Below, piece by piece: positions 1-64,000 of a stretch of DNA of 64,000 bases. Position 1 is the stretch's first letter, and every line of letters begins with the position of its first letter. Source of the stretch: an uncultured bacterium (GTDB lineage Bacteria > Patescibacteriota > Gracilibacteria > Absconditabacterales > Absconditicoccaceae). The notes under the pieces are model-generated. The model saw only the letters and a list, made by a program, of their open reading frames with translations, was not told the DNA's origin and ran no database searches. The position numbers were made by a program, and so were the translations under genes. Location: contig CAMVNG010000001.1 of NCBI GenBank assembly GCA_947168815.1, forward strand, positions 62,001-126,000. The letters are read 5' to 3'.

Positions 1-998
1 TTTATAACATTAAAAAGATAATCTCACTTTAACTTATCTTGTTTCATTTCTATTACCCCCTCAGCAATCCAAGTATATAATAGTACTGCTAAAACATCTG
101 ATTTTCAAAGATTATCCCAATTATAAATCAATGCAATCTCCGCAGGAGAAACCTCCTTAGGTGGATCATAATAAATAATATCTCTTATACGTTTCCATTT
201 CCTTCTTGAAAAAGGATGAAGAACAAACTTAAAACCTCATATTAAATATGAAATAACTACAAAAATAATTCCAAAAGTCATACCCTTTTCACGCCAATCT
301 ACACCATAATAAAATGACAAAATTCTTGATTTAACGTACCAATAATACTTATACAATCAAAAACCTGAATTCTTTATAACTCAATTAGGAAATCTAATAG
401 CAAGAGTTACTCCCTCATATCTTCAAAGTGTTATAGGACTTTTATTTGAAATAACATTATCTTTCAACTGTAGATCTACAAATCAAGTATTTCAATATGC
501 TCATTTCACTGCATAATAATCATCCTTATTTAGCTTTACACTCTCAGGCAATTTAATACTAAAATTAAACCAATTAATATCAGTATTCCATCAAACTCAT
601 AACACATTCCAATATAATTCATCCCATCAAGAAAAAGATCTAACAGAGTTACCTACAGTATATTTTATATCATAAGCATGTCATCAACGAACATATTTAG
701 CTTGTTCACCAATCTGAATACGATACACTTGATCATAAAACATCACTTTATAAGGATCTAACACAGAAACATTATAAATTGGAGTTATCCATCAACTAGC
801 AAGCTTATATGGAAGATCTCTATAAATACCATGCCTACTTTCATTAAAATATACCTCAATCTTTTCATGTGCATTCAATTCTCAATTTTCTAATAACTCA
901 AAATCTGCTGTATAGTTACCAATAGTATATCACCCCAAATCAGCACTACAAAAAGAAAAACAAAAAATCAGAGAGAAAAGAACGAAAAGTTTTTTCAT
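1..998 (-). CDS. DUF2207-type membrane protein, 5' part (runs off the window)
   Basis: Read with TGA=Gly the frame is open from the ATG at 998 to the window edge, about 332 codons. An N-terminal signal peptide (MKKLFVLFSLIFCFSFCSA) is followed by an extracytoplasmic domain with HGIYRDLPYK and a stretch of the type DELYWNVLGSGWNTDI, both typical of the DUF2207 family. A transmembrane segment lies near residues 255-275, followed by the start of a cytoplasmic part (DPPKEVSPAEIALIYN). The function of DUF2207 proteins is not established. The C-terminal part, which in the family carries further membrane segments, is outside the window. The gene diverges from the small RNA and cassette island to its right. 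Confidence 0.8.
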
Positions 999-1059
999 TA
1001 AAACTTTAAAGGTAAAAGATTACTGCAAAAGATATTAAAAATTTTTTTATAAAATACAA

Positions 1060-1088
1060 TTGAAACAGTAACCAAGAATAATTATACT
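1060..1088 (+). promoter_or_regulatory. Sigma-70-type promoter of small RNA 1
   Basis: TTGAAA at 1060-1065 and TATACT at 1083-1088 are separated by 17 bp. No ORF follows before the terminator at 1149-1183, so the promoter appears to drive a short non-coding transcript. Confidence 0.65.
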
Positions 1089-1094
1089 AATCCT

Positions 1095-1183
1095 GCTTCG
1101 AGTGGAGCCACCACCGATGGAGCAATCTACCAATTAATTCTGACATTTCTGACCTGTGTTGAGATAATACGGGTCAGTTTTTT
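1095..1183 (+). ncRNA. Putative small RNA 1 (about 90 nt)
   Basis: The stretch lies between a near-consensus promoter and an intrinsic terminator and contains no plausible ORF. The 5' part is comparatively GC-rich and can fold locally. The 3' end is a hairpin (1149-1157 with 1169-1177, one G-U pair) followed by six T. The last 26 bases match the end of a second putative small RNA at 1770-1845, although the 5' parts differ. I do not recognise a known RNA family. The call rests on promoter, terminator and the shared 3' module; expression is inferred. Confidence 0.55.
1158..1183 (+). repeat. Shared 3' module, copy 1 (GTTGAGATAATA-N-GGGTCAG-T6)
   Basis: This 26-base stretch recurs at 1820-1845 with one base changed. 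It covers the loop, the 3' arm of the terminator hairpin and the T-run. The two 5' arms (1149-1157 and 1811-1819) differ at a few positions but keep the pairing. Confidence 0.8.
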
Positions 1184-1252
1184 CTTTTATAAAACACTTG
1201 ATTTCAATCCTCCTGTTCCATAGTATAAAAACATAAATATATACAAAAACTA

Positions 1253-1681
1253 ATGATGAAGACGTTAACCTTCGTGAAATCTGCAATCGGGATGATTGTA
1301 ATTTCAGGGCTTCTCGCATGCCAAAATGCGAATCCATTAGAATCAGCAGAAGCTTTTTATGAGCTCATGCTAGCAACAGAGAAAGGCGATAACCTTGTCT
1401 TAAATCACTTCCCAAAGGTTCTTAAATCTATGGAACATCTTTACCAAGGTGATATCTTTAAAACAGAAAAGGATACTTTGCAACTTGTTTGCTCTTATCC
1501 AAATCAAAACGATACTATTAATCGTTATCCATTCTATTTTATGAGAGACAACCACGGTAACTATTGGTCAATGTTCCATGAAAAAGATGACAGATATCAT
1601 ATCTACCGTGAAGACTCGGAGAAAGCCAAAGATTGGTTCAAGGATAAACAAGCGTCCTTGGATGAGAAAAATAATAAATGA
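1253..1681 (+). CDS. TGA-free cassette gene: small putative lipoprotein, stop codon TGA
   Basis: 142 aa. The N-terminus has a hydrophobic signal segment ending in LLAC, a lipobox, so a membrane-anchored lipoprotein is likely; the rest is polar and charged. I recognise no family. The five glycines are encoded GGG, GGG, GGC, GGT and GGT, never TGA, unlike neighbouring native genes. The frame ends with TGA at 1679-1681, and an intrinsic terminator starts at 1684. If TGA were read as glycine the frame would run through the terminator, the next promoter and part of small RNA 2 to a TAA at 1805-1807, which is implausible. A promoter-like TTGATT-N17-TAGTAT lies upstream (about 1199-1227). ATG at 1256 is an alternative start. 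Confidence 0.75.
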   Translation: MMKTLTFVKSAIGMIVISGLLACQNANPLESAEAFYELMLATEKGDNLVLNHFPKVLKSMEHLYQGDIFKTEKDTLQLVCSYPNQNDTINRYPFYFMRDNHGNYWSMFHEKDDRYHIYREDSEKAKDWFKDKQASLDEKNNK

Positions 1682-1683
1682 CT

Positions 1684-1717
1684 AAAGGTCCCATCGATTC
1701 CGATGGGACTCCTTTTA
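1684..1717 (+). terminator. Intrinsic terminator of the 1253-1681 cassette
   Basis: A strong hairpin (CCCATCG paired with CGATGGG, extended by AAAGG/CCTTT) followed by T's. It begins two bases after the TGA codon at 1679-1681, which supports TGA acting as stop for that gene. Confidence 0.8.
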
Positions 1718-1734
1718 AATAAAGAATTTTTGAT

Positions 1735-1762
1735 TTGACAAAATTATCAATATTTCTATAGT
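1735..1762 (+). promoter_or_regulatory. Sigma-70-type promoter of small RNA 2
   Basis: A consensus TTGACA at 1735-1740 and TATAGT at 1757-1762 are spaced by 16 bp. It lies just behind the preceding terminator and drives no ORF. Confidence 0.65.
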
Positions 1763-1769
1763 GAAATTG

Positions 1770-1845
1770 CTGTAATGTGCAGCAGCAACATCATAATTTT
1801 TTCATAATAGCTGGCCCTTGTTGAGATAATAGGGGTCAGTTTTTT
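1770..1845 (+). ncRNA. Putative small RNA 2 (about 76 nt)
   Basis: Promoter TTGACA-N16-TATAGT upstream, no ORF, and a terminator hairpin at 1811-1839 followed by T's. A small hairpin GCTG/CAGC lies in the 5' part (about 1768-1784). The 3' end duplicates that of small RNA 1, while the 5' region is different. This gives the pattern of a family with a constant 3' scaffold and a variable 5' segment. No known family recognised. Confidence 0.55.
1820..1845 (+). repeat. Shared 3' module, copy 2
   Basis: Second copy of the 26-base module at 1158-1183, differing at a single position (G instead of C at 1832). It again forms the terminator of a putative small RNA. Confidence 0.8.
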
Positions 1846-1854
1846 ATTATATTT

Positions 1855-2005
1855 AAAAAAACCTCTGAAATGGCAAACCAAGACAGAGGTAATAGCATTA
1901 AGCCGACCCTCACAGGCAGACCTGTTAGAATTTGATAGAAGCGTCTCCCGACGAAAAACCTAAAACTTCTAGTTCTTTGAAAAAGAAAAATTATCAGTAC
2001 CTTAA
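1855..2005 (-). ncRNA. Putative structured small RNA on the minus strand
   Basis: On the minus strand an intrinsic terminator (CCTCTG at 1862-1867 paired with CAGAGG at 1884-1889, T-run at 1855-1861) closes a stretch with no ORF. Upstream of it, in transcript order, lie perfect small hairpins such as CGTC-GGGA-GACG and ACAGG-TCTG-CCTGT. The 5' end is uncertain; TTGAAA with a poor -10 box 17 bp away near 2015-2035 is one candidate promoter. No known family recognised. Confidence 0.4.
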
Positions 2006-2111
2006 CTTAAAGGAAATATTTAAAAATTTCAAGATAAAATACTATAAACTTTTAACACTTCAGTAAATTTGATCATAATACTCACAATCAGAAACAAAAT
2101 ACAATCCGAAT

Positions 2112-2794
2112 AAAAAAAAGAGATAGATGATTAATCTACCTCAAATTCCCGTAAGAAATCGAGTCTATGTAGATGCCTTATGAAAGCTAAACAAGCTATT
2201 AACCTGAATAGTATCTCATGCTTTAGGCAATCCTAAAGAAAAGATCTCATGAGATAACAAATCTTAATAGATTTTATCTTGATTATTTTGACCAAGAGCA
2301 GGATAGTAAATCAAATAAGAACCACTCTTAAGAGATAAGAATATCCAACACTAAGAAGATTGAAATGCCTAATCCAATGTTTTCTAAGAATTGCTTCAAT
2401 GAACCTTAAATATACCATAATAGACTAAGAGTTGATTGAAGTAGGTAACAACAATACTCAAACTATTTTAAAACGAAATACCTAAGAATAAGAATGACAA
2501 AGAAGATACTTAGAATCGATTATCCGTTAAACTCATAACCATTTAAATTATAAGTCAGAAGACCTCGCCTTTAAAGGGAACTTCAAGGATAATTTCAACC
2601 TCAACTACCGCTCCTCTAGAATATTGCTAGACTAGAGACATTAATTAAATAAGTGGAAATCTTACTTAATAGTATAGAATGATTTGCACATTCAGCAAAG
2701 GTAATCAAAGCAAAAGAAGTACATTTCTCATTACATAGACTAACGTTAAAGATCTCTTCAGTTCCATCAAGAAGCTCTTATCTTTCCTGATGAC
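2112..2794 (-). ncRNA. Putative large structured non-coding RNA (about 680 nt)
   Basis: The minus strand has a strong promoter at 2829-2801 and an intrinsic terminator at 2142-2112 (GAGGTAGAT/ATCTATCTC followed by eight T). Between them I find no credible ORF in any frame with TGA read as glycine. The region is full of inverted repeats: a nested pair at about 2213-2256 (ATCTCATG...CATGAGAT enclosing CTTTAGG-CAAT-CCTAAAG), CTCTAG...CTAGAG near 2617-2638, and a 9-bp hairpin near the 5' end (2764-2793). This is the pattern of giant ornate bacterial RNAs such as OLE, GOLLD and ROOL, but I cannot match it to any of them. A degraded gene is the main alternative. Confidence 0.55.
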
Positions 2795-2800
2795 ATAATA

Positions 2801-2829
2801 ATTATACATCAAAAAAAATTAATTTGCAA
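2801..2829 (-). promoter_or_regulatory. Promoter of the large non-coding RNA
   Basis: On the minus strand TTGCAA (2829-2824) and TATAAT (2806-2801) are spaced by exactly 17 bp. The predicted transcription start is near 2794. Confidence 0.65.
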
Positions 2830-2899
2830 ATTTTTTATCACTTTTTTTATAAAATTAATAAATCTAGTTAAGAACTAATATTTCAGAACACAATTTTTT

Positions 2900-2978
2900 A
2901 AAAAAAAAGAGCCCCCAGATAAACCGGGGGCCTGGCACATAGAAAACAGGCCACTTCAGGCCTAGATCCACAAAGAAG
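2900..2978 (-). ncRNA. Putative small RNA on the minus strand (about 80 nt)
   Basis: A very strong terminator (GGGGGC/GCCCCC at 2911-2931, T-run at 2908-2900) follows a short stretch without an ORF. It carries another hairpin AGGCC-TGAAGT-GGCCT near 2948-2964. TTGAAT and TATTAT boxes spaced by 18 bp lie upstream (3013-2984). I recognise no family. Confidence 0.5.
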
Positions 2979-3014
2979 GAATTATAATATACATAACGGA
3001 CTCCAAAATTCAAT

Positions 3015-3140
3015 AAAAAAAGCCCCTCACTGAAACACAGTTAAGGAGCTAAGTCTCGCTAGACATCTACCTTAGAAAAAATAATCCTAATGAAGACATA
3101 ATCCAGATATAATCTCACGATCTATCTAGTAGAAAGCATA
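3015..3140 (-). ncRNA. Putative small RNA on the minus strand (about 125 nt)
   Basis: The terminator at 3050-3015 (AGCTCC...GGGGCT hairpin with an internal CACTG/CAGTG extension, then seven T) closes a stretch with no ORF. It includes a GTCT-AGCG-AGAC hairpin. The promoter is weaker, TTTTCA and TATATC boxes about 17 bp apart near 3175-3147, so the 5' end is approximate. Confidence 0.4.
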
Positions 3141-3219
3141 GATATACATTAATTTAATTTGTATGAAAACAAAAAACTTTTGTAACATGAAAATATAGAA
3201 AAGAAGTATAAATTGCAAG

Positions 3220-3249
3220 AAAAAAAACGCAAGGACAACTCCTAGCGTT
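3220..3249 (-). terminator. Intrinsic terminator of the 3275-3487 cassette
   Basis: Minus-strand hairpin ACGC-AGGA / TCCT-GCGT with a run of T's, about 25 nt after the TGA stop of the gene. Confidence 0.75.
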
Positions 3250-3274
3250 AAAAGTAGTTTACAATTGTAAAAGA

Positions 3275-3487
3275 TCATTGCTCTTTAGTGTTCATCTTTT
3301 CTTCGTATTTCCCCAGGAAATGAATTCCAAAGAGAGAATAATACAAACAGATAAATGGAAGACAAACAGCAATCTGATTCGTTGCTGTATCATCATCCAA
3401 AGGATGAGAGACACAAATCACTGTAATCACAAGCAAAAAGAGCACAGAAATAATAAACAATCTCCAATACAAATTTAGCTTTTTCAT
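3275..3487 (-). CDS. TGA-free cassette gene: two-TM small membrane protein, stop codon TGA
   Basis: 70 aa with two hydrophobic segments (about residues 8-27 and 38-56) and a charged C-terminal tail. No family recognised. Its two glycines are GGA and GGG. The first stop is TGA at 3277-3275; reading through would add only eight residues after the glycine to a TAA at 3248, right at the terminator, so either end is possible here. The promoter TTGTAT-N17-TATAAT is good (near 3531-3502) and the leader contains ACAAATA (3498-3492), shared with other cassettes. Confidence 0.65.
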   Translation of the reverse strand: MKKLNLYWRLFIISVLFLLVITVICVSHPLDDDTATNQIAVCLPFICLYYSLFGIHFLGKYEEKMNTKEQ

Positions 3488-3540
3488 ATGATATTTGTTT
3501 TACAAGAACGATTATACTAATTAAATACACCAAATACAAT

Positions 3541-3568
3541 AAAAAAAAGCAGCACATTACATGCTGCT
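3541..3568 (-). terminator. Intrinsic terminator of the 3619-3978 cassette
   Basis: Perfect AGCAGCA / TGCTGCT hairpin followed on the minus strand by eight T's. Confidence 0.75.
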
Positions 3569-3618
3569 AAATCTGAGAACAACTATGGGACTCCCAGAAA
3601 ATACCCCATCGAATTTTC

Positions 3619-3978
3619 CTAAAGTTCTCGCCTCAAATCCTTAATCCATAAGACTATAGTTAACATAACTGATGCAAATGTTATTCCTGATACATAGTTA
3701 AAAAGAACGACATTATAATAATATGCAACAATTAGGGCAACTATGCTTACGAAACTCATAAAATTAAAAAAGGCCTTAACATCGCTATACCTCTCCAAAT
3801 AGCTATCCATCTTAAAAAAATTATATGCCATCACGAAGACAATAACAAATAATTCTGCAAACATTGCATCATCACGCCCAATTTTATTTGTTTTAAAGAT
3901 CAAGTATAAGAACAAGACAGCAAGAACTAATAATGCCATTGAAAAAAAGGCATAACGTAGTGCTTTAACTTCTTTCAT
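3619..3978 (-). CDS. TGA-free cassette gene: small multi-TM membrane protein
   Basis: 119 aa with about four hydrophobic segments (residues 10-28, 41-56, 69-87 and 93-112) ending in a basic tail KDLRREL. No family recognised; integral to the inner membrane by inference. Both glycines use GGN codons, and the stop is TAG. A TTGCAA-N17-TATACT promoter lies upstream (4031-4003) and a strong terminator follows, so the gene is a self-contained unit between its neighbours. Confidence 0.7.
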   Translation of the reverse strand: MKEVKALRYAFFSMALLVLAVLFLYLIFKTNKIGRDDAMFAELFVIVFVMAYNFFKMDSYLERYSDVKAFFNFMSFVSIVALIVAYYYNVVLFNYVSGITFASVMLTIVLWIKDLRREL

Positions 3979-4041
3979 ATTTATATTTATTTATTAATAA
4001 CAGTATACAAATTTAACTAATCAATTGCAAGGCTTGAAAAC

Positions 4042-4070
4042 AAAAAAATGCCGTTTTATTCAACGGCACT
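4042..4070 (-). terminator. Intrinsic terminator of the 4095-4397 cassette
   Basis: GTGCCGTT / AACGGCAT hairpin on the minus strand followed by seven T's. Confidence 0.75.
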
Positions 4071-4094
4071 TTTAAAATTTGATTAGTTATAAAC

Positions 4095-4397
4095 TTAAAC
4101 AGGAATTTCCATATAAAGGACATCCGACTCATCATAGATATAAACGATCAACTCGTCCTCACTATATTGATTCTTCTCAACCCTAAAATAGTTTTCCCAA
4201 TCAGTCTCAGACTTTAGACCAGAAACCTTATACTCCGTAACTGGAGAGATAGCAAACATCTGTTTGTTACAGGACCTAGCACTGAACTTATCATCAACTG
4301 CCTCATTAAGAGTAACCTCAATGTTCGCAATACGACCATCATGGTCTCTCTGTTTAGAACTAATCTTAAATTTAAATACTTTTTTTACCATAAGCAT
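4095..4397 (-). CDS. TGA-free cassette gene: small soluble protein
   Basis: 100 aa, predicted soluble, rich in charged residues and beta-prone stretches; no family recognised. Glycine codons are GGN, with no TGA, and the stop is TAA. An AAAGAAAGG ribosome site precedes the ATG; a second ATG two codons downstream is an alternative start. The promoter TTGAAT-N17-TATAAT and the leader motif ACAAATA (4416-4410) resemble those of other cassettes in this window. Confidence 0.7.
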   Translation of the reverse strand: MLMVKKVFKFKISSKQRDHDGRIANIEVTLNEAVDDKFSARSCNKQMFAISPVTEYKVSGLKSETDWENYFRVEKNQYSEDELIVYIYDESDVLYMEIPV

Positions 4398-4545
4398 TCC
4401 TTTCTTTTGTATTTGTTAACCTATAAATTATATAGAACTAACATTTCAAATTCAATACAGAAATATAAAAACAATTTGAATTGATTTCAAAGCATAAAAA
4501 AATAATGCATATAGTATATAGATTACATTTATAACATACTAAGAT

Positions 4546-4938
4546 ATGATTAATAAGAAAGAAAAATATATAAAAGCGATCATTGAAGCTAAATGAGGAG
4601 AAAAAAATGTATACTGAATTCCAACAGATATAATCTGATTTGATGAATTTGGACAATCACTCGCTTTAGCATTAGAAGATTATATATGAATTAAAGAAAT
4701 ATGTTTTTTCGATGAAAAAATAAAAAAGAGTGATAAATACCACTACTTAGATTTTAATAACATGTTTGAAAAAACAGAAATTATGATCTTTACCAAAGAA
4801 CTCACCTCTTATTACTTTAAAGAGATAAAAAACCTGAATCCGAACGTATCAATAATACTTGATTCAAGCTTTAAAAACACCATAGAAATCCTTAATTCAA
4901 ATGGTTTCCAAAAAAATATAATACTTATTGATAATTAA
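4546..4938 (+). CDS. Hypothetical protein (code 25)
   Basis: 130 aa when TGA is read as glycine; four in-frame TGA codons, stop TAA. The sequence alternates short beta-like stretches (EICFF, EIMIFTKEL, VSIILDSS, KNIILID) with helices, resembling a small alpha/beta fold, but I cannot name a family. It is divergent from the cassette at 4095-4397 and upstream of the structured leader of the SLH gene. Unlike the adjacent cassettes it uses TGA for glycine and so belongs to the native gene set. Confidence 0.6.
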
Positions 4939-5023
4939 ATACAATAAAATTAATAAAAATAATACATTTTTCTTAAAAAAAACGTAACCATATTAAATAA
5001 TTTCTCAAATAACAACTAAGATA

Positions 5024-5056
5024 TCAAATATTTTTCAGAATATTTGACATTTTTTA
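5024..5056 (+). terminator. Inverted repeat / terminator that overlaps the next -35 box
   Basis: A perfect 9-bp inverted repeat (TCAAATATT at 5024-5032 and AATATTTGA at 5039-5047) is followed by CATTTTTT. It can end transcription of the 4546-4938 gene. Its right arm contains most of the TTGACA box at 5044-5049, so it could also act as an operator. Confidence 0.55.
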
Positions 5057-5071
5057 AATTTCATATATAAT
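5044..5071 (+). promoter_or_regulatory. Strong promoter of the SLH-protein leader
   Basis: Consensus TTGACA (5044-5049) and TATAAT (5066-5071) with 16-bp spacing. The predicted start is near 5078, about 470 nt before the first credible ATG. Confidence 0.7.
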
Positions 5072-5077
5072 ATTGTT

Positions 5078-5546
5078 GTCAATGTGAAAAAAACACATCT
5101 GACAAACTCCACCTTCATATTATTATTTGTATATATAAAGAAAGGAAAAATTCAAGAAACTAGATTTTTCTAAGAACTGGTGAGTTTAATAAAGATTATC
5201 TTGAAGTATTAAACTTCTTACTTCAAAAATCATTCTTTATGAAACGATTAGTACTAAAGTTTTAGTCAGATGATGAGATCCCTTCTCATCATAAGGCATT
5301 AATTTTAACTACCAAAACTTTCATATAGGATACTAAAGAAGCAAGATATTTCAAGGAATAATAGTTATCTCATCAGAATCTAAGAAAAAAATAGAATCGA
5401 GAATCTTTCAATTCAGATTATATCAAATAATCGATATGAAAGTATTGTCTTTGTAATGAAGAAATGGGTTCTACAACACAACCATTTATTCGTTAATACA
5501 AGACAAAATGAGAAAAACCCTAAATCATTCTAGAGGTTGAGGGAAA
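5078..5546 (+). ncRNA. Structured leader or separate RNA upstream of the SLH gene
   Basis: This 470-nt stretch has no ORF but many inverted repeats. The first bases can pair as TGTCA...TGACA enclosing TGTG/CACA (about 5081-5114). Further hairpins are GAAGT-ATTAA-ACTTC near 5200, ACTAAA-GT-TTTAGT near 5253, and TGATGAGA-TCCC-TTCTCATCA near 5270-5290. No terminator is evident before the gene, so it may be a very long 5' UTR with a regulatory role, or an RNA processed from it. I do not recognise a riboswitch class. Confidence 0.45.
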
Positions 5547-6962
5547 ATGTGGAGATTAGTTGCTGCGTTTGTACTTTCCGGATACGCTGTATCCACTGTA
5601 CTTGCATTTGATGTAAATTCGGCCAATTCAACATCATATCAGCAACCCATCGATTCAACAAGCCTTCATACTCAGATTGAAAGCGATGTTGCACTCTGAG
5701 TAAAGAAAGTTTGGAATAATTTGGTTGCCTACATGCAAGATGGAATACCTTCTAATCAAAGTAATTCATCTAACAGTAATCAAACTACTAGTAATCTTTC
5801 TAATCAAAAGAATACTAATAATGAGATTAAACAACCACTTGTTCGTATTAACTTTCCTGAAAGCGAATCAACATTGCTGCCCGTTTTTGAAGACATCCAA
5901 AACGATGCTCAAAAACAAAACATAGAACTCCTTGCTAGTATTGGGCTATTTCAAGGTGATGGACAAGGAAAATTTCATCCAAACAATCATGTACGTTGTA
6001 GCGACTTCGTAAGAGTAATCGTTGATCTCTACAGATATCAACTTGGTTATTCTTTAGATAGTGACGCTTGACTTACAAATAAAAAACTTTTGGATTTGAA
6101 ACAACCTAACACACTTCTTTGAAAAAAACTCAATACGGCAAAAGAACTATGATTACTTGAATGAGTTGATTTTATTGTGCGAGATCAAGCAATCACTCCT
6201 CTTCAAGTGAAGAAGATCATTAACAATGCTTTAGCTTTACATCTCAGTTTTGGTCAATCCGAAAAATTAGAGATGATTGATACAACAAAATCAGTCGTAA
6301 CTAAATCCGAAATGGCCAAATATCTTGTAGAAATTTTCCAAATGAAGTTTCCGCAAAACAATGATGTATTTAGTGATATAAGCAATCACAAAGATCGTTC
6401 AGCAATTACCATTCTTGCACAGCTAGGGGTAGTAGCTGGAAGAAATGGTAAATTCTATCCTGACAATGAAACTCATCGTTCAGATGGAATTATTATGATT
6501 GCTAACAGCCTTCTTGCTAAAGAAAGAAAAGCTCTCGTTATTAACGATTTTTATCATCTAAATACAATCAACGATGTCACCTATTTTGCAACCTATGCTC
6601 CCCATTTGGAATATCTGCTTGAGCATGAGATCGGCACTTCTCTGCTTAATACTACACAATCAGGAAGTACTTTCTTACCTGATGCTGTGCTTACTATGTG
6701 AGAAGCTTATACACTTGTTGCCGAAGCTGCTGGAATTAAAATTCTCAACCCTGATTCGTGAGCGGCCACCAAACCGATTACTAGAGGAGAATTAGCAAAC
6801 CTTCTTGTTGAAGCGTTTGAATTTAATACTCAATCAGTAAACGAATCAAGTAATAAAGAAACTAATTCCGTTCAAGTAGCTGTAGCCAATACTGAAGAAA
6901 TCTCTACAGAGAAAAAATCATTATTGGTATCAATACTTAAAGACGTGATCAACGAGCTTTAA
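5547..6962 (+). CDS. S-layer homology (SLH) domain surface protein
   Basis: 471 aa in code 25, stop TAA. An N-terminal signal peptide (WRLVAAFVLSGYAVSTVLA) is followed by a Ser/Asn/Gln-rich linker and at least two clear SLH-like repeats: about residues 120-170 (LLASIGLFQGDGQGKFHPN) and about 270-320 (AQLGVVAGRNGKFYPDN). A third, weaker one lies towards the C-terminus (TRGELANLLVEAF). SLH repeats usually anchor proteins to cell-wall polymers. The ATG at 5547 follows a purine-rich GAGGTTGAGGGAAA. It is the only gene behind the long structured leader; a second SLH protein is encoded at 34576-35505. Confidence 0.8.
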
Positions 6963-7030
6963 TTATTACAACAAGGTCTACGCTTATAAAACTTTCATAA
7001 GAAGCATTTTATTCTCTTATTAATATAAAG

Positions 7031-7357
7031 ATGAACAAAAAATATAGTAGTATACTTCCTACTCAAGAGGAATTAATTACTTTTGAGCAAGAAGATGAAA
7101 TAGCTAGAAAAGCATTAAACGCTAAAGCTAGAAAACAAAAGTACAAATCAGAAAAAGAACAACTCAATATAGAAGAAAGATCTAGTTTATTAGATACTCC
7201 ATTCTATAGAGAAAGTCTTATTTCAGCTCTTACTTTACCTGAATTCTTAGAAGAAAAGGTTGATAATGTAAGAGAAAATACAAAAGAAGATTTGTTCGAT
7301 GTATTATCAGCCAAAGAAGGAAATCTGACCGCAGGTTCCTATTCAAAGGCTGCCTAA
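7031..7357 (+). CDS. Small charged hypothetical protein
   Basis: 108 aa, rich in Glu and Lys, mostly helical by appearance, with no membrane segment or signal. No family recognised. It ends in TAA and is followed at once by a strong terminator. It has few glycines (one GGA, one GGT), so absence of TGA carries no weight and I do not count it among the cassette set, although it too is monocistronic. Confidence 0.6.
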   Translation: MNKKYSSILPTQEELITFEQEDEIARKALNAKARKQKYKSEKEQLNIEERSSLLDTPFYRESLISALTLPEFLEEKVDNVRENTKEDLFDVLSAKEGNLTAGSYSKAA

Positions 7358-7363
7358 GAATTA

Positions 7364-7396
7364 AGTCCTAATGAAATACATTAGGACTTTTTCTTT
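7364..7396 (+). terminator. Intrinsic terminator of 7031-7357
   Basis: AGTCCTAATG / CATTAGGACT, a perfect 10-bp hairpin followed by TTTTTCTTTT. Confidence 0.85.
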
Positions 7397-7420
7397 TAAA
7401 AAAAGGAGCCGAAGCTCCTA
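7397..7420 (-). terminator. Intrinsic terminator of 7451-7729 (minus strand)
   Basis: AGGAGC-TTCG-GCTCCT hairpin with a UUCG-type tetraloop and a long T-run on the minus strand. It sits back to back with the plus-strand terminator. Confidence 0.8.
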
Positions 7421-7450
7421 GCATAAAATGACCGGTGTTCATATTTTATA

Positions 7451-7729
7451 TTAATCCATTCTACACAATAAATGTCATAGAAGGTTCTTAATAGTAGTGA
7501 TAAATGATTTACTTAACTCAACAAAACCTTTAACAGCTAAGATTTGTAATTCTTCAATTCTATCCATAGCTCATTGAAAAGCGACTAAGATCTTATTTGA
7601 ATTGATTTCTAGAAGCACCTCAAAATTATCTTGACTAATTTGAGTCAAAGTAGCCGTAATTCATTCTACTGTCACAGACTTTTGATTAAGCTCTGAAGCA
7701 GATAAAAGCTGACTTTGATAGATTTGCAT
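7451..7729 (-). CDS. Hypothetical protein, 92 aa
   Basis: Code 25 is required: three in-frame TGA codons, stop TAA. The product is largely amphipathic helix (LTQISQDNFEVLLEINSNK and following) without signal peptide or strong membrane segment. It resembles small phasin- or coiled-coil-like helical proteins only in composition, and I do not assign a family. It is convergent with the small protein at 7031-7357. Confidence 0.55.
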
Positions 7730-7907
7730 TCTAGTACATAATTATAAGAAATAAAACCTTACATCATCTTTTTCGACTCAAGTTGTATGATTACATTTTT
7801 TAAATGCAAGAGAAAATTTGTAAGATTTTTATAGAAAAAATATATTGATTTTTTTGGAAAAATTATTATATTTTTTTTACTTTTATCAAGCAGAACACCT
7901 AAGGAAA

Positions 7908-8678
7908 ATGAAAAACAATTCGTTTCAATCAATTGCAGACAGTCTATTAAAATATCGTCGAAGAATTCTTAGTGCAGAAAAAATTAGAGAGATTATTAAG
8001 AAGATATTACAAGACGAATATACAGACTCAAAAATGTACAAAACATTCCACTATTTAAAAAATAGATGATATTTATTAGCCCTTAAAAAAAGTCACTACT
8101 ACGTGAAGAAACCTGAAGATGAAATAAATGAAGATGAAATTATTGATGACGCTTATCGATCTATCATAAATGACTGGGTTAAAAAAGCAGATATAAAAAA
8201 ACGATATATCGGAGGACTTAAAGCATTAGAAATTGCTTTGGGAATAAACTCCTCTATTGATGAAATTCTTATTGTGACCCCAGAAAAACAAGGACTTGAA
8301 ACACCTATTGCCTGAAAAAAAATATTTTTCAAAACCTATGGTTCACAGAAAAAAAACCTCTTTCCTTTTTTCTATAAATCAACTACAGTTCAAAAGATCC
8401 ATTGAATAAACTTTCATGTAGCAAATCCTGAATTAGCAATATTAGAAACACTATATAGGACATCAATATTACAAAAAAACTATTGAGAAGAATTAATAAA
8501 AAAATGGCTAAAAACTCATAAAAGAGACTTCAATACAGATCAAATTGAAATCTACCTAAGAGAAAATAAATTCAACTCAAGTATCAATACACTTGCTAAT
8601 ATTTCAGAAAAAATTTCTCCTGAATTAAATAAAAAGCTATTAAATATCATTAAAAAATCATGATACATAATTAATTAA
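7908..8678 (+). CDS. AbiEi-like winged-helix regulator
   Basis: 256 aa in code 25. The first about 75 residues look like a winged helix (SAEKIREIIKKIL ... YLKNRGYLLALKKSHYYV). A segment similar to AbiEi antitoxin or regulator proteins follows (LIVTPEKQGLETPIAGKKI ... VQKIHGINFHVANPELAILE). AbiEi proteins are the transcriptional antitoxins of type IV toxin-antitoxin pairs. No AbiEii-type nucleotidyltransferase toxin is adjacent; the next gene is an acetyltransferase. The ATG at 7908 follows AAGGAAA; the upstream extension has no ribosome site. Family assignment is from pattern recognition. Confidence 0.5.
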
Positions 8679-8706
8679 TCTAAAATTTACTAAACTTAAA
8701 CCTCAC

Positions 8707-9354
8707 ATGAAAAATTGAAAGATTCCTAATCCTAATACAATTCATCCAATAGCAGGATATGACAAGGAAATCTATGTAAAGCCAACAATAAACAATAAAA
8801 ACATTATTGTTTGAGATTTCACCTATATCGCTGATTCAGATTTTGAAAGTCATGTGACACATTTTTATGAATGGAATGACGATAAATTAATAATTTGAAA
8901 ATTCTGCCAAATCTGAGCATGAGTTGAATTCATAATGAATTGAGCAAACCACCAAATGAATGCCATTTCTACGTTTCCATTCTACACTTTAGAATGACGA
9001 GAACAAACACCTCCATTAAAAGAAGACTTACCATTAAAATGAGATACTGTAATCGGAAATGATGTATGGATAGGACAAAATGTAACAATTCTCCCTTGAG
9101 TTCACATCTGAGATTGAGCAATAATATGAGCCAACAGCGTTGTATCTAAAAATATAGATCCATATACCATCGTAGCATGAAATCCAATCAAAATAATTAG
9201 GAAAAGATTTGATGATGAGTTAATTGAATTATTAGAAAATTTCAAATGGCGAGATAAATCAATCGATGAAATAAATAAATTAATTCCTATTCTAACATCC
9301 TCAAAATTAGAGAACGTTAAAAAAGATTTAAGAAACCAAATGAAAAAAAATTAA
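8707..9354 (+). CDS. Vat/CatB-type xenobiotic O-acetyltransferase
   Basis: 215 aa with 17 or so TGA-encoded glycines. It carries the left-handed beta-helix hexapeptide repeats (IGNDVWIGQNVTILPGVHIG, then DGAIIGANSVVSKNI) and the GANHQMNAISTFPF segment. That segment holds the catalytic histidine in streptogramin A and chloramphenicol acetyltransferases of the Vat/CatB group. The C-terminal AGNPIKIIRKRF stretch is also typical. These enzymes transfer acetyl from acetyl-CoA to hydroxyl groups; the true substrate here is unknown. It starts 28 nt after the AbiEi-like gene and may be co-transcribed with it. Confidence 0.85.
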
Positions 9355-9370
9355 ATAATTTTTATATTAA

Positions 9371-9402
9371 AAAATGGCTAAGATGTTAATATCCTAGCCA
9401 GT
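9371..9402 (-). terminator. Intrinsic terminator of the 9416-9976 cassette
   Basis: TGGCTAGGAT / ATCTTAGCCA hairpin (about 10 bp, one mismatch) followed by T's on the minus strand. Confidence 0.75.
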
Positions 9403-9415
9403 AAAGAACTAAAAG

Positions 9416-9976
9416 TTAAAGCCAATCATTGAATTCAAAATCAGAAGTCTCGTCTGAAACAACCAATTTAACTTCATTTAGCATTTCCGTCTCGTTGGTA
9501 ATAAGGGAAATAACTTTTTCGAGTTCACCCAGGAACACCATTTTCTCATAAGCACGATTTTCATCAAGCTGGGGCAGAATCTTTCTATTAACACCAAGAT
9601 AAACAAGAAATTCTTTTGCCTTATCCATACTTTTCCAAAAAGTACTCGTAGAAGAAACAGTAAGTAATCCTAGACTATGATCACGAAGTTCTGATCGAGC
9701 AAGCTGTAACTCTGTTCGCAAATCAACACCCGTTTCATGGGCCTTCTCCAACTTTCTCACCAAAAGCTTACGATATCTTGAAATCTTTCTTCGTTGCTTA
9801 ATTGCCAAGAACAAAAAGACAGCAACACAAATCAAAGACAGACAAAGATAATCTACGCATTCAGCGAGAATCAACACCGACACAACAGCAGAAAAAACTA
9901 CTGCAGCAACATACATACTGAAAACCTCACGTGAAGACATGAAATTTCCAAAAACTTGTCTCAAATTCTTTTTCAT
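9416..9976 (-). CDS. TGA-free cassette gene: two-TM protein with a cytoplasmic helical domain
   Basis: 186 aa, the largest of the cassette set. Two membrane segments (about residues 21-38 and 45-60) are followed by a basic loop (KQRRKISRYRK) and a long helical, probably cytoplasmic region. No family recognised. The five glycines use GGA and GGT, never TGA; the stop is TAA. Promoter TTGAAT-N17-TATTAT (about 10035-10007), leader motif ACAAATA (9999-9993), ribosome site AAAAAGG and a dedicated terminator make it a stand-alone unit between native genes. Confidence 0.75.
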   Translation of the reverse strand: MKKNLRQVFGNFMSSREVFSMYVAAVVFSAVVSVLILAECVDYLCLSLICVAVFLFLAIKQRRKISRYRKLLVRKLEKAHETGVDLRTELQLARSELRDHSLGLLTVSSTSTFWKSMDKAKEFLVYLGVNRKILPQLDENRAYEKMVFLGELEKVISLITNETEMLNEVKLVVSDETSDFEFNDWL

Positions 9977-10071
9977 AACATTACCTTTTTGATATTTGTT
10001 TTCGTAATTATAATACAGAACTGAAGAAGAGAATTCAAGAGTTATATGCTAACATTTAGCTATCAAAAAGA

Positions 10072-10103
10072 AAAAAAGTTAAATCAAGACTGATTTAACT
10101 TAA
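10072..10103 (-). terminator. Intrinsic terminator of the NlpC/P60 gene
   Basis: AAGTTAAATCA-GTCT-TGATTTAACTT, a perfect 11-bp hairpin followed by T's on the minus strand. Confidence 0.8.
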
Positions 10104-10128
10104 AACATTAATCGAGAACTTATAAGAA

Positions 10129-10911
10129 TTAACTTTGTAACTTAAATTTATATCTCAAATATTGAGCCAATTCAGCATATTTTTGTTTCTCTTCATTTCA
10201 AGCATACTTATAGGCATAGCTCAAGAAATCAACCACAGATTGATAAACCTTTTTAGCTTGATCCTTTTCTAATTTCCTTGCTTTAGGATAAGTTTCTCTC
10301 AATGATTTAGCATAAGAAGCACTAACATCTTGGAAATTCTCAGGTAAATCAGCCCATGTAGAAGTCAAAACAGCTATCACAGCATTAACAGCTTTCAAAG
10401 TTTCACCCTCTTCATATCAAATAGGAATTACATTTATAACTCATCATAACTTTTCAAAGTTTTTCATAGCTTTAGTCTTATCATATGACTTAGCAAAACA
10501 ATTAATTGCACCTACTCATTTAAAATGACTTCTTCGATATCAAGCAAGATTAACAACAGATACTTTAGGAGTCCCTGCATGAATCATAGTATTATTACCA
10601 GCATAAATTCACACATGAGTTATTTCATTCTCAGACTGATAAGTGTTTTTAAAGAAAATCAAATCCCCTATCTCAGCCTTTTTTATATCCTCAAAAAAAG
10701 ATTTTGCATTAGAAAATTGTTCCTTTTGCTGGAAAGAAGCTCTTTCTATTTCAATTCAAACATATCCTAAAATCTTTTGTGTGAAATTACTACAATCAGT
10801 AGGATCTCCTGGCAAACACCCCTCTCATCAAAATTCATAAGGAGAATTTAAAAATAATTCTGCAATTTTGATAATCATATCACGATTATCAGAAGATAGT
10901 GTCGTAGCCAT
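10129..10911 (-). CDS. NlpC/P60 family peptidase-like protein
   Basis: 260 aa in code 25, stop TAA. The N-terminal half fits NlpC/P60: the Cys nucleophile in PTDCSNF (Cys40), IGDLIFF, and the histidine in ITHVGIYAG followed by MIHAG. These enzymes cut peptide bonds in the peptidoglycan stem. The C-terminal about 120 residues are helical and not recognised. There is no signal peptide in the chosen frame, so either it acts in the cytoplasm or export is non-classical. It lies downstream of the lipoprotein gene at 10996-12330, with which it may form an operon. Confidence 0.8.
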
Positions 10912-10995
10912 AGAAGAAAAGGTAGAAGATAAAGTTTATACCTATAAAATAGGATTTTAAAACAAAATTGCAATAGTACTTAAATTAACACCTCT

Positions 10996-12330
10996 CTATA
11001 AAAGTTCAATTGTTCAAAAGATAGAACATGGTCAAGGAGCACAACCATCAGTAAATGCTACCTTATAATATTTCGTCTTATCCTTAGATTCAAAATACCA
11101 AATAGATCTTCAATTCCACTCATCACCTGCCTTTTGTTCATCATCAGGAAGGCATTCTCAAGGCATTGCTCAACTCTTATCAAAAATATCATAAATATAT
11201 GTTCATGGATAATCAGCCAATACTTTATCTTGACCAAAATAATTAGATTCATTAGCAACACATCACTTATTCAAATGCTTTTTAGCAATAATATCCTCCA
11301 AATTTTCAGTTGCTTTCTTATCAAACACCTGTAAATATTCTCTTTCTTCACCTCTAACCATATAAGAAATTCTATTACCATCTCTCTTAAAAATAGAACT
11401 AGTTGCTTTATTATGAAAAGAATCATATCAAGCTGGAGTTGTAATTCTTAATCATAAATCAGGATAAGTTGAAGTATAATAATATCAAGTCACATAATAA
11501 TCACCGTAAGCTTCAGGTCAACATCATACTGTAATAATAGTTTGAGGATCTCAATCCATCCATTCAGGAGCATAAGCATATAAACCATCAAGGCAAACTA
11601 ACTCCTCTTTTGTTTTTCAAACCTTACGAAGTATTGAATAATACTCAATAAAATCTCATCAAACATCATCACTATTAAATACACATTCAACATTATCTGT
11701 ATAACTCTCACCATCAGCAAGATAATTCATAATTCATTCAACCTTATATGATTTACCTAAATTAACTTTACTATTCCAAGTAAAAGAAAGATTTTCAATT
11801 ACTTTTGAACGATCTACCCAATAAGGATCATGTTCACAATTTTTTACGAATCATTCTATTCAACTTAAATCAACTGTAGAATTTAGACTATTATCTTCAT
11901 ACATTTCATCTTCACTATATTTAACTCCTCTTTCATCATCTCAACATCCCTCAAAATTCATACCATTATAACTAACATTAACTGTATAATAATGAGTATC
12001 CCCCTTTCATCAATCAAGACAATCATTTTCTACAAAAGATCACTCTATATTATTTCATTGAAAATAATAATTTCAACCATCTACTTTAACAGTCACAGGT
12101 AGAGAAATCTTATTTTCATAATTTTCCATACTCATTTCAAAAAAAGTAACCTCATTTCATGAAAGATCTAAATTCCAAAATGGTTCAACTCAAAAAGCTG
12201 AAAAAGTATTATGCTCTAAAACCAATCAGGTATCATCAGAATTATTTTGTTCTAAATTAATATCCTCCTCATGTCATAAGCATCATGATAGGAAAAAACA
12301 ACATAGAGAAAAAAGTAAAAGTTTTTTCAT
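10996..12330 (-). CDS. Large putative lipoprotein with a COG3650-like domain
   Basis: 444 aa with many TGA-encoded glycines, stop TAG. The signal peptide ends in a lipobox (CCFFLSGC), so lipid anchoring is expected. Residues about 50-130 read GVEPFWNLDLSGNEVTF ... CLDGGKGDTHYYTVNV ... MNFEGCG. This matches the pattern of COG3650-like domains (G-EP-W at the start, a central C-D, a final G-C-G), which are related to lysozyme-inhibitor-like proteins. The rest, with several cysteines (CEHDPYW, CLDGLYAY, CAPGPCSIFG), is not recognised. Confidence 0.65.
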
Positions 12331-12491
12331 AGTAATAAAGAAAAAAATAAAATCTGTTTCTTAGTTTTGAAGATACTCATATATAAAGAGATATCAAGGA
12401 ATTATTAACATTAAAGAATAAACCTTAACTTGCATTTCTTTTCTATATTCATATAGTCTCCATCGAAAAAATTTAAAAAAGAATAAAAAAA

Positions 12492-13151
12492 ATGAAAGCA
12501 ATGGTTAAAAAATGATGTATTATAATTGTTTGTGTAGCAATCATATTATTAATAGTTTTTCTTCTATTCTATAAATTCTATTTTCTCCGTAACCCACAAA
12601 GAAATATTCCAAATGACGATAATCTTTTCGTTTCTCCTGCAAACTGAAAAATCATTGCTATAATCCACCAAAAAGATTTAACCAACGAAAATACAGAACT
12701 CTATAAAGAAAATAACGTTGTGATAGACGACCGAACTGAAGGATTCACATGAGCCACTCTTGTATCCATTATGATGACTCCATTTGATGTACATTTTCAA
12801 AAAGCACCATTAAAAGCTACATTAATTGCTCAAAACTATGAAGAAGGACACTTCTTTAACGCTATGAAAACTAAAAAAGGAATGAGATCTACATTCCAAA
12901 ACGAGTATAATAGTATGCTCTTTTCAACACCAGAATGACATCAATTCCGTGTAATCCAAATTGCCGGTTTCTTTGCTAGAAGAATTGTTCCTTATCTAAA
13001 GCTTCAAGATGAAGTAACACAAGGACAGTGAATTGGACATATAAAATTTTGATCTCAAGTTAGTGTAATTCTAGATGACAACTTCGAAGTCGTTGCAAAA
13101 GTTTGAGACAAAGTAATTGATTGAGAAACAATAATCGCCAAGAAAAAATAA
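12492..13151 (+). CDS. psd: Phosphatidylserine decarboxylase proenzyme
   Basis: 219 aa in code 25, stop TAA. An N-terminal membrane segment (about residues 10-30) is followed by FLRNPQRNIP, the MTPFDVHFQKAPL segment and GHIKFGSQVSVIL. The last carries the FGS self-cleavage site that yields the pyruvoyl group. Length and motifs match the short psd type. The enzyme makes phosphatidylethanolamine from phosphatidylserine at the membrane. The gene is monocistronic with its own terminator. Start at 12492; an in-frame Met four codons later is possible. Confidence 0.9.
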
Positions 13152-13166
13152 TCATTATAATTATAA

Positions 13167-13196
13167 AACTGGATAACCAAACAATCCAGTTTTTTA
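13167..13196 (+). terminator. Intrinsic terminator of psd
   Basis: AAACTGGAT / ATCCAGTTT hairpin followed by six T's. Confidence 0.8.
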
Positions 13197-13201
13197 AAAT
13201 C

Positions 13202-13229
13202 AAAAAATAGAGCAGTGCAACACTGCTCC
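13202..13229 (-). terminator. Intrinsic terminator of the 13234-13635 cassette
   Basis: GAGCAGTG-TTG-CACTGCTC perfect hairpin and T-run on the minus strand, four bases after the TAA stop. Confidence 0.8.
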
Positions 13230-13233
13230 ACTT

Positions 13234-13635
13234 TTAGAATCTTCTAGCTTTTCGATTCGCCGAGTGAATAAGTTCTCCGCCACTGTAGTAATTAACACGA
13301 TACTCTGCCGTACTGCTAAAGAAATCAAAGAATCCCAGAGAAGCTGGAATTAAAGTAATTTCTACCTTATCAACAGTCTGACGCGTAGACCCCTGATAAC
13401 CTTTACAATACAAAGCAAAATTGCCAATAACTACTCCATAGAACAGATTAAATGACAAATCTTCGACAATATCATGAGCTATATCATGCAACATAATTGA
13501 TGAATAGCCACACACATCACAAAGATCTTTCATTGCTTCTGAGAGGAATACTCTCCTCTTGTGCTGTCGAACGCTTCTCGGAAACAAGCGCCGGAACACA
13601 TCATACTGAATTTTACTTGCTTCTTTTTTTTTCAT
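13234..13635 (-). CDS. TGA-free cassette gene: basic small soluble protein
   Basis: 133 aa from the ATG at 13635. This start follows AAAGGTGT and lies about 20 nt behind a TTGCAA-N17-TATAGT promoter; a longer frame to 13677 would begin upstream of the -10 box and is rejected. The protein is basic, with no clear membrane segment, and I recognise no family. All nine glycines are GGN (including GGC and GGG), none TGA, and arginines use CGG, CGC and CGT beside AGA and AGG, unlike native genes. The leader contains ACAAATA (13653-13647). Confidence 0.75.
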   Translation of the reverse strand: MKKKEASKIQYDVFRRLFPRSVRQHKRRVFLSEAMKDLCDVCGYSSIMLHDIAHDIVEDLSFNLFYGVVIGNFALYCKGYQGSTRQTVDKVEITLIPASLGFFDFFSSTAEYRVNYYSGGELIHSANRKARRF

Positions 13636-13768
13636 ACACCTTTGAGTATTTGTTTTTTTCACTATAAACAAAAGCACTTTTTATTGCAAGCAATAATTTT
13701 ATTGCTTTTTATTTTTATAAAAATACACTATCCTGGCAAACAAAAAGAAAACACTTTATTTACATAAT

Positions 13769-14866
13769 ATGCACATGCCTGAAATCACTTGAGCGTTATG
13801 AAAATTAAGTCAGATATTAACGTATTCACTTATAAGCTTTTGAATATCACTTATTTTGTATCCAGCCTATATAAAGCTATTAAGAAAGCTCCATGCATGA
13901 AAAACCATTCGTGAGAATACAGCAACTGGAGAGAAATCTGAAATTTTCTCAAAATTACATGCTCATAAACAAGGAACACCGACAATGTGATGAGGGTTGT
14001 TCCTAATCATAATGCTTGTAATGCTATTATGATCACTACTCTTACAGCATTTATGAATCATCAGTAACTCACTATGGAATTCTAGAGAAACTTATATTAT
14101 CCTCTTCTGATTCTTCTCAATGGGAATTATAGGTCTTGTAGATGATTATTTGAATATAAAGAACTACGGGAAAATTAAGGGTCTAAGTGCAAAAGCAAAA
14201 CTTATAGGAATGTTCCTATTCTCTTGATGGATCTCATATTGGTTTTATGTAAAACTAGGAATTGACTACATTAATTTCTGGCCTATAGCTTGAAAAATTG
14301 AAGTTTGAATTCTTTTCCCAATCCTAACATTCATTGCTACAGTAGCTGTTGTAAATGCAATTAATATTACAGACGGACTAGACTGATTAGCATGATGACT
14401 TATGGCAATCATATTAAGTTGTTTTGCAGTAATGACATTCCTCAATGGAACCTATCTTGCAACAACAATTGTAGGTATCCTTGTAGCAACACTCGCTGCA
14501 TTCTTATTCTTCAATATTAACCCAGCTAAGATATTTATGTGAGACTCATGAGCATTTGCGCTGTGATGAATATTATCGTCACTGATTTATCTGCTAAACA
14601 TGAGATTCTGAATTCTTATACCATTCCTTATTATCTTTGCATTCTTTATTGTAGAATTCTTTTCAAGCTTCCTTCAAATCTTCTGGAAAAAAGTATTTAA
14701 AAAGAAGCTCTTTGCCGTTGCACCATTCCACCATTTATTAGAATATAAATGAAAAAAAGAGACTACCATTGTTATGGAAGCCTGGCTTATACAAGGAATT
14801 CTAGCTATTGTTTGAATAATCTTTATACTAATTGAATATATATTAATGAAAAATGGAGCTTTATAA
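13769..14866 (+). CDS. mraY: Phospho-N-acetylmuramoyl-pentapeptide-transferase MraY
   Basis: 365 aa in code 25. It shows the multi-span topology and motifs of MraY: HKQGTPTMGG, GLVDDYLNIKN, the NAINITDGLDGLAGG loop, MGDSGAFALGG and PFHHLLEYKG. MraY transfers phospho-MurNAc-pentapeptide from UDP to undecaprenyl phosphate, forming lipid I at the membrane. ATG at 13769 and ATG at 13775 are both possible starts. With murA at 58005 it indicates that the cell makes peptidoglycan precursors. Confidence 0.95.
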
Positions 14867-14881
14867 TTAAGCTCCATTTTC
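14853..14881. terminator. Bidirectional terminator between mraY and 14867-15352
   Basis: AATGGAGCT / AGCTCCATT hairpin with T-rich tails on both sides. The two convergent genes abut (14866 and 14867) inside it. Confidence 0.7.
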
Positions 14882-15352
14882 TGTATTTCATGATTTTTTT
14901 CGCCATGCCAAACGAGACATCCAATTTTTTCGAGTAGGAGTTCTCAACTTCAATTTCTCATATGAGAAATCTGAAACAGGCCTCGTAGTATCAAATGTCC
15001 CTTTAATAGTATTTCATATATTATTGAAAAAGTTTCATAAGCTATCACGTACATTTAGGAAAAGATTTCTTACTGGTTCAACTACTGATCTTACAGCACC
15101 TTCAACAACAGTAGCTCAAGAAACAATAAGTCCTGCAGGAACTTGATATAATTTATTATACCATTTTCCTTCTGTCCAAGAAGAAGAAAGAACTTCCCAT
15201 GCTTTGTTACTAGTATCTACAACAACATCACCAAAATCTCTTATAGGATTCCAAAGAGTTTTCAAAACATCTCATCAAGTATTCAAAGCTGTTCATCCTC
15301 ATCTTATAGGTAATGCAACTGTATTTCCACACGAATTACTGAACTTGCTCAT
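14867..15352 (-). CDS. Hypothetical protein, 161 aa
   Basis: Code 25, stop TAA. It begins MSKFSNSCGNTVALPIRGGG and continues with Trp-rich and Val/Gly-rich segments (NPIRDFGDVVVDTSNKAWEV, VPAGLIVSGATVVEGAV). The C-terminus is strongly basic (TPTRKNWMSRLAWRKK). No family, signal peptide or clear membrane span recognised. It is convergent with mraY and shares its terminator. Confidence 0.6.
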
Positions 15353-15544
15353 AGACCTAATATAGAAATAAAACTAAATATATAATACACATTTTCCCTA
15401 AAAAATCAAATTATATAATAAAATCTGAATATGTAAATATAATATACCAATTAATAAGGTGTCCTTTATCTTGAAACTTTACACAAAATTACTAATACTA
15501 ATATGCAAAAATAAAAGAACTTTTTACCCCTTATCATAAACATT

Positions 15545-17755
15545 TTGGCCAGAAGAAGAAAGCATATTATAAAGACTAAAAATTATAATATTAGCAGAAC
15601 ACAAATAGCTATTTGACTCATTATACTTGGAATCCTCTACTTTTTCTCAAAAACTATGGCAGAAGGATCTCCAATCTTCGAAATATTTACAAAGTACAGC
15701 AGAATTGCATTTTGAGAAAAAGGACTCCTCTTTTTCTTTTGATTCTGTATTTTCACATGATTTTTAATATTAATCAAAGGACACTTAGCAAGATTCTTAA
15801 TGAAATACTTCTTTGCCCTTTTAATGATAGTTTCAGCTGAATTAAACGTATATAGCTGGGAAGTATGAAATCCTATTAAATGGTATGAAAACTGAGGTTA
15901 TTTCTCTTGGCCTCTTATTTGGGTTCTACAAAAAGGATTAGAAAATGAGAGCTGAACATACATTACCGCAATTAAAGCTATAATAGTTGCTCTCCTCGTA
16001 CTACTCGTTTGATATCTTCTCTATATATTAAAAGTACGTCTTCCAAAGCTTCCTAAATTCTCTATTGAAGAAGCACCAAGACCTAAGAATTTAGATAAAA
16101 AGAACGATAAAAACGAAAGACCTACTGTAACTATTACAAGACCTGAAGTATCAACTGAAGAGATTAAAGGTATGATTTCAAAAGCAACAGGGAAAGTTGC
16201 AAACGTATGAACAGCATCATGATCACTTATAAAAGACCTCATTAAAAATAAAGTAGAAGAAAAAGTTGAAGCTAAAAAAGAAGTTAAAGCACCTATACAT
16301 TTCTCTTGAGATAAACCAACATTTCCTATTTCTGCATTAGGTTCTAATCTATCACAGCAACAAACAATTGATGAAAATTTCTTAGTGGAAAAATCTAAAT
16401 CATTACAAACAAAACTTTCAGAATTCTGAGTACCTATCACAATAGAAGGATTTGATATTTGACCATCAATCGTTCAAATTAAAATCAAACCTGCTGAAGG
16501 TATAAAAATTGCAGCTATTGAAAACCTAGCTAACGATATAAAACTTTCATTAAAATCTAAATCATTAAGAATCATAGCTCCAATTCCTGGAACAGATTTG
16601 GTAGGAATACAAATTCCTAATCCAAAACCAAATATGGTAAAACTTTGAGACATTATCAATACAAGAGAATTCTCAGAAGGAATGAGAAAAGAATCAACAA
16701 CTCTAGCTCTCTGAAAAGGAATTGATTGAGCTATTCAAGTAAAGTCTCTTGAAGGTATGCCTCACTTACTTATAGCATGAGCAACAGGAAGCTGAAAGTC
16801 AGTTGGAGTAAACGACTTTATCCTTTCTCTTATGTTCCAAAATACACCAAATGAATTAAAATTCTTAATGGTTGATCCAAAACAAGTAGAACTTGAAATG
16901 TATTCATGACTCCCTTACTTGTTAGCTCCTATTGTTTATGATAGCTGAAAAGCAATTAAACTTCTTCAATGGACTGTTGAAGAAATGGAAAAGAGATATA
17001 CAGCTTTAAAAGAAGAAAGAGTTAAGAAAATCACAGAATATAACGAGAAAATGGAAGCTGAATGAAAAGAAAAGATGTATCGTATTGTCTTCATTATTGA
17101 TGAAATGGCAGATATGATGTTATCTAGTTCAGCTAATAGAAAAGAAGTTGAAAACTGTATTAACCGTCTTGCAGCAAAAGCAAGAGCTGTTGGAATCCAT
17201 CTTATCCTTGCAACTCAGAGACCTTCAGTTAATGTTATTACCTGACTTATTAAAGCGAATATCCCAACAAGAATTGCTTTCTGAGTGGTATCAGAAGTTG
17301 ATTCAAGAACTATTCTCTGACGTAAAGGTGCTGAAGATCTTGTTGGTAAATGAGATATGCTCTATATGGATCCATCTACAAAATTCCCTATTAGAATTCA
17401 AGCACCTTTTGTTTCAACTGAAGAAATCGATAGCGTAGTTTCTCAATTAAGAAACAAATATATGAAAAATCTATCTGAAGATGATGTATATAATCAAGAA
17501 ATTGTTGCAGCATTAGAAAGTAAACTAGAAACTTGAGCATGAAGTTACTGATGAGGTAATGGAAGCTGAGATGATGAAGATTTAGTAAATCATGCTATTG
17601 CAATTATCGCTGAAACAAGAAAAGCATCTGCTACACTCCTACAAAGAAAATTAAATGTAGGATTCGCAAGAGCTGCAAGAATTATGGATATTCTTGAAGA
17701 AAGAGGTATCATCTGACCTGCAGATTGAGCAAAACCTAGAGATATCTTTATCTAA
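15545..17755 (+). CDS. ftsK: DNA translocase FtsK
   Basis: 736 aa in code 25. Four N-terminal membrane segments, an Ala/Pro/Lys linker, then the FtsK motor: Walker A GATGSGKS (both flanking glycines written TGA), Walker [13 protein letters not shown], and the [10 protein letters not shown] segment. A C-terminal gamma winged helix follows ([20 protein letters not shown]). FtsK pumps chromosome ends through the closing septum. No ATG fits: the ATG at 15503 runs into TAA after three codons, so I chose TTG at 15545, giving MARRRK, a usual FtsK start. First gene of a forward operon reaching 24595. Confidence 0.9.
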
Positions 17756-17805
17756 AAACAAGCTAAAGAAATTATAACATATTTTATATTTAAAACTGTT
17801 CAAAC

Positions 17806-19614
17806 ATGTTACGTACACACACTTGTTGAGAGCTAAACAGCACTCACTTAGGACAAGAAGTTACACTTACCGGATGGGTTAACAAAGCAAGAAATCTATG
17901 AGGGATGACCTTCATCGATCTAAGAGATAGATATGGAATTACTCAAGTAACATTTGATCCATCAAAAGCAGGATTTGAATTACCTGAAATAAAAGCAGAA
18001 TATGTTCTTCGTATAAAAGGTAAGGTTATCTCTAGACCAGAAAGCATGATAAATAAAGATATGGCTACTTGAGAAATAGAGATTGAACCTAGCACTATTG
18101 AAGTACTTTCAAGCTGTGCAGAACTTCCTTTTTCTATTGACCATGAAAATGCTGTATGAGAAGACTTAAGACTTGAATATCGTTATCTTGATCTAAGAAG
18201 AAAAACTATGAAAGAAAATGTTATCATGAGACATAAACTTTTCTTAGAAACAATGAACTTCTTCGATCAAAAAGGATTCCTTCATCTTGAAACTCCTACT
18301 TTCATGAAGAATACACCTGAAGGATCAAGAGAATTTGTTGTTCCTGCAAGATTTGAACCAGGTAAATTCTTTGTTCTTCCTCAATCTCCACAACAACATA
18401 AACAAATGCTTATGGTTGCTGGATTTGATAAATACTATCAAATGGCTAGATGTTACAGAGACGAAGACCCTAGATGAGATCGTCAACCAGAATTTACACA
18501 AGTAGACTTTGAACTCTCATTTGTAGAACAACAAGATATCTTAGATTTAGTAGAAGAATATTTTCTCCACATTACTAAAAAATATTATCCTAATAAAACA
18601 ATCAAACAAGAACCATTCCCTGTACTTACATGGGAAGAAAGTATGAACAAATACGGTATTGATAAGCCAGAACTTAGAGTGAACAATATGGAATTCATAG
18701 AATTAACTGATTGGGCTAAAAAATCAGAATTCTCAATATTCCAAGAATCTGAATGTATCAAAGCTATCGTTCTCCCTAAAGCACTAGGAAGATCAGAAGT
18801 TGAAAAGAAATATGAAGCTTACATTAAAAGCTATGGTTCAAAAGCTCTTCCTTGGTTATCATTTACTGAAGAAGGAGTTAAAGGAAGTGTTTCTAAATTC
18901 TTTGATGAAAACGCTATTACTGAACTAAGAAAAATCGCAAATATTGAATGAAATGATAAAACAGTATTCTTCCAAGCAGATAACTGGGAAAAATGTTGTA
19001 CATTACTTTGAATGTTAAGATTACAAGCTATTAAAGAACTTAACTTACTCGAAGGAAAAGAAAATGAATTAGGATTCTCATTTGTTGTTGATATGCCATT
19101 ATTTGAGGTATGAGATGATGGTTCACTCTGATCAACACACCATCCATTTACAAAACCTAAAGATGAAGATATTCCTTTTGTTAAAGAATTAGGTAAAAAA
19201 ATTGCTGAAGGTTGAGTAATGACTGAAGAAGAAAGAGCTAGACTCCTTCAAGTTAAATCAGATTCATATGACATTACACTTAACTGATACGAATTAGGAG
19301 GAGGAAGTATAAGAATTCATGATAGAGAATTACAACATGCAATTTTTGCACTACTCTGACTAACTGAAGAACAAATTCAAGTAAGATTTGGACATCTTCT
19401 AAAGTGTTTTAAATATTGAGTACCTCCTCACGGAGGATGTGCATTCTGATTTGATAGAATCATAATGCTTTATCAAAATATGGAAAACATCCGTGAAGTA
19501 ATTATCTTCCCTAAGAATCAAAAATATAGAGATGTTATGCTTAACGCTCCTAGTGAAATTGAAGATGATCTTCTTCATTCTCTAGGAATAGATGTAGTAA
19601 AAAAAGAAGACTAA
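17806..19614 (+). CDS. aspS: Aspartyl-tRNA synthetase
   Basis: 602 aa. Bacterial-type AspRS: N-terminal anticodon-binding OB fold (TLTGWVNKARNLGGMTFIDL), class II motif 2 (RCYRDEDPRGDRQPEFTQ), the bacterial insertion domain (about residues 290-400) and motif 3 (GCAFGFDRIIML). It charges tRNA-Asp. I cannot tell from sequence whether it is discriminating or also charges tRNA-Asn. It sits 50 nt behind ftsK. Confidence 0.95.
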
Positions 19615-19664
19615 TTAATACACTCGTTACAAAAAAACATTATTTTTAGTGAATCAAAAAAATT

Positions 19665-20912
19665 ATGACAAAGCCTACACTTGTAGCTCCATGAGGATCA
19701 TATCAAAAAGCATTAACTGCTGCAAGATTTTGAGCAGAAGAAGTCTATATGTGAGTACCATTTACTTCACTACGTATGAGACAAAACAAAATCTTAGATT
19801 TTAATGAACTAAAAAAGACTGTTGACTGAGTACATGCATATGGTTCAAGAGCATTCCTTACAATGAATATCTTTCCAAGAAATAATGATATTAAAATCTT
19901 TGAATCAACAGTAGAAAGAATCGCTGAAATTGGAGCAGATGCCATAATTTTTTCAGATCCAGGAACATTTCATATCTTAAAGAAATATCTACCTAATACT
20001 CATCTTCACTTAAGTACACAAACTTCAACGCTTAACTACTCTGCTGTAAAATTTTGGTATGACTTAGGAGTAAAAAGAATAGTATTAGCCCGCGAACTTC
20101 ACATAAAAGAAATAGAAGAGATTAAAAAACAAGTTCCAGATATGGAATTAGAAGTTTTCGTTCATGGTGCAATGTGTATGAGTTATTCTGGACGTTGTCT
20201 TCTTTGAGACTATATGAACTGAAGGCCTTGAAATAAATGAGAATGCTCACATGCATGTAGATTTAAATATAAAGTATGGATTGAAGAAGAAAGAAGACCT
20301 TGAAAACTCTTCCAAATTGATGAACAAGGAGATTGAACTCATTATATTCTTTCATCTAAAGATCTTTGTACAATTCAAAGATTATGAGAAATTCTCCCAT
20401 ACGTTGATGCAATGAAAATAGAAGGAAGAAGTAAATCTGAATTCTATGTATGAGCAGTTGTAAAAGCATATAAACATGTGAGAGATGCTATCTTAGAATG
20501 AAAACCAATAGATGAAACAATTCAAAATCTTGTTAATATCATTCCACATAGAGAATATTGGTCAGGATTCTTATTTAATGAACTTGCAAATTATCCAGAG
20601 TGAGAATGAGAAAGCTTCACAACAAAAACAAGTCCTGGACCTTTATTTAACAGAAACTATTTCTGAATAATCGAAGACGAATATATTGAAAAAGACTGAA
20701 TTAAATACTTCAAATACTCACCTAAAGAAGTTGTTGAAGAAGGTATGATCTTAAATTACCTCTCTCCAGACACTTCATGAGAATTAAAAATTGAAGAACT
20801 AATAAATGAGAAAGGAAAAACATTAGAAAAAGGAACTTGTAATACACCTAATATCTACATTAAGACAAACATTGAACTAAAGTGATGAGAACTACTTTAT
20901 AAAAACGCATAA
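19665..20912 (+). CDS. Peptidase U32 family protein (TrhP/YegQ-like)
   Basis: 415 aa. The N-terminal PTLVAPGGSYQKALTAARFGA and the signature region EVFVHGAMCMSYSGRCLLG ... CSHACRFKY with its cysteines place it in family U32. Members such as TrhP act in prephenate-dependent 5-hydroxyuridine formation at tRNA wobble positions; others are reported collagenases. The MKIEGRSKSEFYVG segment is also typical. Its stop overlaps the region of the next start (gap 2 nt), so translation is probably coupled to the sulfatase gene. Confidence 0.88.
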
Positions 20913-20914
20913 TA

Positions 20915-23788
20915 ATGCTTAACTTCTTAAATAAAAGAACAATAACACTAAAATCCTTCGTAATCTTTTGATTTCTCTTTTTACTACTTGCAAAATTAAT
21001 CCTAATTTGAAATAGTTACTCGTATGCTTTTTCAGAAATGAGCAAAGGAGAAACCTGGTTCTATTTTTTTAAACTCATTCAAGAAGACTTACTTATTCTA
21101 TCATTAGTTTCAGTTTTTGTTCTCATTATCTGATATACAAAAAATCGATTAATAAAAAGTTTCTTTCTCATCCTTACCATTGTAACATTTTGAATTTATT
21201 TAGCAGATATACTAACAATCCTCTTCTTCCAACAAAGATTTATGCTAACATCAGGAGGAAGTTTTATAACTGCTGGAACTAATATTCTCCTATTCTATGT
21301 ATTAGTATTTTTCCTATGTTGCTGATTTCTTGTACTATTTGTTCGTCTATTTCTAAGAATAACCTGAATAAACATAAAAAATAAATGACTTATAGCAGTA
21401 CTGATAACTTCTTTTTTCATCTATACACTACCACTTCCAAAATTTGTTTTTCTATGAATAGATTTACCTAAAGATAATATACTAAGCCTATTAGTTAATC
21501 AAACACTTACCATTTCTCTCACTTGAAAATCAGAAGACACAACAGAAGAAAAAGTTAAATCAAATGAGATTATTGACGTTCCAAAAGAAGAACTAGACTT
21601 CCTTATAAAGAAAAAGGAACGATGGTATGGATTAGCATACGATGATCCTGAAAGAATTTTTGAAAGTTTCAAAACATCATCATTAACAAGACTTACAGAT
21701 GAATATTGAAATAGTTATGTCTTCGAAATTCTAGCAGAAGCTGCAAAAAATAAACCTGAACTTGCATTCATATACCTTGATAACTACAAGGATCGAAAAG
21801 ATGAAAACGATAAACCTATAGTAAAAGACCTTCTTAAAATAGCAATTCAAACTAAACCAGAACTAGCATTTGAATATCTTAAATACTATGAAAACTTTGT
21901 AGAAGATCACGAAAAAATAGCTAAATCATTACTACAATATGCAGCACAAATTTATCAAGCTCCTCTTACATTTGATCAACTTTATTACGAAGTACAAGGA
22001 AGAAAAAATAAAAACAATGTTATCTTAGTATTCTTAGAATCAGCATCCTCTGTCGATTCACAAAAATTCTGATGACTCAATAACAGACTTCCAAAAATAG
22101 ATAAAATAAGTAATGATTGAACTTCATTCATTAATATGCATGCAAACGGTTCTACTTCTGAAATGTGACACACTTCAACACTATTATGAGTTGAACCATT
22201 AGAATCAGATAGTAAAAAAACACGATATGAAAGCTTTACTTGATTCAAAACGACACTTCCTAACTTCTTTAATGAACTAGGATATTCAAGTATCTTTGTA
22301 AGTACAGCACCTCTTACATTCCTAGATCAAAGGACATTCCTAGAAAAAATTGGATACCAAACAATTATAGGAGAAGAAGCATTTGAATTAAGACCTAAAT
22401 ACACGTTCAATGCTGCTCCAGATGCTGATCTTTATGCAAAAGCTATAGAAACAATTGATCAGCAAACAGGTAGTTACTTTCTAACACTACAAACAATATC
22501 TTCTCATACTCCATATGATACTCCTTATGGACACAGTACAGAAGCTGTTTATCAATATGAAGACGATACTTTTGCACAGTTCTATGAAGACTTAAAAGCA
22601 AGAAATTTCTTCAATAACTGAATTCTAATAGTAATCTGAGATCATCGTAAAATGACTCCATTAGAAGATGAAGAATTCAAAAAATGGTGAGCAACCGCAT
22701 CTGCAAAGATTATCGGATTTATGATTTGAAAAAATATACCACAAAATACACTAGCAAATGGTATTTATCAACAAACAGATCTTTACCATTCACTTATTCG
22801 TGAATTCTGATCATGAGAAGTAACAGTCCTCAAGCAATATAACGACCTTTTCTCAAAAGAAATTACAAGAAAACGAAGTCTAAAACAACGATATTGAAAT
22901 AAAACACTAAATATTTCTGATGCAAACTGAAATGAATGAAGTCTTGATTTAACACGTATGAAAATTGTTGATTGAGCTGAGAATTTCCCAACAGAAGAAA
23001 TCCTAAATTACGTAAGACTATCTCTAGATTATCAAAAATCAAGTCTCAATGGAGATCAAGATGATGAGAAGAATAAAAGAATTATTTTAGTTGCTCATAG
23101 ATGACTTACAAAAAAAGAAACTGAAAACTCATTAAAAGCATTAAAAAAAGCTTATGATGCTTGAGCAGATTGAGTTGAAATTGATATAAACGTTACAAGA
23201 GATTGAGAACTTGTAGTTTATCACGGACCAAAACTCTATAACAATACTCAATGTAAAAACGAAACAAGAGATATTTGTCAAATGACCTATGATGAAGTAA
23301 AAAATTGTCTATTAAACAACGGAGATGAAATTATGAAAGCCGAAAATTTACTTCCTCAAATCAAAAATCGGTTTACCTATATCTTTATAGATTTTAAAGT
23401 ACAAAGTAGTGATTCATGTCCATTAAATGATAAAAGACTCTTTGAAAAGACTGTATCACTTGTACAAAAGAATAAAATGGATGCTAAAGTTATATTCTCT
23501 TCATTTAATGAAAAGATAGCAAAAGAACTTGGAGAAAGAGGAAACTTAATATCTGCATTAGACACTTATTCTCTATGAGATTTAGACAAACTACCATGAA
23601 GTTATTATAGTTATTTCATGACACCTGCTGAAAACTTTACAGATGCTCTTATGCAGAAACTCCAAAGATACCTAATTGATGGAGTTGCATATACAGTTAA
23701 TGATGTAGAAACACTTAAAAATCTACAAAAATTATGAGTAAAATTTGTAATGACTGATGACTTTGAAAAGTTAAAGAACGCCCTATAA
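20915..23788 (+). CDS. LtaS-like sulfatase fused to glycerophosphodiester phosphodiesterase
   Basis: 957 aa in code 25, one uninterrupted frame. About five N-terminal membrane segments are followed by an extracellular alkaline-phosphatase-type domain: VILVFLESASS, ANGSTSEMGHTST with the likely Thr/Ser nucleophile, and IGDHRKMTP. This domain is as in phosphoglycerol transferases of the LtaS group. After about residue 720 a GDPD domain begins (VAHRGLTKKETENSLKAL, DGVEIDINVTRDGELVVYHG). LtaS builds polyglycerol-phosphate from phosphatidylglycerol, and GDPD cuts glycerophosphodiesters. Joined in one chain they could make and trim, or recycle, the same polymer. The fusion function is inferred. Confidence 0.85.
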
Positions 23789-23813
23789 TTTTTATCTTCT
23801 GAACAAAATTCAC

Positions 23814-24290
23814 ATGGAAAACAACCACGAATATTTCATGAGCAAAGCTGTAGAACTTTCTCTAGAAAATATGAGAGCTTGAAAAGGAGGACCATTTTGA
23901 GCAATCGTAGTTAAAAACTGAAAAATTGTATGACAATGAGCAAATCATGTTACTAGTGAAAACGATCCAACTGCTCACGCAGAAGTTGTAGCTATAAGAG
24001 ATGCATGTAAAAACCTATGAACATTTCAATTAGACGACTGTATAATCTACACAAGTTGTGAACCTTGTCCTATGTGTTTAGGAGCTATTTATTGGGCAAG
24101 ACCTAAAGCAATCTATTTTGCAAACTCAAGAAAAGATGCTGCAGATATTGGGTTTGATGATGATTTTATCTATCAAGAACTTAAAAAAGAACTAGAAGAA
24201 AGATCTCTTCCAATTCATGTTTTAGGTAAAGAAGAAGCAATAAAAGTATTTGAAGAATGGAAACAAAAAAGTGATAAAATTGAATACTAA
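23814..24290 (+). CDS. Guanine deaminase-like cytidine/deoxycytidylate deaminase family protein
   Basis: 158 aa. Zinc motifs TAHAEVVAIRDA and CEPCPMCLGAIYWA identify the CDA fold. The stretch DAADIGFDDDFIYQELKK and the C-terminal half resemble bacterial guanine deaminase (GuaD) more than TadA, which is shorter in this region. Likely reaction: guanine to xanthine. A tRNA adenosine deaminase role cannot be excluded. It lies 25 nt behind the sulfatase fusion. Confidence 0.75.
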
Positions 24291-24316
24291 TTTATTTTTT
24301 AACACTATCAGAAACC

Positions 24317-24595
24317 ATGGATATGTTTTATGAAATCATATGAGTAATAGCAGGATTATCAACTGCTATACCATCAATTCCACAAATTTTTCGTACATTA
24401 AAAACTAAAAATGTAAAAGGTTTATCTACATGAATGTTCTTAATATTAGCACTATGATGAATTTGTTGGATTATCTATGGATATCATCTTAACTCATGGC
24501 AAATGGAATTCTTTAATACCATTTGAGTAATTTGTTCAGTAACAATGATTATCTTAATAAACCTATATTCAAAAAAGGAAAAGAACACTAAATAA
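24317..24595 (+). CDS. SemiSWEET / PQ-loop transporter
   Basis: 92 aa, three membrane helices, with the PQ-loop signature in SIPQIFRTLKTKNVKGLS. SemiSWEETs are dimeric sugar uniporters, and this one has the usual length. Four TGA-encoded glycines lie in or near the helices. Last gene of the ftsK operon, converging on tsaE with only two bases between the stops. Confidence 0.85.
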
Positions 24596-24597
24596 AA

Positions 24598-24990
24598 CTA
24601 TTTTTCCAATACTTCTCTTTCAGATGCAGAAATTTTATTAATTTCTATTTTTAAAGGATTTTCTAAATCAAGTTGGTCTTCCCACTTAGGCCATTCAATT
24701 ACAATATATTCATAATCGGAAATTTGGTTAAGAATACCCTTTTCAATTAACTCTTCAAAACTAGAAAGTCTATACATATCAATATGTAATAAAGTATCAT
24801 CATAAATATTAACATAGGCATAAGTTGGACTTTGAACCTTATCAGAATCGATTCCAATTCACTCCGCAAACCCTTTAATAAGGGTAGTTTTTCCAGCTCA
24901 TAGTTCTCAAAACAATAATAAAACTTTAGACTTTTTAGCTAAAGTTTTTCCGTATTCATGCATCTTTTCAGGACTATCTATCAACATCAT
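24598..24990 (-). CDS. tsaE: tRNA threonylcarbamoyladenosine biosynthesis ATPase TsaE
   Basis: 130 aa. P-loop LFGELGAGKTTLIKGFAEG (two of its glycines are TGA), SPTYAYVNIY and HIDMYRLSSFEEL are characteristic. TsaE works with TsaD and TsaB in making t6A37 in ANN-decoding tRNAs. Stop TAG. It closes the seven-gene reverse operon that begins at 31289. Confidence 0.92.
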
Positions 24991-25003
24991 TATAGAATAA
25001 CAA

Positions 25004-26062
25004 TTAAACTATCGTTTCTGGCATCCAATTTATCTTAAATCATTTTTTATGCAAGGCGAGTTTTGAATAAACAATATCCATAAAATTTCTCACTTCCTTT
25101 CATTTTAAAATGATATTATATCTATATTTTCAAAAGACTTTATAGATAAGAGCAGGTGTTGTATAAATCTCCATTTCCTCTAGCTTATACTTCTGCTGAA
25201 GATATAACAATTCTTTATAAAGCTGATCAACTTTATTATAGAGTTTTTCCTCTATTTCATCTTTATATAAAATCAAACACATCTCTCAAAAAGGAGGATA
25301 AGTATTTGCCTTACGGAATTCATTTTCATTCTCATAGAACTCATCTTTTTTCAATCAACAAGCACAACGAATACTATAATGATCTGGATTTAAAGTTTGT
25401 ACAATAAATGTCTTACATGAATGCTTAACAAAGGCCTCATAAAGAAAATAAAAATTCTTCTCATTAGCATTATAATCAGGAATATTAAGACCTATATCAG
25501 CATCAAAAAAAATAAGCAAATCTAAATTCCAATCTTTTATAGGAGTTGTTAATAATGAAGTTCAAATAAGAATTGGGCATTTTCACTGAGACTGAAATTC
25601 ATTTAACTTATCATTAAATTTTTGAATTTTACTAGCAGAATTAGCAGTTTCTGATTCAACAATTAAAGAATCAGCACCGTATTTTTCTTTTAAAAGTTGA
25701 GCTAATTTTTGAGTTCAAATACCATACTCTATTATTTCAACACTTCAACACTTCTCACAAGTCCTAGGATAAACATATTGTTTTTTACAAATATGACATA
25801 TTCAAATCTTATCTCAATTAGGCATGAGATGATAATTAATAGCAACAGAACAATGATCACAATATGGTATATGTCCACACTGATGACAAATAATTCAAGT
25901 ATCAAATCCTTTTTTATTTATCAATATCCCAATCTTTTTCTTTGCTGCTAAATATTTTTTTACACCTTTATCAAAAAGTTCAGAAAAGTGTTTATCCTGC
26001 TCTCTTTTCATATCTACTAAGAATATTTTTTTCTCTCAATGATCAAAACATTCATAATTCAT
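25004..26062 (-). CDS. PriA-like C-terminal remnant (zinc-binding, helicase-defective)
   Basis: 352 aa, about half the size of normal PriA. It starts at the PriA zinc region (ICHQCGHIPYCDHCSVAINY ... CHICKKQYVYPRTCEKC, all cysteines kept) and continues with LIGTSLLTTPIKDWNLDLL, FFDADIGLNIPDYNANE and VQTLNPDHYSI. The 3' DNA-binding domain and the ATPase domain with Walker A and B are absent. The helicase motif VI segment (usually Q-AGRAGR) is replaced by FLYEAFVKHS. It therefore cannot be an ATP-driven helicase and may only bind DNA or replisome partners. Its ATG overlaps the dus stop by one base. Confidence 0.78.
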
Positions 26063-27108
26063 TATAGATCTCCCAACTGATTTAAAATTTCCTTGAATGA
26101 TTTTACAGTTTTTACTTCTAATAACATTCTTTTTTTCTCTTTAACATTTCCTAAACCTTTTATATATTGGAAAGCATACTTTCTAAATTCAACAAGAGAA
26201 TGATAAGGATATTCCTCATCTATTTTATCCCTATAAAGATTAAGGTCAGATAATAAAGGTTGTTTAATATAATATCTATCAATTTTTTCAACAGCATCTT
26301 TAAAATACTCTTCACAAGCAATCATTAAACAAAGATGTTCTATCATAAGTTCTTTCTTCTCATCTAATGAAGGAATATGATTAGTAAAAACCCAAGGATT
26401 ACCAATAGCTGCCTGTCAAATCATAACACCATCAAATCCTTGTGATAAAACATTACTTGCTTGTTCATAATTCTCTATTCAACCATTTGCAATAACAGGG
26501 ATGCTAACCAATTGTTTTAATTCTTTAATAAAAGAAAAATCAGCATCTCAAGCATACAATTGCTTTAATGTCCTTCAATGCACAGTAATAAAATCAACAA
26601 AATGAGAAACCTCTCTCAAAAAAATTAACTGTTCAGGCTTATCCTCATCAGTTAATCACGCCCTTGATTTTACAGAAAAACTCAAATCAGAAGACCGATG
26701 AATCTTTTCTGATAACGATTGTATAATATCTAAAGTCTCAGGTCTATGTTTCAACATATCACTTCCTCATCAAGATTTCATAACCGTATTTGAAGGACAT
26801 CAAGTATTTAATTCAATTCCTGAAAATAAATCCTTATAGATATCAAGAATAATCTCAACAGCTTTTAATAAATACTCTTTTCTTCCTCAAAATAATTGTA
26901 GAATAGGCTTATTTGCTCAATTATTTTCAATTGTTATCAAATGCTTAATCACTCAAGCAGGATTAATAACAAATCCATCAGCATTCATAAACTCAGTCCA
27001 TGTCTGAAAAGAATCATTCTCTTCTCAATATTTCTGAAAAACATTCTCAGTTATAAAACGAGTTGCTGCATTTGTAATTCAATCCATTGGTGCAAAGCAA
27101 AGTTTCAC
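26062..27108 (-). CDS. dus: tRNA-dihydrouridine synthase
   Basis: 348 aa. FMN-barrel motifs: CFAPMDGITNAATR, GIELNTGCPSNTVMKSGGGS with the catalytic Cys, FSVKSRAGLTDE, HGRTLKQLY, and VIANGGIEN ... GVMIGQAAIGNPW. It reduces uridines of tRNA D-loops. I chose GTG at 27108, preceded by AAGG, because the first ATG would cut into the barrel's first strand. It is translationally coupled to the PriA remnant. Confidence 0.92.
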
Positions 27109-27126
27109 AGTAATTAACCTTAAATA

Positions 27127-28359
27127 CTAAATATTCCATTTTCAATTAACAAAGAATTCAACCATCTCTCAATCTTGCGTTTCTCAAGTAATACAAAGTG
27201 TTTCATCTCAAACCATGAAATCAACATGGATACTACTTTCATTCATTCAAACCTTATCTCTTTGTTCTGCATTCATATCATCAGCTCATTTTAATGTTGT
27301 AGAATAAGATGTTCACAAAGCTAGATGACAACTAGCATTTTCATCAAACAAAGTATTATAATAAAGTAATCATGATTGATAAATTGGTGAATTTACAGGG
27401 ACTAAAGCAACTTCTCAAAGTCTCTTTGATGTTTCATCAGTTTCCAAAATTCATTTTAAGATTTCTTCTCACTCCTCTGCTGTATAAGAAATAACTTCTC
27501 AATCTTTAAATGTTAATGAGAAATTTTTAATTAATTTTCACTGATATTCCAAAGGGAATGTTGAAAAAACAGTACCATTTACTCAATATTTATGAGGCAT
27601 TGAAAACACTTCTTCTGTTGGAAGATTTGGATGAAAATGAACTCCTCTTTTAGAAACCTCCTCAGCTGATTGCCAAATATGACCATCAGGAAGCGTTATA
27701 CAAAGATCAGTTTTTGATGATTTATAATGTAATTTTTTAAAATTCATATCGTTCATATACTGAGCACGTACCTTAAGCTGATTCAAATGAGTTTCCCATT
27801 CTTTTATAGGATCTTCTTTATCAAGTCTAACAAGAGAAAGAATCTGATCCCATAATTTTCACATATTTTCCTCTGAATCAGTATTTCAATAAACAGTATT
27901 TGCCCATCATTTAATTGGAATTGAAACAACACACCAGTTAGTTCCACTAGATGTTATAAGGTCTTTATATTCTTTAAATGCCAAAGTTGCAGCTTTAGCA
28001 TGCTTCTTTAAATTTGATAGATTAACATTTTCAAATACAGAAGTATCAGACATATACAAAGAAAGAGTTGCTGCTCATTCCCTTACCTCTTTAGTAAATC
28101 AATCAGCAATCCACTGTGGATATCAATCAAAAGAATCTTCTGGCGCTTTATTATATCTAATACAATCTAATTCTTCATGTTCCCATCTATACATCACCTC
28201 TTTACATCACATTTCATAAGCCTTTTCAGTTAAGATTTTAACAAAATCATAGGCATCAATAGGTGATTTAATAATTAATTTTTGTCATTTCTGGATATTC
28301 AAACCATAACTCAATATAATCTCAGCATACAACTGCTTGTTTTCTTCTAAAGTCCTCAT
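27127..28359 (-). CDS. M29 family aminopeptidase (AmpS/PepS-like)
   Basis: 410 aa, stop TAG, the usual length. Starts MRTLEENKQLYAEIILSYG, as M29 proteins do. It contains LPDGHIWQSAEEVSKRGVHF with metal and substrate positions, PTEEVFSMPHKYGVNG, and the ALVPVNSPIY ... TLFDENASCHLALGTSY segment. These are dinuclear metal aminopeptidases that release N-terminal amino acids from peptides in the cytoplasm, fitting a cell that lives on imported peptides. Member of the 31289-24598 operon. Confidence 0.9.
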
Positions 28360-28382
28360 GTATATAATGTATTGAATAAAAT

Positions 28383-29024
28383 CTAATCAATAAGCTTACA
28401 CTGAATCTGTCTCTCTACCATTTCTTTAAGAAAAGCATCAACTAATGCTATATTAACCTCAATATCTTGCTCTATACTATTATCATAATGATCTGAAACT
28501 ACCTTAGCTCAAAATTTTGAATAACAATACTGAACTCCAGAAACCTGATCATAAGTATAACATAAATGCAACCTTTTTGTAATTTCTCTTGTAACAAAAG
28601 GAACATTCTCAAGTGCTTGCTTACTACATTCCGTATATGCTTGTATAAGTCATCAAACTCACAATAATGTTCCTCAAAAATATCTAGTTACAACACATAA
28701 AATATTATGAACATCTTTTCACGTCAGAACAGACAATATAGGTTTTCATGCAGTATTACTTGGTTCTCAATCATCATTAGCTCTCTCCTGATGTGCTGAG
28801 ATTACCCAATTTCAAAATAAATCTTGGTTAGCATCAACTCATAACCTCCAAGCATAACAATTATGAGTAGCATCAAAATAAGTCTTTCTCACCTTCTCTA
28901 ATTTTTCATCAATCTCTTCTCTTGTTTGCACAGGAATTAATGTTGCAAAAAATCTTGATCCCTTAATTTTAGGAATTTCATATTGAAAACTTTTTTCTAT
29001 CGTTGTATATTCAAGTTTTTCCAT
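28383..29024 (-). CDS. YigZ/IMPACT family protein
   Basis: 213 aa, stop TAG. The N-terminal domain holds KGSRFFATLIPVQTREEIDE, THNCYAWRLG and, after code-25 reading, DDGEPSNTAGKPILSVL and VVTRYFGGTLLGVGGLIQAY, which are the IMPACT/UPF0029 signatures. The C-terminal part is the short ferredoxin-like DUF1949-type domain. The precise role is unsettled; eukaryotic IMPACT regulates GCN2. It lies 25 nt behind the oxidoreductase beta subunit. Confidence 0.88.
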
Positions 29025-29049
29025 AAAGTCAGAACCACATTAAATTAGA

Positions 29050-29652
29050 TTACCATCTCTTCCAAGATGGACAAGCTTGCTGAACATTAATATGTGCAAA
29101 TCAATCATACATAATAGCTTCCTTTAAAACATCTTTCATTTCCTGCATTTTATTACCTTCAACAACTTTTACAAATCAACAACCTACACTTTCCAATAAA
29201 GCAACAGGATCTAATGGAACAATTTGATTTCCATCTGGAGTTGACTTAGTCTTAACTCATACAGGAGTTGTTGCAGAAGCTTGACCAGTTGTTAAAGCAT
29301 AATTTTCATTATCACAAGTTATATGTACAATATTAGTATTTCTTCTAGCTGCATGCAACAAATGACCAAGACCAATTCAATAAGTATCACCATCTCAAGA
29401 AAGTGAAATCACAGTTAATTTTGGATTAGATAACTTAACACCTATTGCAAAAGGAATACCTCTTCAATGCAAAGTTTCAGCTCAATATCCCTCCATATAC
29501 TGACTCATTTTACTATTACATCAAATTCATGTAATCATAATAGTATCTTTAGGATTTATTTTTAATTCACTAAGTGCTTGTTTTAATGCTAGATGAACAA
29601 GGAAATTTCAACATCCTGGACACCATTGCATCTTATTTAAATTATGTCTCAT
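29050..29652 (-). CDS. 2-oxoacid:ferredoxin oxidoreductase, beta subunit (short)
   Basis: 200 aa. TPP-binding subunit: QWCPGCGNFLVHLALKQALS, ITGIGCNSKM, LSGDGDTYGIGLGHLLHAAR with the GDGD motif, and CDNENYALTTGQASATTP. It ends soon after HINVQQACPSWKRW, whereas typical beta subunits run on for some 60-90 residues, so the C-terminal lid is lacking. Only one ATG (29652) fits; the ribosome site AGGAAG lies about 30 nt upstream within the end of the alpha gene. Confidence 0.88.
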
Positions 29653-29669
29653 ATATGACTCATAAATAA

Positions 29670-31289
29670 TTAAATAATATCTTCCTGAAAAAAAGGATAT
29701 AATTCATATTTTCTTTGATGAGAAATCTTATCATTCCACTCTCAATATAATTCACATTCCTTTCTCACTAATTCTTCAAGAATTCAACTCTGATTCATTT
29801 CAACGAAAATAAGTTTATCTATCGAATTCATATGCTCATTAAAAAAAGCTTTTAATCTCTGATCAAACGGAAAACAAGACTTTATTATCACTAATCATAA
29901 TTCATTATTTCATTTAATATGTTCATCTAAAACATAACGATTAATTCACATACTAACATAAAATGTTTTAGCTTCTGGATTGATAATTTCATATCAATAA
30001 AAATCTTCGTTAAACTCATTCTCAATAAAAGTATCCATTTTCCTAGCTCTTTTATCCATCATTTCCTTCTTTATTGTAGGATTTTCATTTGTAAATCCAT
30101 ATTCATCATGTTCATAAGAAGTTGCAATAAAAGTAGTATTTTCGTTTCATGGTATTGCTGAAGGAGAAATTCAATTCTCAGTTATTTCATACCTCTTATA
30201 CTCATCACTACCTTTAATTTCTGCAGACACACCACGATTAATTGGTTCCGCTAAAAGCTCAGAAGCATTAACACTCAAATAACTTTCTGATAATTGTTTA
30301 TCAACTAACATAATAACAGGATGTTGATAAATATCAGAATAATTTAAAGCTTTTCATACAAAAGAATAAACCTCTTCAAAAGTAGAAGGAATAAGAACTA
30401 TTGGTTTAGTATCTCAAAAACTTGCATTTAAAGCATAGTTTAAATCAGACTGTCATGTAAATGTAGGTGTTCATGTACTTGGACCATCTCTCTGAGAAAG
30501 TATATAAACTCATCATATTTCAGCCTGATTAGAAAATGCTATAGACTCAGTCATCAAAGCAAATCATCAACCACTAGTTCAGCACATAGCTCTCTTTCAA
30601 GCATATTTAGCTCAAAGCATTGCCATACTAACGGCAATTTCATCTTCTCACTGATAAAAAATAACTTTATCATCTTTTATTATTTCATCAATTATAGAAG
30701 ATGCAGGAGTCATAGGATATGCTGCATAAAACTCCAATCAACTTGCAATAGCTCACTTTGCAATAAGTTCATTTCAATACATAATAGTTCTCCTATCTCA
30801 AACTTGAGCATCAAAATCAATATGAGCATCTTCCTTTATATAATCATATCATGCACGTAAATCAGAAGCATTCTGCTCCATTCTTTCTTGTGTTAAATTT
30901 TTACTCTTAAATTGAGACAAAAAAACATCTTTACCTTCTTCAAAAGGAATTCAAAATATTTTAAGAACCATTCAAAATGTGAAAGTGTTTTTATGAAAAC
31001 ACTTCTCATCTTTTATCATATAAACATGTTCGAGATCATAAATCTTTTCATTTTTATCAACTGCATACTGATCATAAGCCAAAAAATAATCGATATGTTT
31101 ACGAACAAAAACTTCATCTTGATCTGAAATATATAAGAAAAAACAATTATTTTCTCATTTAATCACAGAAGCATATTCTTTATCTGCATAAACCATATAA
31201 CCTTTATTTGCAAGAACTTCAGCTAACAAAAGTCATGCTGTATTTACTCAAGATCAAGCTGGTCATGAAAATCATATACTAACTTGCAT
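29670..31289 (-). CDS. 2-oxoacid:ferredoxin oxidoreductase, fused gamma-alpha subunit
   Basis: 539 aa. The N-terminal gamma domain (MQVSIGFSGPAGSGVNTAGL) is joined to the alpha domain (MYGNELIAKGAIASGLEFYA, YPMTPASSI, QGEDEIAVSMAMLGAKYAG, TSGGGFALMTESI). Such enzymes decarboxylate 2-oxoacids with CoA and pass electrons to ferredoxin; which oxoacid is used cannot be read from sequence. It heads the reverse operon and is divergent from pheT, with about 150 bp of shared promoter region (31290-31443). Confidence 0.92.
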
Positions 31290-31443
31290 AGAATAACTTA
31301 ATAATAAAAACTTTTTTTCGTTATACGAAAAACGAGAAAAAAAGAAAGCAAATTAACATAAGAAACTTATAAATTTAGCTTGTAGTTAACTTCTAAATTA
31401 CTACAATACACTACAGTCGTTTTTTACATTATTTATGCTAATT

Positions 31444-33960
31444 ATGAAATATCATCTTCAGGTCTTAAAAAAATACCTTTCACTAGATGCAACTCCAGAA
31501 GATATTGCACAAAATCTCATACTTAAAACATGTGAAATTGAATGAATTGAAGAAAGAAAAATTCCTAAATCAATAGTTATCGGAAAAATTGAACAAGTTG
31601 AAAAGCATCCAGATGCTGATAAACTAAACGTTTGTCAGGTTAACTGTTGAGATAAATGAAAATATCAAATTATTTGTTGAGGTACTAACGTTGCTGTTGG
31701 ATTATACGTTCCAGTTGCTCTTGTATGAACACCATTCCCTGAAGCATGAATCACTATTGCAAAAAGAGCAATGAGAGGTATCGACTCTGAAGGAATGATT
31801 TGCTCTAAATGAGAATTACAAATTAATGAAGATAAAGACACCCATTGGATTTGGGACCTAGCACAAGATCTAGAAGATATTAGCGATACAGATTTATGAA
31901 CACCATTAACTGATAAATTTCCCTGGTTAGATAGTACAATTTTTGAAGTTGATAGTAAAAGTTTAACTAACAGACCTGATTTAACTGGACACTTTTGATT
32001 AGCAGTAGATTTAAACGCAATATATCCAGATAGTCAAAAGAAATTCAATGGTATTAAGAAATGGATGGAAGACTTCAGAGATACAAATATCTTAGAAGTT
32101 ATAAATAACTGAGAAAAAGTATTAGATCGTAAAGTTGAAGGACGTTCTAAAGGTGTTAACACTTATATAGCACTATGAATTAATAATGTAGAAATTAAAA
32201 AATCTGATTTTTTCTCTCGTTTACAGCTCATAGATTTCGGATCAAATCCAATAAACAATTGGGTAGACTTCTCAAATATATTCATGAATACTGTAGGACT
32301 TCCTATTCATACTTTTGATGCTGATAAAATTACATGAAATATCATAGTAAGAGATGCAGAAGATGGAGAAAAATTTACTGATCTATTCTGAAATGTGCAC
32401 GAACTAAAATCTACTGATGTTGTAATTTCAGATGAAAGTTGAAAAGCATTAGCTCTTGCAGGAGTTGTTTGAGGATTAGATAGCTGAATCACTGAAAATA
32501 CTAAAAATATTATTGTTGAACTTGCTAATTTCGATCCTGTTGCTGTAAGAAAGACTTGAACAAGACTTGGATTAAGAACTGATGCAGAACTAAGATTCGA
32601 AAAGAATATCTCACCTAGTTATTCACTTTATTGCTTACTATTATTCCTAGAAGAATTAAAATATTATGCTAAAGATTTAGGAAATTATGAATTATGAGGA
32701 ATTGCATCTTATGTATCAGATGAAGTTGACCCAATGAGAAAAAAGATTATCGAAACTCCTTGGAATGAAATGGAAAGCCTCATATTCGGAGAAAAACAAG
32801 AAAATTTCAAAGAAAAATCACAACAAATTCTAAGAAATTTAGGATTTGAAGTACAAGATAATAGCGTTTGTGTACCGTTACGAAGAGGTCCAGATGATAT
32901 GAACATCAAAGAAGATATCACAGAAGAAATTGCTAGAATATGGGGATATGATACAATTAAAAATCAACCTCTACTATCAGAAATTACTTCACAACCATAT
33001 AGTGATAGCGTATGACTTCTAAGAGAAGTAGAAGAAATGATGGTTGAACTCTTCAACTTTGATCAATTAGAAACTTATCCATGGGTAAGTAAGCAACAAG
33101 TTGAAGGATTAGGAAACAATGTAGAAGAGTTGTACACTCTACAAAATCCTCTTAATCCAGAGTTCCCATACTTAAGAGATACAATGCTCTATAATCTATT
33201 AAATATTTGTTCTAAAAGCAGTAAATTCTACAATTCATTCAAAATCTTTGATATTTGAAAAACTTGGAAAAAGAATAGAACAATATATTCACATAATCTA
33301 GATCAAAGATATGCTGAAAACCACTTTAGTGAAGAATTAAGTATTGGAGCTTGTTGGTATGAAAAATGAGCAAAGAATTGGAATGAAGATCCTCTTCTAT
33401 GAATGAAAAGCGTTATAAGTTCACTTCTAAATAAATTAGGTATTAAAGGAAAAATCTTTTTCGAAAAATCAGAATTTGCACATTTCCACCCTAAAAAACA
33501 AGCTAAAATCATATTAAGAAATTGACCTACTCCTCTAGAAATTGGTAGAATAGGATCTTTACATCCTTTTGTTCTCCAAAAGAATAAATTACCTGAAAGT
33601 GCTGAACTATGTACTTTTGAGCTCAATCTAGAAGCTCTTAAAGGATTAGTACATCAAGGAAGTAATGAAAAAGAATATGAAACATTCCAAGATCAAATTC
33701 TTCGAAGAGATTTATCTTTCATTGTTGATGCAAAAGAAGATTTCGGAAATATAATAACTGCACTTGAAAAAATGCAAGATATTCAAGAAGTTAAAGTATT
33801 TGATCTCTATCAAGGAGAAAATCTTTGAGATGGAAAAAAATCTATCTCAGTACAAATAAAAATTAAAGGTGATTGAAGTATGACAACAGAACTTATTAAC
33901 ACAATCATGCAGAACGCTATCAAGAAAGTAGAATCAACATGAGCACATTTAAGAGCATAA
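31444..33960 (+). CDS. pheT: Phenylalanyl-tRNA synthetase beta subunit
   Basis: 838 aa. Contains the N-terminal tRNA-binding EMAP-like domain (VIGKIEQVEKHPDADKLNVCQV, CGTNVAVGLYVPVAL), the B3/B4 editing region, the B5 domain (about residues 420-500) and the C-terminal FDX-ACB domain (LRRDLSFIVDAKEDFG). It pairs with PheS to charge tRNA-Phe. pheS is not adjacent, unlike the usual pheST operon, and must lie elsewhere in the genome. Confidence 0.93.
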
Positions 33961-34002
33961 ATTAAAAAGAATCAGATAATCATTAAAATATTTCACAAAT
34001 AA

Positions 34003-34029
34003 GACCTCTCATCATGAGAGGTTTTTCTT
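34003..34029 (+). terminator. Intrinsic terminator of pheT
   Basis: ACCTCTCAT-C-ATGAGAGGT perfect inverted repeat followed by TTTTTCTT. Confidence 0.8.
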
Positions 34030-34032
34030 AAT

Positions 34033-34064
34033 TAAAAAAAGAGTTATAGAACCCCATAACTCCT
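34033..34064 (-). terminator. Intrinsic terminator of the 34080-34550 cassette
   Basis: GGAGTTAT / ATAACTCT hairpin with a seven-T tail on the minus strand. Confidence 0.75.
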
Positions 34065-34079
34065 TTAAAACTAAGTGAC

Positions 34080-34550
34080 CTAACTTCCATTAGTAAGAAT
34101 AAATTCTTGAGACCAAAGCTCTTGTTTACTAACCTTTCGCTCAATTAAGAAGAAATCGATAACAAGAGCAACAGAAATAGCAGCCAATAAGTACATAACT
34201 ACAATTCCCAAGAGAGATAACTCACCCAATCCCCAAGCTTTTAATAACGAAAAGAATAATAGAACTACGATAACAGAAAGTTTCATATCGAAGATCCGTA
34301 TCCTTACAAATCGTTTCCACTGCCTCCATGCTTTATGCCTATAAACATACTCATCATCTGGAATATAGCCTCCAAAAGGAGATTTAACCCAATCTGGATA
34401 ATTATCTCTCAAATAAATACGAGAAAAGGTTAAAGCAAAGGAAAGTAAAACCAATAAAAACCAGGAGAAGAAAGAAGAGATACTAAAATTCCATCCAATA
34501 ATTGCTGAGAAGAACAGCAAAAATAGATAATGCTTTACATTTTTTTTCAT
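34080..34550 (-). CDS. TGA-free cassette gene: four-TM membrane protein
   Basis: 156 aa. Hydrophobic segments at about residues 8-24, 29-44, 91-108 and 112-133, with a basic, Trp/Tyr-rich loop between the pairs (YVYRHKAWRQWKRFVRIRI). No family recognised. All eight or so glycines are GGN, stop TAG. The promoter is less clear than for the other cassettes, and the gene lies 26 bp behind an SLH gene on the same strand, so it may also be read from upstream. It has its own terminator. Confidence 0.7.
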   Translation of the reverse strand: MKKNVKHYLFLLFFSAIIGWNFSISSFFSWFLLVLLSFALTFSRIYLRDNYPDWVKSPFGGYIPDDEYVYRHKAWRQWKRFVRIRIFDMKLSVIVVLLFFSLLKAWGLGELSLLGIVVMYLLAAISVALVIDFFLIERKVSKQELWSQEFILTNGS

Positions 34551-34575
34551 AAGTTTTTATTTTTATATTATTTTT

Positions 34576-35505
34576 TTATTTATTATTTTCAGAAGCTCTC
34601 TTTAACATAATCATAACATTACCTCTCATTTCTTTCTTTGAATCTGCATTTTCTATCTTAGACATAATCCCTTTCGATTTCAACATATTCAAATGATTTT
34701 TATAATAAGGTTCACCTCAATCATTTTTAGAACCCCAAATAGCTCTTGAAAGAATAGTTCAAAATTGGGCTCTCGTAACCTCTCATGATGGATTAAACTT
34801 AGATACTCATTGTCACATCAATCAAAGCTGACATGCTTGCTTAATATATGGAGCCAAATCAGAAGAAGATTTAACATCATCAAATGTACAAGATTTTGAA
34901 GAATCAGGTTTTAATCAAAGTACATCCTTAGAAAAAACAACGATCATCTTAGCCATTGCCTGCCTAGTCAAAGATCAATCCAAATTAGCTTTATCAATAG
35001 ATTGTGTAGTAATTGATTTTCAATAAGCCCAATTATATGCATCAATATATTCCTGAGAATAAGTAGTTAATTCCTTTAATCATGAATCATCTCAAAATAT
35101 TTTTATAATTGTTGATCATGAAATATTATCATCTGTAAATTCAGAAACAACAATTCTATAAGTTCATTTCTTTGAGATACTCAATTTATTTTCATAAAGT
35201 ACTACTCATTTATCTTGCAAACCCATATTTCACCATCAAGAATCAGGAACCTTAGCCTCACTAGACTGCAAAAGTTTTCAATCAAGATTTTCAACCCAAA
35301 TAGAAAAATTTCATTCATAATTATTCATCACTTTTCACTTCTTTTGTGCGGTTATTTTCAAACTTACAAATTGATTTTCCTCCGCCTTATCAGGAGTTAC
35401 TTCAACAAGAAATGTATCTGGATAAAAATCACTATAAGAAGCATGAACCCCTAAAGAAAAGACCAATCAAACTAAGAAACCTCAAAGAATAAGAAATTTT
35501 TTCAT
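34576..35505 (-). CDS. SLH-domain surface protein with an N-terminal Ig-like region
   Basis: 309 aa in code 25. Signal peptide (MKKFLILGGFLVGLVFSLGVHA), then a beta-rich domain (about residues 30-145; VEVTPDKAEENQFVSLKITA ... KGTYRIVVSEF). SLH-type repeats follow: YIDAYNWAYGKSITT, LTRQAMAKMIVVFS, then FDDVKSSSDLAPYIKQACQL, MGQGVSKFNPSGEVTRAQFG. Predicted to be exported and attached to the cell surface. It is 20 nt behind a 57-aa gene and, further up, mutL. Confidence 0.8.
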
Positions 35506-35525
35506 TTTTATATTAAAGATAAAAT

Positions 35526-35699
35526 CTAATTTACAATTACATCTTCTTCATATCATTCAACTTCATCATCCTCATCTCATACAATTCCTTTATACATAGC
35601 ACTAGCAAAAAATCTTTTTTGCTCTGCTATTCTTCTCTCTACAGTCTTACGATTTGTCGCTTTTTCTGCTTCTCTAATTGCATATTCTTCTTCTCACAT
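35526..35699 (-). CDS. Small acidic hypothetical protein (57 aa)
   Basis: Starts ATG-TGA (Met-Gly) at 35699, stop TAG. The first half is a charged helix (AIREAEKATNRKTVERRIAE) and the tail is very acidic (DEDDEVEGYEEDV). No family recognised. Support comes from its fit between mutL (gap 23 nt) and the SLH gene (gap 20 nt) in the same direction, and from two further TGA-Gly codons. Confidence 0.55.
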
Positions 35700-35722
35700 T
35701 ATCCCCAAAAAACAATATAAAA

Positions 35723-37573
35723 CTATCTATCAAAAAGCTTATCAATATCTCACTTTCACATTTTAATAAAAAATGGTCTTCAATGTTGGCAAACAAACAT
35801 TCATGGTATATGTTCAAATCAATCTTTTACTAATTGTTGCATTTGAAGATAAGAAAGTTTATGTCATGCTTTAATTGAACCTTTACAAGCTTTAGTTGCA
35901 TATATTCAATCTAAAAGATGTTCGAAAGTAATTTTTTCCAAATAAAGAACATGATTTAACAACAATTGCATATCAACAGGATACTGAACAAAAACCTTAG
36001 GAATTGAATAAATTACAACAACAGAGTCAGAAAGCATTGAAATTTCAAATCAAAGAGCATTCAATTCCTCAATTTTCTCAGAAAGATTAGGTATTTGAGT
36101 TATCTCAAATTTCAAAGGCTGTAAAAGATTCTCAGGAGTATAATCTTGAGATAATTTCATCTTTTCAAAAGCAATTCTCTCGGCCAAAGCATGTTGATCA
36201 ATCCAATACAAAGCAGTATCTGATTGTAAAACTATGTATGAATTCCAAGCTTGTCAAAGTATCTGATATTCTCATATATCAGGATGAAAAAGAAATTCTT
36301 CCTGTGGCTGAGTTTGTTGATCAAAAGATCAAAATTGAGAAATCTGAGCTTTAGGAGTATCAAAACCCAACATTGATTGTTGAACTTTTCTTGATTCACT
36401 TTGTTCTCACAAACTAACAGCATCAAACATACTTGTAAAATCAGGTTTTCATGAAGATGTTTTTTGAAAAGGCTGAGACATTCAAGAAGCACTCGATTCT
36501 CCTCTATCTCACCACGCTGAAGAGAATGAAGCATCACTCTGCTTTTCTTGATTCTTAAAAAACTCAACACCAGCTGCTCAAATCTTATGTTTTCATAAAG
36601 TTTCTTGCACACCATCATGAACAAACTGATAAACTTTTTGAGAATCAGAAAACTTAACTTCAAGCTTTCATGGATGAACATTCACATCAACACTTGAAGG
36701 ATCAACTTCAAGCATAATAATAGCCATAGGATATTCTCAAGGTGCAATCTGTCTAGAATAAGCATCTAAAAGAGCTCTTCTAACTACTCTATCCTGAACT
36801 GGACGTGCATTAACATAAATTTTAATATTCTCAGCTGATCAAAAACGAAGTGAAGAATCAGATAGAATTCCTGCCATACTTATTCACTCATCCTTCTGTG
36901 AAAATGTAATAAGTTTTTCTCCCCAATCCTTTTTATATAAATCCAAAATCCTAGGCTGAAGTTCATCAACAGGTTTAAGATCAAAAATAACCTTATCATT
37001 TTTCTTTAAAACAAAAGCTTTATCATAATGGAACAAAGCAACATCAAGAAAATAATTATAACAATAATAAAATTCAGTTTGAGAAGACCTCAAAAATTTT
37101 AATCTTGCAGGAACATTATAAAAAAGATCCTCAACAGTAATTAAAGTACCGTGATTAAAAGGAACTCCCATATGTCTTATAACATTTTCATTTCATCTTC
37201 TAACAAGCTTTGTTCATATCTCTGCATACTGAGTCTTCGTCAAGACAGTTATCTTACTAACTTCAGCAATACTTGCTAAAGCTTCTCAACGGAATCAATA
37301 TGATTCTAAAGAATAAAGATCTTTTTCCGTAGCTATTTTAGACGTTGCATATCTTTCTAACAATAAATCCATATCAGAAAGTTCAATTCACGAACCATCA
37401 TCCTGTACTGATAAAAAAGTTTTTCATCAATCATTAATATTTATTTCAATTTTTGTCGCTCAAGCATCTAATGAATTCTCTACCAATTCTTTCAACAAAG
37501 AAGCAGGCCTTTGTACTATTTCTCAAGCTTTTAATCTATTGATTACAAAATCCGGAAGCTTATGAATTCACAT
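35723..37573 (-). CDS. mutL: DNA mismatch repair protein MutL
   Basis: 616 aa. N-terminal GHKL ATPase: IVQRPASLLKELVENSLDAG, SVQDDGSGIE, YGFRGEALASI and the FYNVPARLKFL segment; MLEVDPSSVDVNVHPGKLEV closes that domain. A Ser/Gln-rich linker precedes the C-terminal domain, which contains DQHALAERIAFE. This fits the DQHA(X)2E(X)4E endonuclease motif, so this MutL probably nicks DNA. The second codon is TGA (Gly). Stop TAG. Confidence 0.93.
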
Positions 37574-37679
37574 GAAAATAAAGAACTGGAGATAAAACTG
37601 AACTTGCTTTTTTCAGCATAAAAACTATAGAAGAGTTATATAAAGTTTGAATTTTATATCAAGCAATTTTGATTCATTA

Positions 37680-38081
37680 ATGGCTATACGAGAACAAATA
37701 AAATCATTTGTTAAAGCATACTGAACCCTATTAAAATGGGGATTTTTTATTACATCCCTCGTTTTAATGCTAATGGCCATACAAATCTACATGAATTATA
37801 TTACAATTATAGAAAATACAGAAACGATAAAGAACCAAAACAACAGAGTACAAGAAGAAATTGCATATATCAACAATTTTCAAATGCAATATCTTGATTC
37901 AAGTCACGCAAAATTTTTCCTATCACACGAAAATAATATTCTAAAAGAATGAGAAACTGTAATCGCATTTAAATGAATTGAAAAAGAAATAGCGCCTGAA
38001 GATATCAGTTCTCAAGAGCAACCAAGTCCTCGAGACGAATGGAAAGAATATTTCAATGAAAAACGAGAAAAAGCGCATTAA
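37680..38081 (+). CDS. FtsB/DivIC-like septum formation initiator protein
   Basis: 133 aa. One membrane helix (about residues 18-40) is followed by a coiled coil (IIENTETIKNQNNRVQEEIA) and a short region FFLSHENNILKEGETVIAFK. The last is like the C-terminal part of bacterial FtsB-type proteins, which bridge FtsL/FtsQ in the divisome. The acidic tail is variable. Start at 37680, divergent from mutL. First of a run of forward genes ending with adk. Confidence 0.65.
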
Positions 38082-38145
38082 ATTTTGATTTTTTTGTCAT
38101 TTTCAGATATAATTAGATACAGATATTTTATCTTTACACTATGCT

Positions 38146-38646
38146 ATGCTAAAATATATTGTATCATTTTTAGGTATTATTATCTTCTCAATTTGAGGAC
38201 TTACTTTTGGAAATAATCTAGATGCATTATGACCAACAAAAAACCTCAATAAAATATTAACTGAATCTGACACTAAGATCATTCCTCCACAAGATGCCGA
38301 TCCAATGAGAGACTGAGTTTATCGTGGTGTTGTATGAACAGAAAAAAAAGTCGTTATATGAATTTCAGAATCTGGGAAAAAGATTGATGATCATGAAGAC
38401 GCAACAAAAAGAACTGTAGAAACAATACAAAGACTCATTAACTGGGCTCTTTGATTATTAGCATTAGCTGCAATGTTAGTTGTCATTTTCGGTGGAATAC
38501 AAATGCTTACTGCTGCATGAGATGATTGAAAATTTAAAAATTGAAAAAAAGCCATTAAAAAAGCATCAATTGGTATCATATGAGTTGCTCTTAGTTGGAT
38601 TATTGTAAGCTTCATATTCTGGCTAGTAGAAACATTTATCGAATAA
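38146..38646 (+). CDS. VirB2/TrbC-like pilin 1
   Basis: 166 aa in code 25. An N-terminal signal segment and about 70 extracytoplasmic residues are followed by two membrane helices, with the turn AAGDDGKFKNGKKAIKKASIG between them. That arrangement is typical of the pilin/TrbC-like proteins common in CPR genomes. The ATG at 38146 is chosen because the one at 38141 meets TAA after three codons. It is followed by a similar gene and a TraC-like gene. Confidence 0.65.
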
Positions 38647-38669
38647 TAATTTTACTTAACAAATAAAAA

Positions 38670-39242
38670 ATGAAAAAATTGTTAAAGAGAATAACAGTGC
38701 TTTCCATCTTACTTATCTCAATGATAGGATTAAATATTTATGCTTTCTGATGAGAGAATAAATTCTATTATACAGATGGACCAAGTGTGAAAGATAATGA
38801 GAAATTAGAAACTGATTATTGAAAATTAATTAAAGATGATGCTGTTTGAGCAGAAGGATGAGAATGAACGAGTACTGACCAATCAAAAAGTCTTTTAGTT
38901 AGATCTCTAGATGTTTTTAAACTTAATTCAACAGTAAAAAGTTGAAGATATAAATGAGTTCAAAAAGCGTTATATTATGCACAATTTCTAATTAATTACG
39001 CATTAAGCTTTGTTGCATTTATAGCACTTTGTCTCCTTATGTATAGTTTCTATGCAGTTATCATATGAGACGAAAAACAAATTGATAAAGCAAAATCATA
39101 TCTAAAAGGAATTGCTATAGCAATCATTGTAATGTCCCTAGCTTGGTTTATAGTGTCATTAATATTCCGAATATATGATGATATTGCAGAAAACAACTCC
39201 GCAACTTGACCAAGCCAATCAGTTATAATGCAACAACCATAA
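38670..39242 (+). CDS. VirB2/TrbC-like pilin 2
   Basis: 190 aa. Same architecture as the preceding gene: signal segment, an about 70-residue hydrophilic region rich in TGA-glycine, then two membrane helices with a basic turn (GDEKQIDKAKSYLKGIAIAI). The N-terminal regions are not obviously similar to each other. Probably encodes a membrane or pilus subunit of the same apparatus; 23 nt behind pilin 1. Confidence 0.6.
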
Positions 39243-39270
39243 TTACTTTAACCATAGATAAAAACAAATA

Positions 39271-39975
39271 ATGCTCTTCAAAAATTTAGAAAATAACAAT
39301 ATTCAAAAAGGAAAACAAGAGTCTCAATTCAATACTGAGAACATGCTTCCTATTTCTGAAATTAAAGATTGATTTGTTATTCTCAAAGACTGATGAATTA
39401 GAGCAATCTTAAAAGCAGAAGGTATAAACCTCGACCTCAAAAACTTTGATGAAATACAAACAATCTTGGAACAATATAAAAGATTCTTAAACGGATTAGA
39501 ATTTCCTCTTCAATTTCTAGTACGTAATACCTATCTTGATTTAAGAGAATATCTTTGATATGTGCAAAATAATATCGCAAAATTAGATCCAGGAGCATTA
39601 AAAAAACAAGGAAATAGTTATGCAGAATTCCTAGAAAATATTAATATGAAACAATGATTAATATTTGTAAAAGAGTTCTATGTTACAATTCCTTACTATG
39701 AAGATGAACAAGATTCATCTCAAGTTAAAAAACCATGGTGGAGTAAATTCATGGATACCTTAAATAGCAAAGACGATATAGAAAGCATCGTTTCTAGATA
39801 TAGAAATTTTGTAAAAGGACAAAAAATGTTAAACACTAGAATTTCACTTGTACAAGAAGGATTATCAAGTTTATGAGTGAGAACAGAACTATTAAATACT
39901 AAAGATGTTATCTCTCTACTCTTTTCTATGTACAATCCTCTACTTGATTCAACACAATGAGATTATAAAGAATAA
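39271..39975 (+). CDS. TraC-like type IV secretion protein, N-terminal domain only
   Basis: 234 aa. LPISEIKDGFVILKDGGIRA, the segment EIQTILEQYKRFLNGLEFPL and the QFLVRNTYLDL stretch match the N-terminal domain of TraC/VirB4-type proteins. No Walker A or B follows, so the ATPase half is not part of this polypeptide; in CPR genomes it is often a separate gene. It ends the pilin gene run, 24 nt before adk. Confidence 0.65.
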
Positions 39976-39998
39976 TAGTTTAAATATTAAACATAAAC

Positions 39999-40646
39999 AT
40001 GAAAGACGTGATATTGGCATGAATTCAAGGATGCTGAAAATGAGCACAATCTAAAAAATTACTAGAATGTTACTGAGATAAATTTGCATATTTTGAAACA
40101 GGTAATGTTCTCAGAGCACTAATGAGTAATGACAATGCCATATGAGCCTATTTAAAAGACATTGTAAATTCATGACGTCTAGTACCTGATGAAATAATCG
40201 TTGAACTCTTTAGAGTTTTTTTAGAAACAGTAGGAAAAGGGAAAGCAATACTCTGTGATGGTAACCTTAGAAAAATAGGACAAACAAAAGGAATTCTAAA
40301 TGCAATGATTGAGAAAAAAAGAGATCCTATAGTAATACAACTAGAAATACCAGAAGAAGAAGTATATAGAAGAGTAGAAAGTCGTAAAACTTGTAAAAAA
40401 TGCTGAAAAATATATTCAAATCTAACAGATTGAAACATTACTACCTGTAAAGCATGTTGATGAGAACTCTATGTACGTGACGATGATGCAGATTTAGAAG
40501 CAATTAAAACAAGGATTGAAGAATACAAAAAAGAAACAGTGCCTGCTCTTGAATACGTCGAAAGTCTATGACACTTAGTAAAACTTGATTGAATGAAACC
40601 TATTGATGAAATATTTGAAGAAATTAAAGAACTAATTAAAAACTAA
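39999..40646 (+). CDS. adk: Adenylate kinase with zinc-binding lid
   Basis: 215 aa. P-loop region AGIQGCGKGAQSKK, AMP-binding YFETGNVLRALMS and LCDGNLR (usual DGFPR), and a long lid with two CxxC pairs (TCKKCGKIYSN ... TCKACGGELY), i.e. the zinc form. The P-loop is unusual: QGCGKGAQ where most Adk have PGAGKGTQ. It interconverts AMP, ADP and ATP. Its last four bases overlap the end of rlmH on the other strand. Confidence 0.87.
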
Positions 40647-41092
40647 TAATGATATTTCTTTCAAATCCAAATCGTTGATACTCTATATAACTGCTCAACT
40701 AATGTTAATTTAGCTAATCAATGAGGAAGCGTAATAGCACCAAATGAAATCTCCTTAATAGAAGGGATTTCTTTTTTTATTTTTTCCTCATCAACTCAAT
40801 AAGGTCAACCTATAATGAATACAGAATCTTTTTGCTTCAAAACCTTTGCTAATTCAAGAGTATCATACAATTTCCCTTCCTTAATTAAAAGAAATTTCTG
40901 ATAATCAGAATACTTCTTTTTAAGGATATCTATGATACTTTCAGTCTCTTTTTCAATAACAAGAGAATGATTATCAGCTTTATATGGTTTCAAATTTTCA
41001 ATCTTTATATCCTTACCTAACCTTTTAACATATTCTTGAATAGCTGAAGAAAAATGTTTATCAGAATCTGAAATTGATAAAATAACAAACAT
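40643..41092 (-). CDS. rlmH: 23S rRNA pseudouridine-1915 N3-methyltransferase RlmH
   Basis: 149 aa in code 25, usual length, stop TAG. SPOUT fold: DSVFIIGGPYGVDEEKIKKE (SAM-binding knot) and the C-terminal LPHGLAKLTLVEQLYRVSTI followed by KKYHY, the RlmH signature. It methylates pseudouridine 1915 in helix 69 of the large-subunit rRNA. It follows obg by 5 nt, which makes a small ribosome-maturation operon. Confidence 0.9.
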
Positions 41093-41097
41093 AACAA

Positions 41098-42588
41098 TTA
41101 GTATAAAATATATTTATCATCTAAACCTTCATAATAGCTCTTAATTCTTAAGATATCCCCTTTCATAATTCATTCATCCTCATAAATTGCCAAGAATCAT
41201 TTAGATTGCATTTGATTCCAATAATACTGCTCTGCTTGATCATTTCACCAAGGAATAGTAAATGTTAGCTTACAAATCTCAGGATTTTGAATATACCAAA
41301 CCTTTGCAAATCTTGATTCAAGCTCCTCAATATATCAATCCTCAATAAGATGTGGCTTCTCCTCTTCTGTAACCTCGGTTATCATCATCTGCGCCTCTTC
41401 ATCTTCCTCAAATTCAATATCTTGACTAATCATTTCAGGATAATATCAAGAATCTTCAGTCTTCTGCAATAATTCAGCAAACTTTCTTAAAAGTTCACCA
41501 ACTCAATGATAGGTTCAAGCTGAAGTAACAAAAGTATTATTCTCTAAAGCTTTATCTGATAACTTTCAGTATTTTCTAGAAGACAAAAACTCATTAAGAC
41601 TTTTAAACAACGTCTTTTTATATTCTTTTAAAATCTCCTCATCATTCAAAAGATCCCATTTATTTAAGACAATAAGTATTTTTTTACTTAAAAGCACTTC
41701 ATCATTCTTTTCTACTTCAAAAACTATAAATCAATTTTCTTCTCTAAAAATATAATTCAAATCATCCTCTTCTCAAAACTTAATTTTCAAATATGATACA
41801 ATCTCCTCAAAAAGCTCAATTGTCTCATGAATACCCTGTTCAAATCTTGATAAATCAGCAACGAAAGCAAAAACTTTAGCTTTCAAAACATGTCTAAGAA
41901 AAGCATTTCAAAGTCATTTTCCTTCACTGGCTCCTTCAATTAATCATGGTATATCAATTACATTAAAACGAAAATCTCAAACTGAAACAGATCCAAGATT
42001 AGGAACCAAAGTAGTAAAAGGATAATCTGCAACTTTAGCTTTTACATCAGCCATACAGTTAATAAGAGAAGATTTTCAAACACTTGGACTACCTATTAAA
42101 CCCACATCAGCTAAAAGCTGCAACTCCAAAGTAACTTCTTTTTTTTGCCCAGGCTCTCATAGAAGATAAAAATTAGGATATTGATTTACAGAATCTTTAA
42201 AATGAATGTTTCAATATCATCCTTCTCATCACTTAAGGATTTCAATCTTTTCATTATCTTTCTCTAACTGAGCTATAAGTTTTCAAGATTCTTTATCTTT
42301 AATCATAGTTCAAATAGGAACAACTAATTCCAAATTTTCTCAATGAGCACCATATTGATCTTTAGTTCTTCAAGGCTCTCATGGTTTAGCCTTAAAATGT
42401 TTTTTAAATTTATAATCAATTAATGTATTTTCATCCTTTGAAGCAACAAAAAAAACAGAACCTCAATCTCATCAATCTCATCAAGATGGTCATCAAAATG
42501 GAATTCAGCTTTCTCTTCTTCAAGATGCTATTCAATCTCATCATTTTCAAGATTCTATCGTAATGCTTACTTCATCATAAAATTGCAT
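41098..42588 (-). CDS. obgE: GTPase Obg
   Basis: 496 aa. The glycine-rich Obg fold fills residues 1-160, then the G domain: [49 protein letters not shown] and LNKWD. A roughly 140-residue C-terminal extension ends the protein. The N-terminal fold is exceptionally dense in TGA: between codons 16 and 44 about 14 glycines are TGA and one is GGT. Obg binds the 50S subunit and acts in ribosome maturation and stress control. Confidence 0.92.
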
Positions 42589-42771
42589 AAAACTTTTTTG
42601 AAAGAATAAATTACAATAATTATAGTACTATACGTAAAATATACAAATTCCACGAGAGAAATCAAAATATTAATACACAGCATATCTTTACATTTTATAA
42701 AAAATATTAATTATATTGAAAATTAAACTAACATTCTTATAAACAAGGTATCAAATACAAAACCCTTTAAT

Positions 42772-43158
42772 ATGAAAAAGATCAGATTAATTGCAGTTGC
42801 ACTATTCATTTGCTCAGCAATAAATGGTGCTGTTTACTATTACACCCCAATGGGAATCAACATCATGTTGATGACAATTGTTCTAGCTGTTTGTATTCTC
42901 CTGCTGTTTCTGCATTGGAGTATTACAAAGAACTGGGAGAAGCCTAAAGATCCTTGGACAAGCGAAATGACCTGGTTTAAAGTGTCAGCCTGGCTCGCGG
43001 CATTCGTATTAGTGCTATTCATATCAATTGCACTTATATACAGCAAATCATCCGAAATTTCATGCAATGTCTCAGGATATATAGTTGCGGCAACAACCTG
43101 GCTCATAACCTCTGTGGTAGGAGCAATAACAGAACGCAAGTATACTTGCGCTCTATAA
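42772..43158 (+). CDS. TGA-free cassette gene: four-TM small membrane protein
   Basis: 128 aa with hydrophobic segments at about residues 5-22, 26-46, 65-85 and 98-118. No family recognised. The four glycines are GGT or GGA, stop TAA. CTG, GCG and GGC-type codons are more frequent than in the flanking native genes. A TTGAAA-N16-TATAAA promoter lies about 40-70 bp upstream and a dedicated terminator at 43182-43216 makes it a self-contained unit between obg and fusA. Confidence 0.7.
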   Translation: MKKIRLIAVALFICSAINGAVYYYTPMGINIMLMTIVLAVCILLLFLHWSITKNWEKPKDPWTSEMTWFKVSAWLAAFVLVLFISIALIYSKSSEISCNVSGYIVAATTWLITSVVGAITERKYTCAL

Positions 43159-43181
43159 AAAAACAAACTACCATTATCAAT

Positions 43182-43216
43182 ACTCAGTCACTCAAATAGA
43201 GTAACTGAGTTTTTTG
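43182..43216 (+). terminator. Intrinsic terminator of the 42772-43158 cassette
   Basis: CTCAGT-ACTC / GAGT-ACTGAG hairpin followed by six T's. Confidence 0.8.
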
Positions 43217-43221
43217 AATAA

Positions 43222-43248
43222 AAGAAAAAGCACTCAAATGAGTGCTTC
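43222..43248 (-). terminator. Intrinsic terminator of fusA
   Basis: AGCACTC-ATTT-GAGTGCT hairpin with TTTTTCTTTT on the minus strand, just after the fusA stop at 43270. Confidence 0.8.
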
Positions 43249-43269
43249 TCTCAAAATATATAAACAATA

Positions 43270-45375
43270 TTATTCTTCATCCATACCCTTAATCTTTCCA
43301 GCTCTTTCTTCAATAATTTTCTTAGCCAATCCTTCTGGAACTTTATCATAGTTAGAGAACTCCATTGTAAATGCAGCTCTACCTTGAGTATTAGATCTAA
43401 GATCAGTTACATAACCAAACATCTCAGACAAAGGAACTTTAGCTTGAATAGCTGTAGCACTTCCTCTTGGAGTTTGTCCAAGAATAATACCTCTTCTAGA
43501 ACTCAAATCACCCATTACAGTACCAACATATTCTTCAGGAGTTACAATTTCTACTGACATGATTGGTTCAAGAAGTGCAGGAGAAGCTTTAAAGAATGCT
43601 TCTTTGAATGCTTTATATGTAGCAACTTTGAAGGCAACTTCTGAAGAGTCCACATCATGGTAAGATCCGAAGAATGGAACTACTTTAACGTTGATGATAG
43701 GGAATCCAGCAAGAAGACCTTGAGCCATAGTTTCTCTAGCTCCTTTATCAATAGCTGGGATGAATTCGTTAGGGATAACTCAACCTTTAATCTCTGATTC
43801 GAATTCGTAGTTTTTATCATCAGGCAATTTTTCAATTCTAAGTTCAACGTCTCCGTATTGTCCTCTACCTCAAGATTGTTTCTTGAAGATTCATCTAGCT
43901 GTAGCTGTTTGGAAGATTGTTTCTCTGTAAGCTACTTGAGGTTTACCAGTATTTACTTCAACTTTATGTTCTCTTCTCAATCTATCAACGATAACATCAA
44001 GATGTAATTCTCAAACTCATCCAATAACTGTTTGTCCACTTTCCTCATCTGAGTGAGCAGTGAAAGTTGGATCCTCAGCCATCAATTTAGAAAGAGCCAA
44101 TCATAATTTTTCTTGATCCGCTTTTGATTTTGGTTCAATAGCAATATGAATCACTGGATCAGGGAATTCCATCTTTTCAAGAACGATTGGTTTAGCAGGA
44201 TCACATAATGTATGTCCAGTTTGAGTTTCTTTAAGACCTAAGAATGCACAGATATTTCATGCTGTAATCTCAGAAATTTCTTCCCTCTTATTAGCGTGCA
44301 TTAACAAAAGTCTTCCAACTCTTTCTTTCTTACCTGTAATAGTATTTAATAATGTATCTCATGACTTAATAGTACCAGAATATACTCTAACGAAAGTTAA
44401 TGTTCCTACAAATGGATCAGTCATAATTTTAAATGCAATTGCAGCAGCTGGTTCATTAACATCAGGCTTTCTTCTAACCTCTTGTTTATCATCATCTGGA
44501 TGATGACCAACCATTTCTCCTCTATCAAGTGGAGAAGGAAGATAATCAACAACTGCATTAAGTACTAATTGAACTCCTTTATTTCCAAGAGCAGTTCCAC
44601 AAAGTACAGGATATAATTCATTAGAAATTGTTCAGTTTCTGATAGCTTTTTTAATTAATTCAACACTAATTTCTTCACCTCCTAAGAATTTTTCTGCTAA
44701 TTCATCATCAAACATAGAAATAGCATCAATCATATTTTCTCTATATTCTTCTGCTTGAGCTTGCATATCAGCAGGGATTTCTCCTTCAACTACATTAACT
44801 CATTTTTCACCTTCAAAATGATATGATTTCATTGTTACAAGATCAACAACTCCTTCAAAAGTATCTGATTTTCAGATAGGAAGTTGAATAGGTACAGCTT
44901 TATCACTTAATCTAGCTTTAACTGAATCAAGAGACATAAAGAAATCAGCTCCAATTTTATCCATCTTATTAGCGAAAATAAGTCTTGGAACTCCATATTT
45001 ATCTGCTTGTCTCCAAACAGTTTCTGTTTGTGGTTCAGCTCCTTGTGAAGCATCTAGAAGAGCAACGGCTCCATCCAATACTCTAAGAGATCTCTCAACT
45101 TCTACAGTAAAGTCAACGTGCCCTGGGGTATCGATCACATTTACTTGAATATCATGCCGGAAACAAGTAGTTGCAGCAGAGGTAATAGTAATACCTCTTT
45201 CTTTTTCTTGTTCCATCCAGTCCATATCTGCTTCACCATCGTGTGTTTCACCGATCTTGTGCTTTTTACCAGTATAGTATAAAATTCTTTCTGTCGTTGT
45301 TGTTTTACCAGCATCAATGTGGGCCATGATACCGATATTCCTGATTTTATCCAAAGATTTTTTGTCGTTTGCCAT
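43270..45375 (-). CDS. fusA: Elongation factor G
   Basis: 701 aa, the usual length. G-domain motifs [28 protein letters not shown] and [11 protein letters not shown]; the C-terminal domains are complete. EF-G drives ribosomal translocation. Only about ten of its many glycines are TGA. The first 167 and last 152 codons contain none, so this highly expressed gene prefers GGN. Four in-frame TGA in the middle fall in conserved positions such as VIGGVGELHLDV, which confirms code 25. Confidence 0.96.
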
Positions 45376-45473
45376 CAGTATAAAACTTTAAAAATAATAA
45401 AAAACTTAATCGCATTAGACTATAAAAAAATGGATTCCGTTTTCAAGTGTTTTTATTTTAACTAAAAGAAAAA

Positions 45474-45500
45474 ACCGTAAATTTTACGGTCATTTTTTCC
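45474..45500 (-). terminator. Intrinsic terminator of the AMP phosphorylase operon
   Basis: ACCGTAAA / TTTACGGT hairpin followed by TTTTTTC on the minus strand, between the AMP phosphorylase stop and fusA. Confidence 0.8.
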
Positions 45501-45516
45501 TTTATATAAGAACTAT

Positions 45517-47019
45517 TTATTTTATAAGATAAGGAATCTTACTTTCAAGAAACTCTTTAGCCATTTCCATCTTATGTTCAGAGTTAGCATAACAAGTCAT
45601 TATAACTTCTCAAGCTTTTACTTTATCTCACAATTTCTTATGTAAAAAGACTCATGCTGTTAAATCTGAAGGAGCTCACAATGTTCTCGCTATCATATTT
45701 AAATATTTCATATCAATAGATTTAACCTTTCAATTTTTTTCAGAAAGAACTTCATAAGTATGCTGTCATAGTACTAGCTCCTCTGATCAAATAGTAGGAT
45801 TTTCTCACTTTTGAGCCTTAATAACAGCCTGTAACTTTTCTAATGCCTTTCAACTTACCAAAGTGTCTTTTGCTAATTTATAAGCTGTTCTATAGAACTT
45901 AGAAACTCAACATAATACAAGTAACTGAGCAGCTAAATCTAAAGCCTTTTCTTCAAGATCTTTTGCTCTCAAAGGTGATTGCTGCAATACTCTCAAAACC
46001 TCTCTTACTTGCAAAACAGCTCCTACTCAATTTCATATTGGTTGTTCTGCATTTGTTATTGTAGCTTCAGTCTTAATTCATAATGCATTTCACAAAAGCT
46101 TAAAACGTTTTGCCATTTTTTTTGCATCTTTCTTAGATGTAACCTTAGCTGTTGGACCTACAGGAATATCAATCAAACAATGACTAACTCACATAGCATA
46201 GTTTTTAGCCATAATAGAAGAGATCATTCTTGCATATGGTTCAATACCAACAGGAGCAGAAACCTTAATAATTCTATCATTAGCTGGAGCTAAATTAAGA
46301 TTACCATTCCATGCTAAACAACATCATTGTTCTTCAACTAATCTAATAATATCAGCCTTCTTAAGTTCACTTCTCATTAACACTTCAACACACTCACCAG
46401 TTGCCGCAGGAGATGTAATAGATTTTGAAAATGTTTTAGGAACAGTAATACCTAAAGAAGCCAACAAAGGAACAACAATCATTGTGGTTTCATTACCTGA
46501 AACACCTCAAATACAGTATTTACTAGCAACTATTCATGGAAATCTATACATATCTCATGTATATGCAGTAGCTTTAGTTGTATAAACTAGTTCTTCCAAA
46601 TCTGTTTTATAGAAGAAACTTGTTGCTGTATAATAAGCCAACGCCAAATCAGAAAGTTTATTATTTTGAATATCCTCAACAATCGCAGCAACTTCTTCAT
46701 TATTAATTTTCTTTCATAATAACTTCTTCCTTATTGCCTGCATTGATAATGGATTATTTTTCACAAAAGAAATCAAAACACTATCTCATTCTTGAATAGG
46801 ATAAGCTTTCAAAATTTCTTCAGTAACTCAAACCTTTCAAGGTTGCACATATGAAGATACAGCAACATCAACAACATATTCAGCACCTTTCCTTATAAGA
46901 GTAACCTTATCATTTGGTGTAATTCAAAATTGTGTCGCTTGCTCTGTATTTAGAATTGCAACGAGTCAATCTCAATTTGTAATGTCTGTTTCAACAACTT
47001 TTGCATTAAAGATTTCCAT
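45517..47019 (-). CDS. AMP phosphorylase (archaeal-type thymidine phosphorylase family)
   Basis: 500 aa, longer than bacterial thymidine phosphorylase because of the N-terminal extra domain (about 80 residues) seen in archaeal AMP phosphorylases. Phosphorylase motifs: KYCIGGVSGNETTMIVVPLL, KSITSPAATGE, SHCLIDIPVGPTAKV. The enzyme converts AMP and phosphate to adenine and ribose-1,5-bisphosphate. This is the first step of the pathway that ends at RuBisCO in archaea and several CPR lineages. No RuBisCO or isomerase gene is in this window. Third gene of an operon behind two giant unknown proteins. Confidence 0.88.
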
Positions 47020-47050
47020 TTGTTTTTATTTATGTAATGTAAATAAGTAA

Positions 47051-50000
47051 TTAAGCAATATCATTTTGTGGATTATCAGGTATTTTAACACTTACATCAA
47101 ATTCAAGTTCAAACGCCTTATCCATCTCACGATCCAATTTCTGATCAGCACGAACAAAATGTCATAAATCAGCAACTTCACTTCATGTTTCTCTAATAAC
47201 TCACTGAACCGCTTTATCTCTCCACTCTTCAAGAGATGATAATTCTTGATTTCTTAACTCAGTTAAAGGATTACATAGTTGATTATATCTATCACGTATA
47301 CCCTGCATAAATCTTTCATGTATAACACTTCATTCACTAGCACCATTTAATATCACAATCGAACTAACATTTAATTTTTCCTTTCAATCAACATCTGTAT
47401 ACATCAATTCTCTAAGAATACTTCAGAATGCCAAATCCTTTTCTTTCCAATTTTTTTTCGTCTTAGCATCAAGTATTAAATTATTTCCCCTATTCTCAAG
47501 ATTCTTAGTCTTCTCTACAATAAATTTCAATAACGGATTATTTAAAGAAGATTCATTTATTGATAATCAATTATTGATACTATAAATAATTTCAGAAAAT
47601 TGATCAAAAAAGAATCTTACTTCAGCCAAGCTATCACGAGATATATTTTGTACTGTATTAATAACCGCCAATAACAACTCATAATAAGGTCCATCTTGAC
47701 TCTCAGTTAATTGATCTTGTGTAATTCACAAAATCTCTCTAGCCTTATTAACAATTTCATTCTTCATACGCTCTGAATCATTTCTTTCATGAATTCATTC
47801 AATCTCTGTAAATCAAACATCAACATGCATATATCTTTGGATATTCCTAGATATTTCATCCTGCAAAGATTCAAAAGAATCAGGTCTTTCTCATCACATT
47901 GGCAAAACTCAGAATACATCCACTCAATCCAAATATTCAGAATACTTTTTTAAAGTATAAATTAATCTTTTTTGATCTGTCTGTCCTCAATTAAAAAAGA
48001 TTTCTCAATCCTTCAATGATATACTCTCTTGTGCGAAAATTTCTCAAGTCTTAGGTCTATACTCATAAAGTGTTTCAGGGTGGTATTGATCCTTAAAATA
48101 GAAAACATCATCCTTTTGTCATGGTAACTCAACCGGAGAAATTGAGAATCAAAAGATATTTTCTAAAAAGTCTTTTCTAACATTTAAAGCACTTACACCA
48201 ATCTGCTCTTTCAAAAAATCAGATAACTCTCAAGCAAAACTAATTATAACATCTCATTTATTTTCCCATAATTTTCAAAAAAATCGTTCCTTAATAGTCT
48301 CAAATTGTTGATCTCAAGTTTCATAATTAATAATTCTATCAAAAAGCATTTCATCATCCAACAATTCTCCTGGCATATTCAAATTCTCAACAAAGCTTCT
48401 CCTAACATCAGGATTACTCAAAAGCTCATTTACAACACCATAAATTTTATCCTTAGGTATTAGATGCATCAACCTTTCTTCGACATCTTTTTGTTGTTCT
48501 AAAGTCTTTCAAGACATATCCAACCACTTAGCTATTTCTCAATTTAATTTCGAACTCTGATTAGCTGAATTAGAAATAAATGAACGCTCAAATTGAGTAT
48601 CAGAAGAAATAGTTGGATAAGCAGATTTATTCCCATTAACTCAAACAAAATCCCTATGTCAACGTTCTTTAGATCTTCGATAAGCCGTCGGATTACTCCA
48701 ATAAACTATCTTTTCTTCAACAAATGAAGAATAAGTAATATAACGTTCCTTAAACAATTTATTTCAAAAATTTCATTTATGCTTTTCATTTATTTTCAAA
48801 ATTTTATCAATATGAGCAATATATTCATTTGAACCGATTCCACTTTTAAATTTTTCATCATCTTTCAACATAGATAAAAACCAATAAACATACCCATCAT
48901 CATCCCGTTTTCAATCATACTTCATTTTAAAACAATTCTCAGAATTTGAGAATATTCACATAAATAATTGCAATTTTTTCAAAACATTACCATCTTTTCA
49001 ATCCCAAGACATAACTAACTCTCATAGTATTTCAGAATATGAACAATCTCAATAAACACTCTCCTTTACAGTAATTATATCATTTTCTGAAAAAACTATA
49101 TTTGCATCTTTAACCATCTCATAAAAGTCTTGATTAACAGATGAAGCTCCTCATCACCTTAAAACTTGCTCTATAATTGAAAGGTATGCAAGATTCGACT
49201 CGTGAAAATATTTAATATTAGTCCTAATAGATTTTCTCCTCTGCTCATGCCACTTTTCAACATCCTGATTAAGCAAATTTTCTAATTCTGTAACATCCTT
49301 AGCATCAAGAAGTAATTCATCTAAAACATACCTAAAATTTCACCTACCGTCTCATCTATCAGAATAAAAATATACATCAATCATATTAGCTCATGAAATT
49401 GAATATTCAGAAGATTCTCTTTTTTTAATAATCCAATTTTTTAAAAAATCTAATTTTTTAATTTCATCTTCATATTCCACCTTTAATGAATTATTCCTTT
49501 CATTCCATCATCCTTGAGAAAGATATAATTTACGAGAATTAATCGTATCATCAATCAAGTTAGTAATAGATTGTTCGTCTATATTTTTTTTCTGGAATAA
49601 TACTTCAGACGCTCTTGAAAAATTGTTCACCGCCTCTTCATATGTGCTAGCTCACCGATATTTTCCAACAATTTCAAAAGAGTTGAGCATTGAACGGACT
49701 CACTTACTATTATTACCCAAATAATTATAATATTGCTTAATATTAGAATCTCTATCAGCAAAATTAGAACGATAAAGTAAATTTTGTGATTTTTTATCAC
49801 TTCTCCATATTCAAAACAATTTTAACAAATCATTTTTTGTGTTCAATCCATCAAAATTTCATGTTTCATCAAGTTTCATGTAAATATATTCCAAAAAACC
49901 AACAAACTCTTTATCATTTGGATTATATTTTTTTACAATTTCATCAAAAACATCATTTAATTTATCAATATTTCAGTTGTGACCATTATAAATAACATAA

Positions 50001-50137
50001 ACCTTAGATAACCAAGTATCTACATACCTCTTAACTTTTTGCTTAAAAACATCAGCATTTTCAACTTCTTTTTTTTCTGGAACAGACTGAGCAGCGACAT
50101 CCTGCTTGCGTTCCTCTATTTCTGCGTGTTCAGTCAT
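47051..50137 (-). CDS. Giant unknown protein A (1028 aa), paralog of 50165-52618
   Basis: One uninterrupted frame in code 25 with dozens of TGA-Gly codons, stop TAA. There is no signal peptide or membrane segment; it is mostly charged helical sequence rich in Asn, Asp, Glu and Lys. The C-terminal 600 residues align by eye with those of the neighbouring gene: the KIVYWSNPTAYRR segment, RFFGKLWENKGDVIISFAGE, VRKDFLENIFGFSISPVELP, TLYEYRPKTGEI, QDGPYYELLLAVINTV and LAFGSILRELM. I recognise no known domain. It lies 27 nt behind its paralog and 31 nt before AMP phosphorylase. Confidence 0.85.
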
Positions 50138-50164
50138 AACCAGAACAATAAAAAATAAAAATAA

Positions 50165-52618
50165 TTAAGCCTTTAAACTAACTTCACTCATAAATTTAAC
50201 TTCATCTTGATAATCTCACAACTGAGATGCATAATCTCAAAGAATATTAGAATTCTCCAATACCTTTGAATACTCACTTCAAACTTCTCTTTCAAACGAC
50301 AAATATTTTTCAGAATCTAAACTACTCTGATTTAATTCTAAAATCTTATTTACATCCAATTTCTCCTCTCAATCAATAACAGAAATTAAAAGCCTCATAA
50401 TACTTCAAAAAGCCAAAGACTTTCTTTTCATATATCATCAAGTATCCAAGTCTTTAATAAAACTTTCTCAAGAACTTACCGTTAATCACTTATTTTTTTC
50501 TACAACAAATCTCAACAATGGATCTTGTAAACTATTTAAATCAACACTTAAATATCACTGTTCCTGTAACTGCCTAAATTTTCAAATAAATTGATTTAAT
50601 GCATCCAATCTCGATTTATCATTTTCCTGTTCAACAGTTCTAAAAACAGCAGACATAATTTGATAATATGGTCTATCTTGCGTATCTCTTTCAGATAAAC
50701 TATCCTTATCAATTCATAATAAATCCTTTACTCAAATAACAATACCATTTCTCATACGCTCAATTTCATTATTTTCCTTATTACGTGTTTCTACAACCGC
50801 TCATTCAGAAAATTGCATATATTTTTCAATTCTAGTTCAAATATCTTCTTTTAAATCATTGATATTACTCTTTCTCTCTCATGAAAAATCTAATAAATCT
50901 CATACATCAACTCTACTGACTAAATCATCAAACTTAGGTATCTCACATATAAATTTCTTCTCTTCCAATTCTGATGTTCAAAAATTAATTACCTCTCATC
51001 TCATCGAAATTCAAAGCACAGCATCAATTCTTCAAGTAAGAGGATTATATTCGTATACGGTATCAGGATATTCAGCATCAGAGAAATAAAAGATATCAGA
51101 ACTTCAATTTTTTACTTCAACTTCCTTAATTGAAAATCAAAAAGCACGTTCCAAATATTGTTTTCTCAATCATAATGCACTGATTCAAGCTTGTTCTCTA
51201 ATAAATCATGCTAACTCTCATGTAAATCAAATAAGATTACCCTCAAACTTAGAAACTAGTTTTCAATAAAACCGATCTCTTACAACAGAATATTCATCAT
51301 CAGGATGCTCTAAATTAATAATACTATCCTTAACTTTTTCAAAAACCATATTCATAGTTTGACCAGGAAATTCCTTTCAAAACAACTGATTAAATCAACC
51401 GTCACCAAGTATTATATCATCATCACTTAAAAATAATTGAATTATTTCATTCATTCTATCTTGAGGTAAAAGTTTCCAAACCCTCTCAAATACATCCCTA
51501 TAATCTTCACTTCATTTTTCCTTATCTCTCAAATCTATTTTACTTCTAATATCTCAATCAAGTTTACTATTCCTATGAGAATCTACAAAAGACCTCTCTT
51601 GTTCAGTACTTGATTCAAGTGATGAATAAAAATGTTTTCCTCATCTATCAACTCTTGGAGCATCAACTTGATTTCTCCAGTAAGCAACAGGATTTTCCAA
51701 ATATTTTTGCAACTCAGTATTAACATCATCAATACTTTTAAACAATCAATCTACTTCATCAAACCAATCATGTGTATTTAATATATTGTTAATAATATCT
51801 CTATACGTATCAGCCTCAGGTAATGCATTAAACGAACTAGTATTTAAAATATTTTTCAAAAAAGTACTTGTTTGTCTTCACCACCATCAATCAAGTGAAA
51901 CATCTTGATCCTCCGCTGTGTTAAATCTTGCAAAAACTTGCAATTTTCTAAATCAATCATTCCTTTTCCCAGAAAAATTATAGTTTTGCAATATTCATCC
52001 AAGGATATCCCAATAAGAATAATTAGCAAATTTTCCTAATCAAGCAATTCCAACCTCCTGATTACGATCAAGTTTTCACAAAACATCCTTAATCTGATCA
52101 GCTTTTTCATCCTCAGAAATATCAGCCTTCATTATATTTCTCAATTTTTCATTAGCAGCAATAGCCTTAAGATTACTTTCGTCATCAATCAATATTTTTA
52201 AATAATCAAGTCTCTCATCATTCCAAACCTGAAACAATTTTTCAACCTCAGTTAAATCACTACAAGACACTATTTGATCTTTTTTCTCAATAAGGAAAAC
52301 GTCAAAAAGATTCTCTCATGTCATTGTAGTTTTATTATATTCACTATGATTTGCCATCAATTGAGATATATCAATTCATTTACTAGCAAGATTATCTTTC
52401 ATTTCTCATAGTTCTAAACTTCTTGCACCTTTCCAATCAGAGAAAGAGTTAGATTGACTTTTAAATTTATCTTCCACAACATTAATTTCCAATTTTTTAG
52501 TTTTCAAAAATGTTTCAGCTTTAAGAGTTTCAACAATATTTTTTCAAGCAAAATTAGCCCCTCTTTCAATAGCACCACCTAATCATTCAGCTTCTATAAA
52601 TCTTCAAATTTTTCACAT
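50165..52618 (-). CDS. Giant unknown protein B (817 aa), paralog of 47051-50137
   Basis: Code-25 frame from ATG at 52618 (Met-Gly-Lys) to TAA. No signal or membrane span. The C-terminal 550 residues are the counterpart of protein A: NPVAYWRNQVDAPRVDR, RFYGKLVSKFEGNLIGFTGE, LRKQYLERAFGFSIKEVEV, TVYEYNPLTGRIDAV, QDRPYYQIMSAVFRTVE and LAFGSIMRLLI. Protein B lacks most of the first 200-250 residues of A, and the N-terminal parts are unrelated by eye. Identity is moderate, so the duplication is old. Function unknown; first gene of the three-gene operon. Confidence 0.85.
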
Positions 52619-52766
52619 ACTAAGTGACAAATAAATGAATAAAAATCTCTACTAAATTATACCCAATTTTGCTTTTTTTTACAAAAAAATTCCAACTTTT
52701 CTTTGACTTCAAGCCCAAAAATGCTATACTGCAAAATAGTTTTATTTTTCTTATTAACTCATTCAC

Positions 52767-54053
52767 ATGAAACTCAGAGAAGAACTTGAAGCTCGTGGCT
52801 TACTTTACCAAATGACTGATGAAAAATTTTTCGATATTTATGAAAAAGGATGAGAAAAATTCTATTGTGGATATGATCCAACTGCAGATTCACTTCATCT
52901 CTGACACTTTCTAACCTTCATGACAGCAGTTAACTTCATGAAAAGAGGAAATACTTTCGTTCTACTTATAGGTTGAGCAACAGGAATGATTTGAGATCCA
53001 TCTTGAAAATCTGAAGCAAGAGCATTCCTCTGACTAGAACAATTAAGACATAATCAAGAAGCTATTACCATACAAGTTAAACAAATCCTTGAAAACCTTA
53101 AAAAACTCACTTGAAAAGATTTTAAATTTGAAGTAGTTAACAACTACGATTTCTATAAAGATTTTAGTGTCTTCGATTTTTATCGTACTGTTTGAAAGTA
53201 TATCACAATCAACACAATGCTTTCAAAAGATAATGTAAAAAAAAGACTCAACAATCCAGAAAGTGGTCTTACCTATACAGAATTTAGTTATATGCTACTT
53301 CAAGGAAACGACTTTTTGGAACTTTATGAAAACCATGGAGTTAAACTTCAAATAGGAGGTTCTGATCAACGAGGGAACATGGTTACATGAACTGAAATGT
53401 TAAGAAAAAAGACAGACTGAGAAGCTGAGATATACGTAATGACAATCCCTTTAATGATGGATTCTTCTGGAAAAAAATTCTGAAAATCTGAAGGAAATGC
53501 AATATGGCTAGATCCAAGAAAAAATAGCCCATATTTTGTATATCAATATTTCATTAATACCGCTGACGCTGATGTAAATAAATATCTTAGAGCCTTCACA
53601 CTTCTAGAGATACCAGAAATCGAAGCTATTGTTAATAAACATAATGAACATCCAGAAGAAAGATATGGACAAAAACAACTAGCAAATTATGTAATACAAA
53701 CTCTTTTCTGAAAAGAGGCAGCAGATCAAGCAGAAAAAATCTCAGAATTCCTTTTCGGAAAATCTGACAAATTAGAAATGCTTTCAACAATGTCTCAAAA
53801 TGACATTGAAGCGCTTAAGCATGAAACAGGTGGTGCAAAACTTGAAGGATCTGAAGCTAGAATACTAGAACTCCTCGTACAAGCATGACTAGCTGAATCA
53901 AATGCTGAAGCAAAAAGATTAATCCAACAAAATGCTATTTCAGTAAACGAAGAAAAAGTATCAGATATTGCAAAAACATATTCTAAAGAAGATGCAATTA
54001 ACAACGTTCTATTACTTAAAAGATGAAAAAAATATAAGATCGCCCAATTTTAA
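52767..54053 (+). CDS. tyrS: Tyrosyl-tRNA synthetase
   Basis: 428 aa. Class I signatures: [20 protein letters not shown] (HIGH-like), [14 protein letters not shown] and the KKFGKSEGN loop (KMSKS-like). A C-terminal S4 domain follows ([20 protein letters not shown]). Charges tRNA-Tyr. First gene of a six-gene forward run with short gaps. Confidence 0.95.
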
Positions 54054-54070
54054 CTTTTTTTCAATCATAA

Positions 54071-54382
54071 ATGAAAATCTTACTCTGTACCTACCCTAAC
54101 GATTGAAGAAAACTAAGAAATCTAATAACAGCTCTACTTAAAAAAAAGCTCATAGCATGTGCAAATGTCATGAACTATGCAAAATCATACTACCTATGGG
54201 AATGAAAAATAAAAAAAGATGAAGAAAAAATCATTCTCATAAAATATCCTAAAGAAAAAGAATGAGAATTATTAAGCTTTATTAAGAAAAATCATCCATA
54301 CGAAGTTCCAGAACTTATCACTCTCAATCCAGAATCAGTTGATGAGAATTATCTAAACCGAGTATATGAATCAACAAAATAA
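54071..54382 (+). CDS. cutA: CutA1-like divalent ion tolerance protein
   Basis: 103 aa, typical length. LLKKKLIACANVMNYAKSYY, LWEGKIKKDEEKIILIKYP and HPYEVPELITLNPES are the CutA signature segments. CutA forms trimers; the link to copper tolerance is known mainly from enterobacteria and its role is debated. Starts 17 nt after tyrS. Confidence 0.88.
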
Positions 54383-54401
54383 TATATTATAAATTATCAA
54401 C

Positions 54402-54872
54402 ATGAAATATTCAGAGATTTATAAATATAACATAGCTCATAATCTTTGTCCATTCTGCTGATTGCCAGAAAGTTTTATTATAGAAAAAACAGAATATTTT
54501 TTTGTTACTCACGCCCGTGCGCCATATACCGACGATCATCTCCTTATTATTCCTAATAGACATGTCGTTTTATGGAATTCATTAACACACGAAGAAATAA
54601 AAAATCTTATGGACTTAGTAACAAAATGGACAGCTGTATTACATAAAAAACATACAGACATTGCGCTACTTTTAAGAGACTGATTTATATGAGGTTCCTG
54701 AGGTAAAAGTGTAGATCATATGCATTTTCATCTTATCCCTGACATCGAAGTTTGAAGCATAAAATGATGCTGACCATCCCGTGAATATTTATCAGAAAAA
54801 ATCCTTCTAAAAAAGATTGATGACATTAAAAAATTAGAAAAAAAACGTACAAAGTCGACAGCCAAAAAATAA
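54402..54872 (+). CDS. HIT family nucleotide hydrolase
   Basis: 156 aa in code 25. A CPFCG zinc-like start, HARAPYTDDHLLIIPNRHV, and the histidine triad HMHFH in SVDHMHFHLIPD. HIT proteins hydrolyse or transfer nucleotidyl groups from dinucleoside polyphosphates or adenylated substrates. The GGSGGKSVDH loop just before the triad contains two TGA-glycines. The tail is strongly basic. Confidence 0.88.
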
Positions 54873-54970
54873 GAAAAAATCAAGTTTTTTTACTTGAATT
54901 TTATAATAAAAACAATAAAAAAATCTTATGTTAAAAGGTGTTTCTTTTTCTAGATTTTGAAAAATCCAAT

Positions 54971-55510
54971 ATGAACCTTGAAAAACTATTCGGTAGTAAA
55001 ACAAAAGTAGACATTCTAAAATACTTGATATTCAGAAGACAGTGAGTGTCTATGAGAGCTCTCGAGACTGAACTTTGATGGACATTTCCTGCCATAAAAA
55101 AACAAGTAGATTCATTGGATGAAGCATGAATCATTTTTATCGATAAAGAAAATACCGGTCGATCTATCCACCTAAAATGAGGAATACAACATATTCTCAA
55201 AGACCTATTTTTTGAAGCGCTAAAACAAAGCTTAACAGAACTATTTGACAATACATGAGATAAAATTGCGAACTATTTTTGGTGAGATAAATTCTGAAAA
55301 GAAATAGGTATGGACCTCATTATCATACACAACAATATGGATAAAGACACAATCGAAAAATTAAAAAACGACATTAGTGAATGCTTTAGAACATATTGGA
55401 TAGAATCAGCTTCAATTGCATTCATGAGTGCTGATGAACGAGAAACAAGATATAGACTTGCTGACAGATTTGTACTTCAAGTTATGAGACATTACAACAC
55501 TGTCAGATAA
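54971..55510 (+). CDS. Winged-helix DNA-binding protein
   Basis: 179 aa. The first 75 residues form a winged helix of the ArsR/MarR size (LFGSKTKVDILKYLIFR, MRALETELGWTFPAIKKQVD, LDEAGIIFIDKENTGRS). The rest (residues 85-179) is a helical/beta domain that may mediate dimerisation or ligand binding. The ATG at 54971 is used because the ATG at 54928 runs into TAG. Target unknown. Confidence 0.7.
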
Positions 55511-55542
55511 AAATATTTACCACACTATTACACTTTTCCTCT

Positions 55543-56259
55543 ATGAATTACGAACAAATCCTCGATGAAATAATGGTTAATACGCTTTCAGCAAAACAAC
55601 TGGTTTGATATCCACAAAAAGATTTTCATTACGCTGTTTGTCCATCAACATTAGAATTTCATACTAGTATATTTCTATCTTCTGCACTTCTATGTTTAGA
55701 TCAAGAAAAACCTCTAATAATCTTAATTCAAGTAGATGAACTAGATGAAAATGCTATGATTTTTTCATGAAAAATATGACCACATTTCTGAAGAATACGA
55801 GATTTCAACGAAACAATTCCTGACATTTTTTCAAAAAATAATATACAAAAAACAGAAAAAAATCATTATCAATATTTAGACAAATTGTTTTGTTACTTAA
55901 GCGTTATTAACACTAACAAAAATCATATCGTTGTCTTCATAAAAAAATGAGAAAAAAATAGTACACTTACTGACACTATAAAAGAGTTACTTAAAAAAGA
56001 CTATGCTCTTTTAGTAATTAGTAATGCATACCAAGATCTTCCATCAGATATTTGTAAAGATAAAGCTGAAAATCTAATTTCTCACCTTAAAACAAAAGCT
56101 ATGAATTTAGAAGAGAAGAATAATTTTCCTGCATTAAATGTCTTAAGTGAACTCTTACCAACACTTCAAAATCCAGACCAAATTGAGCAACTAATAAATA
56201 GTTGAGAAATGGGATTCAGTAAAGAAAAATCAACCTCACTACGATTTATGTTAAGCTAA
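55543..56259 (+). CDS. Hypothetical protein, 238 aa
   Basis: Code 25, stop TAA. Soluble, alternating beta and helix. The segments HIVVFIKKGEKN and YALLVISNAYQDLPSDICKD are faintly like the MEMO1 family, but the metal-binding histidines of MEMO are not convincing, so I leave it unassigned. It lies 32 nt behind the winged-helix gene and 5 nt before the nucleosidase gene, hence is probably co-transcribed with both. Confidence 0.65.
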
Positions 56260-56264
56260 AAAAT

Positions 56265-56819
56265 ATGCAATTCCTCATTGTCTGTGCAACACCATGAGAA
56301 CTTAAAACAGTTAAGACTCAAATTAAGAGTCTTAATTTTAAGAAATCATTCAAAATAACCTATTTATGCACAGGAATAGGAAACTATGAAACAATTTATA
56401 ATTTAACAAAATACTTTACTGAAAACCAAGAAACTCTAGACGACTATATTGTCATAAATATTTGAATTTGCTGATACCGAGGAGAAAAAGAAAAAAATAT
56501 CCAAGTCTGAAGAATTAAAAACATAAATACAAAAAAAGAACTCATTGTACCAATAAGTTCTGAATTTTCTAAAATATCCAGCATCTATTCTTCAGAGACT
56601 CCTGTTCTACAGCCATTAGAAAACGAAAAATCATGATATGTAGACATGGAATCTTGGGCAATAGAATACTGTTGTGATAAATTCAGAGTGCCACGTATAA
56701 TATTAAAAGTACCCTATGATAAAATTTGAGAAGAAACAAAAAATTTCAACAAAGATGATGCCTGCAAATTACTATGTGAAAATATTGATTATTGAAAACT
56801 CATTGAAAAACTATTATAA
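56265..56819 (+). CDS. Nucleoside phosphorylase / MTA-SAH nucleosidase-like protein
   Basis: 184 aa. The MQFLIVCATPGELKTVKTQI start, YLCTGIGNYETIYNLTKYF, VINIGICGYRG and VDMESWAIEYCCDKFRVP match the PNP/UDP phosphorylase superfamily, nearest to MTA/SAH or futalosine nucleosidases. It is shorter than the usual 220-230 residues and the terminal catalytic Asp (normally in an SD motif) is not obvious. Substrate not assigned. Its stop lies one base from the convergent gene at 56821. Confidence 0.7.
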
Positions 56820-56820
56820 C

Positions 56821-57297
56821 TTAAATTGAAACAGTTTTCATTTTAATTTTATAATCCTTTAATGGATATCTACTTATCCTAGGTTTTTTTCAATGGGTAA
56901 AATCGAGAACAATAATAGCCTTGTTCTTTCACTTAGATTCAAACCAAAAAACTGTTTTATCTGAATATTTAGCCCTCTCATAAGCATCCTTAGAATCACG
57001 AGCTTTACAGCTAGGACTAAGCAATAATGTTTTACAAACTTCATCTTGAGACTCATTTTTAATTTCATCCAAACCTTGTTCTTCAGGAAGCAACACCTGA
57101 AAATCAGAACATAAATGGTGTTCTATTTTTCAATTATTCAAAGTAGTTATCCAGTCATTATCTTGATTATACCACCAAAATTTTCATTTTTTCTTTGAAT
57201 TAATAAGCTGTTCTACATCATCAATCGAACATTTTTCCCATCAATCTCTTAAATCAAGAACAGGCAAATTATCTGATAAATCATTAATTTTTTCCAT
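56821..57297 (-). CDS. Hypothetical protein, 158 aa
   Basis: Code 25, with in-frame TGA in DGWEKC, KKKGKFW, LNNGKIEHH, ESKGKNK and FTHGKKP; stop TAA. Acidic N-terminal half with several Trp (FWWYNQDNDWIT), basic C-terminal half. No signal peptide, membrane segment or known family seen. Convergent with the nucleosidase gene. Confidence 0.6.
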
Positions 57298-57462
57298 TTC
57301 TCCTCAAAAAGAAATAAAGATTCATATGCTAATTGTACATAGAAAACAAAAAGTTTTCAAATATAAACACATTATTTTTTACAAAAAACTATTGATATTA
57401 AACTAGCCGTTGAATATAAGAAAATAAATAAACAATTACACAAAACAAATACACAAAAAATT

Positions 57463-57876
57463 ATGATTAAAGAAGCAAATAACATTGTAATTTTATTCCC
57501 AGAGTGTGGCGCAAATTATTTAATTGGCCAAATCATGGGATGCTTTGAGAAAAGGAAATTCCGGTTCTCAAACAGCAAACAGGGGTACTTCCAGGATCAA
57601 AAACTCCTCAACATTCTGAGAGAAAAGAAAAAAATTGATCCTTCATTCGAAGTAATTCTCAACGAAGATGCAATTCAATCGTTAAAAAAGGGACCGTTCT
57701 ACCTATTAGAACTTGATGAAAGATATGCCGACTCAGATGCTGATATTATCGCAGAAGAAGTTCAGAACAAATTCGAACTATATCAAGCAAAAGTCAAAAA
57801 GTATCCTCCTCTCATTGAGTTAGTTAAACCGGAAGAAAAAGCCCTCTATGATGCTTGGAAAGAATTCTTCAAATAA
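57463..57876 (+). CDS. TGA-free cassette gene: small soluble protein
   Basis: 137 aa, soluble, with a hydrophobic first strand (NNIVILFPECGANYLIG) and a helical, charged second half. No family recognised. The five glycines are GGC, GGC, GGA, GGG and GGA, none TGA; stop TAA. Promoter TTGATA-N17-TATAAG (about 57390-57420), leader motif ACAAATA (57445-57451) and its own terminator make it a closed unit between a native hypothetical gene and murA. Confidence 0.75.
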   Translation: MIKEANNIVILFPECGANYLIGQIMGCFEKRKFRFSNSKQGYFQDQKLLNILREKKKIDPSFEVILNEDAIQSLKKGPFYLLELDERYADSDADIIAEEVQNKFELYQAKVKKYPPLIELVKPEEKALYDAWKEFFK

Positions 57877-57895
57877 AAGAATCTCAACACAAAAA

Positions 57896-57931
57896 AGACT
57901 GGATATTATGGTTTTCATCCAGCCTTTTTTT
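57896..57931 (+). terminator. Intrinsic terminator of the 57463-57876 cassette
   Basis: ACTGGAT / ATCCAGC hairpin followed by a seven-T run. Confidence 0.8.
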
Positions 57932-58004
57932 CTTTACTTGAAAATGCACCAAACTATTATATAAATTTCCTTGTAAAGATATTTTATCTTCCACAAAATG
58001 AATC

Positions 58005-59231
58005 ATGTTTAAAATTTCATATTCTCCAAACTTAAAAGGAGAAGTAACAATTTCTGGAAGTAAAAATGCTGCACTTCCTATAATTGCTGCAAATTACCTT
58101 ATAAATAACAAAATTCAATTAAACAATAAACCAAATATTTCAGATGTAAAAAATATTGAAAAACTTGCTGAACAAGCACTATCTGAATCAAAAGAATATT
58201 TCGACCTAACATCTGAACTAGCAACAAAATTTAGAGCCTCAATTCTTTTAATACCTGTCGGACTAAAAAGATTTTGAGAAGTAAGATTTGTATGATCATG
58301 AGGATGTAAAATTGGGAAAAGACCTCTAGACACTTTTGATGATGCTCTTACAAAAGCTGGAATAGAAATAACTCAATGAGAATATAAAACATTTAAAGTT
58401 GTAGGTAAACCAAAAAGAAACATTATGCTACAAGAATTTTCAGTAACCGCAACTGAAGCTCTTATAACATATCTTGCATTCTTAGAAGATATCGACTATG
58501 AAATTACTATTTATCAAGTTGCTACAGAACCTCACGTAAAAAATCTTATAGATTTTCTTAATGCTGCATGAGGAGATGTTCAAATGTGAATAGACCATAC
58601 AATAACTATACATCCGAAAAATATCGACATAAAACAAGATACTTTTAACATCATTAGTGATTATATTGAAGCATGAACCTACTTTGCAATATGAGCCGGA
58701 GCAGACAATTCAGAACTCATAATCAAAGATGTTAATGTTGATGATCTTTCAGCTATGTATAACACAGCTAGCAAAATATGAATTAACTTTAAAATATTAG
58801 ACAAACATACTCTTTCTGTTAATTCATTTAACAAAGAGAAATATAAATCTACAAAACTTGAAGTAAGAATCTTCCCATGATTTCCAAGTGACTTACAATC
58901 AATTTTCGGAGCTCTAGCAACACAATTTGATGGAGTTACTAAAATCTTTGAAACTCTTTATGAAGGACGTTTTTGATACTTAAATGAACTAGAAAACTTA
59001 TGATGAAAAATAGAAATATTAAACCCACATGAAGCACTTGTTATTTGAAAAACAAAACTACATGGCTGATATGTTTCTAGTACTGATTTAAGAGGATGAT
59101 GAGCTATGGTACTAGCATGAATTATGGCAGAAAACGATACATATATCATGAATGAAGAAATCATAGCAAGAGGATATGCAGATATCGAAAACAAATTAAA
59201 GAGTATATGAGTAAAAATTGAGAACTGCTAA
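58005..59231 (+). CDS. murA: UDP-N-acetylglucosamine 1-carboxyvinyltransferase MurA
   Basis: 408 aa. The SGSKNAALPIIAANYLI start and the active loop GSGGCKIGKRPLDTF, which keeps the catalytic Cys, mark it as MurA. The C-terminal LHGGYVSSTDLRGGGAMVLA is also typical. It adds enolpyruvate to UDP-GlcNAc in the first committed step of peptidoglycan synthesis. The Cys form is sensitive to fosfomycin in other bacteria. It is somewhat shorter than E. coli MurA (419 aa). Confidence 0.93.
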
Positions 59232-59315
59232 ATTTCACATTACAATACAATAAAAATCATTGATAAATAAAAAAATGGATAATCAATATCCACAATGATT
59301 TTTATTTAATTAAAC

Positions 59316-59386
59316 CAGGGAAGGAGGGGATCGAACCCCCGACAGCGGTTCCGAAGACCGATGTGTTACCACTACACCACTCCCCC
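59316..59386 (-). tRNA. tRNA-Arg (anticodon UCG)
   Basis: A 71-nt cloverleaf on the minus strand. Acceptor GGGGGAG pairs with CTTCCCT (with G-U pairs), D-arm GTGT...ACAC, anticodon arm with loop CTTCGGA giving anticodon TCG, and T-arm with loop TTCGATC. CCA is not encoded. It should read CGA and related CGN arginine codons. Its 5' end lies only 3 nt from the predicted 3' end of rnpB. Confidence 0.85.
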
Positions 59387-59389
59387 ATT

Positions 59390-59712
59390 GTCAGTCTAAT
59401 AAGCCTGGTTCTGTTTTAGATACAATTTATCTAAGATTACATTTAGTAATCATTTGCACTTTTATTTTACAATAATAAGCTTGCACTCGTCACGGTTTAC
59501 CCCTCATTATCTCATCAAGATAATTGAGTAGAGGTATATTATATAAATATAACAACCCTCATATTTCACCTTTCTCTTGCAAAAGCAAGATAGTATAATC
59601 TCTGTGGCACTTTCGTTTGCCTATAATAGGATCCAGCCTCCGTTAGAGGATGACGTTTTTTGAGTGCCAGGACTTTCCTCACTTATTAAATAAGCGTAGT
59701 ATCTAGGCTGAC
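59390..59712 (-). ncRNA. rnpB: RNase P RNA
   Basis: The minus strand carries the near-universal GAGGAAAGTCC (plus 59668-59678 region) close to the 5' end and AACAGAACCAGGCTTA near the 3' end. The P1 helix closes as GTCAG (59712-59708) with CTGAC (59394-59390). The length of about 320 nt fits a small bacterial type. No protein frame overlaps. It is the catalytic RNA that trims tRNA 5' leaders. It directly precedes a tRNA in the same direction. Confidence 0.92.
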
Positions 59713-59817
59713 GTGAATAATATATAAGAAAATATTCCATTATTTCAAAGGATTTTTTGAATATAGAGTATTCTACCAATTAATTCTATCATCCTTTAAA
59801 AAAGTAAAACTAAAATA

Positions 59818-59849
59818 AAAACTCTCCATATTTTAATGAAGAGTTTTCA
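59818..59849 (-). terminator. Intrinsic terminator of 59867-60703
   Basis: AACTCTTCAT / ATGGAGAGTT hairpin (one wobble) followed by T's on the minus strand. Confidence 0.7.
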
Positions 59850-59866
59850 AAGTATATAATACAATA

Positions 59867-60703
59867 CTAAAGAAAATCATTTAATAAATCTTTAGCAAGA
59901 CCTCACAAATCCTCTGCTAAATCATTCTTATCAGATTCATTATTTTCATAAACTGCATCATCTACTCCTCTATACTCAGGAATACATCTTCTACATGGGT
60001 CTGTCAATCATCTTTCATATGCATCTCTAACAGTACCTTCATAAACAGTTTCACTATTTGAGAAAGCAGGACAATCCTTATCAACATGATATTTTTTACT
60101 AAATGGAGCCCAATAAACAGTTCCAGATGGACTAACCTGTAAAACTTCTTGCTCAGCTCTATTAAGTTGTTCACTAGATACTGGATTAAAATCATAACTA
60201 GCTATTCAAGCAATAGCAAATGCAGCAATAGCAATACCTCATACTAAAGTCTTTGATTTCTTATCTAATTTATTGCTTGTGAAAACAAAAATAATCATTG
60301 GTAAAAACGCAAGAACAGAAAGGACTGTTCATAAATTGTTCCAGAACCAGAACTTCGTTTTATTTTTTTCTGAAATAGGATCTATATGATTAGCCTTTTT
60401 CCATAATAATGATCATGGAATAAAGAATAACAAATCAAGTGCAAGACAAACCAATAAGAAATAGTCTAATTTAAATGAACTAAACCAGGTAATAACATCA
60501 GTTAATCTTAGAATTCAAATTACTTCAAAAATAATAGCGATTATCCAACATAAAACAGCTAACCATCTTTTTGTATTAGCTCTTTTTTCTGGATCTCCTT
60601 TAGGTTCAATTTTTACTATTCTTCAATAACTATCTTTTCAATAAACATCATCATTTTCAGCTTCAGGACTCTCAACCTTAACATAAGTTTTTTTCTTTGG
60701 CAT
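59867..60703 (-). CDS. Membrane protein with a C-terminal Cys motif (CPAF...CRRC)
   Basis: 278 aa, stop TAG. Four membrane segments between about residues 45 and 175, then a linker and a small domain, SGTVYWAPFSKKYHVDKDCPAF ... DPCRRCIPEY. This small domain resembles the YxxxxGxxYHxxxCxxL...CxxC pattern found at the C-terminus of various exported nucleases and surface proteins, probably a zinc or disulfide fold. The N-terminal tail is charged. Function unknown. Confidence 0.65.
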
Positions 60704-60795
60704 TTTAATAATTAATTAAAAAATAAAGAAAACCTAAGTATAACCAAAGTCATGTTATCTATTTTTTTACTATATTCAACAATAAGAAAATCAAA

Positions 60796-60823
60796 GAAAA
60801 AAGGAGACATCAAAATGCCTCCT
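60796..60823 (-). terminator. Intrinsic terminator of the 60842-61195 cassette
   Basis: GGAGGCAT-TTTG-ATGTCTCC hairpin followed by six T on the minus strand. It begins about 19 nt after the TGA stop of the gene. Confidence 0.8.
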
Positions 60824-60841
60824 AGACTTGTGAAAACATGT

Positions 60842-61195
60842 TCATGACAGAATTTTACCTTTAATAATCTTGGTGAGCTTGGCATATTCTTCAACTTCCT
60901 TATCCGAAAGCTCCACACCCCTTACCTGTTTCTTGCGAATTCCTTCTCTACGTAACCAATGATAAATCGGTGTTTTGTCAGCATTCCTCAGTGCAAAATA
61001 AAATGCACAAGCAAAGAAAAGGACCAACATGAGAAGTAACACGAGTAGCAACTTATAATCATCCAAATTTTGAACAAGAATAATAGAAGCTACAAGACTG
61101 CAGAAGGATAAAAGGAATCCCGTCATAGAAACATTTAACCACAATAATGCTCTCTTAGCCACATCAGCTAATTGTTGTTCTGATTGATAATTCAT
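60842..61195 (-). CDS. TGA-free cassette gene: two-TM protein, stop codon TGA
   Basis: 117 aa. Two long hydrophobic segments (about residues 22-42 and 48-69) and a basic cytoplasmic tail (HWLRREGIRKKQVRG, then EVEEYAKLTKIIKGK). No family recognised. Glycines are GGA, GGA, GGG and GGT. The first stop is TGA at 60844-60842. Reading it as Gly would carry translation through the terminator hairpin and into the T-run, so TGA is probably a true stop here. Promoter TTGAAT-N17-TATAGT (about 61272-61245), leader motif ACAAATA (61217-61211). Confidence 0.7.
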   Translation of the reverse strand: MNYQSEQQLADVAKRALLWLNVSMTGFLLSFCSLVASIILVQNLDDYKLLLVLLLMLVLFFACAFYFALRNADKTPIYHWLRREGIRKKQVRGVELSDKEVEEYAKLTKIIKGKILS

Positions 61196-61269
61196 AATTT
61201 TTAATTTTTTTATTTGTACTTGTCTTCACACAAAAGACTATAATCCAGCAGCGAATAAAATTCAAGAGA

Positions 61270-61297
61270 AAAACTACCTCTTTTAAGGTAGTTTTTA
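61270..61297 (-). terminator. Intrinsic terminator of 61318-62220
   Basis: AACTACCT / AAGGTAGTT hairpin with T-runs on both sides. Confidence 0.7.
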
Positions 61298-61317
61298 CTA
61301 TAAATATCAAATTAAGA

Positions 61318-62220
61318 TTATTCCCGGAGATTCATTGGATATAATCACTCTTCAATCAACTTATCTATGCTTTTATTAGTATTTTCTTTATCCTCCTGAT
61401 AAGTAACTCAGAACCATTGAGCAGATGTAGGAAGTACAGGAACATGTTCTCATTCTTCATTTATAAGTCTTGTTATTACTTCAGGCATATAGAACTCAAT
61501 TTTTGGATCATTAATATTTTTTTCTAAAAATTCTTTAAAATAACGCTCATAATATCATAAGCTATCCAACTTAAATCACATCATATTCATTGAACACAAT
61601 TCATTAGCATTAATCTCAAAAGACGTTCAATTCTCTCTATCAGCAAAAATAGATCAATCTTTTTTATATATTTTCTTTGTCTCATGAATAGCAATTAATT
61701 CTCATTGTGGATTAAGCTCACACATTCCTCTAGAAACAGTTCAATAATCTGACAATACCTCAGAAATTTTATATCAAACTATAGCATTTTTATCATTAGA
61801 CTTTAGGAAATTTGCAATAACTTCATAACTCTCTCTACCATAAAAATCGTCAGCATTAATAACTGCAAATGGTCAATCTATATAATCCTTTGCACTTAAT
61901 ACTGCATGTCATGTTCCCCAAGGTTTTTCTCTAGTCTCAGGACAAACAAAACCAGAAGGCAAACCATTCATATCTTGAAATGCATAATCGACAGTAATAA
62001 ATTGTTCAATTTTCTTACCAATTTTTTCTTTAAACTCTTCTTCAAAAGATTTTCTAATAACAAAAATTACCTTATCAAATCATGCTCTTTTTGCATCATA
62101 AACAGAATATTCCATTAAAGCATGGTGTCATGATCAAAAAGTATCAAGTTGTTTTAGCCCTCAGTAACGGCTTCACATTCAAGCAGCAAGAACTACAAGA
62201 TTTAATGACATATTACTCAT
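61318..62220 (-). CDS. Sugar-1-phosphate nucleotidyltransferase-like protein
   Basis: 300 aa in code 25. The LVVLAAGMGSRYGGLKQLD start is the GxGxR nucleotide-binding signature (with TGA glycines). WGTGHAVLSAKDYI and FAVINADDFYG give the metal-binding Asp. Enzymes of this fold couple NTPs to sugar phosphates, but the exact sugar is not predictable; UTP- or CTP-dependent relatives exist. Monocistronic, between two terminators. Confidence 0.8.
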
Positions 62221-62322
62221 AATTTAATAAATAAAAAATCCTTATTAGATATTCGTAGATTAACATTATAAACAAAATTTTCAAGAGCTAGAGAAAACAC
62301 ATAATAATATTCAAAGACAAAA

Positions 62323-62352
62323 AAATGCTGGTAGATTGCCAGCATTCTTTTT
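62323..62352. terminator. Bidirectional-looking terminator before the TPR gene end
   Basis: AATGCTGG / CCAGCATT hairpin with T-runs on both flanks. On the minus strand it terminates the RicT-like/TPR operon. Confidence 0.75.
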
Positions 62353-62366
62353 ATAAGAAATTATGA

Positions 62367-63332
62367 TTAATCTCTTGAAGCTTCTCTAGTAAATTCTCTA
62401 ATCTTACTTTTTGCCTTCTCATTATTCTGTTCATATTCTAGAACAGTAAAATAGTATTTCTTAGCATTATCAATATCTCAAATCTGTTCATATAATTCAG
62501 CAGTTGCCAACAAATATTTTGGATTAGTTGGTCTTAATTTAATAATTTTCTCCATATAAGCTAAAGCCTCATCATATCTTTCAGTATTGTAATAGATTTC
62601 AACCATAGTTAGATAATATTTTGGATTATCATTTTTTAAATCAATAGCCTTCTCAATTAAAAGCTCAGCAGTTTGTGTATCACCAGCCACAAAATATATT
62701 TCAGCAATTTGCCAAATTACTTTATGATCTGTTGGATCTTGTTCTGAAACTTTTTTCAAAAGAGATAATGCCTTCTTATAATTTCAAAGTGTAAAATAAA
62801 GATCTGATAATGGTTTTAAAACTTTCAAAGATTCTCCATCAATAGCCATTGCTTCAATAAGCTTCTTTTCATACTGTTCAAATTTTCATTCATTCTTCAA
62901 CAAATCAGCTTCTAACAACAATGCATCAAATTTTTTCCTCTCCTTTTCCTGTTCTAACTCTTTCTTTTCAACATCTTCAATTATCTCATTAAGTTTTTCA
63001 TCATGTTGTTCTTCTACCTTAAGAACAGACTCCACAGCTTCTTTAGTAGTATTTTCAATTTCCTCTTCCTTAAGATTTACATCTTCTGAAGTCGTATTTT
63101 CTTGAGGTATAAAAGTTCAATATTCATTTCTTGCAATAAGTTCATCTTTTTGATCTTCCAAATCAGACTTAATATGCTTAAGTTCTTTATTCTCCTTTAT
63201 AATTTGAGCTTTCTCATCAATAAACTTTGAAGATTTTTTCCAAGCAACATATAGCAAATAAATACAAGGAATAACAACAATTGAAATTGTTAAACCTATC
63301 CAAAAATAAACTAATAATTTTCATCGAGGCAT
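62367..63332 (-). CDS. Membrane-anchored TPR protein
   Basis: 321 aa. One N-terminal membrane helix (about residues 4-28), then a long charged coiled coil (about 30-135), then about five TPR units (for example IWQIAEIYFVAGDTQTAELL, YYLTMVEIYYNTERYDEALA, YLLATAELYEQIGDIDNAKK). TPRs bind protein partners, so a scaffold role at the membrane is likely, but the partner is unknown. It starts 22 nt after the PSP1-domain gene. Confidence 0.8.
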
Positions 63333-63354
63333 GATAATAACAAAAACAATAAAA

Positions 63355-64000
63355 TTAATTATCTGATTTTTCGGTTTTATTTTTTCTAGCTTGCTTCAAA
63401 AGAGATAATGGAACTCTAAGAACTCATCACTCCTCTGTCTTAATCACTACTTCTTTTGTAATAATATTATAAGAGCTTACAATACCTTTTTGATCACTTC
63501 ATGGACATTGAACATTACTTCATCTTTCAGGGAACTCCTTACTTTCATTAAGATATATTTCAAGTTCATAAAGCAAACTACACTTCAATTTTCAACATCT
63601 ACCCTTTAATCTTTCAATATCCCTTCAATCTAATCACTGCATAGCAATATTTTCAACTTCAACACTTGGAAGTGGTCAATATCATTGACATGCAATCAAC
63701 ATTCAACAATCAGATCAAACCACATAATCCTTAGTATTTGGATCTATTCTCATCATGTCTCTTGCTCACACTTGGAAAAGAAAAATATTCTTTCAAAATG
63801 CATCTCTTAATTCCTTAACAAAATCTCAAAAGACATATCTCTCTTCAGAGAAGAAATAAAAATAAAGCTGATCAGTTGCAGGATTATATCTCGCAGTAAC
63901 AGGTTTAGATCACTGAAATCTAGATTTAAATTTTTTCTTAAAAACTGGGAAAAGCTTTAATGCAAAATCCTGTTGTTTTGCAAATTCTTCACACTCTTCA
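63355..64000 (-). CDS. PSP1-domain protein (RicT/YaaT-like), C-terminal part
   Basis: 215 residues are visible; the 5' end lies beyond the window. YFYFFSEERYVFGDFVKELR, GARDMMRIDPNTKDYVVGSD and LKGRCGKLKCSLLYELEIY match the PSP1 C-terminal domain with its conserved cysteines. RicT in Bacillus is part of the RicAFT complex that carries Fe-S clusters and guides RNase Y processing. Whether that holds here is unknown. Downstream TPR gene is in the same operon. Confidence 0.85.

Follow-up and report, generated by a model that had tools for sequence, protein, structure and literature searches.

What is encoded by a stretch of chromosome that has a promoter at one end, a strong terminator at the other and no evident reading frame in between? 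The question is raised by positions 2112–2829, minus strand, of the window (the whole 64-kb stretch of DNA analysed here), for which a first-pass annotation had proposed a candidate new large structured RNA. That proposal is supported, with favourable outcomes of the Rfam, coding and covariation tests; a discrete transcript has not been shown. We consider it very likely (probability of about 0.87, covering the gene and the fold only) that 2112–2829 is a stand-alone gene for a structured noncoding RNA of ~683 nt that belongs to a lineage-restricted family new to Rfam. The limits of the gene, its noncoding nature, the fold, the homology among copies and selection on the fold are shown by sequence comparison, whereas transcription is only inferred because no RNA-seq data are available.

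Gene limits and noncoding character

The promoter TTGCAA-N17-TATAAT and the strong terminator that the first-pass annotation reported on the minus strand both held (at 2829–2801 and, as a hairpin with a T-run, at 2142–2112, respectively). The extent of the gene, given there as 2112–2829, requires a small correction: the RNA likely runs from about 2794 to 2112, and 2795–2829 is the promoter. The features that delimit the gene are the following (types A and B are two subtypes of the family, see below).

2112..2794 (-): predicted noncoding RNA, ~683 nt, supported by homology, covariation and the lack of ORFs; RNA nt i is window position 2795 - i
2824..2829 (-): -35 element TTGCAA, conserved in type A and type B copies
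2801..2806 (-): -10 element TATAAT, separated from the -35 element by 17 nt
2112..2142 (-): terminator hairpin GAGGTAGA/TCTATCTC followed by a T-run; the stem covaries
2829..2878 (-): A-tract (AAAAAAAGTGATAAAAAA) and AACTAG/AACTRG-type box 5' of the -35 element, seen in upstream alignments

The A-tract and the AACTRG-type box are partly conserved and common to many copies; they might represent an UP element or a regulator site, a possibility inferred from the upstream alignments without functional data. When the promoter pattern was searched for in the same genome, 9 matches were obtained, 6 of which are members of the RNA family, with no matches in the control. The RNA would be driven by its own promoter and would end at the strong terminator.

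The host appears to be a code-25 bacterium (TGA = Gly), an inference that rests solely on the open frames under table 25. The obvious rival explanation, that the locus specifies a short mRNA or is a pseudogene, is all but excluded. It can only point to the presence of ORFs of up to 68 aa, but these are no longer than those in shuffled sequences. With TGA read as Gly, the longest sense ORF of the window copy measures 61 aa, and under table 11 it measures 35 aa, against a shuffled median of 59 and a 95% point of 106; across 13 copies, the longest sense ORFs span 26–68 aa (TGA = Gly), inside the shuffled range, and the antisense ORFs 23–55 aa. There is no coding signal in these 13 sequences, none of which exceeds its own shuffled 95% point, so that the earlier statement that the region holds no credible frame stands. 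Furthermore, indels among the copies do not come in multiples of three, and compensatory changes predominate.

A fold shared by divergent copies

The window copy has homologues, detected by BLAST and with a covariance model, and a covarying fold well above chance. The 12 full-length copies, which are 57–90% identical, share a common fold: after a 5' hairpin, a long-range helix brings the two ends together around ~20 inner helices, and the terminator follows. In the window copy, the predicted elements are arranged as follows.

2761..2794 (-): 5' hairpin GTCATCAGGAAA...CTTCTTGATGGAAC
2751..2758 (-): outer closing helix, 5' strand AAGAGATC, pairing with 2153–2160
2153..2160 (-): outer closing helix, 3' strand GATTTCTT
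2729..2741 (-): long-range closing helix, 5' strand AGTCTATGTAATG, pairing with 2162–2175; compensated pairs, one of them significant in the R-scape-like test
2162..2175 (-): long-range closing helix, 3' strand CATCTACATAGACT
2718..2727 (-): second long-range helix, 5' strand, pairing with 2362–2370
2362..2370 (-): second long-range helix, 3' strand
2595..2715 (-): multi-branch domain, the most conserved part (model R1), with the near-invariant hairpin GAATG-UGCAAAU-CATTC
2382..2515 (-): long compound arm with numerous compensated pairs
2212..2256 (-): nested hairpin TATCTCATG/CATGAGATA around CTTTAGG-ATTG-CCTAAAG (model R2), common to type B

The nested perfect hairpins, previously placed at 2213–2256, are among these elements.

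The 12 full copies were aligned with MAFFT and folded with RNAalifold. On the uncorrected tool alignment, the fold has 174 pairs, and compensatory changes are seen at 86 of these. The 3' end of the L009 row was misaligned and was corrected by hand, with 4 loop bases dropped, after which the repeated fold comprises 218 pairs, 104 of them compensated, at a consensus energy of -247.5. This correction was guided by pairing and introduces a slight bias toward structure; however, 86 compensated pairs were already present before it. Structure-free evolution along the same tree from the same root gives an energy of -54±11 and 27±5 compensated pairs, and shuffled columns give -53±4 and 18±3, compared with -247.5 and 104 in the real alignment. 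The entire prediction was repeated on the null alignments, and the comparison is accordingly not circular.

The first-pass annotation had named covariation among homologues as one of the checks to be made, and under our own R-scape-like null the support is strong: 14 structure pairs, in local as well as long-range helices, reach E<=0.05, against 0–2 when the partners are slid. This count is partly circular because the structure came from the same alignment. In the strict all-pairs version of the test, only one pair passes, although 8 of the 10 strongest column pairs fall inside the structure. The power of covariation analysis is limited here, given that there are only 12 full copies, several of which are paralogues in one genome. 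Taken alone, the window copy has a modest fold z-score of -2.7 (20 shuffles).

Two loops of the window copy deserve comment. The apical loop UGCAAAU of the multi-branch domain is near-invariant, with a self-complementary UGCA in 11 of the 12 copies; it is a possible contact site that is no more than suggestive of multimers, in the absence of oligomerisation data, and the UGCA loop lacks covariation evidence precisely because it hardly varies. The contacts of OLE and GOLLD are marked by palindromic loops that switch from one copy to another, a signature that was sought among the present copies and not found. We also considered a pseudoknot in which TTTGC, where the R1 domain is entered, would pair with GCAAA in the apical loop, but dropped it, as it lacks covariation support and fails in some copies. 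Separately, the loop at 2279–2295 (RNA nt 500–516) could form its own small hairpin in most copies, with a sequence that differs strongly between them; it is possibly a variable spacer or a recognition element.

Copies, distribution and genomic setting

When the 718-bp stretch was used as the BLAST query against the window's own genome (G000, 1.29 Mb), five full type A copies were identified, the window copy included, the other four being 68–82% identical to it. A promoter-based search of the same genome uncovered a divergent type B member, for a total of six dispersed genes. A congener, G002, carries seven copies (six type A, one of them seemingly split across two contig ends, and one type B), so that the two best-assembled genomes of the genus have six to seven dispersed genes each. 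Another congener, G001, has at least one copy (one plus the tail of a second at a contig end), and G022, a genome from a sister genus, has two, namely one copy and the very divergent L029. The first-pass annotation addressed a single locus, and the presence of six genes in the genome, the helix joining the ends and the restriction to one lineage were not visible to it. The divergent members are the following.

L359 798-1494 (G000:C5 near 40.6 kb): type B relative, 697 nt, found via the promoter and the nested hairpin
L376 1385-2108 (G002:C19): type B relative, 724 nt, found via the promoter and the nested hairpin
L029 1514-2212 (G022:C10): very divergent relative of ~699 nt, with the same promoter and 5' motif, the rest of the body being unalignable

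The two type B genes are 68% identical and share 188 predicted pairs, 18 of them compensated and none broken; they can be aligned with type A at the nested hairpin, which lies in a collinear position (best E=4e-10). L029 has the same promoter, a GTCATCA hairpin, GAGATCTTTA and its own terminator, and its predicted fold includes its own long-range closing helix; no other full-length relative was found in the family.

Two covariance models were employed, R1 for the conserved multi-branch domain and R2 for the nested hairpin, the latter built with the type B member of G000 included; the R2 search also found the type B counterpart in G002:C19. No further credible member was found in 353 same-class genomes with R1, R2 and a motif pattern, or with R1 in 380 genomes sampled from the phylum. 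As far as the searched genomes go, the family is confined to one lineage; R1 is blind to type B and L029, and therefore, members in other genomes that are even more divergent may have escaped detection.

Several candidates were rejected in the course of these searches. L006, L010 and L011 are low-scoring BLAST matches to the promoter or the terminator alone and, on inspection, are not copies; L029 and L359, also first spotted via promoter-region matches, turned out to be divergent members. An R2 match in G345 (E=0.0028, 353 genomes searched) lies inside an apparent methyltransferase gene and was judged to be due to chance. The pattern scan of genome contigs was too degenerate, with at least 117 matches, mostly chance ones, one being a contig of the carrier G002. 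Among viral contigs, several patterns gave no matches and others only chance ones (L185-L196, L210-L329), with no promoter or matching hairpin near the motif and no significant model scores.

The copies sit between unrelated genes in varying orientation, with no shared neighbour that would hint at a partner; the flanks scanned, those of some copies only, encode host-type proteins (a UvrD helicase, an ABC transporter, a polysaccharide-synthesis protein and unassigned proteins). No match was found in 50,697 phage records, and this result, together with the host-type flanks, led us to reject a phage origin; plasmid records contained no match to the RNA either. The only tRNA in the 64-kb window is ~56 kb away from the RNA. 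At one locus, synteny is kept between pairs of copies from three species: L004 and L008 share their downstream flank, and L008 and L017 their upstream flank. The L008 and L017 RNAs are 88.3% identical, compared with 72.0% for the DNA of the neighbouring gene, and the three syntenic copies cluster in the tree with full support. Thus, at least part of the family represents old gene lineages; other copies are genome-specific duplicates.

These observations bear on the possibility that the RNA is a selfish mobile or repeat element, non-autonomous and aiding its own spread through its transcript without a gain for the host. In favour of this view are the dispersal of six to seven copies per genome, whose neighbours are unrelated and whose orientation varies, and the similarity between copies that ends close to the promoter and the terminator; multi-copy motifs that lack a consistent orientation are frequently regarded as mobile (PMC11109978). 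Against it are the pairwise synteny in three species and the higher conservation of the RNA relative to the adjacent gene, the retention of the fold in paralogues down to about 65% identity, the lack of a transposase in the scanned flanks and the fact that no shared terminal repeats were noticed. We regard a selfish element as unlikely; nevertheless, this and the regulatory RNA discussed below are the chief rivals that are not excluded.

Known large RNAs and possible function

Rfam contains no gathering-score match for the window copy or the loci of six other copies, and relaxed searches returned only chance-level matches to unrelated families. Identity with a known family would have refuted the original proposal, and its statement that none of the known giant RNAs could be matched holds. 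ROOL, GOLLD, OLE and HEARO are all represented in Rfam, and at these seven loci, their covariance models do not support membership. Phages and prophages carry the ROOL and GOLLD genes, frequently close to tRNA islands (PMC12286853); the present RNA does not show this setting, as far as the phage records, the window and the scanned flanks of some copies go. The present RNA does qualify as a large stand-alone structured RNA in the style of OLE, ROOL and GOLLD by its promoter and terminator signals and its covariation, with transcription inferred.

Similarly to the present RNA, ROOL is stand-alone, of similar size (659-nt example) and has an elaborate covarying fold without a known protein partner (PMC12286853), but it is phage-borne, whereas the present RNAs form a dispersed chromosomal family with no such links in the tested flanks and no Rfam match. 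GOLLD, likewise a large ornate orphan RNA, often exceeds 800 nt and is linked to phages or prophages (PMC12286853), in contrast to the present RNA, which also lacks an Rfam match. OLE is a large orphan bacterial RNA of ~600 nt (PMC9723947); the present RNA differs in having six to seven paralogues per genome, no conserved neighbour gene and no Rfam match. OLE also has genes for partner proteins, OapA among them, and the lack of a common neighbour gives no hint of such a partner here. The 520-nt lncRNA of Lactobacillus salivarius (PMC5643018), a line of work cited in the ROOL paper, is also long, lineage-restricted and of unknown function, but is megaplasmid-borne and was shown to be extremely abundant, whereas expression of the present RNA is inferred only. 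No description of the family was found in the open-access literature searched (most subscription papers were outside its scope). We conclude that this is a new family of large structured ncRNAs of the OLE/ROOL/GOLLD style, unrelated to these RNAs by the available tests; what is unusual about it is that its several genes are dispersed over the chromosome.

A catalytic RNA or a degenerate intron could be suspected from the size and the compact closed domain, but is very unlikely. There is no Rfam intron or ribozyme match at the window, the six other type A loci or the B and L029 loci; the conserved catalytic core expected of group I or group II introns is not indicated by any Rfam match, and the copies are intergenic, with their own promoter and terminator.

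The second rival that remains is that the paralogues are trans-acting RNAs that regulate by base pairing, or RNA or protein sponges, and differ in their targets. The paralogous RNAs, independently transcribed as judged by their signals, with variable loops between conserved stems, fit this scheme, and multi-copy sRNA families show such paralogy and variable loops between conserved stems. However, the present RNA is far bigger and more elaborately folded than typical sRNAs, has few long unpaired segments, and its most conserved loops are invariant between paralogues, which makes this explanation unlikely.

Under the preferred reading, that of a stand-alone structured RNA, the long-range helix just 5' of the terminator would close the multi-branched molecule into one domain, and the likeliest role of the folded RNA, an inferred one, is that of a particle or scaffold that self-associates or binds a protein, in the manner of OLE, ROOL and GOLLD; having several copies might provide dosage or specialised variants. 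OLE, ROOL and GOLLD form homomultimers, OLE being a dimer (PMC12286853). The particle or scaffold role is drawn by analogy, with no data on transcription, abundance, oligomerisation or protein binding, and we would put the odds slightly against it. A bolder version, in which the paralogous ~690-nt type A and type B RNAs co-assemble into a hetero-oligomeric RNA particle in this reduced-genome bacterium, is very unlikely; to our knowledge, there is no natural multi-gene RNA-only complex.

Few large structured bacterial RNAs of unknown function have been described, and three of these proved to be RNA-only complexes (PMC12286853). To these, the present results add a family that appears to be unrelated, from a lineage with reduced genomes, where six copies occupy ~4 kb of a 1.3-Mb genome. 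Lineage-restricted RNAs of this sort are overlooked when scans consider only Rfam or widespread motifs, and the 15–16 sequences in several subtypes are a ready set for asking what RNAs of this kind do.

Elsewhere in the window, two similar terminator-like stretches (GTTGAGATAATA[C/G]GGGTCAGTTTTTT), at 1150–1185 and 1813–1848, flank a small lipoprotein-like gene (1253–1807).

What the first reader, a model, noticed from the sequence alone, without database searches (positions are those of the whole stretch)
47051..52618. Two giant paralogous unknown proteins in one operon with AMP phosphorylase
Proteins of 1028 and 817 aa align over their C-terminal 550-600 residues, have unrelated N-termini and no known domain, signal or membrane span. 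Spending about 5.5 kb on them in a reduced genome implies importance. Gaps of 27 and 31 nt tie both to AMP phosphorylase.
Basis: partly seen in the sequence, partly recalled or inferred. Interest (0 to 1): 0.75.

Follow-up and report, generated by a model that had tools for sequence, protein, structure and literature searches.

The report
Fast-evolving giant proteins beside AMP-salvage genes
A tiny, probably host-dependent bacterium carries two very large proteins of a previously undescribed, extremely fast-changing family; the family occurs almost only in relatives that can feed on nucleotides through RuBisCO and often sits in the same operon as that pathway, which suggests (but does not prove) a role in getting food from host cells.

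Summary
In detail: in a TGA=Gly (code 25) genome, ORFs of 817 and 1028 aa lie 27 and 31 nt upstream of an AMP-phosphorylase-type gene and are paralogues (31% over 744 columns). They match no Pfam, NCBIfam, PHROG or solved structure. They are not orphans. A stepwise profile search finds the family in 27 of 353 genomes of the class, all within the window's own family (8 genera), and in no other of 379 phylum genomes. All members share a C-terminal module of about 350 residues; the N-terminal part differs. Giants are about 30% identical where the neighbouring AMP phosphorylase is 82-90%. All eight AMP phosphorylases of the window's clade have a giant adjacent or one gene away. In another genus and a relative, giants sit between ribose-1,5-bisphosphate isomerase and RuBisCO. 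Giants co-occur with RuBisCO (25/2/2/19 genomes); shared ancestry could contribute. In the two RuBisCO-positive genomes lacking detectable giants, that operon holds an unrelated secreted SLH-domain giant instead. Best guess: non-Sec, host-contact proteins with a variable head and constant tail, expressed with host-nucleotide catabolism. The family, architecture and linkage are shown; export and function are inferred.

The parts
50165..52618 (-). P2: giant protein, 817 aa (alternative TTG start at 52630 gives 821 aa)
   Evidence: ORF under code 25 with 48 TGA=Gly codons; homologues in 27 genomes
47051..50137 (-). P1: giant protein, 1028 aa, tandem paralogue of P2
   Evidence: 31% identity over 744 columns; sister of P2 in the C-module tree, 98/92
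50165..51271 (-). C-terminal module of P2 (residues 450-817), shared by all family members
   Evidence: profile A10, 267 bits; P2 is part of that alignment, so the score is by construction
47051..48283 (-). C-terminal module of P1 (residues 619-1028)
   Evidence: profile A10, 296 bits; P1 is part of that alignment
51032..51055 (-). P2 YEYNPLTG motif (residues 522-529) in the small beta-sheet part of the C-module; the glycine is the only residue invariant in the 19 core sequences
   Evidence: model strands at residues 56-118 of the C-module model, local pLDDT about 58-82
48044..48067 (-). P1 YEYRPKTG motif (residues 691-698)
51845..51955 (-). Degenerate peptidoglycan-binding-like segment of P2 (about residues 222-258, LQ...DGWWGRQT)
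   Evidence: No Pfam hit in P2 itself. Window-genus segments match genus-g4 segments by hhalign, E 1.5e-5, score 28.6 against 13.7 for the best of 100 shuffles, but segments were picked by motif. One relative, G067b, hits PG_binding_1 at E 2.6e-4, 21.5 bits against a cut-off of 23
48866..48982 (-). Corresponding, more degraded segment of P1 (about residues 386-424)
   Evidence: alignments A1 and A8
45517..47019 (-). AMP phosphorylase / archaeal-type thymidine phosphorylase family enzyme, 500 aa, third gene of the putative operon
   Evidence: NF003338 449.8 bits (cut-off 434), TIGR02645 442.2 (434.6), TIGR03327 435.9 (below its 535); clade of 8, support 100/100
52656..52684 (-). Promoter-like site upstream of P2 (TTGTAA-17-TATAAT)
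   Evidence: consensus match only; the scan as a whole is at chance level, 41 found against 42.4 in shuffles
45473..45491 (-). Terminator-like hairpin with T-run just after the AMP phosphorylase stop codon
   Evidence: 2 found against 1.5 in shuffles; sequence read

Best explanation
P1 and P2 are members of a lineage-restricted family of giant proteins (about 660-1160 aa) without a Sec signal or membrane span. Each has a fast-diversifying, largely helical N-terminal part, in some members with a peptidoglycan-binding-type motif, and a constant C-terminal module of about 350 residues (helix, small beta sheet with an [YF]-x-[YF]-[DN]-x-x-T-G-x-[ILV] motif, then helices). SHOWN: the family, its architecture, its rate, its operon link to AMP phosphorylase and RuBisCO genes, and its co-occurrence with RuBisCO. 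INFERRED: the proteins act at the contact with the host (or prey) cell, reach it by a non-Sec route (the type IV secretion-like machine of these bacteria is the obvious candidate) with the constant C-module as the recognised or assembling part and the variable N-part meeting the host wall. They would be made together with the enzymes that turn host nucleotides into 3-phosphoglycerate (AMP phosphorylase, R15P isomerase, RuBisCO): a 'capture and digest' unit.
For: Constant C-module at the extreme C-terminus and variable N-part in 35 sequences. N-part dN/dS 0.54 against 0.11 in the C-module and 0.08 in AMP phosphorylase for G033/G016. Giants about 25-35% identical in most pairs whose AMP phosphorylases are 71-90% identical. 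Co-directional gaps of 15-46 nt to AMP phosphorylase in seven genomes; giants between R15P isomerase and RuBisCO in G063, G064, G060 (split ORF) and G004. Co-occurrence with RuBisCO 25/2/2/19 of 48 genomes, Fisher p 3e-9; by genus 7/1/0/14, p 5e-5. In the two RuBisCO-positive genomes without a detected giant, the operon instead holds an unrelated giant with surface-protein domains: G062, 1428 aa, beta-helix, Ig-like and weak SLH, between R15P isomerase and RuBisCO; G022, 1389 aa, BspA-type LRR, Listeria-Bacteroides repeats and weak SLH, between the two phosphorylases and RuBisCO. PG_binding_1 hit in G067b. Many giants outside the AMP loci have a small protein with a Sec-type N-terminus and coiled coil next to them. 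In the own genome and in G031, VirB4-type ATPase and T4SS pilin genes run directly into RuBisCO.
Against: No signal peptide, secretion motif or localisation data. P1 and P2 are not adjacent to T4SS genes, and T4SS is widespread in Patescibacteria (PMC12102498), so its presence discriminates little. The window copies lack the small exported partner. P1 and P2 themselves have no Pfam PG_binding hit. Several copies have no link to AMP genes. Giants and RuBisCO may co-occur because both belong to one sub-clade, which could not be tested. The models did not reveal a fold.
Confidence: 0.35

Rival explanations
1. Cytosolic scaffold or regulator: the giants stay in the cytoplasm and organise or regulate the AMP phosphorylase - R15P isomerase - RuBisCO enzymes, the constant C-module binding an enzyme and the N-part being a loosely constrained helical spacer.
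For: No signal or membrane span in the giants (the apparent N-terminal span of the G002 protein lies before its first ATG-type starts). Operon linkage to two paralogous AMP phosphorylase clades and to RuBisCO. Co-occurrence with RuBisCO.
Against: More than half of the loci are not near AMP-pathway genes. G032, G015, G016 and G033 have an intact R15Pi-RuBisCO-AMPp cluster without a giant in it. Exported small proteins flank many giants. PG_binding_1 in one member.
Confidence: 0.25
2. Cell-envelope structural protein: part of the wall or surface of the bacterium itself, not aimed at a host.
For: Peptidoglycan-binding-like motif; exported coiled-coil neighbours; unrelated SLH-domain giants occupy equivalent operon positions in G062 and G022; giant surface proteins are reported for Vampirococcus (PMC8080830).
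Against: No Sec signal and no anchoring domain in the family itself; the motif is degenerate or undetected in many members.
Confidence: 0.2
3. Functionally unrelated passenger: a fast-evolving gene family that lands in highly expressed operons; the co-occurrence with RuBisCO merely reflects a sub-clade of the family.
For: Diverse locations (dnaA/clpB, MFS transporter and der-like GTPase, rsmH, recA, murA-like); recurrent tandem duplication; presence and absence largely by genus.
Against: Conserved position next to AMP phosphorylase across two genera in which the giants themselves have diverged to about 12-30% identity; linkage to two paralogous AMP phosphorylase clades; purifying selection on the C-module.
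Confidence: 0.2

Closest known systems
Giant surface proteins of Vampirococcus lugosii (PMC8080830)
   Same: Very large lineage-specific proteins in a TGA=Gly epibiotic bacterium of the same broad group, thought to serve host contact
   Different: Those are 1392-4163 aa, predicted membrane proteins with adhesion domains; the family here is 660-1160 aa, without membrane span, signal or adhesion domain. That paper reports that V. lugosii lacks the AMP-RuBisCO pathway
PG_binding_1 (PF01471) proteins, including the highly expressed PGBD proteins of archaea-parasitising Patescibacteria (PMC10936435)
   Same: LQ...DGxxGxxT motif in several members; one member (G067b) hits the Pfam model just below its cut-off
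   Different: The proteins of that paper carry signal peptides; the window proteins have no Pfam match and the motif is one short segment of a much larger protein
Bacteria-killing T4SS effectors with a C-terminal XVIPCD recruitment domain and a signal-peptide-bearing immunity protein (PMC6759196, PMC6536674; analogy partly from general knowledge)
   Same: Works-like comparison only: no Sec signal, constant C-terminal module, variable N-part, occasional PG-binding motif, small exported neighbour next to many copies
   Different: The C-module is about 350 aa and matched no XVIPCD or other family; no toxin domain found; no transport shown; the window copies lack the exported neighbour
AMP - R15P isomerase - RuBisCO nucleotide pathway (archaeal type III RuBisCO pathway, reported in some Absconditabacteria, PMC8080830)
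   Same: The enzyme genes around the giants are those of this pathway
   Different: I found no paper describing a giant protein as part of this pathway (7 searches of the held library)

Membership tests
PG_binding_1 (PF01471) | Match to the Pfam model at its curated cut-off (23 bits) | tested here: not met
   P1 and P2: no match up to E 1 or 5 for P2. Relative G067b 21.5 bits, E 2.6e-4, just below the cut-off
PG_binding_1 (PF01471) | Conserved LQ...DGxxGxxT core | tested here: inconclusive
   Present in P2, L3, L4 and four genus-g4 members by pattern, degenerate in P1; profile match between genera E 1.5e-5 with motif-selected segments; a profile of the segments finds no PGBD chain in the PDB
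T4SS effector of the X-Tfe/XVIPCD type | C-terminal XVIPCD domain | tested here: inconclusive
   No Pfam or NCBIfam match in the C-modules; it was not established that these libraries hold an XVIPCD model
T4SS effector of the X-Tfe/XVIPCD type | Absence of a Sec signal | tested here: met
   hydropathy of 18 members, P1 and P2 at most 0.94; the single exception (G002) disappears with its internal Met starts
T4SS effector of the X-Tfe/XVIPCD type | Cognate immunity protein encoded next door | tested here: inconclusive
   Small exported coiled-coil protein beside many relatives, none beside P1/P2; immunity not testable
T4SS effector of the X-Tfe/XVIPCD type | Translocation by the T4SS | not testable with these tools
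   needs a cultured host-parasite pair or a reporter assay
Vampirococcus-type giant surface proteins | Membrane localisation and adhesion domains | tested here: not met
   no span, signal or Pfam adhesion domain in P1 or P2
AMP phosphorylase (neighbour, 45517-47019) | TIGR03327 equivalog cut-off 535 bits | tested here: not met
   435.9 bits; the broader TIGR02645 and NF003338 cut-offs are met

The most novel reading that the evidence does not exclude
The giants are a dedicated, previously unknown accessory of the AMP-RuBisCO nucleotide pathway in Patescibacteria: a variable-head, constant-tail protein that links capture of host nucleic acids or nucleotides to their catabolism, repeatedly duplicated beside the pathway genes and replaced by unrelated surface giants in two genomes.
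Probability: 0.2. Interest if true: 0.85.

Novelty: new variant of a known kind. Interest (0 to 1): 0.55.

Why it matters
It turns two apparent orphans into a defined protein family with a constant C-terminal module, a clear phyletic range and a metabolic partner. Nearly half of the predicted proteins of such bacteria cannot be annotated (48.9% in Vampirococcus, PMC8080830), and how these bacteria obtain nucleotides from other cells is open. If the link to the AMP-RuBisCO route is functional, it ties a fast-evolving giant protein to a specific nutrient pathway and gives a testable handle. It also shows that such families look like single-genus orphans to ordinary searches and emerge only through gene order plus pooled profiles.

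Tried and rejected
Single-sequence and single-genus searches suggested a genus-restricted orphan; this was wrong and was corrected by gene order and a pooled C-module profile. AlphaFold2 of P2 alone: mean pLDDT 35, uninterpretable; of the C-module with three sequences: 57.8, with the helix and beta-sheet part locally about 58-82. Foldseek against the PDB: no match at E up to 0.001. VIA-align: best Z 5.6, to a designed filament, within the range its own note calls uninformative. A weak match of the C-module profile to the Legionella effector lpg1496 (E 0.033) was judged chance: helical, no shared motif. Phage origin: no PHROG match and no relative in viral contigs. The apparent transmembrane N-terminus of the G002 homologue was rejected as a start-codon artefact: it precedes the internal Met at residue 20. 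Weak Pfam hits (MinE, CHASE9, Ty3_capsid, all below cut-off) differ between members and were treated as chance. Two hits outside the family at E 0.008-0.013 and two at 0.002 are at the level expected by chance over several hundred genomes. The genome was not available as a file.
Full report
WHAT IS THERE. The window is read with TGA=Gly. Under table 11 there is no long ORF in 45.4-54.9 kb; under table 25 the minus strand carries P2 (50165-52618, 817 aa), P1 (47051-50137, 1028 aa) and a 500-aa enzyme (45517-47019), separated by 27 and 31 nt. The enzyme scores above the cut-offs of TIGR02645 and NF003338 but below the AMP_phos equivalog cut-off, so I call it AMP phosphorylase at family level. 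A promoter-like site lies upstream of P2 and a hairpin with a T-run follows the enzyme, but the scans as a whole are at chance level. P1 and P2 align over 744 columns at 31% identity. GC, GC3 and the use of TGA for Gly resemble those of AMP phosphorylase, so they look native. A third paralogue (1061 aa) lies about 80 kb away in the same genome.

NOT AN ORPHAN. Single-sequence and single-genus searches find only the window's genus. In the genus called g4, however, the AMP phosphorylase closest to the window's (60-67% identical) also has one or two unannotated giant ORFs directly upstream. These giants are homologous to each other but not by BLAST to P1/P2. Profile-profile comparison of the window-genus set with the g4 set gives 182 collinear columns in the C-terminal part, E 3.8e-4, score 44.5, against 21.0 for the best of 60 column-shuffled controls. 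A pooled profile of 13 C-terminal cores then found members in two further genera that were not in the profile, at E 7e-11 to 3e-7. With these added (19 sequences) the class search found 27 of 353 genomes at E up to 1.3e-7, all in the window's own family, in eight genera. No other genome among 379 drawn from the phylum matched convincingly. Caveat: the last profile was enlarged with hits, so its E-values for close relatives of those hits are partly by construction.

ARCHITECTURE AND RATE. In 35 sequences the core is a C-terminal module of about 350 residues: a helix, a small beta-sheet segment with a [YF]-x-[YF]-[DN]-x-x-T-G motif, then helices. The N-terminal part is not conserved between genera. 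Several members carry an LQ...DGxxGxxT segment; in G067b it hits Pfam PG_binding_1 just below the cut-off (E 2.6e-4). P2 has a degenerate form, and window-genus and g4 segments match each other (E 1.5e-5; best of 100 shuffles 13.7 against 28.6), with the caveat that segments were chosen by motif. The giants change very fast: window against G002, AMP phosphorylase 82% and TyrRS 89% but giants 25-30%. In the closest pair (G033/G016) dN/dS is 0.54 in the N-part, 0.11 in the C-module and 0.08 in AMP phosphorylase. P1 and P2 are sisters to the exclusion of the G002 copy (98/92), and separate tandem pairs exist in G031 and G005/G067, so duplication beside this enzyme happened more than once. Many branches of that tree are long.

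NEIGHBOURS. AMP phosphorylases of the family fall into two paralogous clades. In the window's clade (eight genomes, two genera, support 100/100) seven have a giant 15-46 nt upstream on the same strand, and in the eighth (G023) one opposite-strand gene intervenes. The first g4 loci were fetched because they held AMP phosphorylase, but the later genome-wide searches were not chosen that way. In genus g14 (G063, G064, and G060 with a split ORF) and in G004 the giant lies between R15P isomerase and RuBisCO, followed in g14 by an AMP phosphorylase of the other clade. 12 of 31 loci with giants have an AMP-pathway gene within five ORFs. The remaining giants sit elsewhere (dnaA/clpB, MFS transporter with a der-like GTPase, rsmH, recA), many of them next to a small protein with a signal-type N-terminus and a coiled coil.

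CO-OCCURRENCE. Among 48 genomes of the family, giants and RuBisCO are both present in 25, giants only in 2 (73-74% complete), RuBisCO only in 2, neither in 19 (Fisher p 3e-9; by genus 7/1/0/14, p 5e-5). These counts are not phylogenetically independent, and I could not build a species tree, so a shared sub-clade may explain part or all of it. In the two RuBisCO-only genomes the operon holds another giant: G062 has a 1428-aa beta-helix/Ig-like protein between R15P isomerase and RuBisCO, and G022 a 1389-aa BspA-type LRR protein next to RuBisCO; both have weak C-terminal SLH matches and hydrophobic N-termini, and neither matches the C-module. In the own genome and in G031 a VirB4-type ATPase and T4SS pilins run directly into RuBisCO, but not in G002 or most others.

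MECHANISM. Shown: family, architecture, rate, linkage, co-occurrence. Inferred: host-contact proteins made together with nucleotide catabolism and exported by a non-Sec route. For it: variable head and constant tail, unusual rate, PG-binding-type motif, exported neighbours, and replacement by surface giants. Against it: no signal, no localisation, no fold, and T4SS is common in all Patescibacteria (PMC12102498). A cytosolic scaffold of the pathway is nearly as likely. Reports of giant surface proteins in Vampirococcus (PMC8080830) and of highly expressed PGBD proteins in other parasitic Patescibacteria (PMC10936435) make a host-contact role plausible, but those proteins differ in domains and signals.

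VERDICT. Real, conserved, undescribed family; the functional link to the AMP-RuBisCO pathway is suggestive. Interest 0.55.

Noticed in passing
window 38146-39975 (+): Two T4SS pilin genes (PF18895, E 3.8e-15 and 0.0013) followed by a 234-aa ORF that I read as VirB4-like (no Pfam hit).
   Followed up: partly
L155 3500-10033 and L160 4871-10651: VirB4/TraG-type ATPase, a 308-aa protein and a T4SS pilin gene run co-directionally into RuBisCO in the own genome and in G031 (another genus), but not in G002 or most other relatives.
   Followed up: partly
L167 4070-8356 and L047 8442-12611: Unrelated giants with surface-protein domains (beta-helix/Ig-like, and BspA LRR; both with weak SLH matches) lie inside the AMP-RuBisCO gene cluster of the two RuBisCO-positive genomes without a detected family member.
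   Followed up: partly
L096, L134, L137, L140, L142, L145, L136, L131, L097 (gene next to the giant): Families of small proteins (about 200-290 aa) with a signal-type N-terminus ending in AxAQ-like sites and a repetitive coiled coil, encoded directly beside many giants.
   Followed up: partly
window 20915-23788 (+): Single ORF with an N-terminal membrane part, a sulfatase-type domain (PF00884) and a C-terminal glycerophosphodiester phosphodiesterase domain (PF03009).
   Followed up: no
window 5508-6962 (+) and 34576-35580 (-): Two SLH-domain proteins, and an NlpC/P60 protein at 10129-10911 (-): candidate surface proteins of this organism.
   Followed up: no
L138 7141-9385: The giant in the RuBisCO operon of G060 is split into two overlapping ORFs (430 and 334 aa), so it may be a pseudogene or an assembly error.
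   Followed up: no
L073 11858-15340, L098 1-3094, L099 300-3749: Other very large unannotated proteins (1031-1160 aa) near giants in other genera; they do not match the C-module.
   Followed up: no
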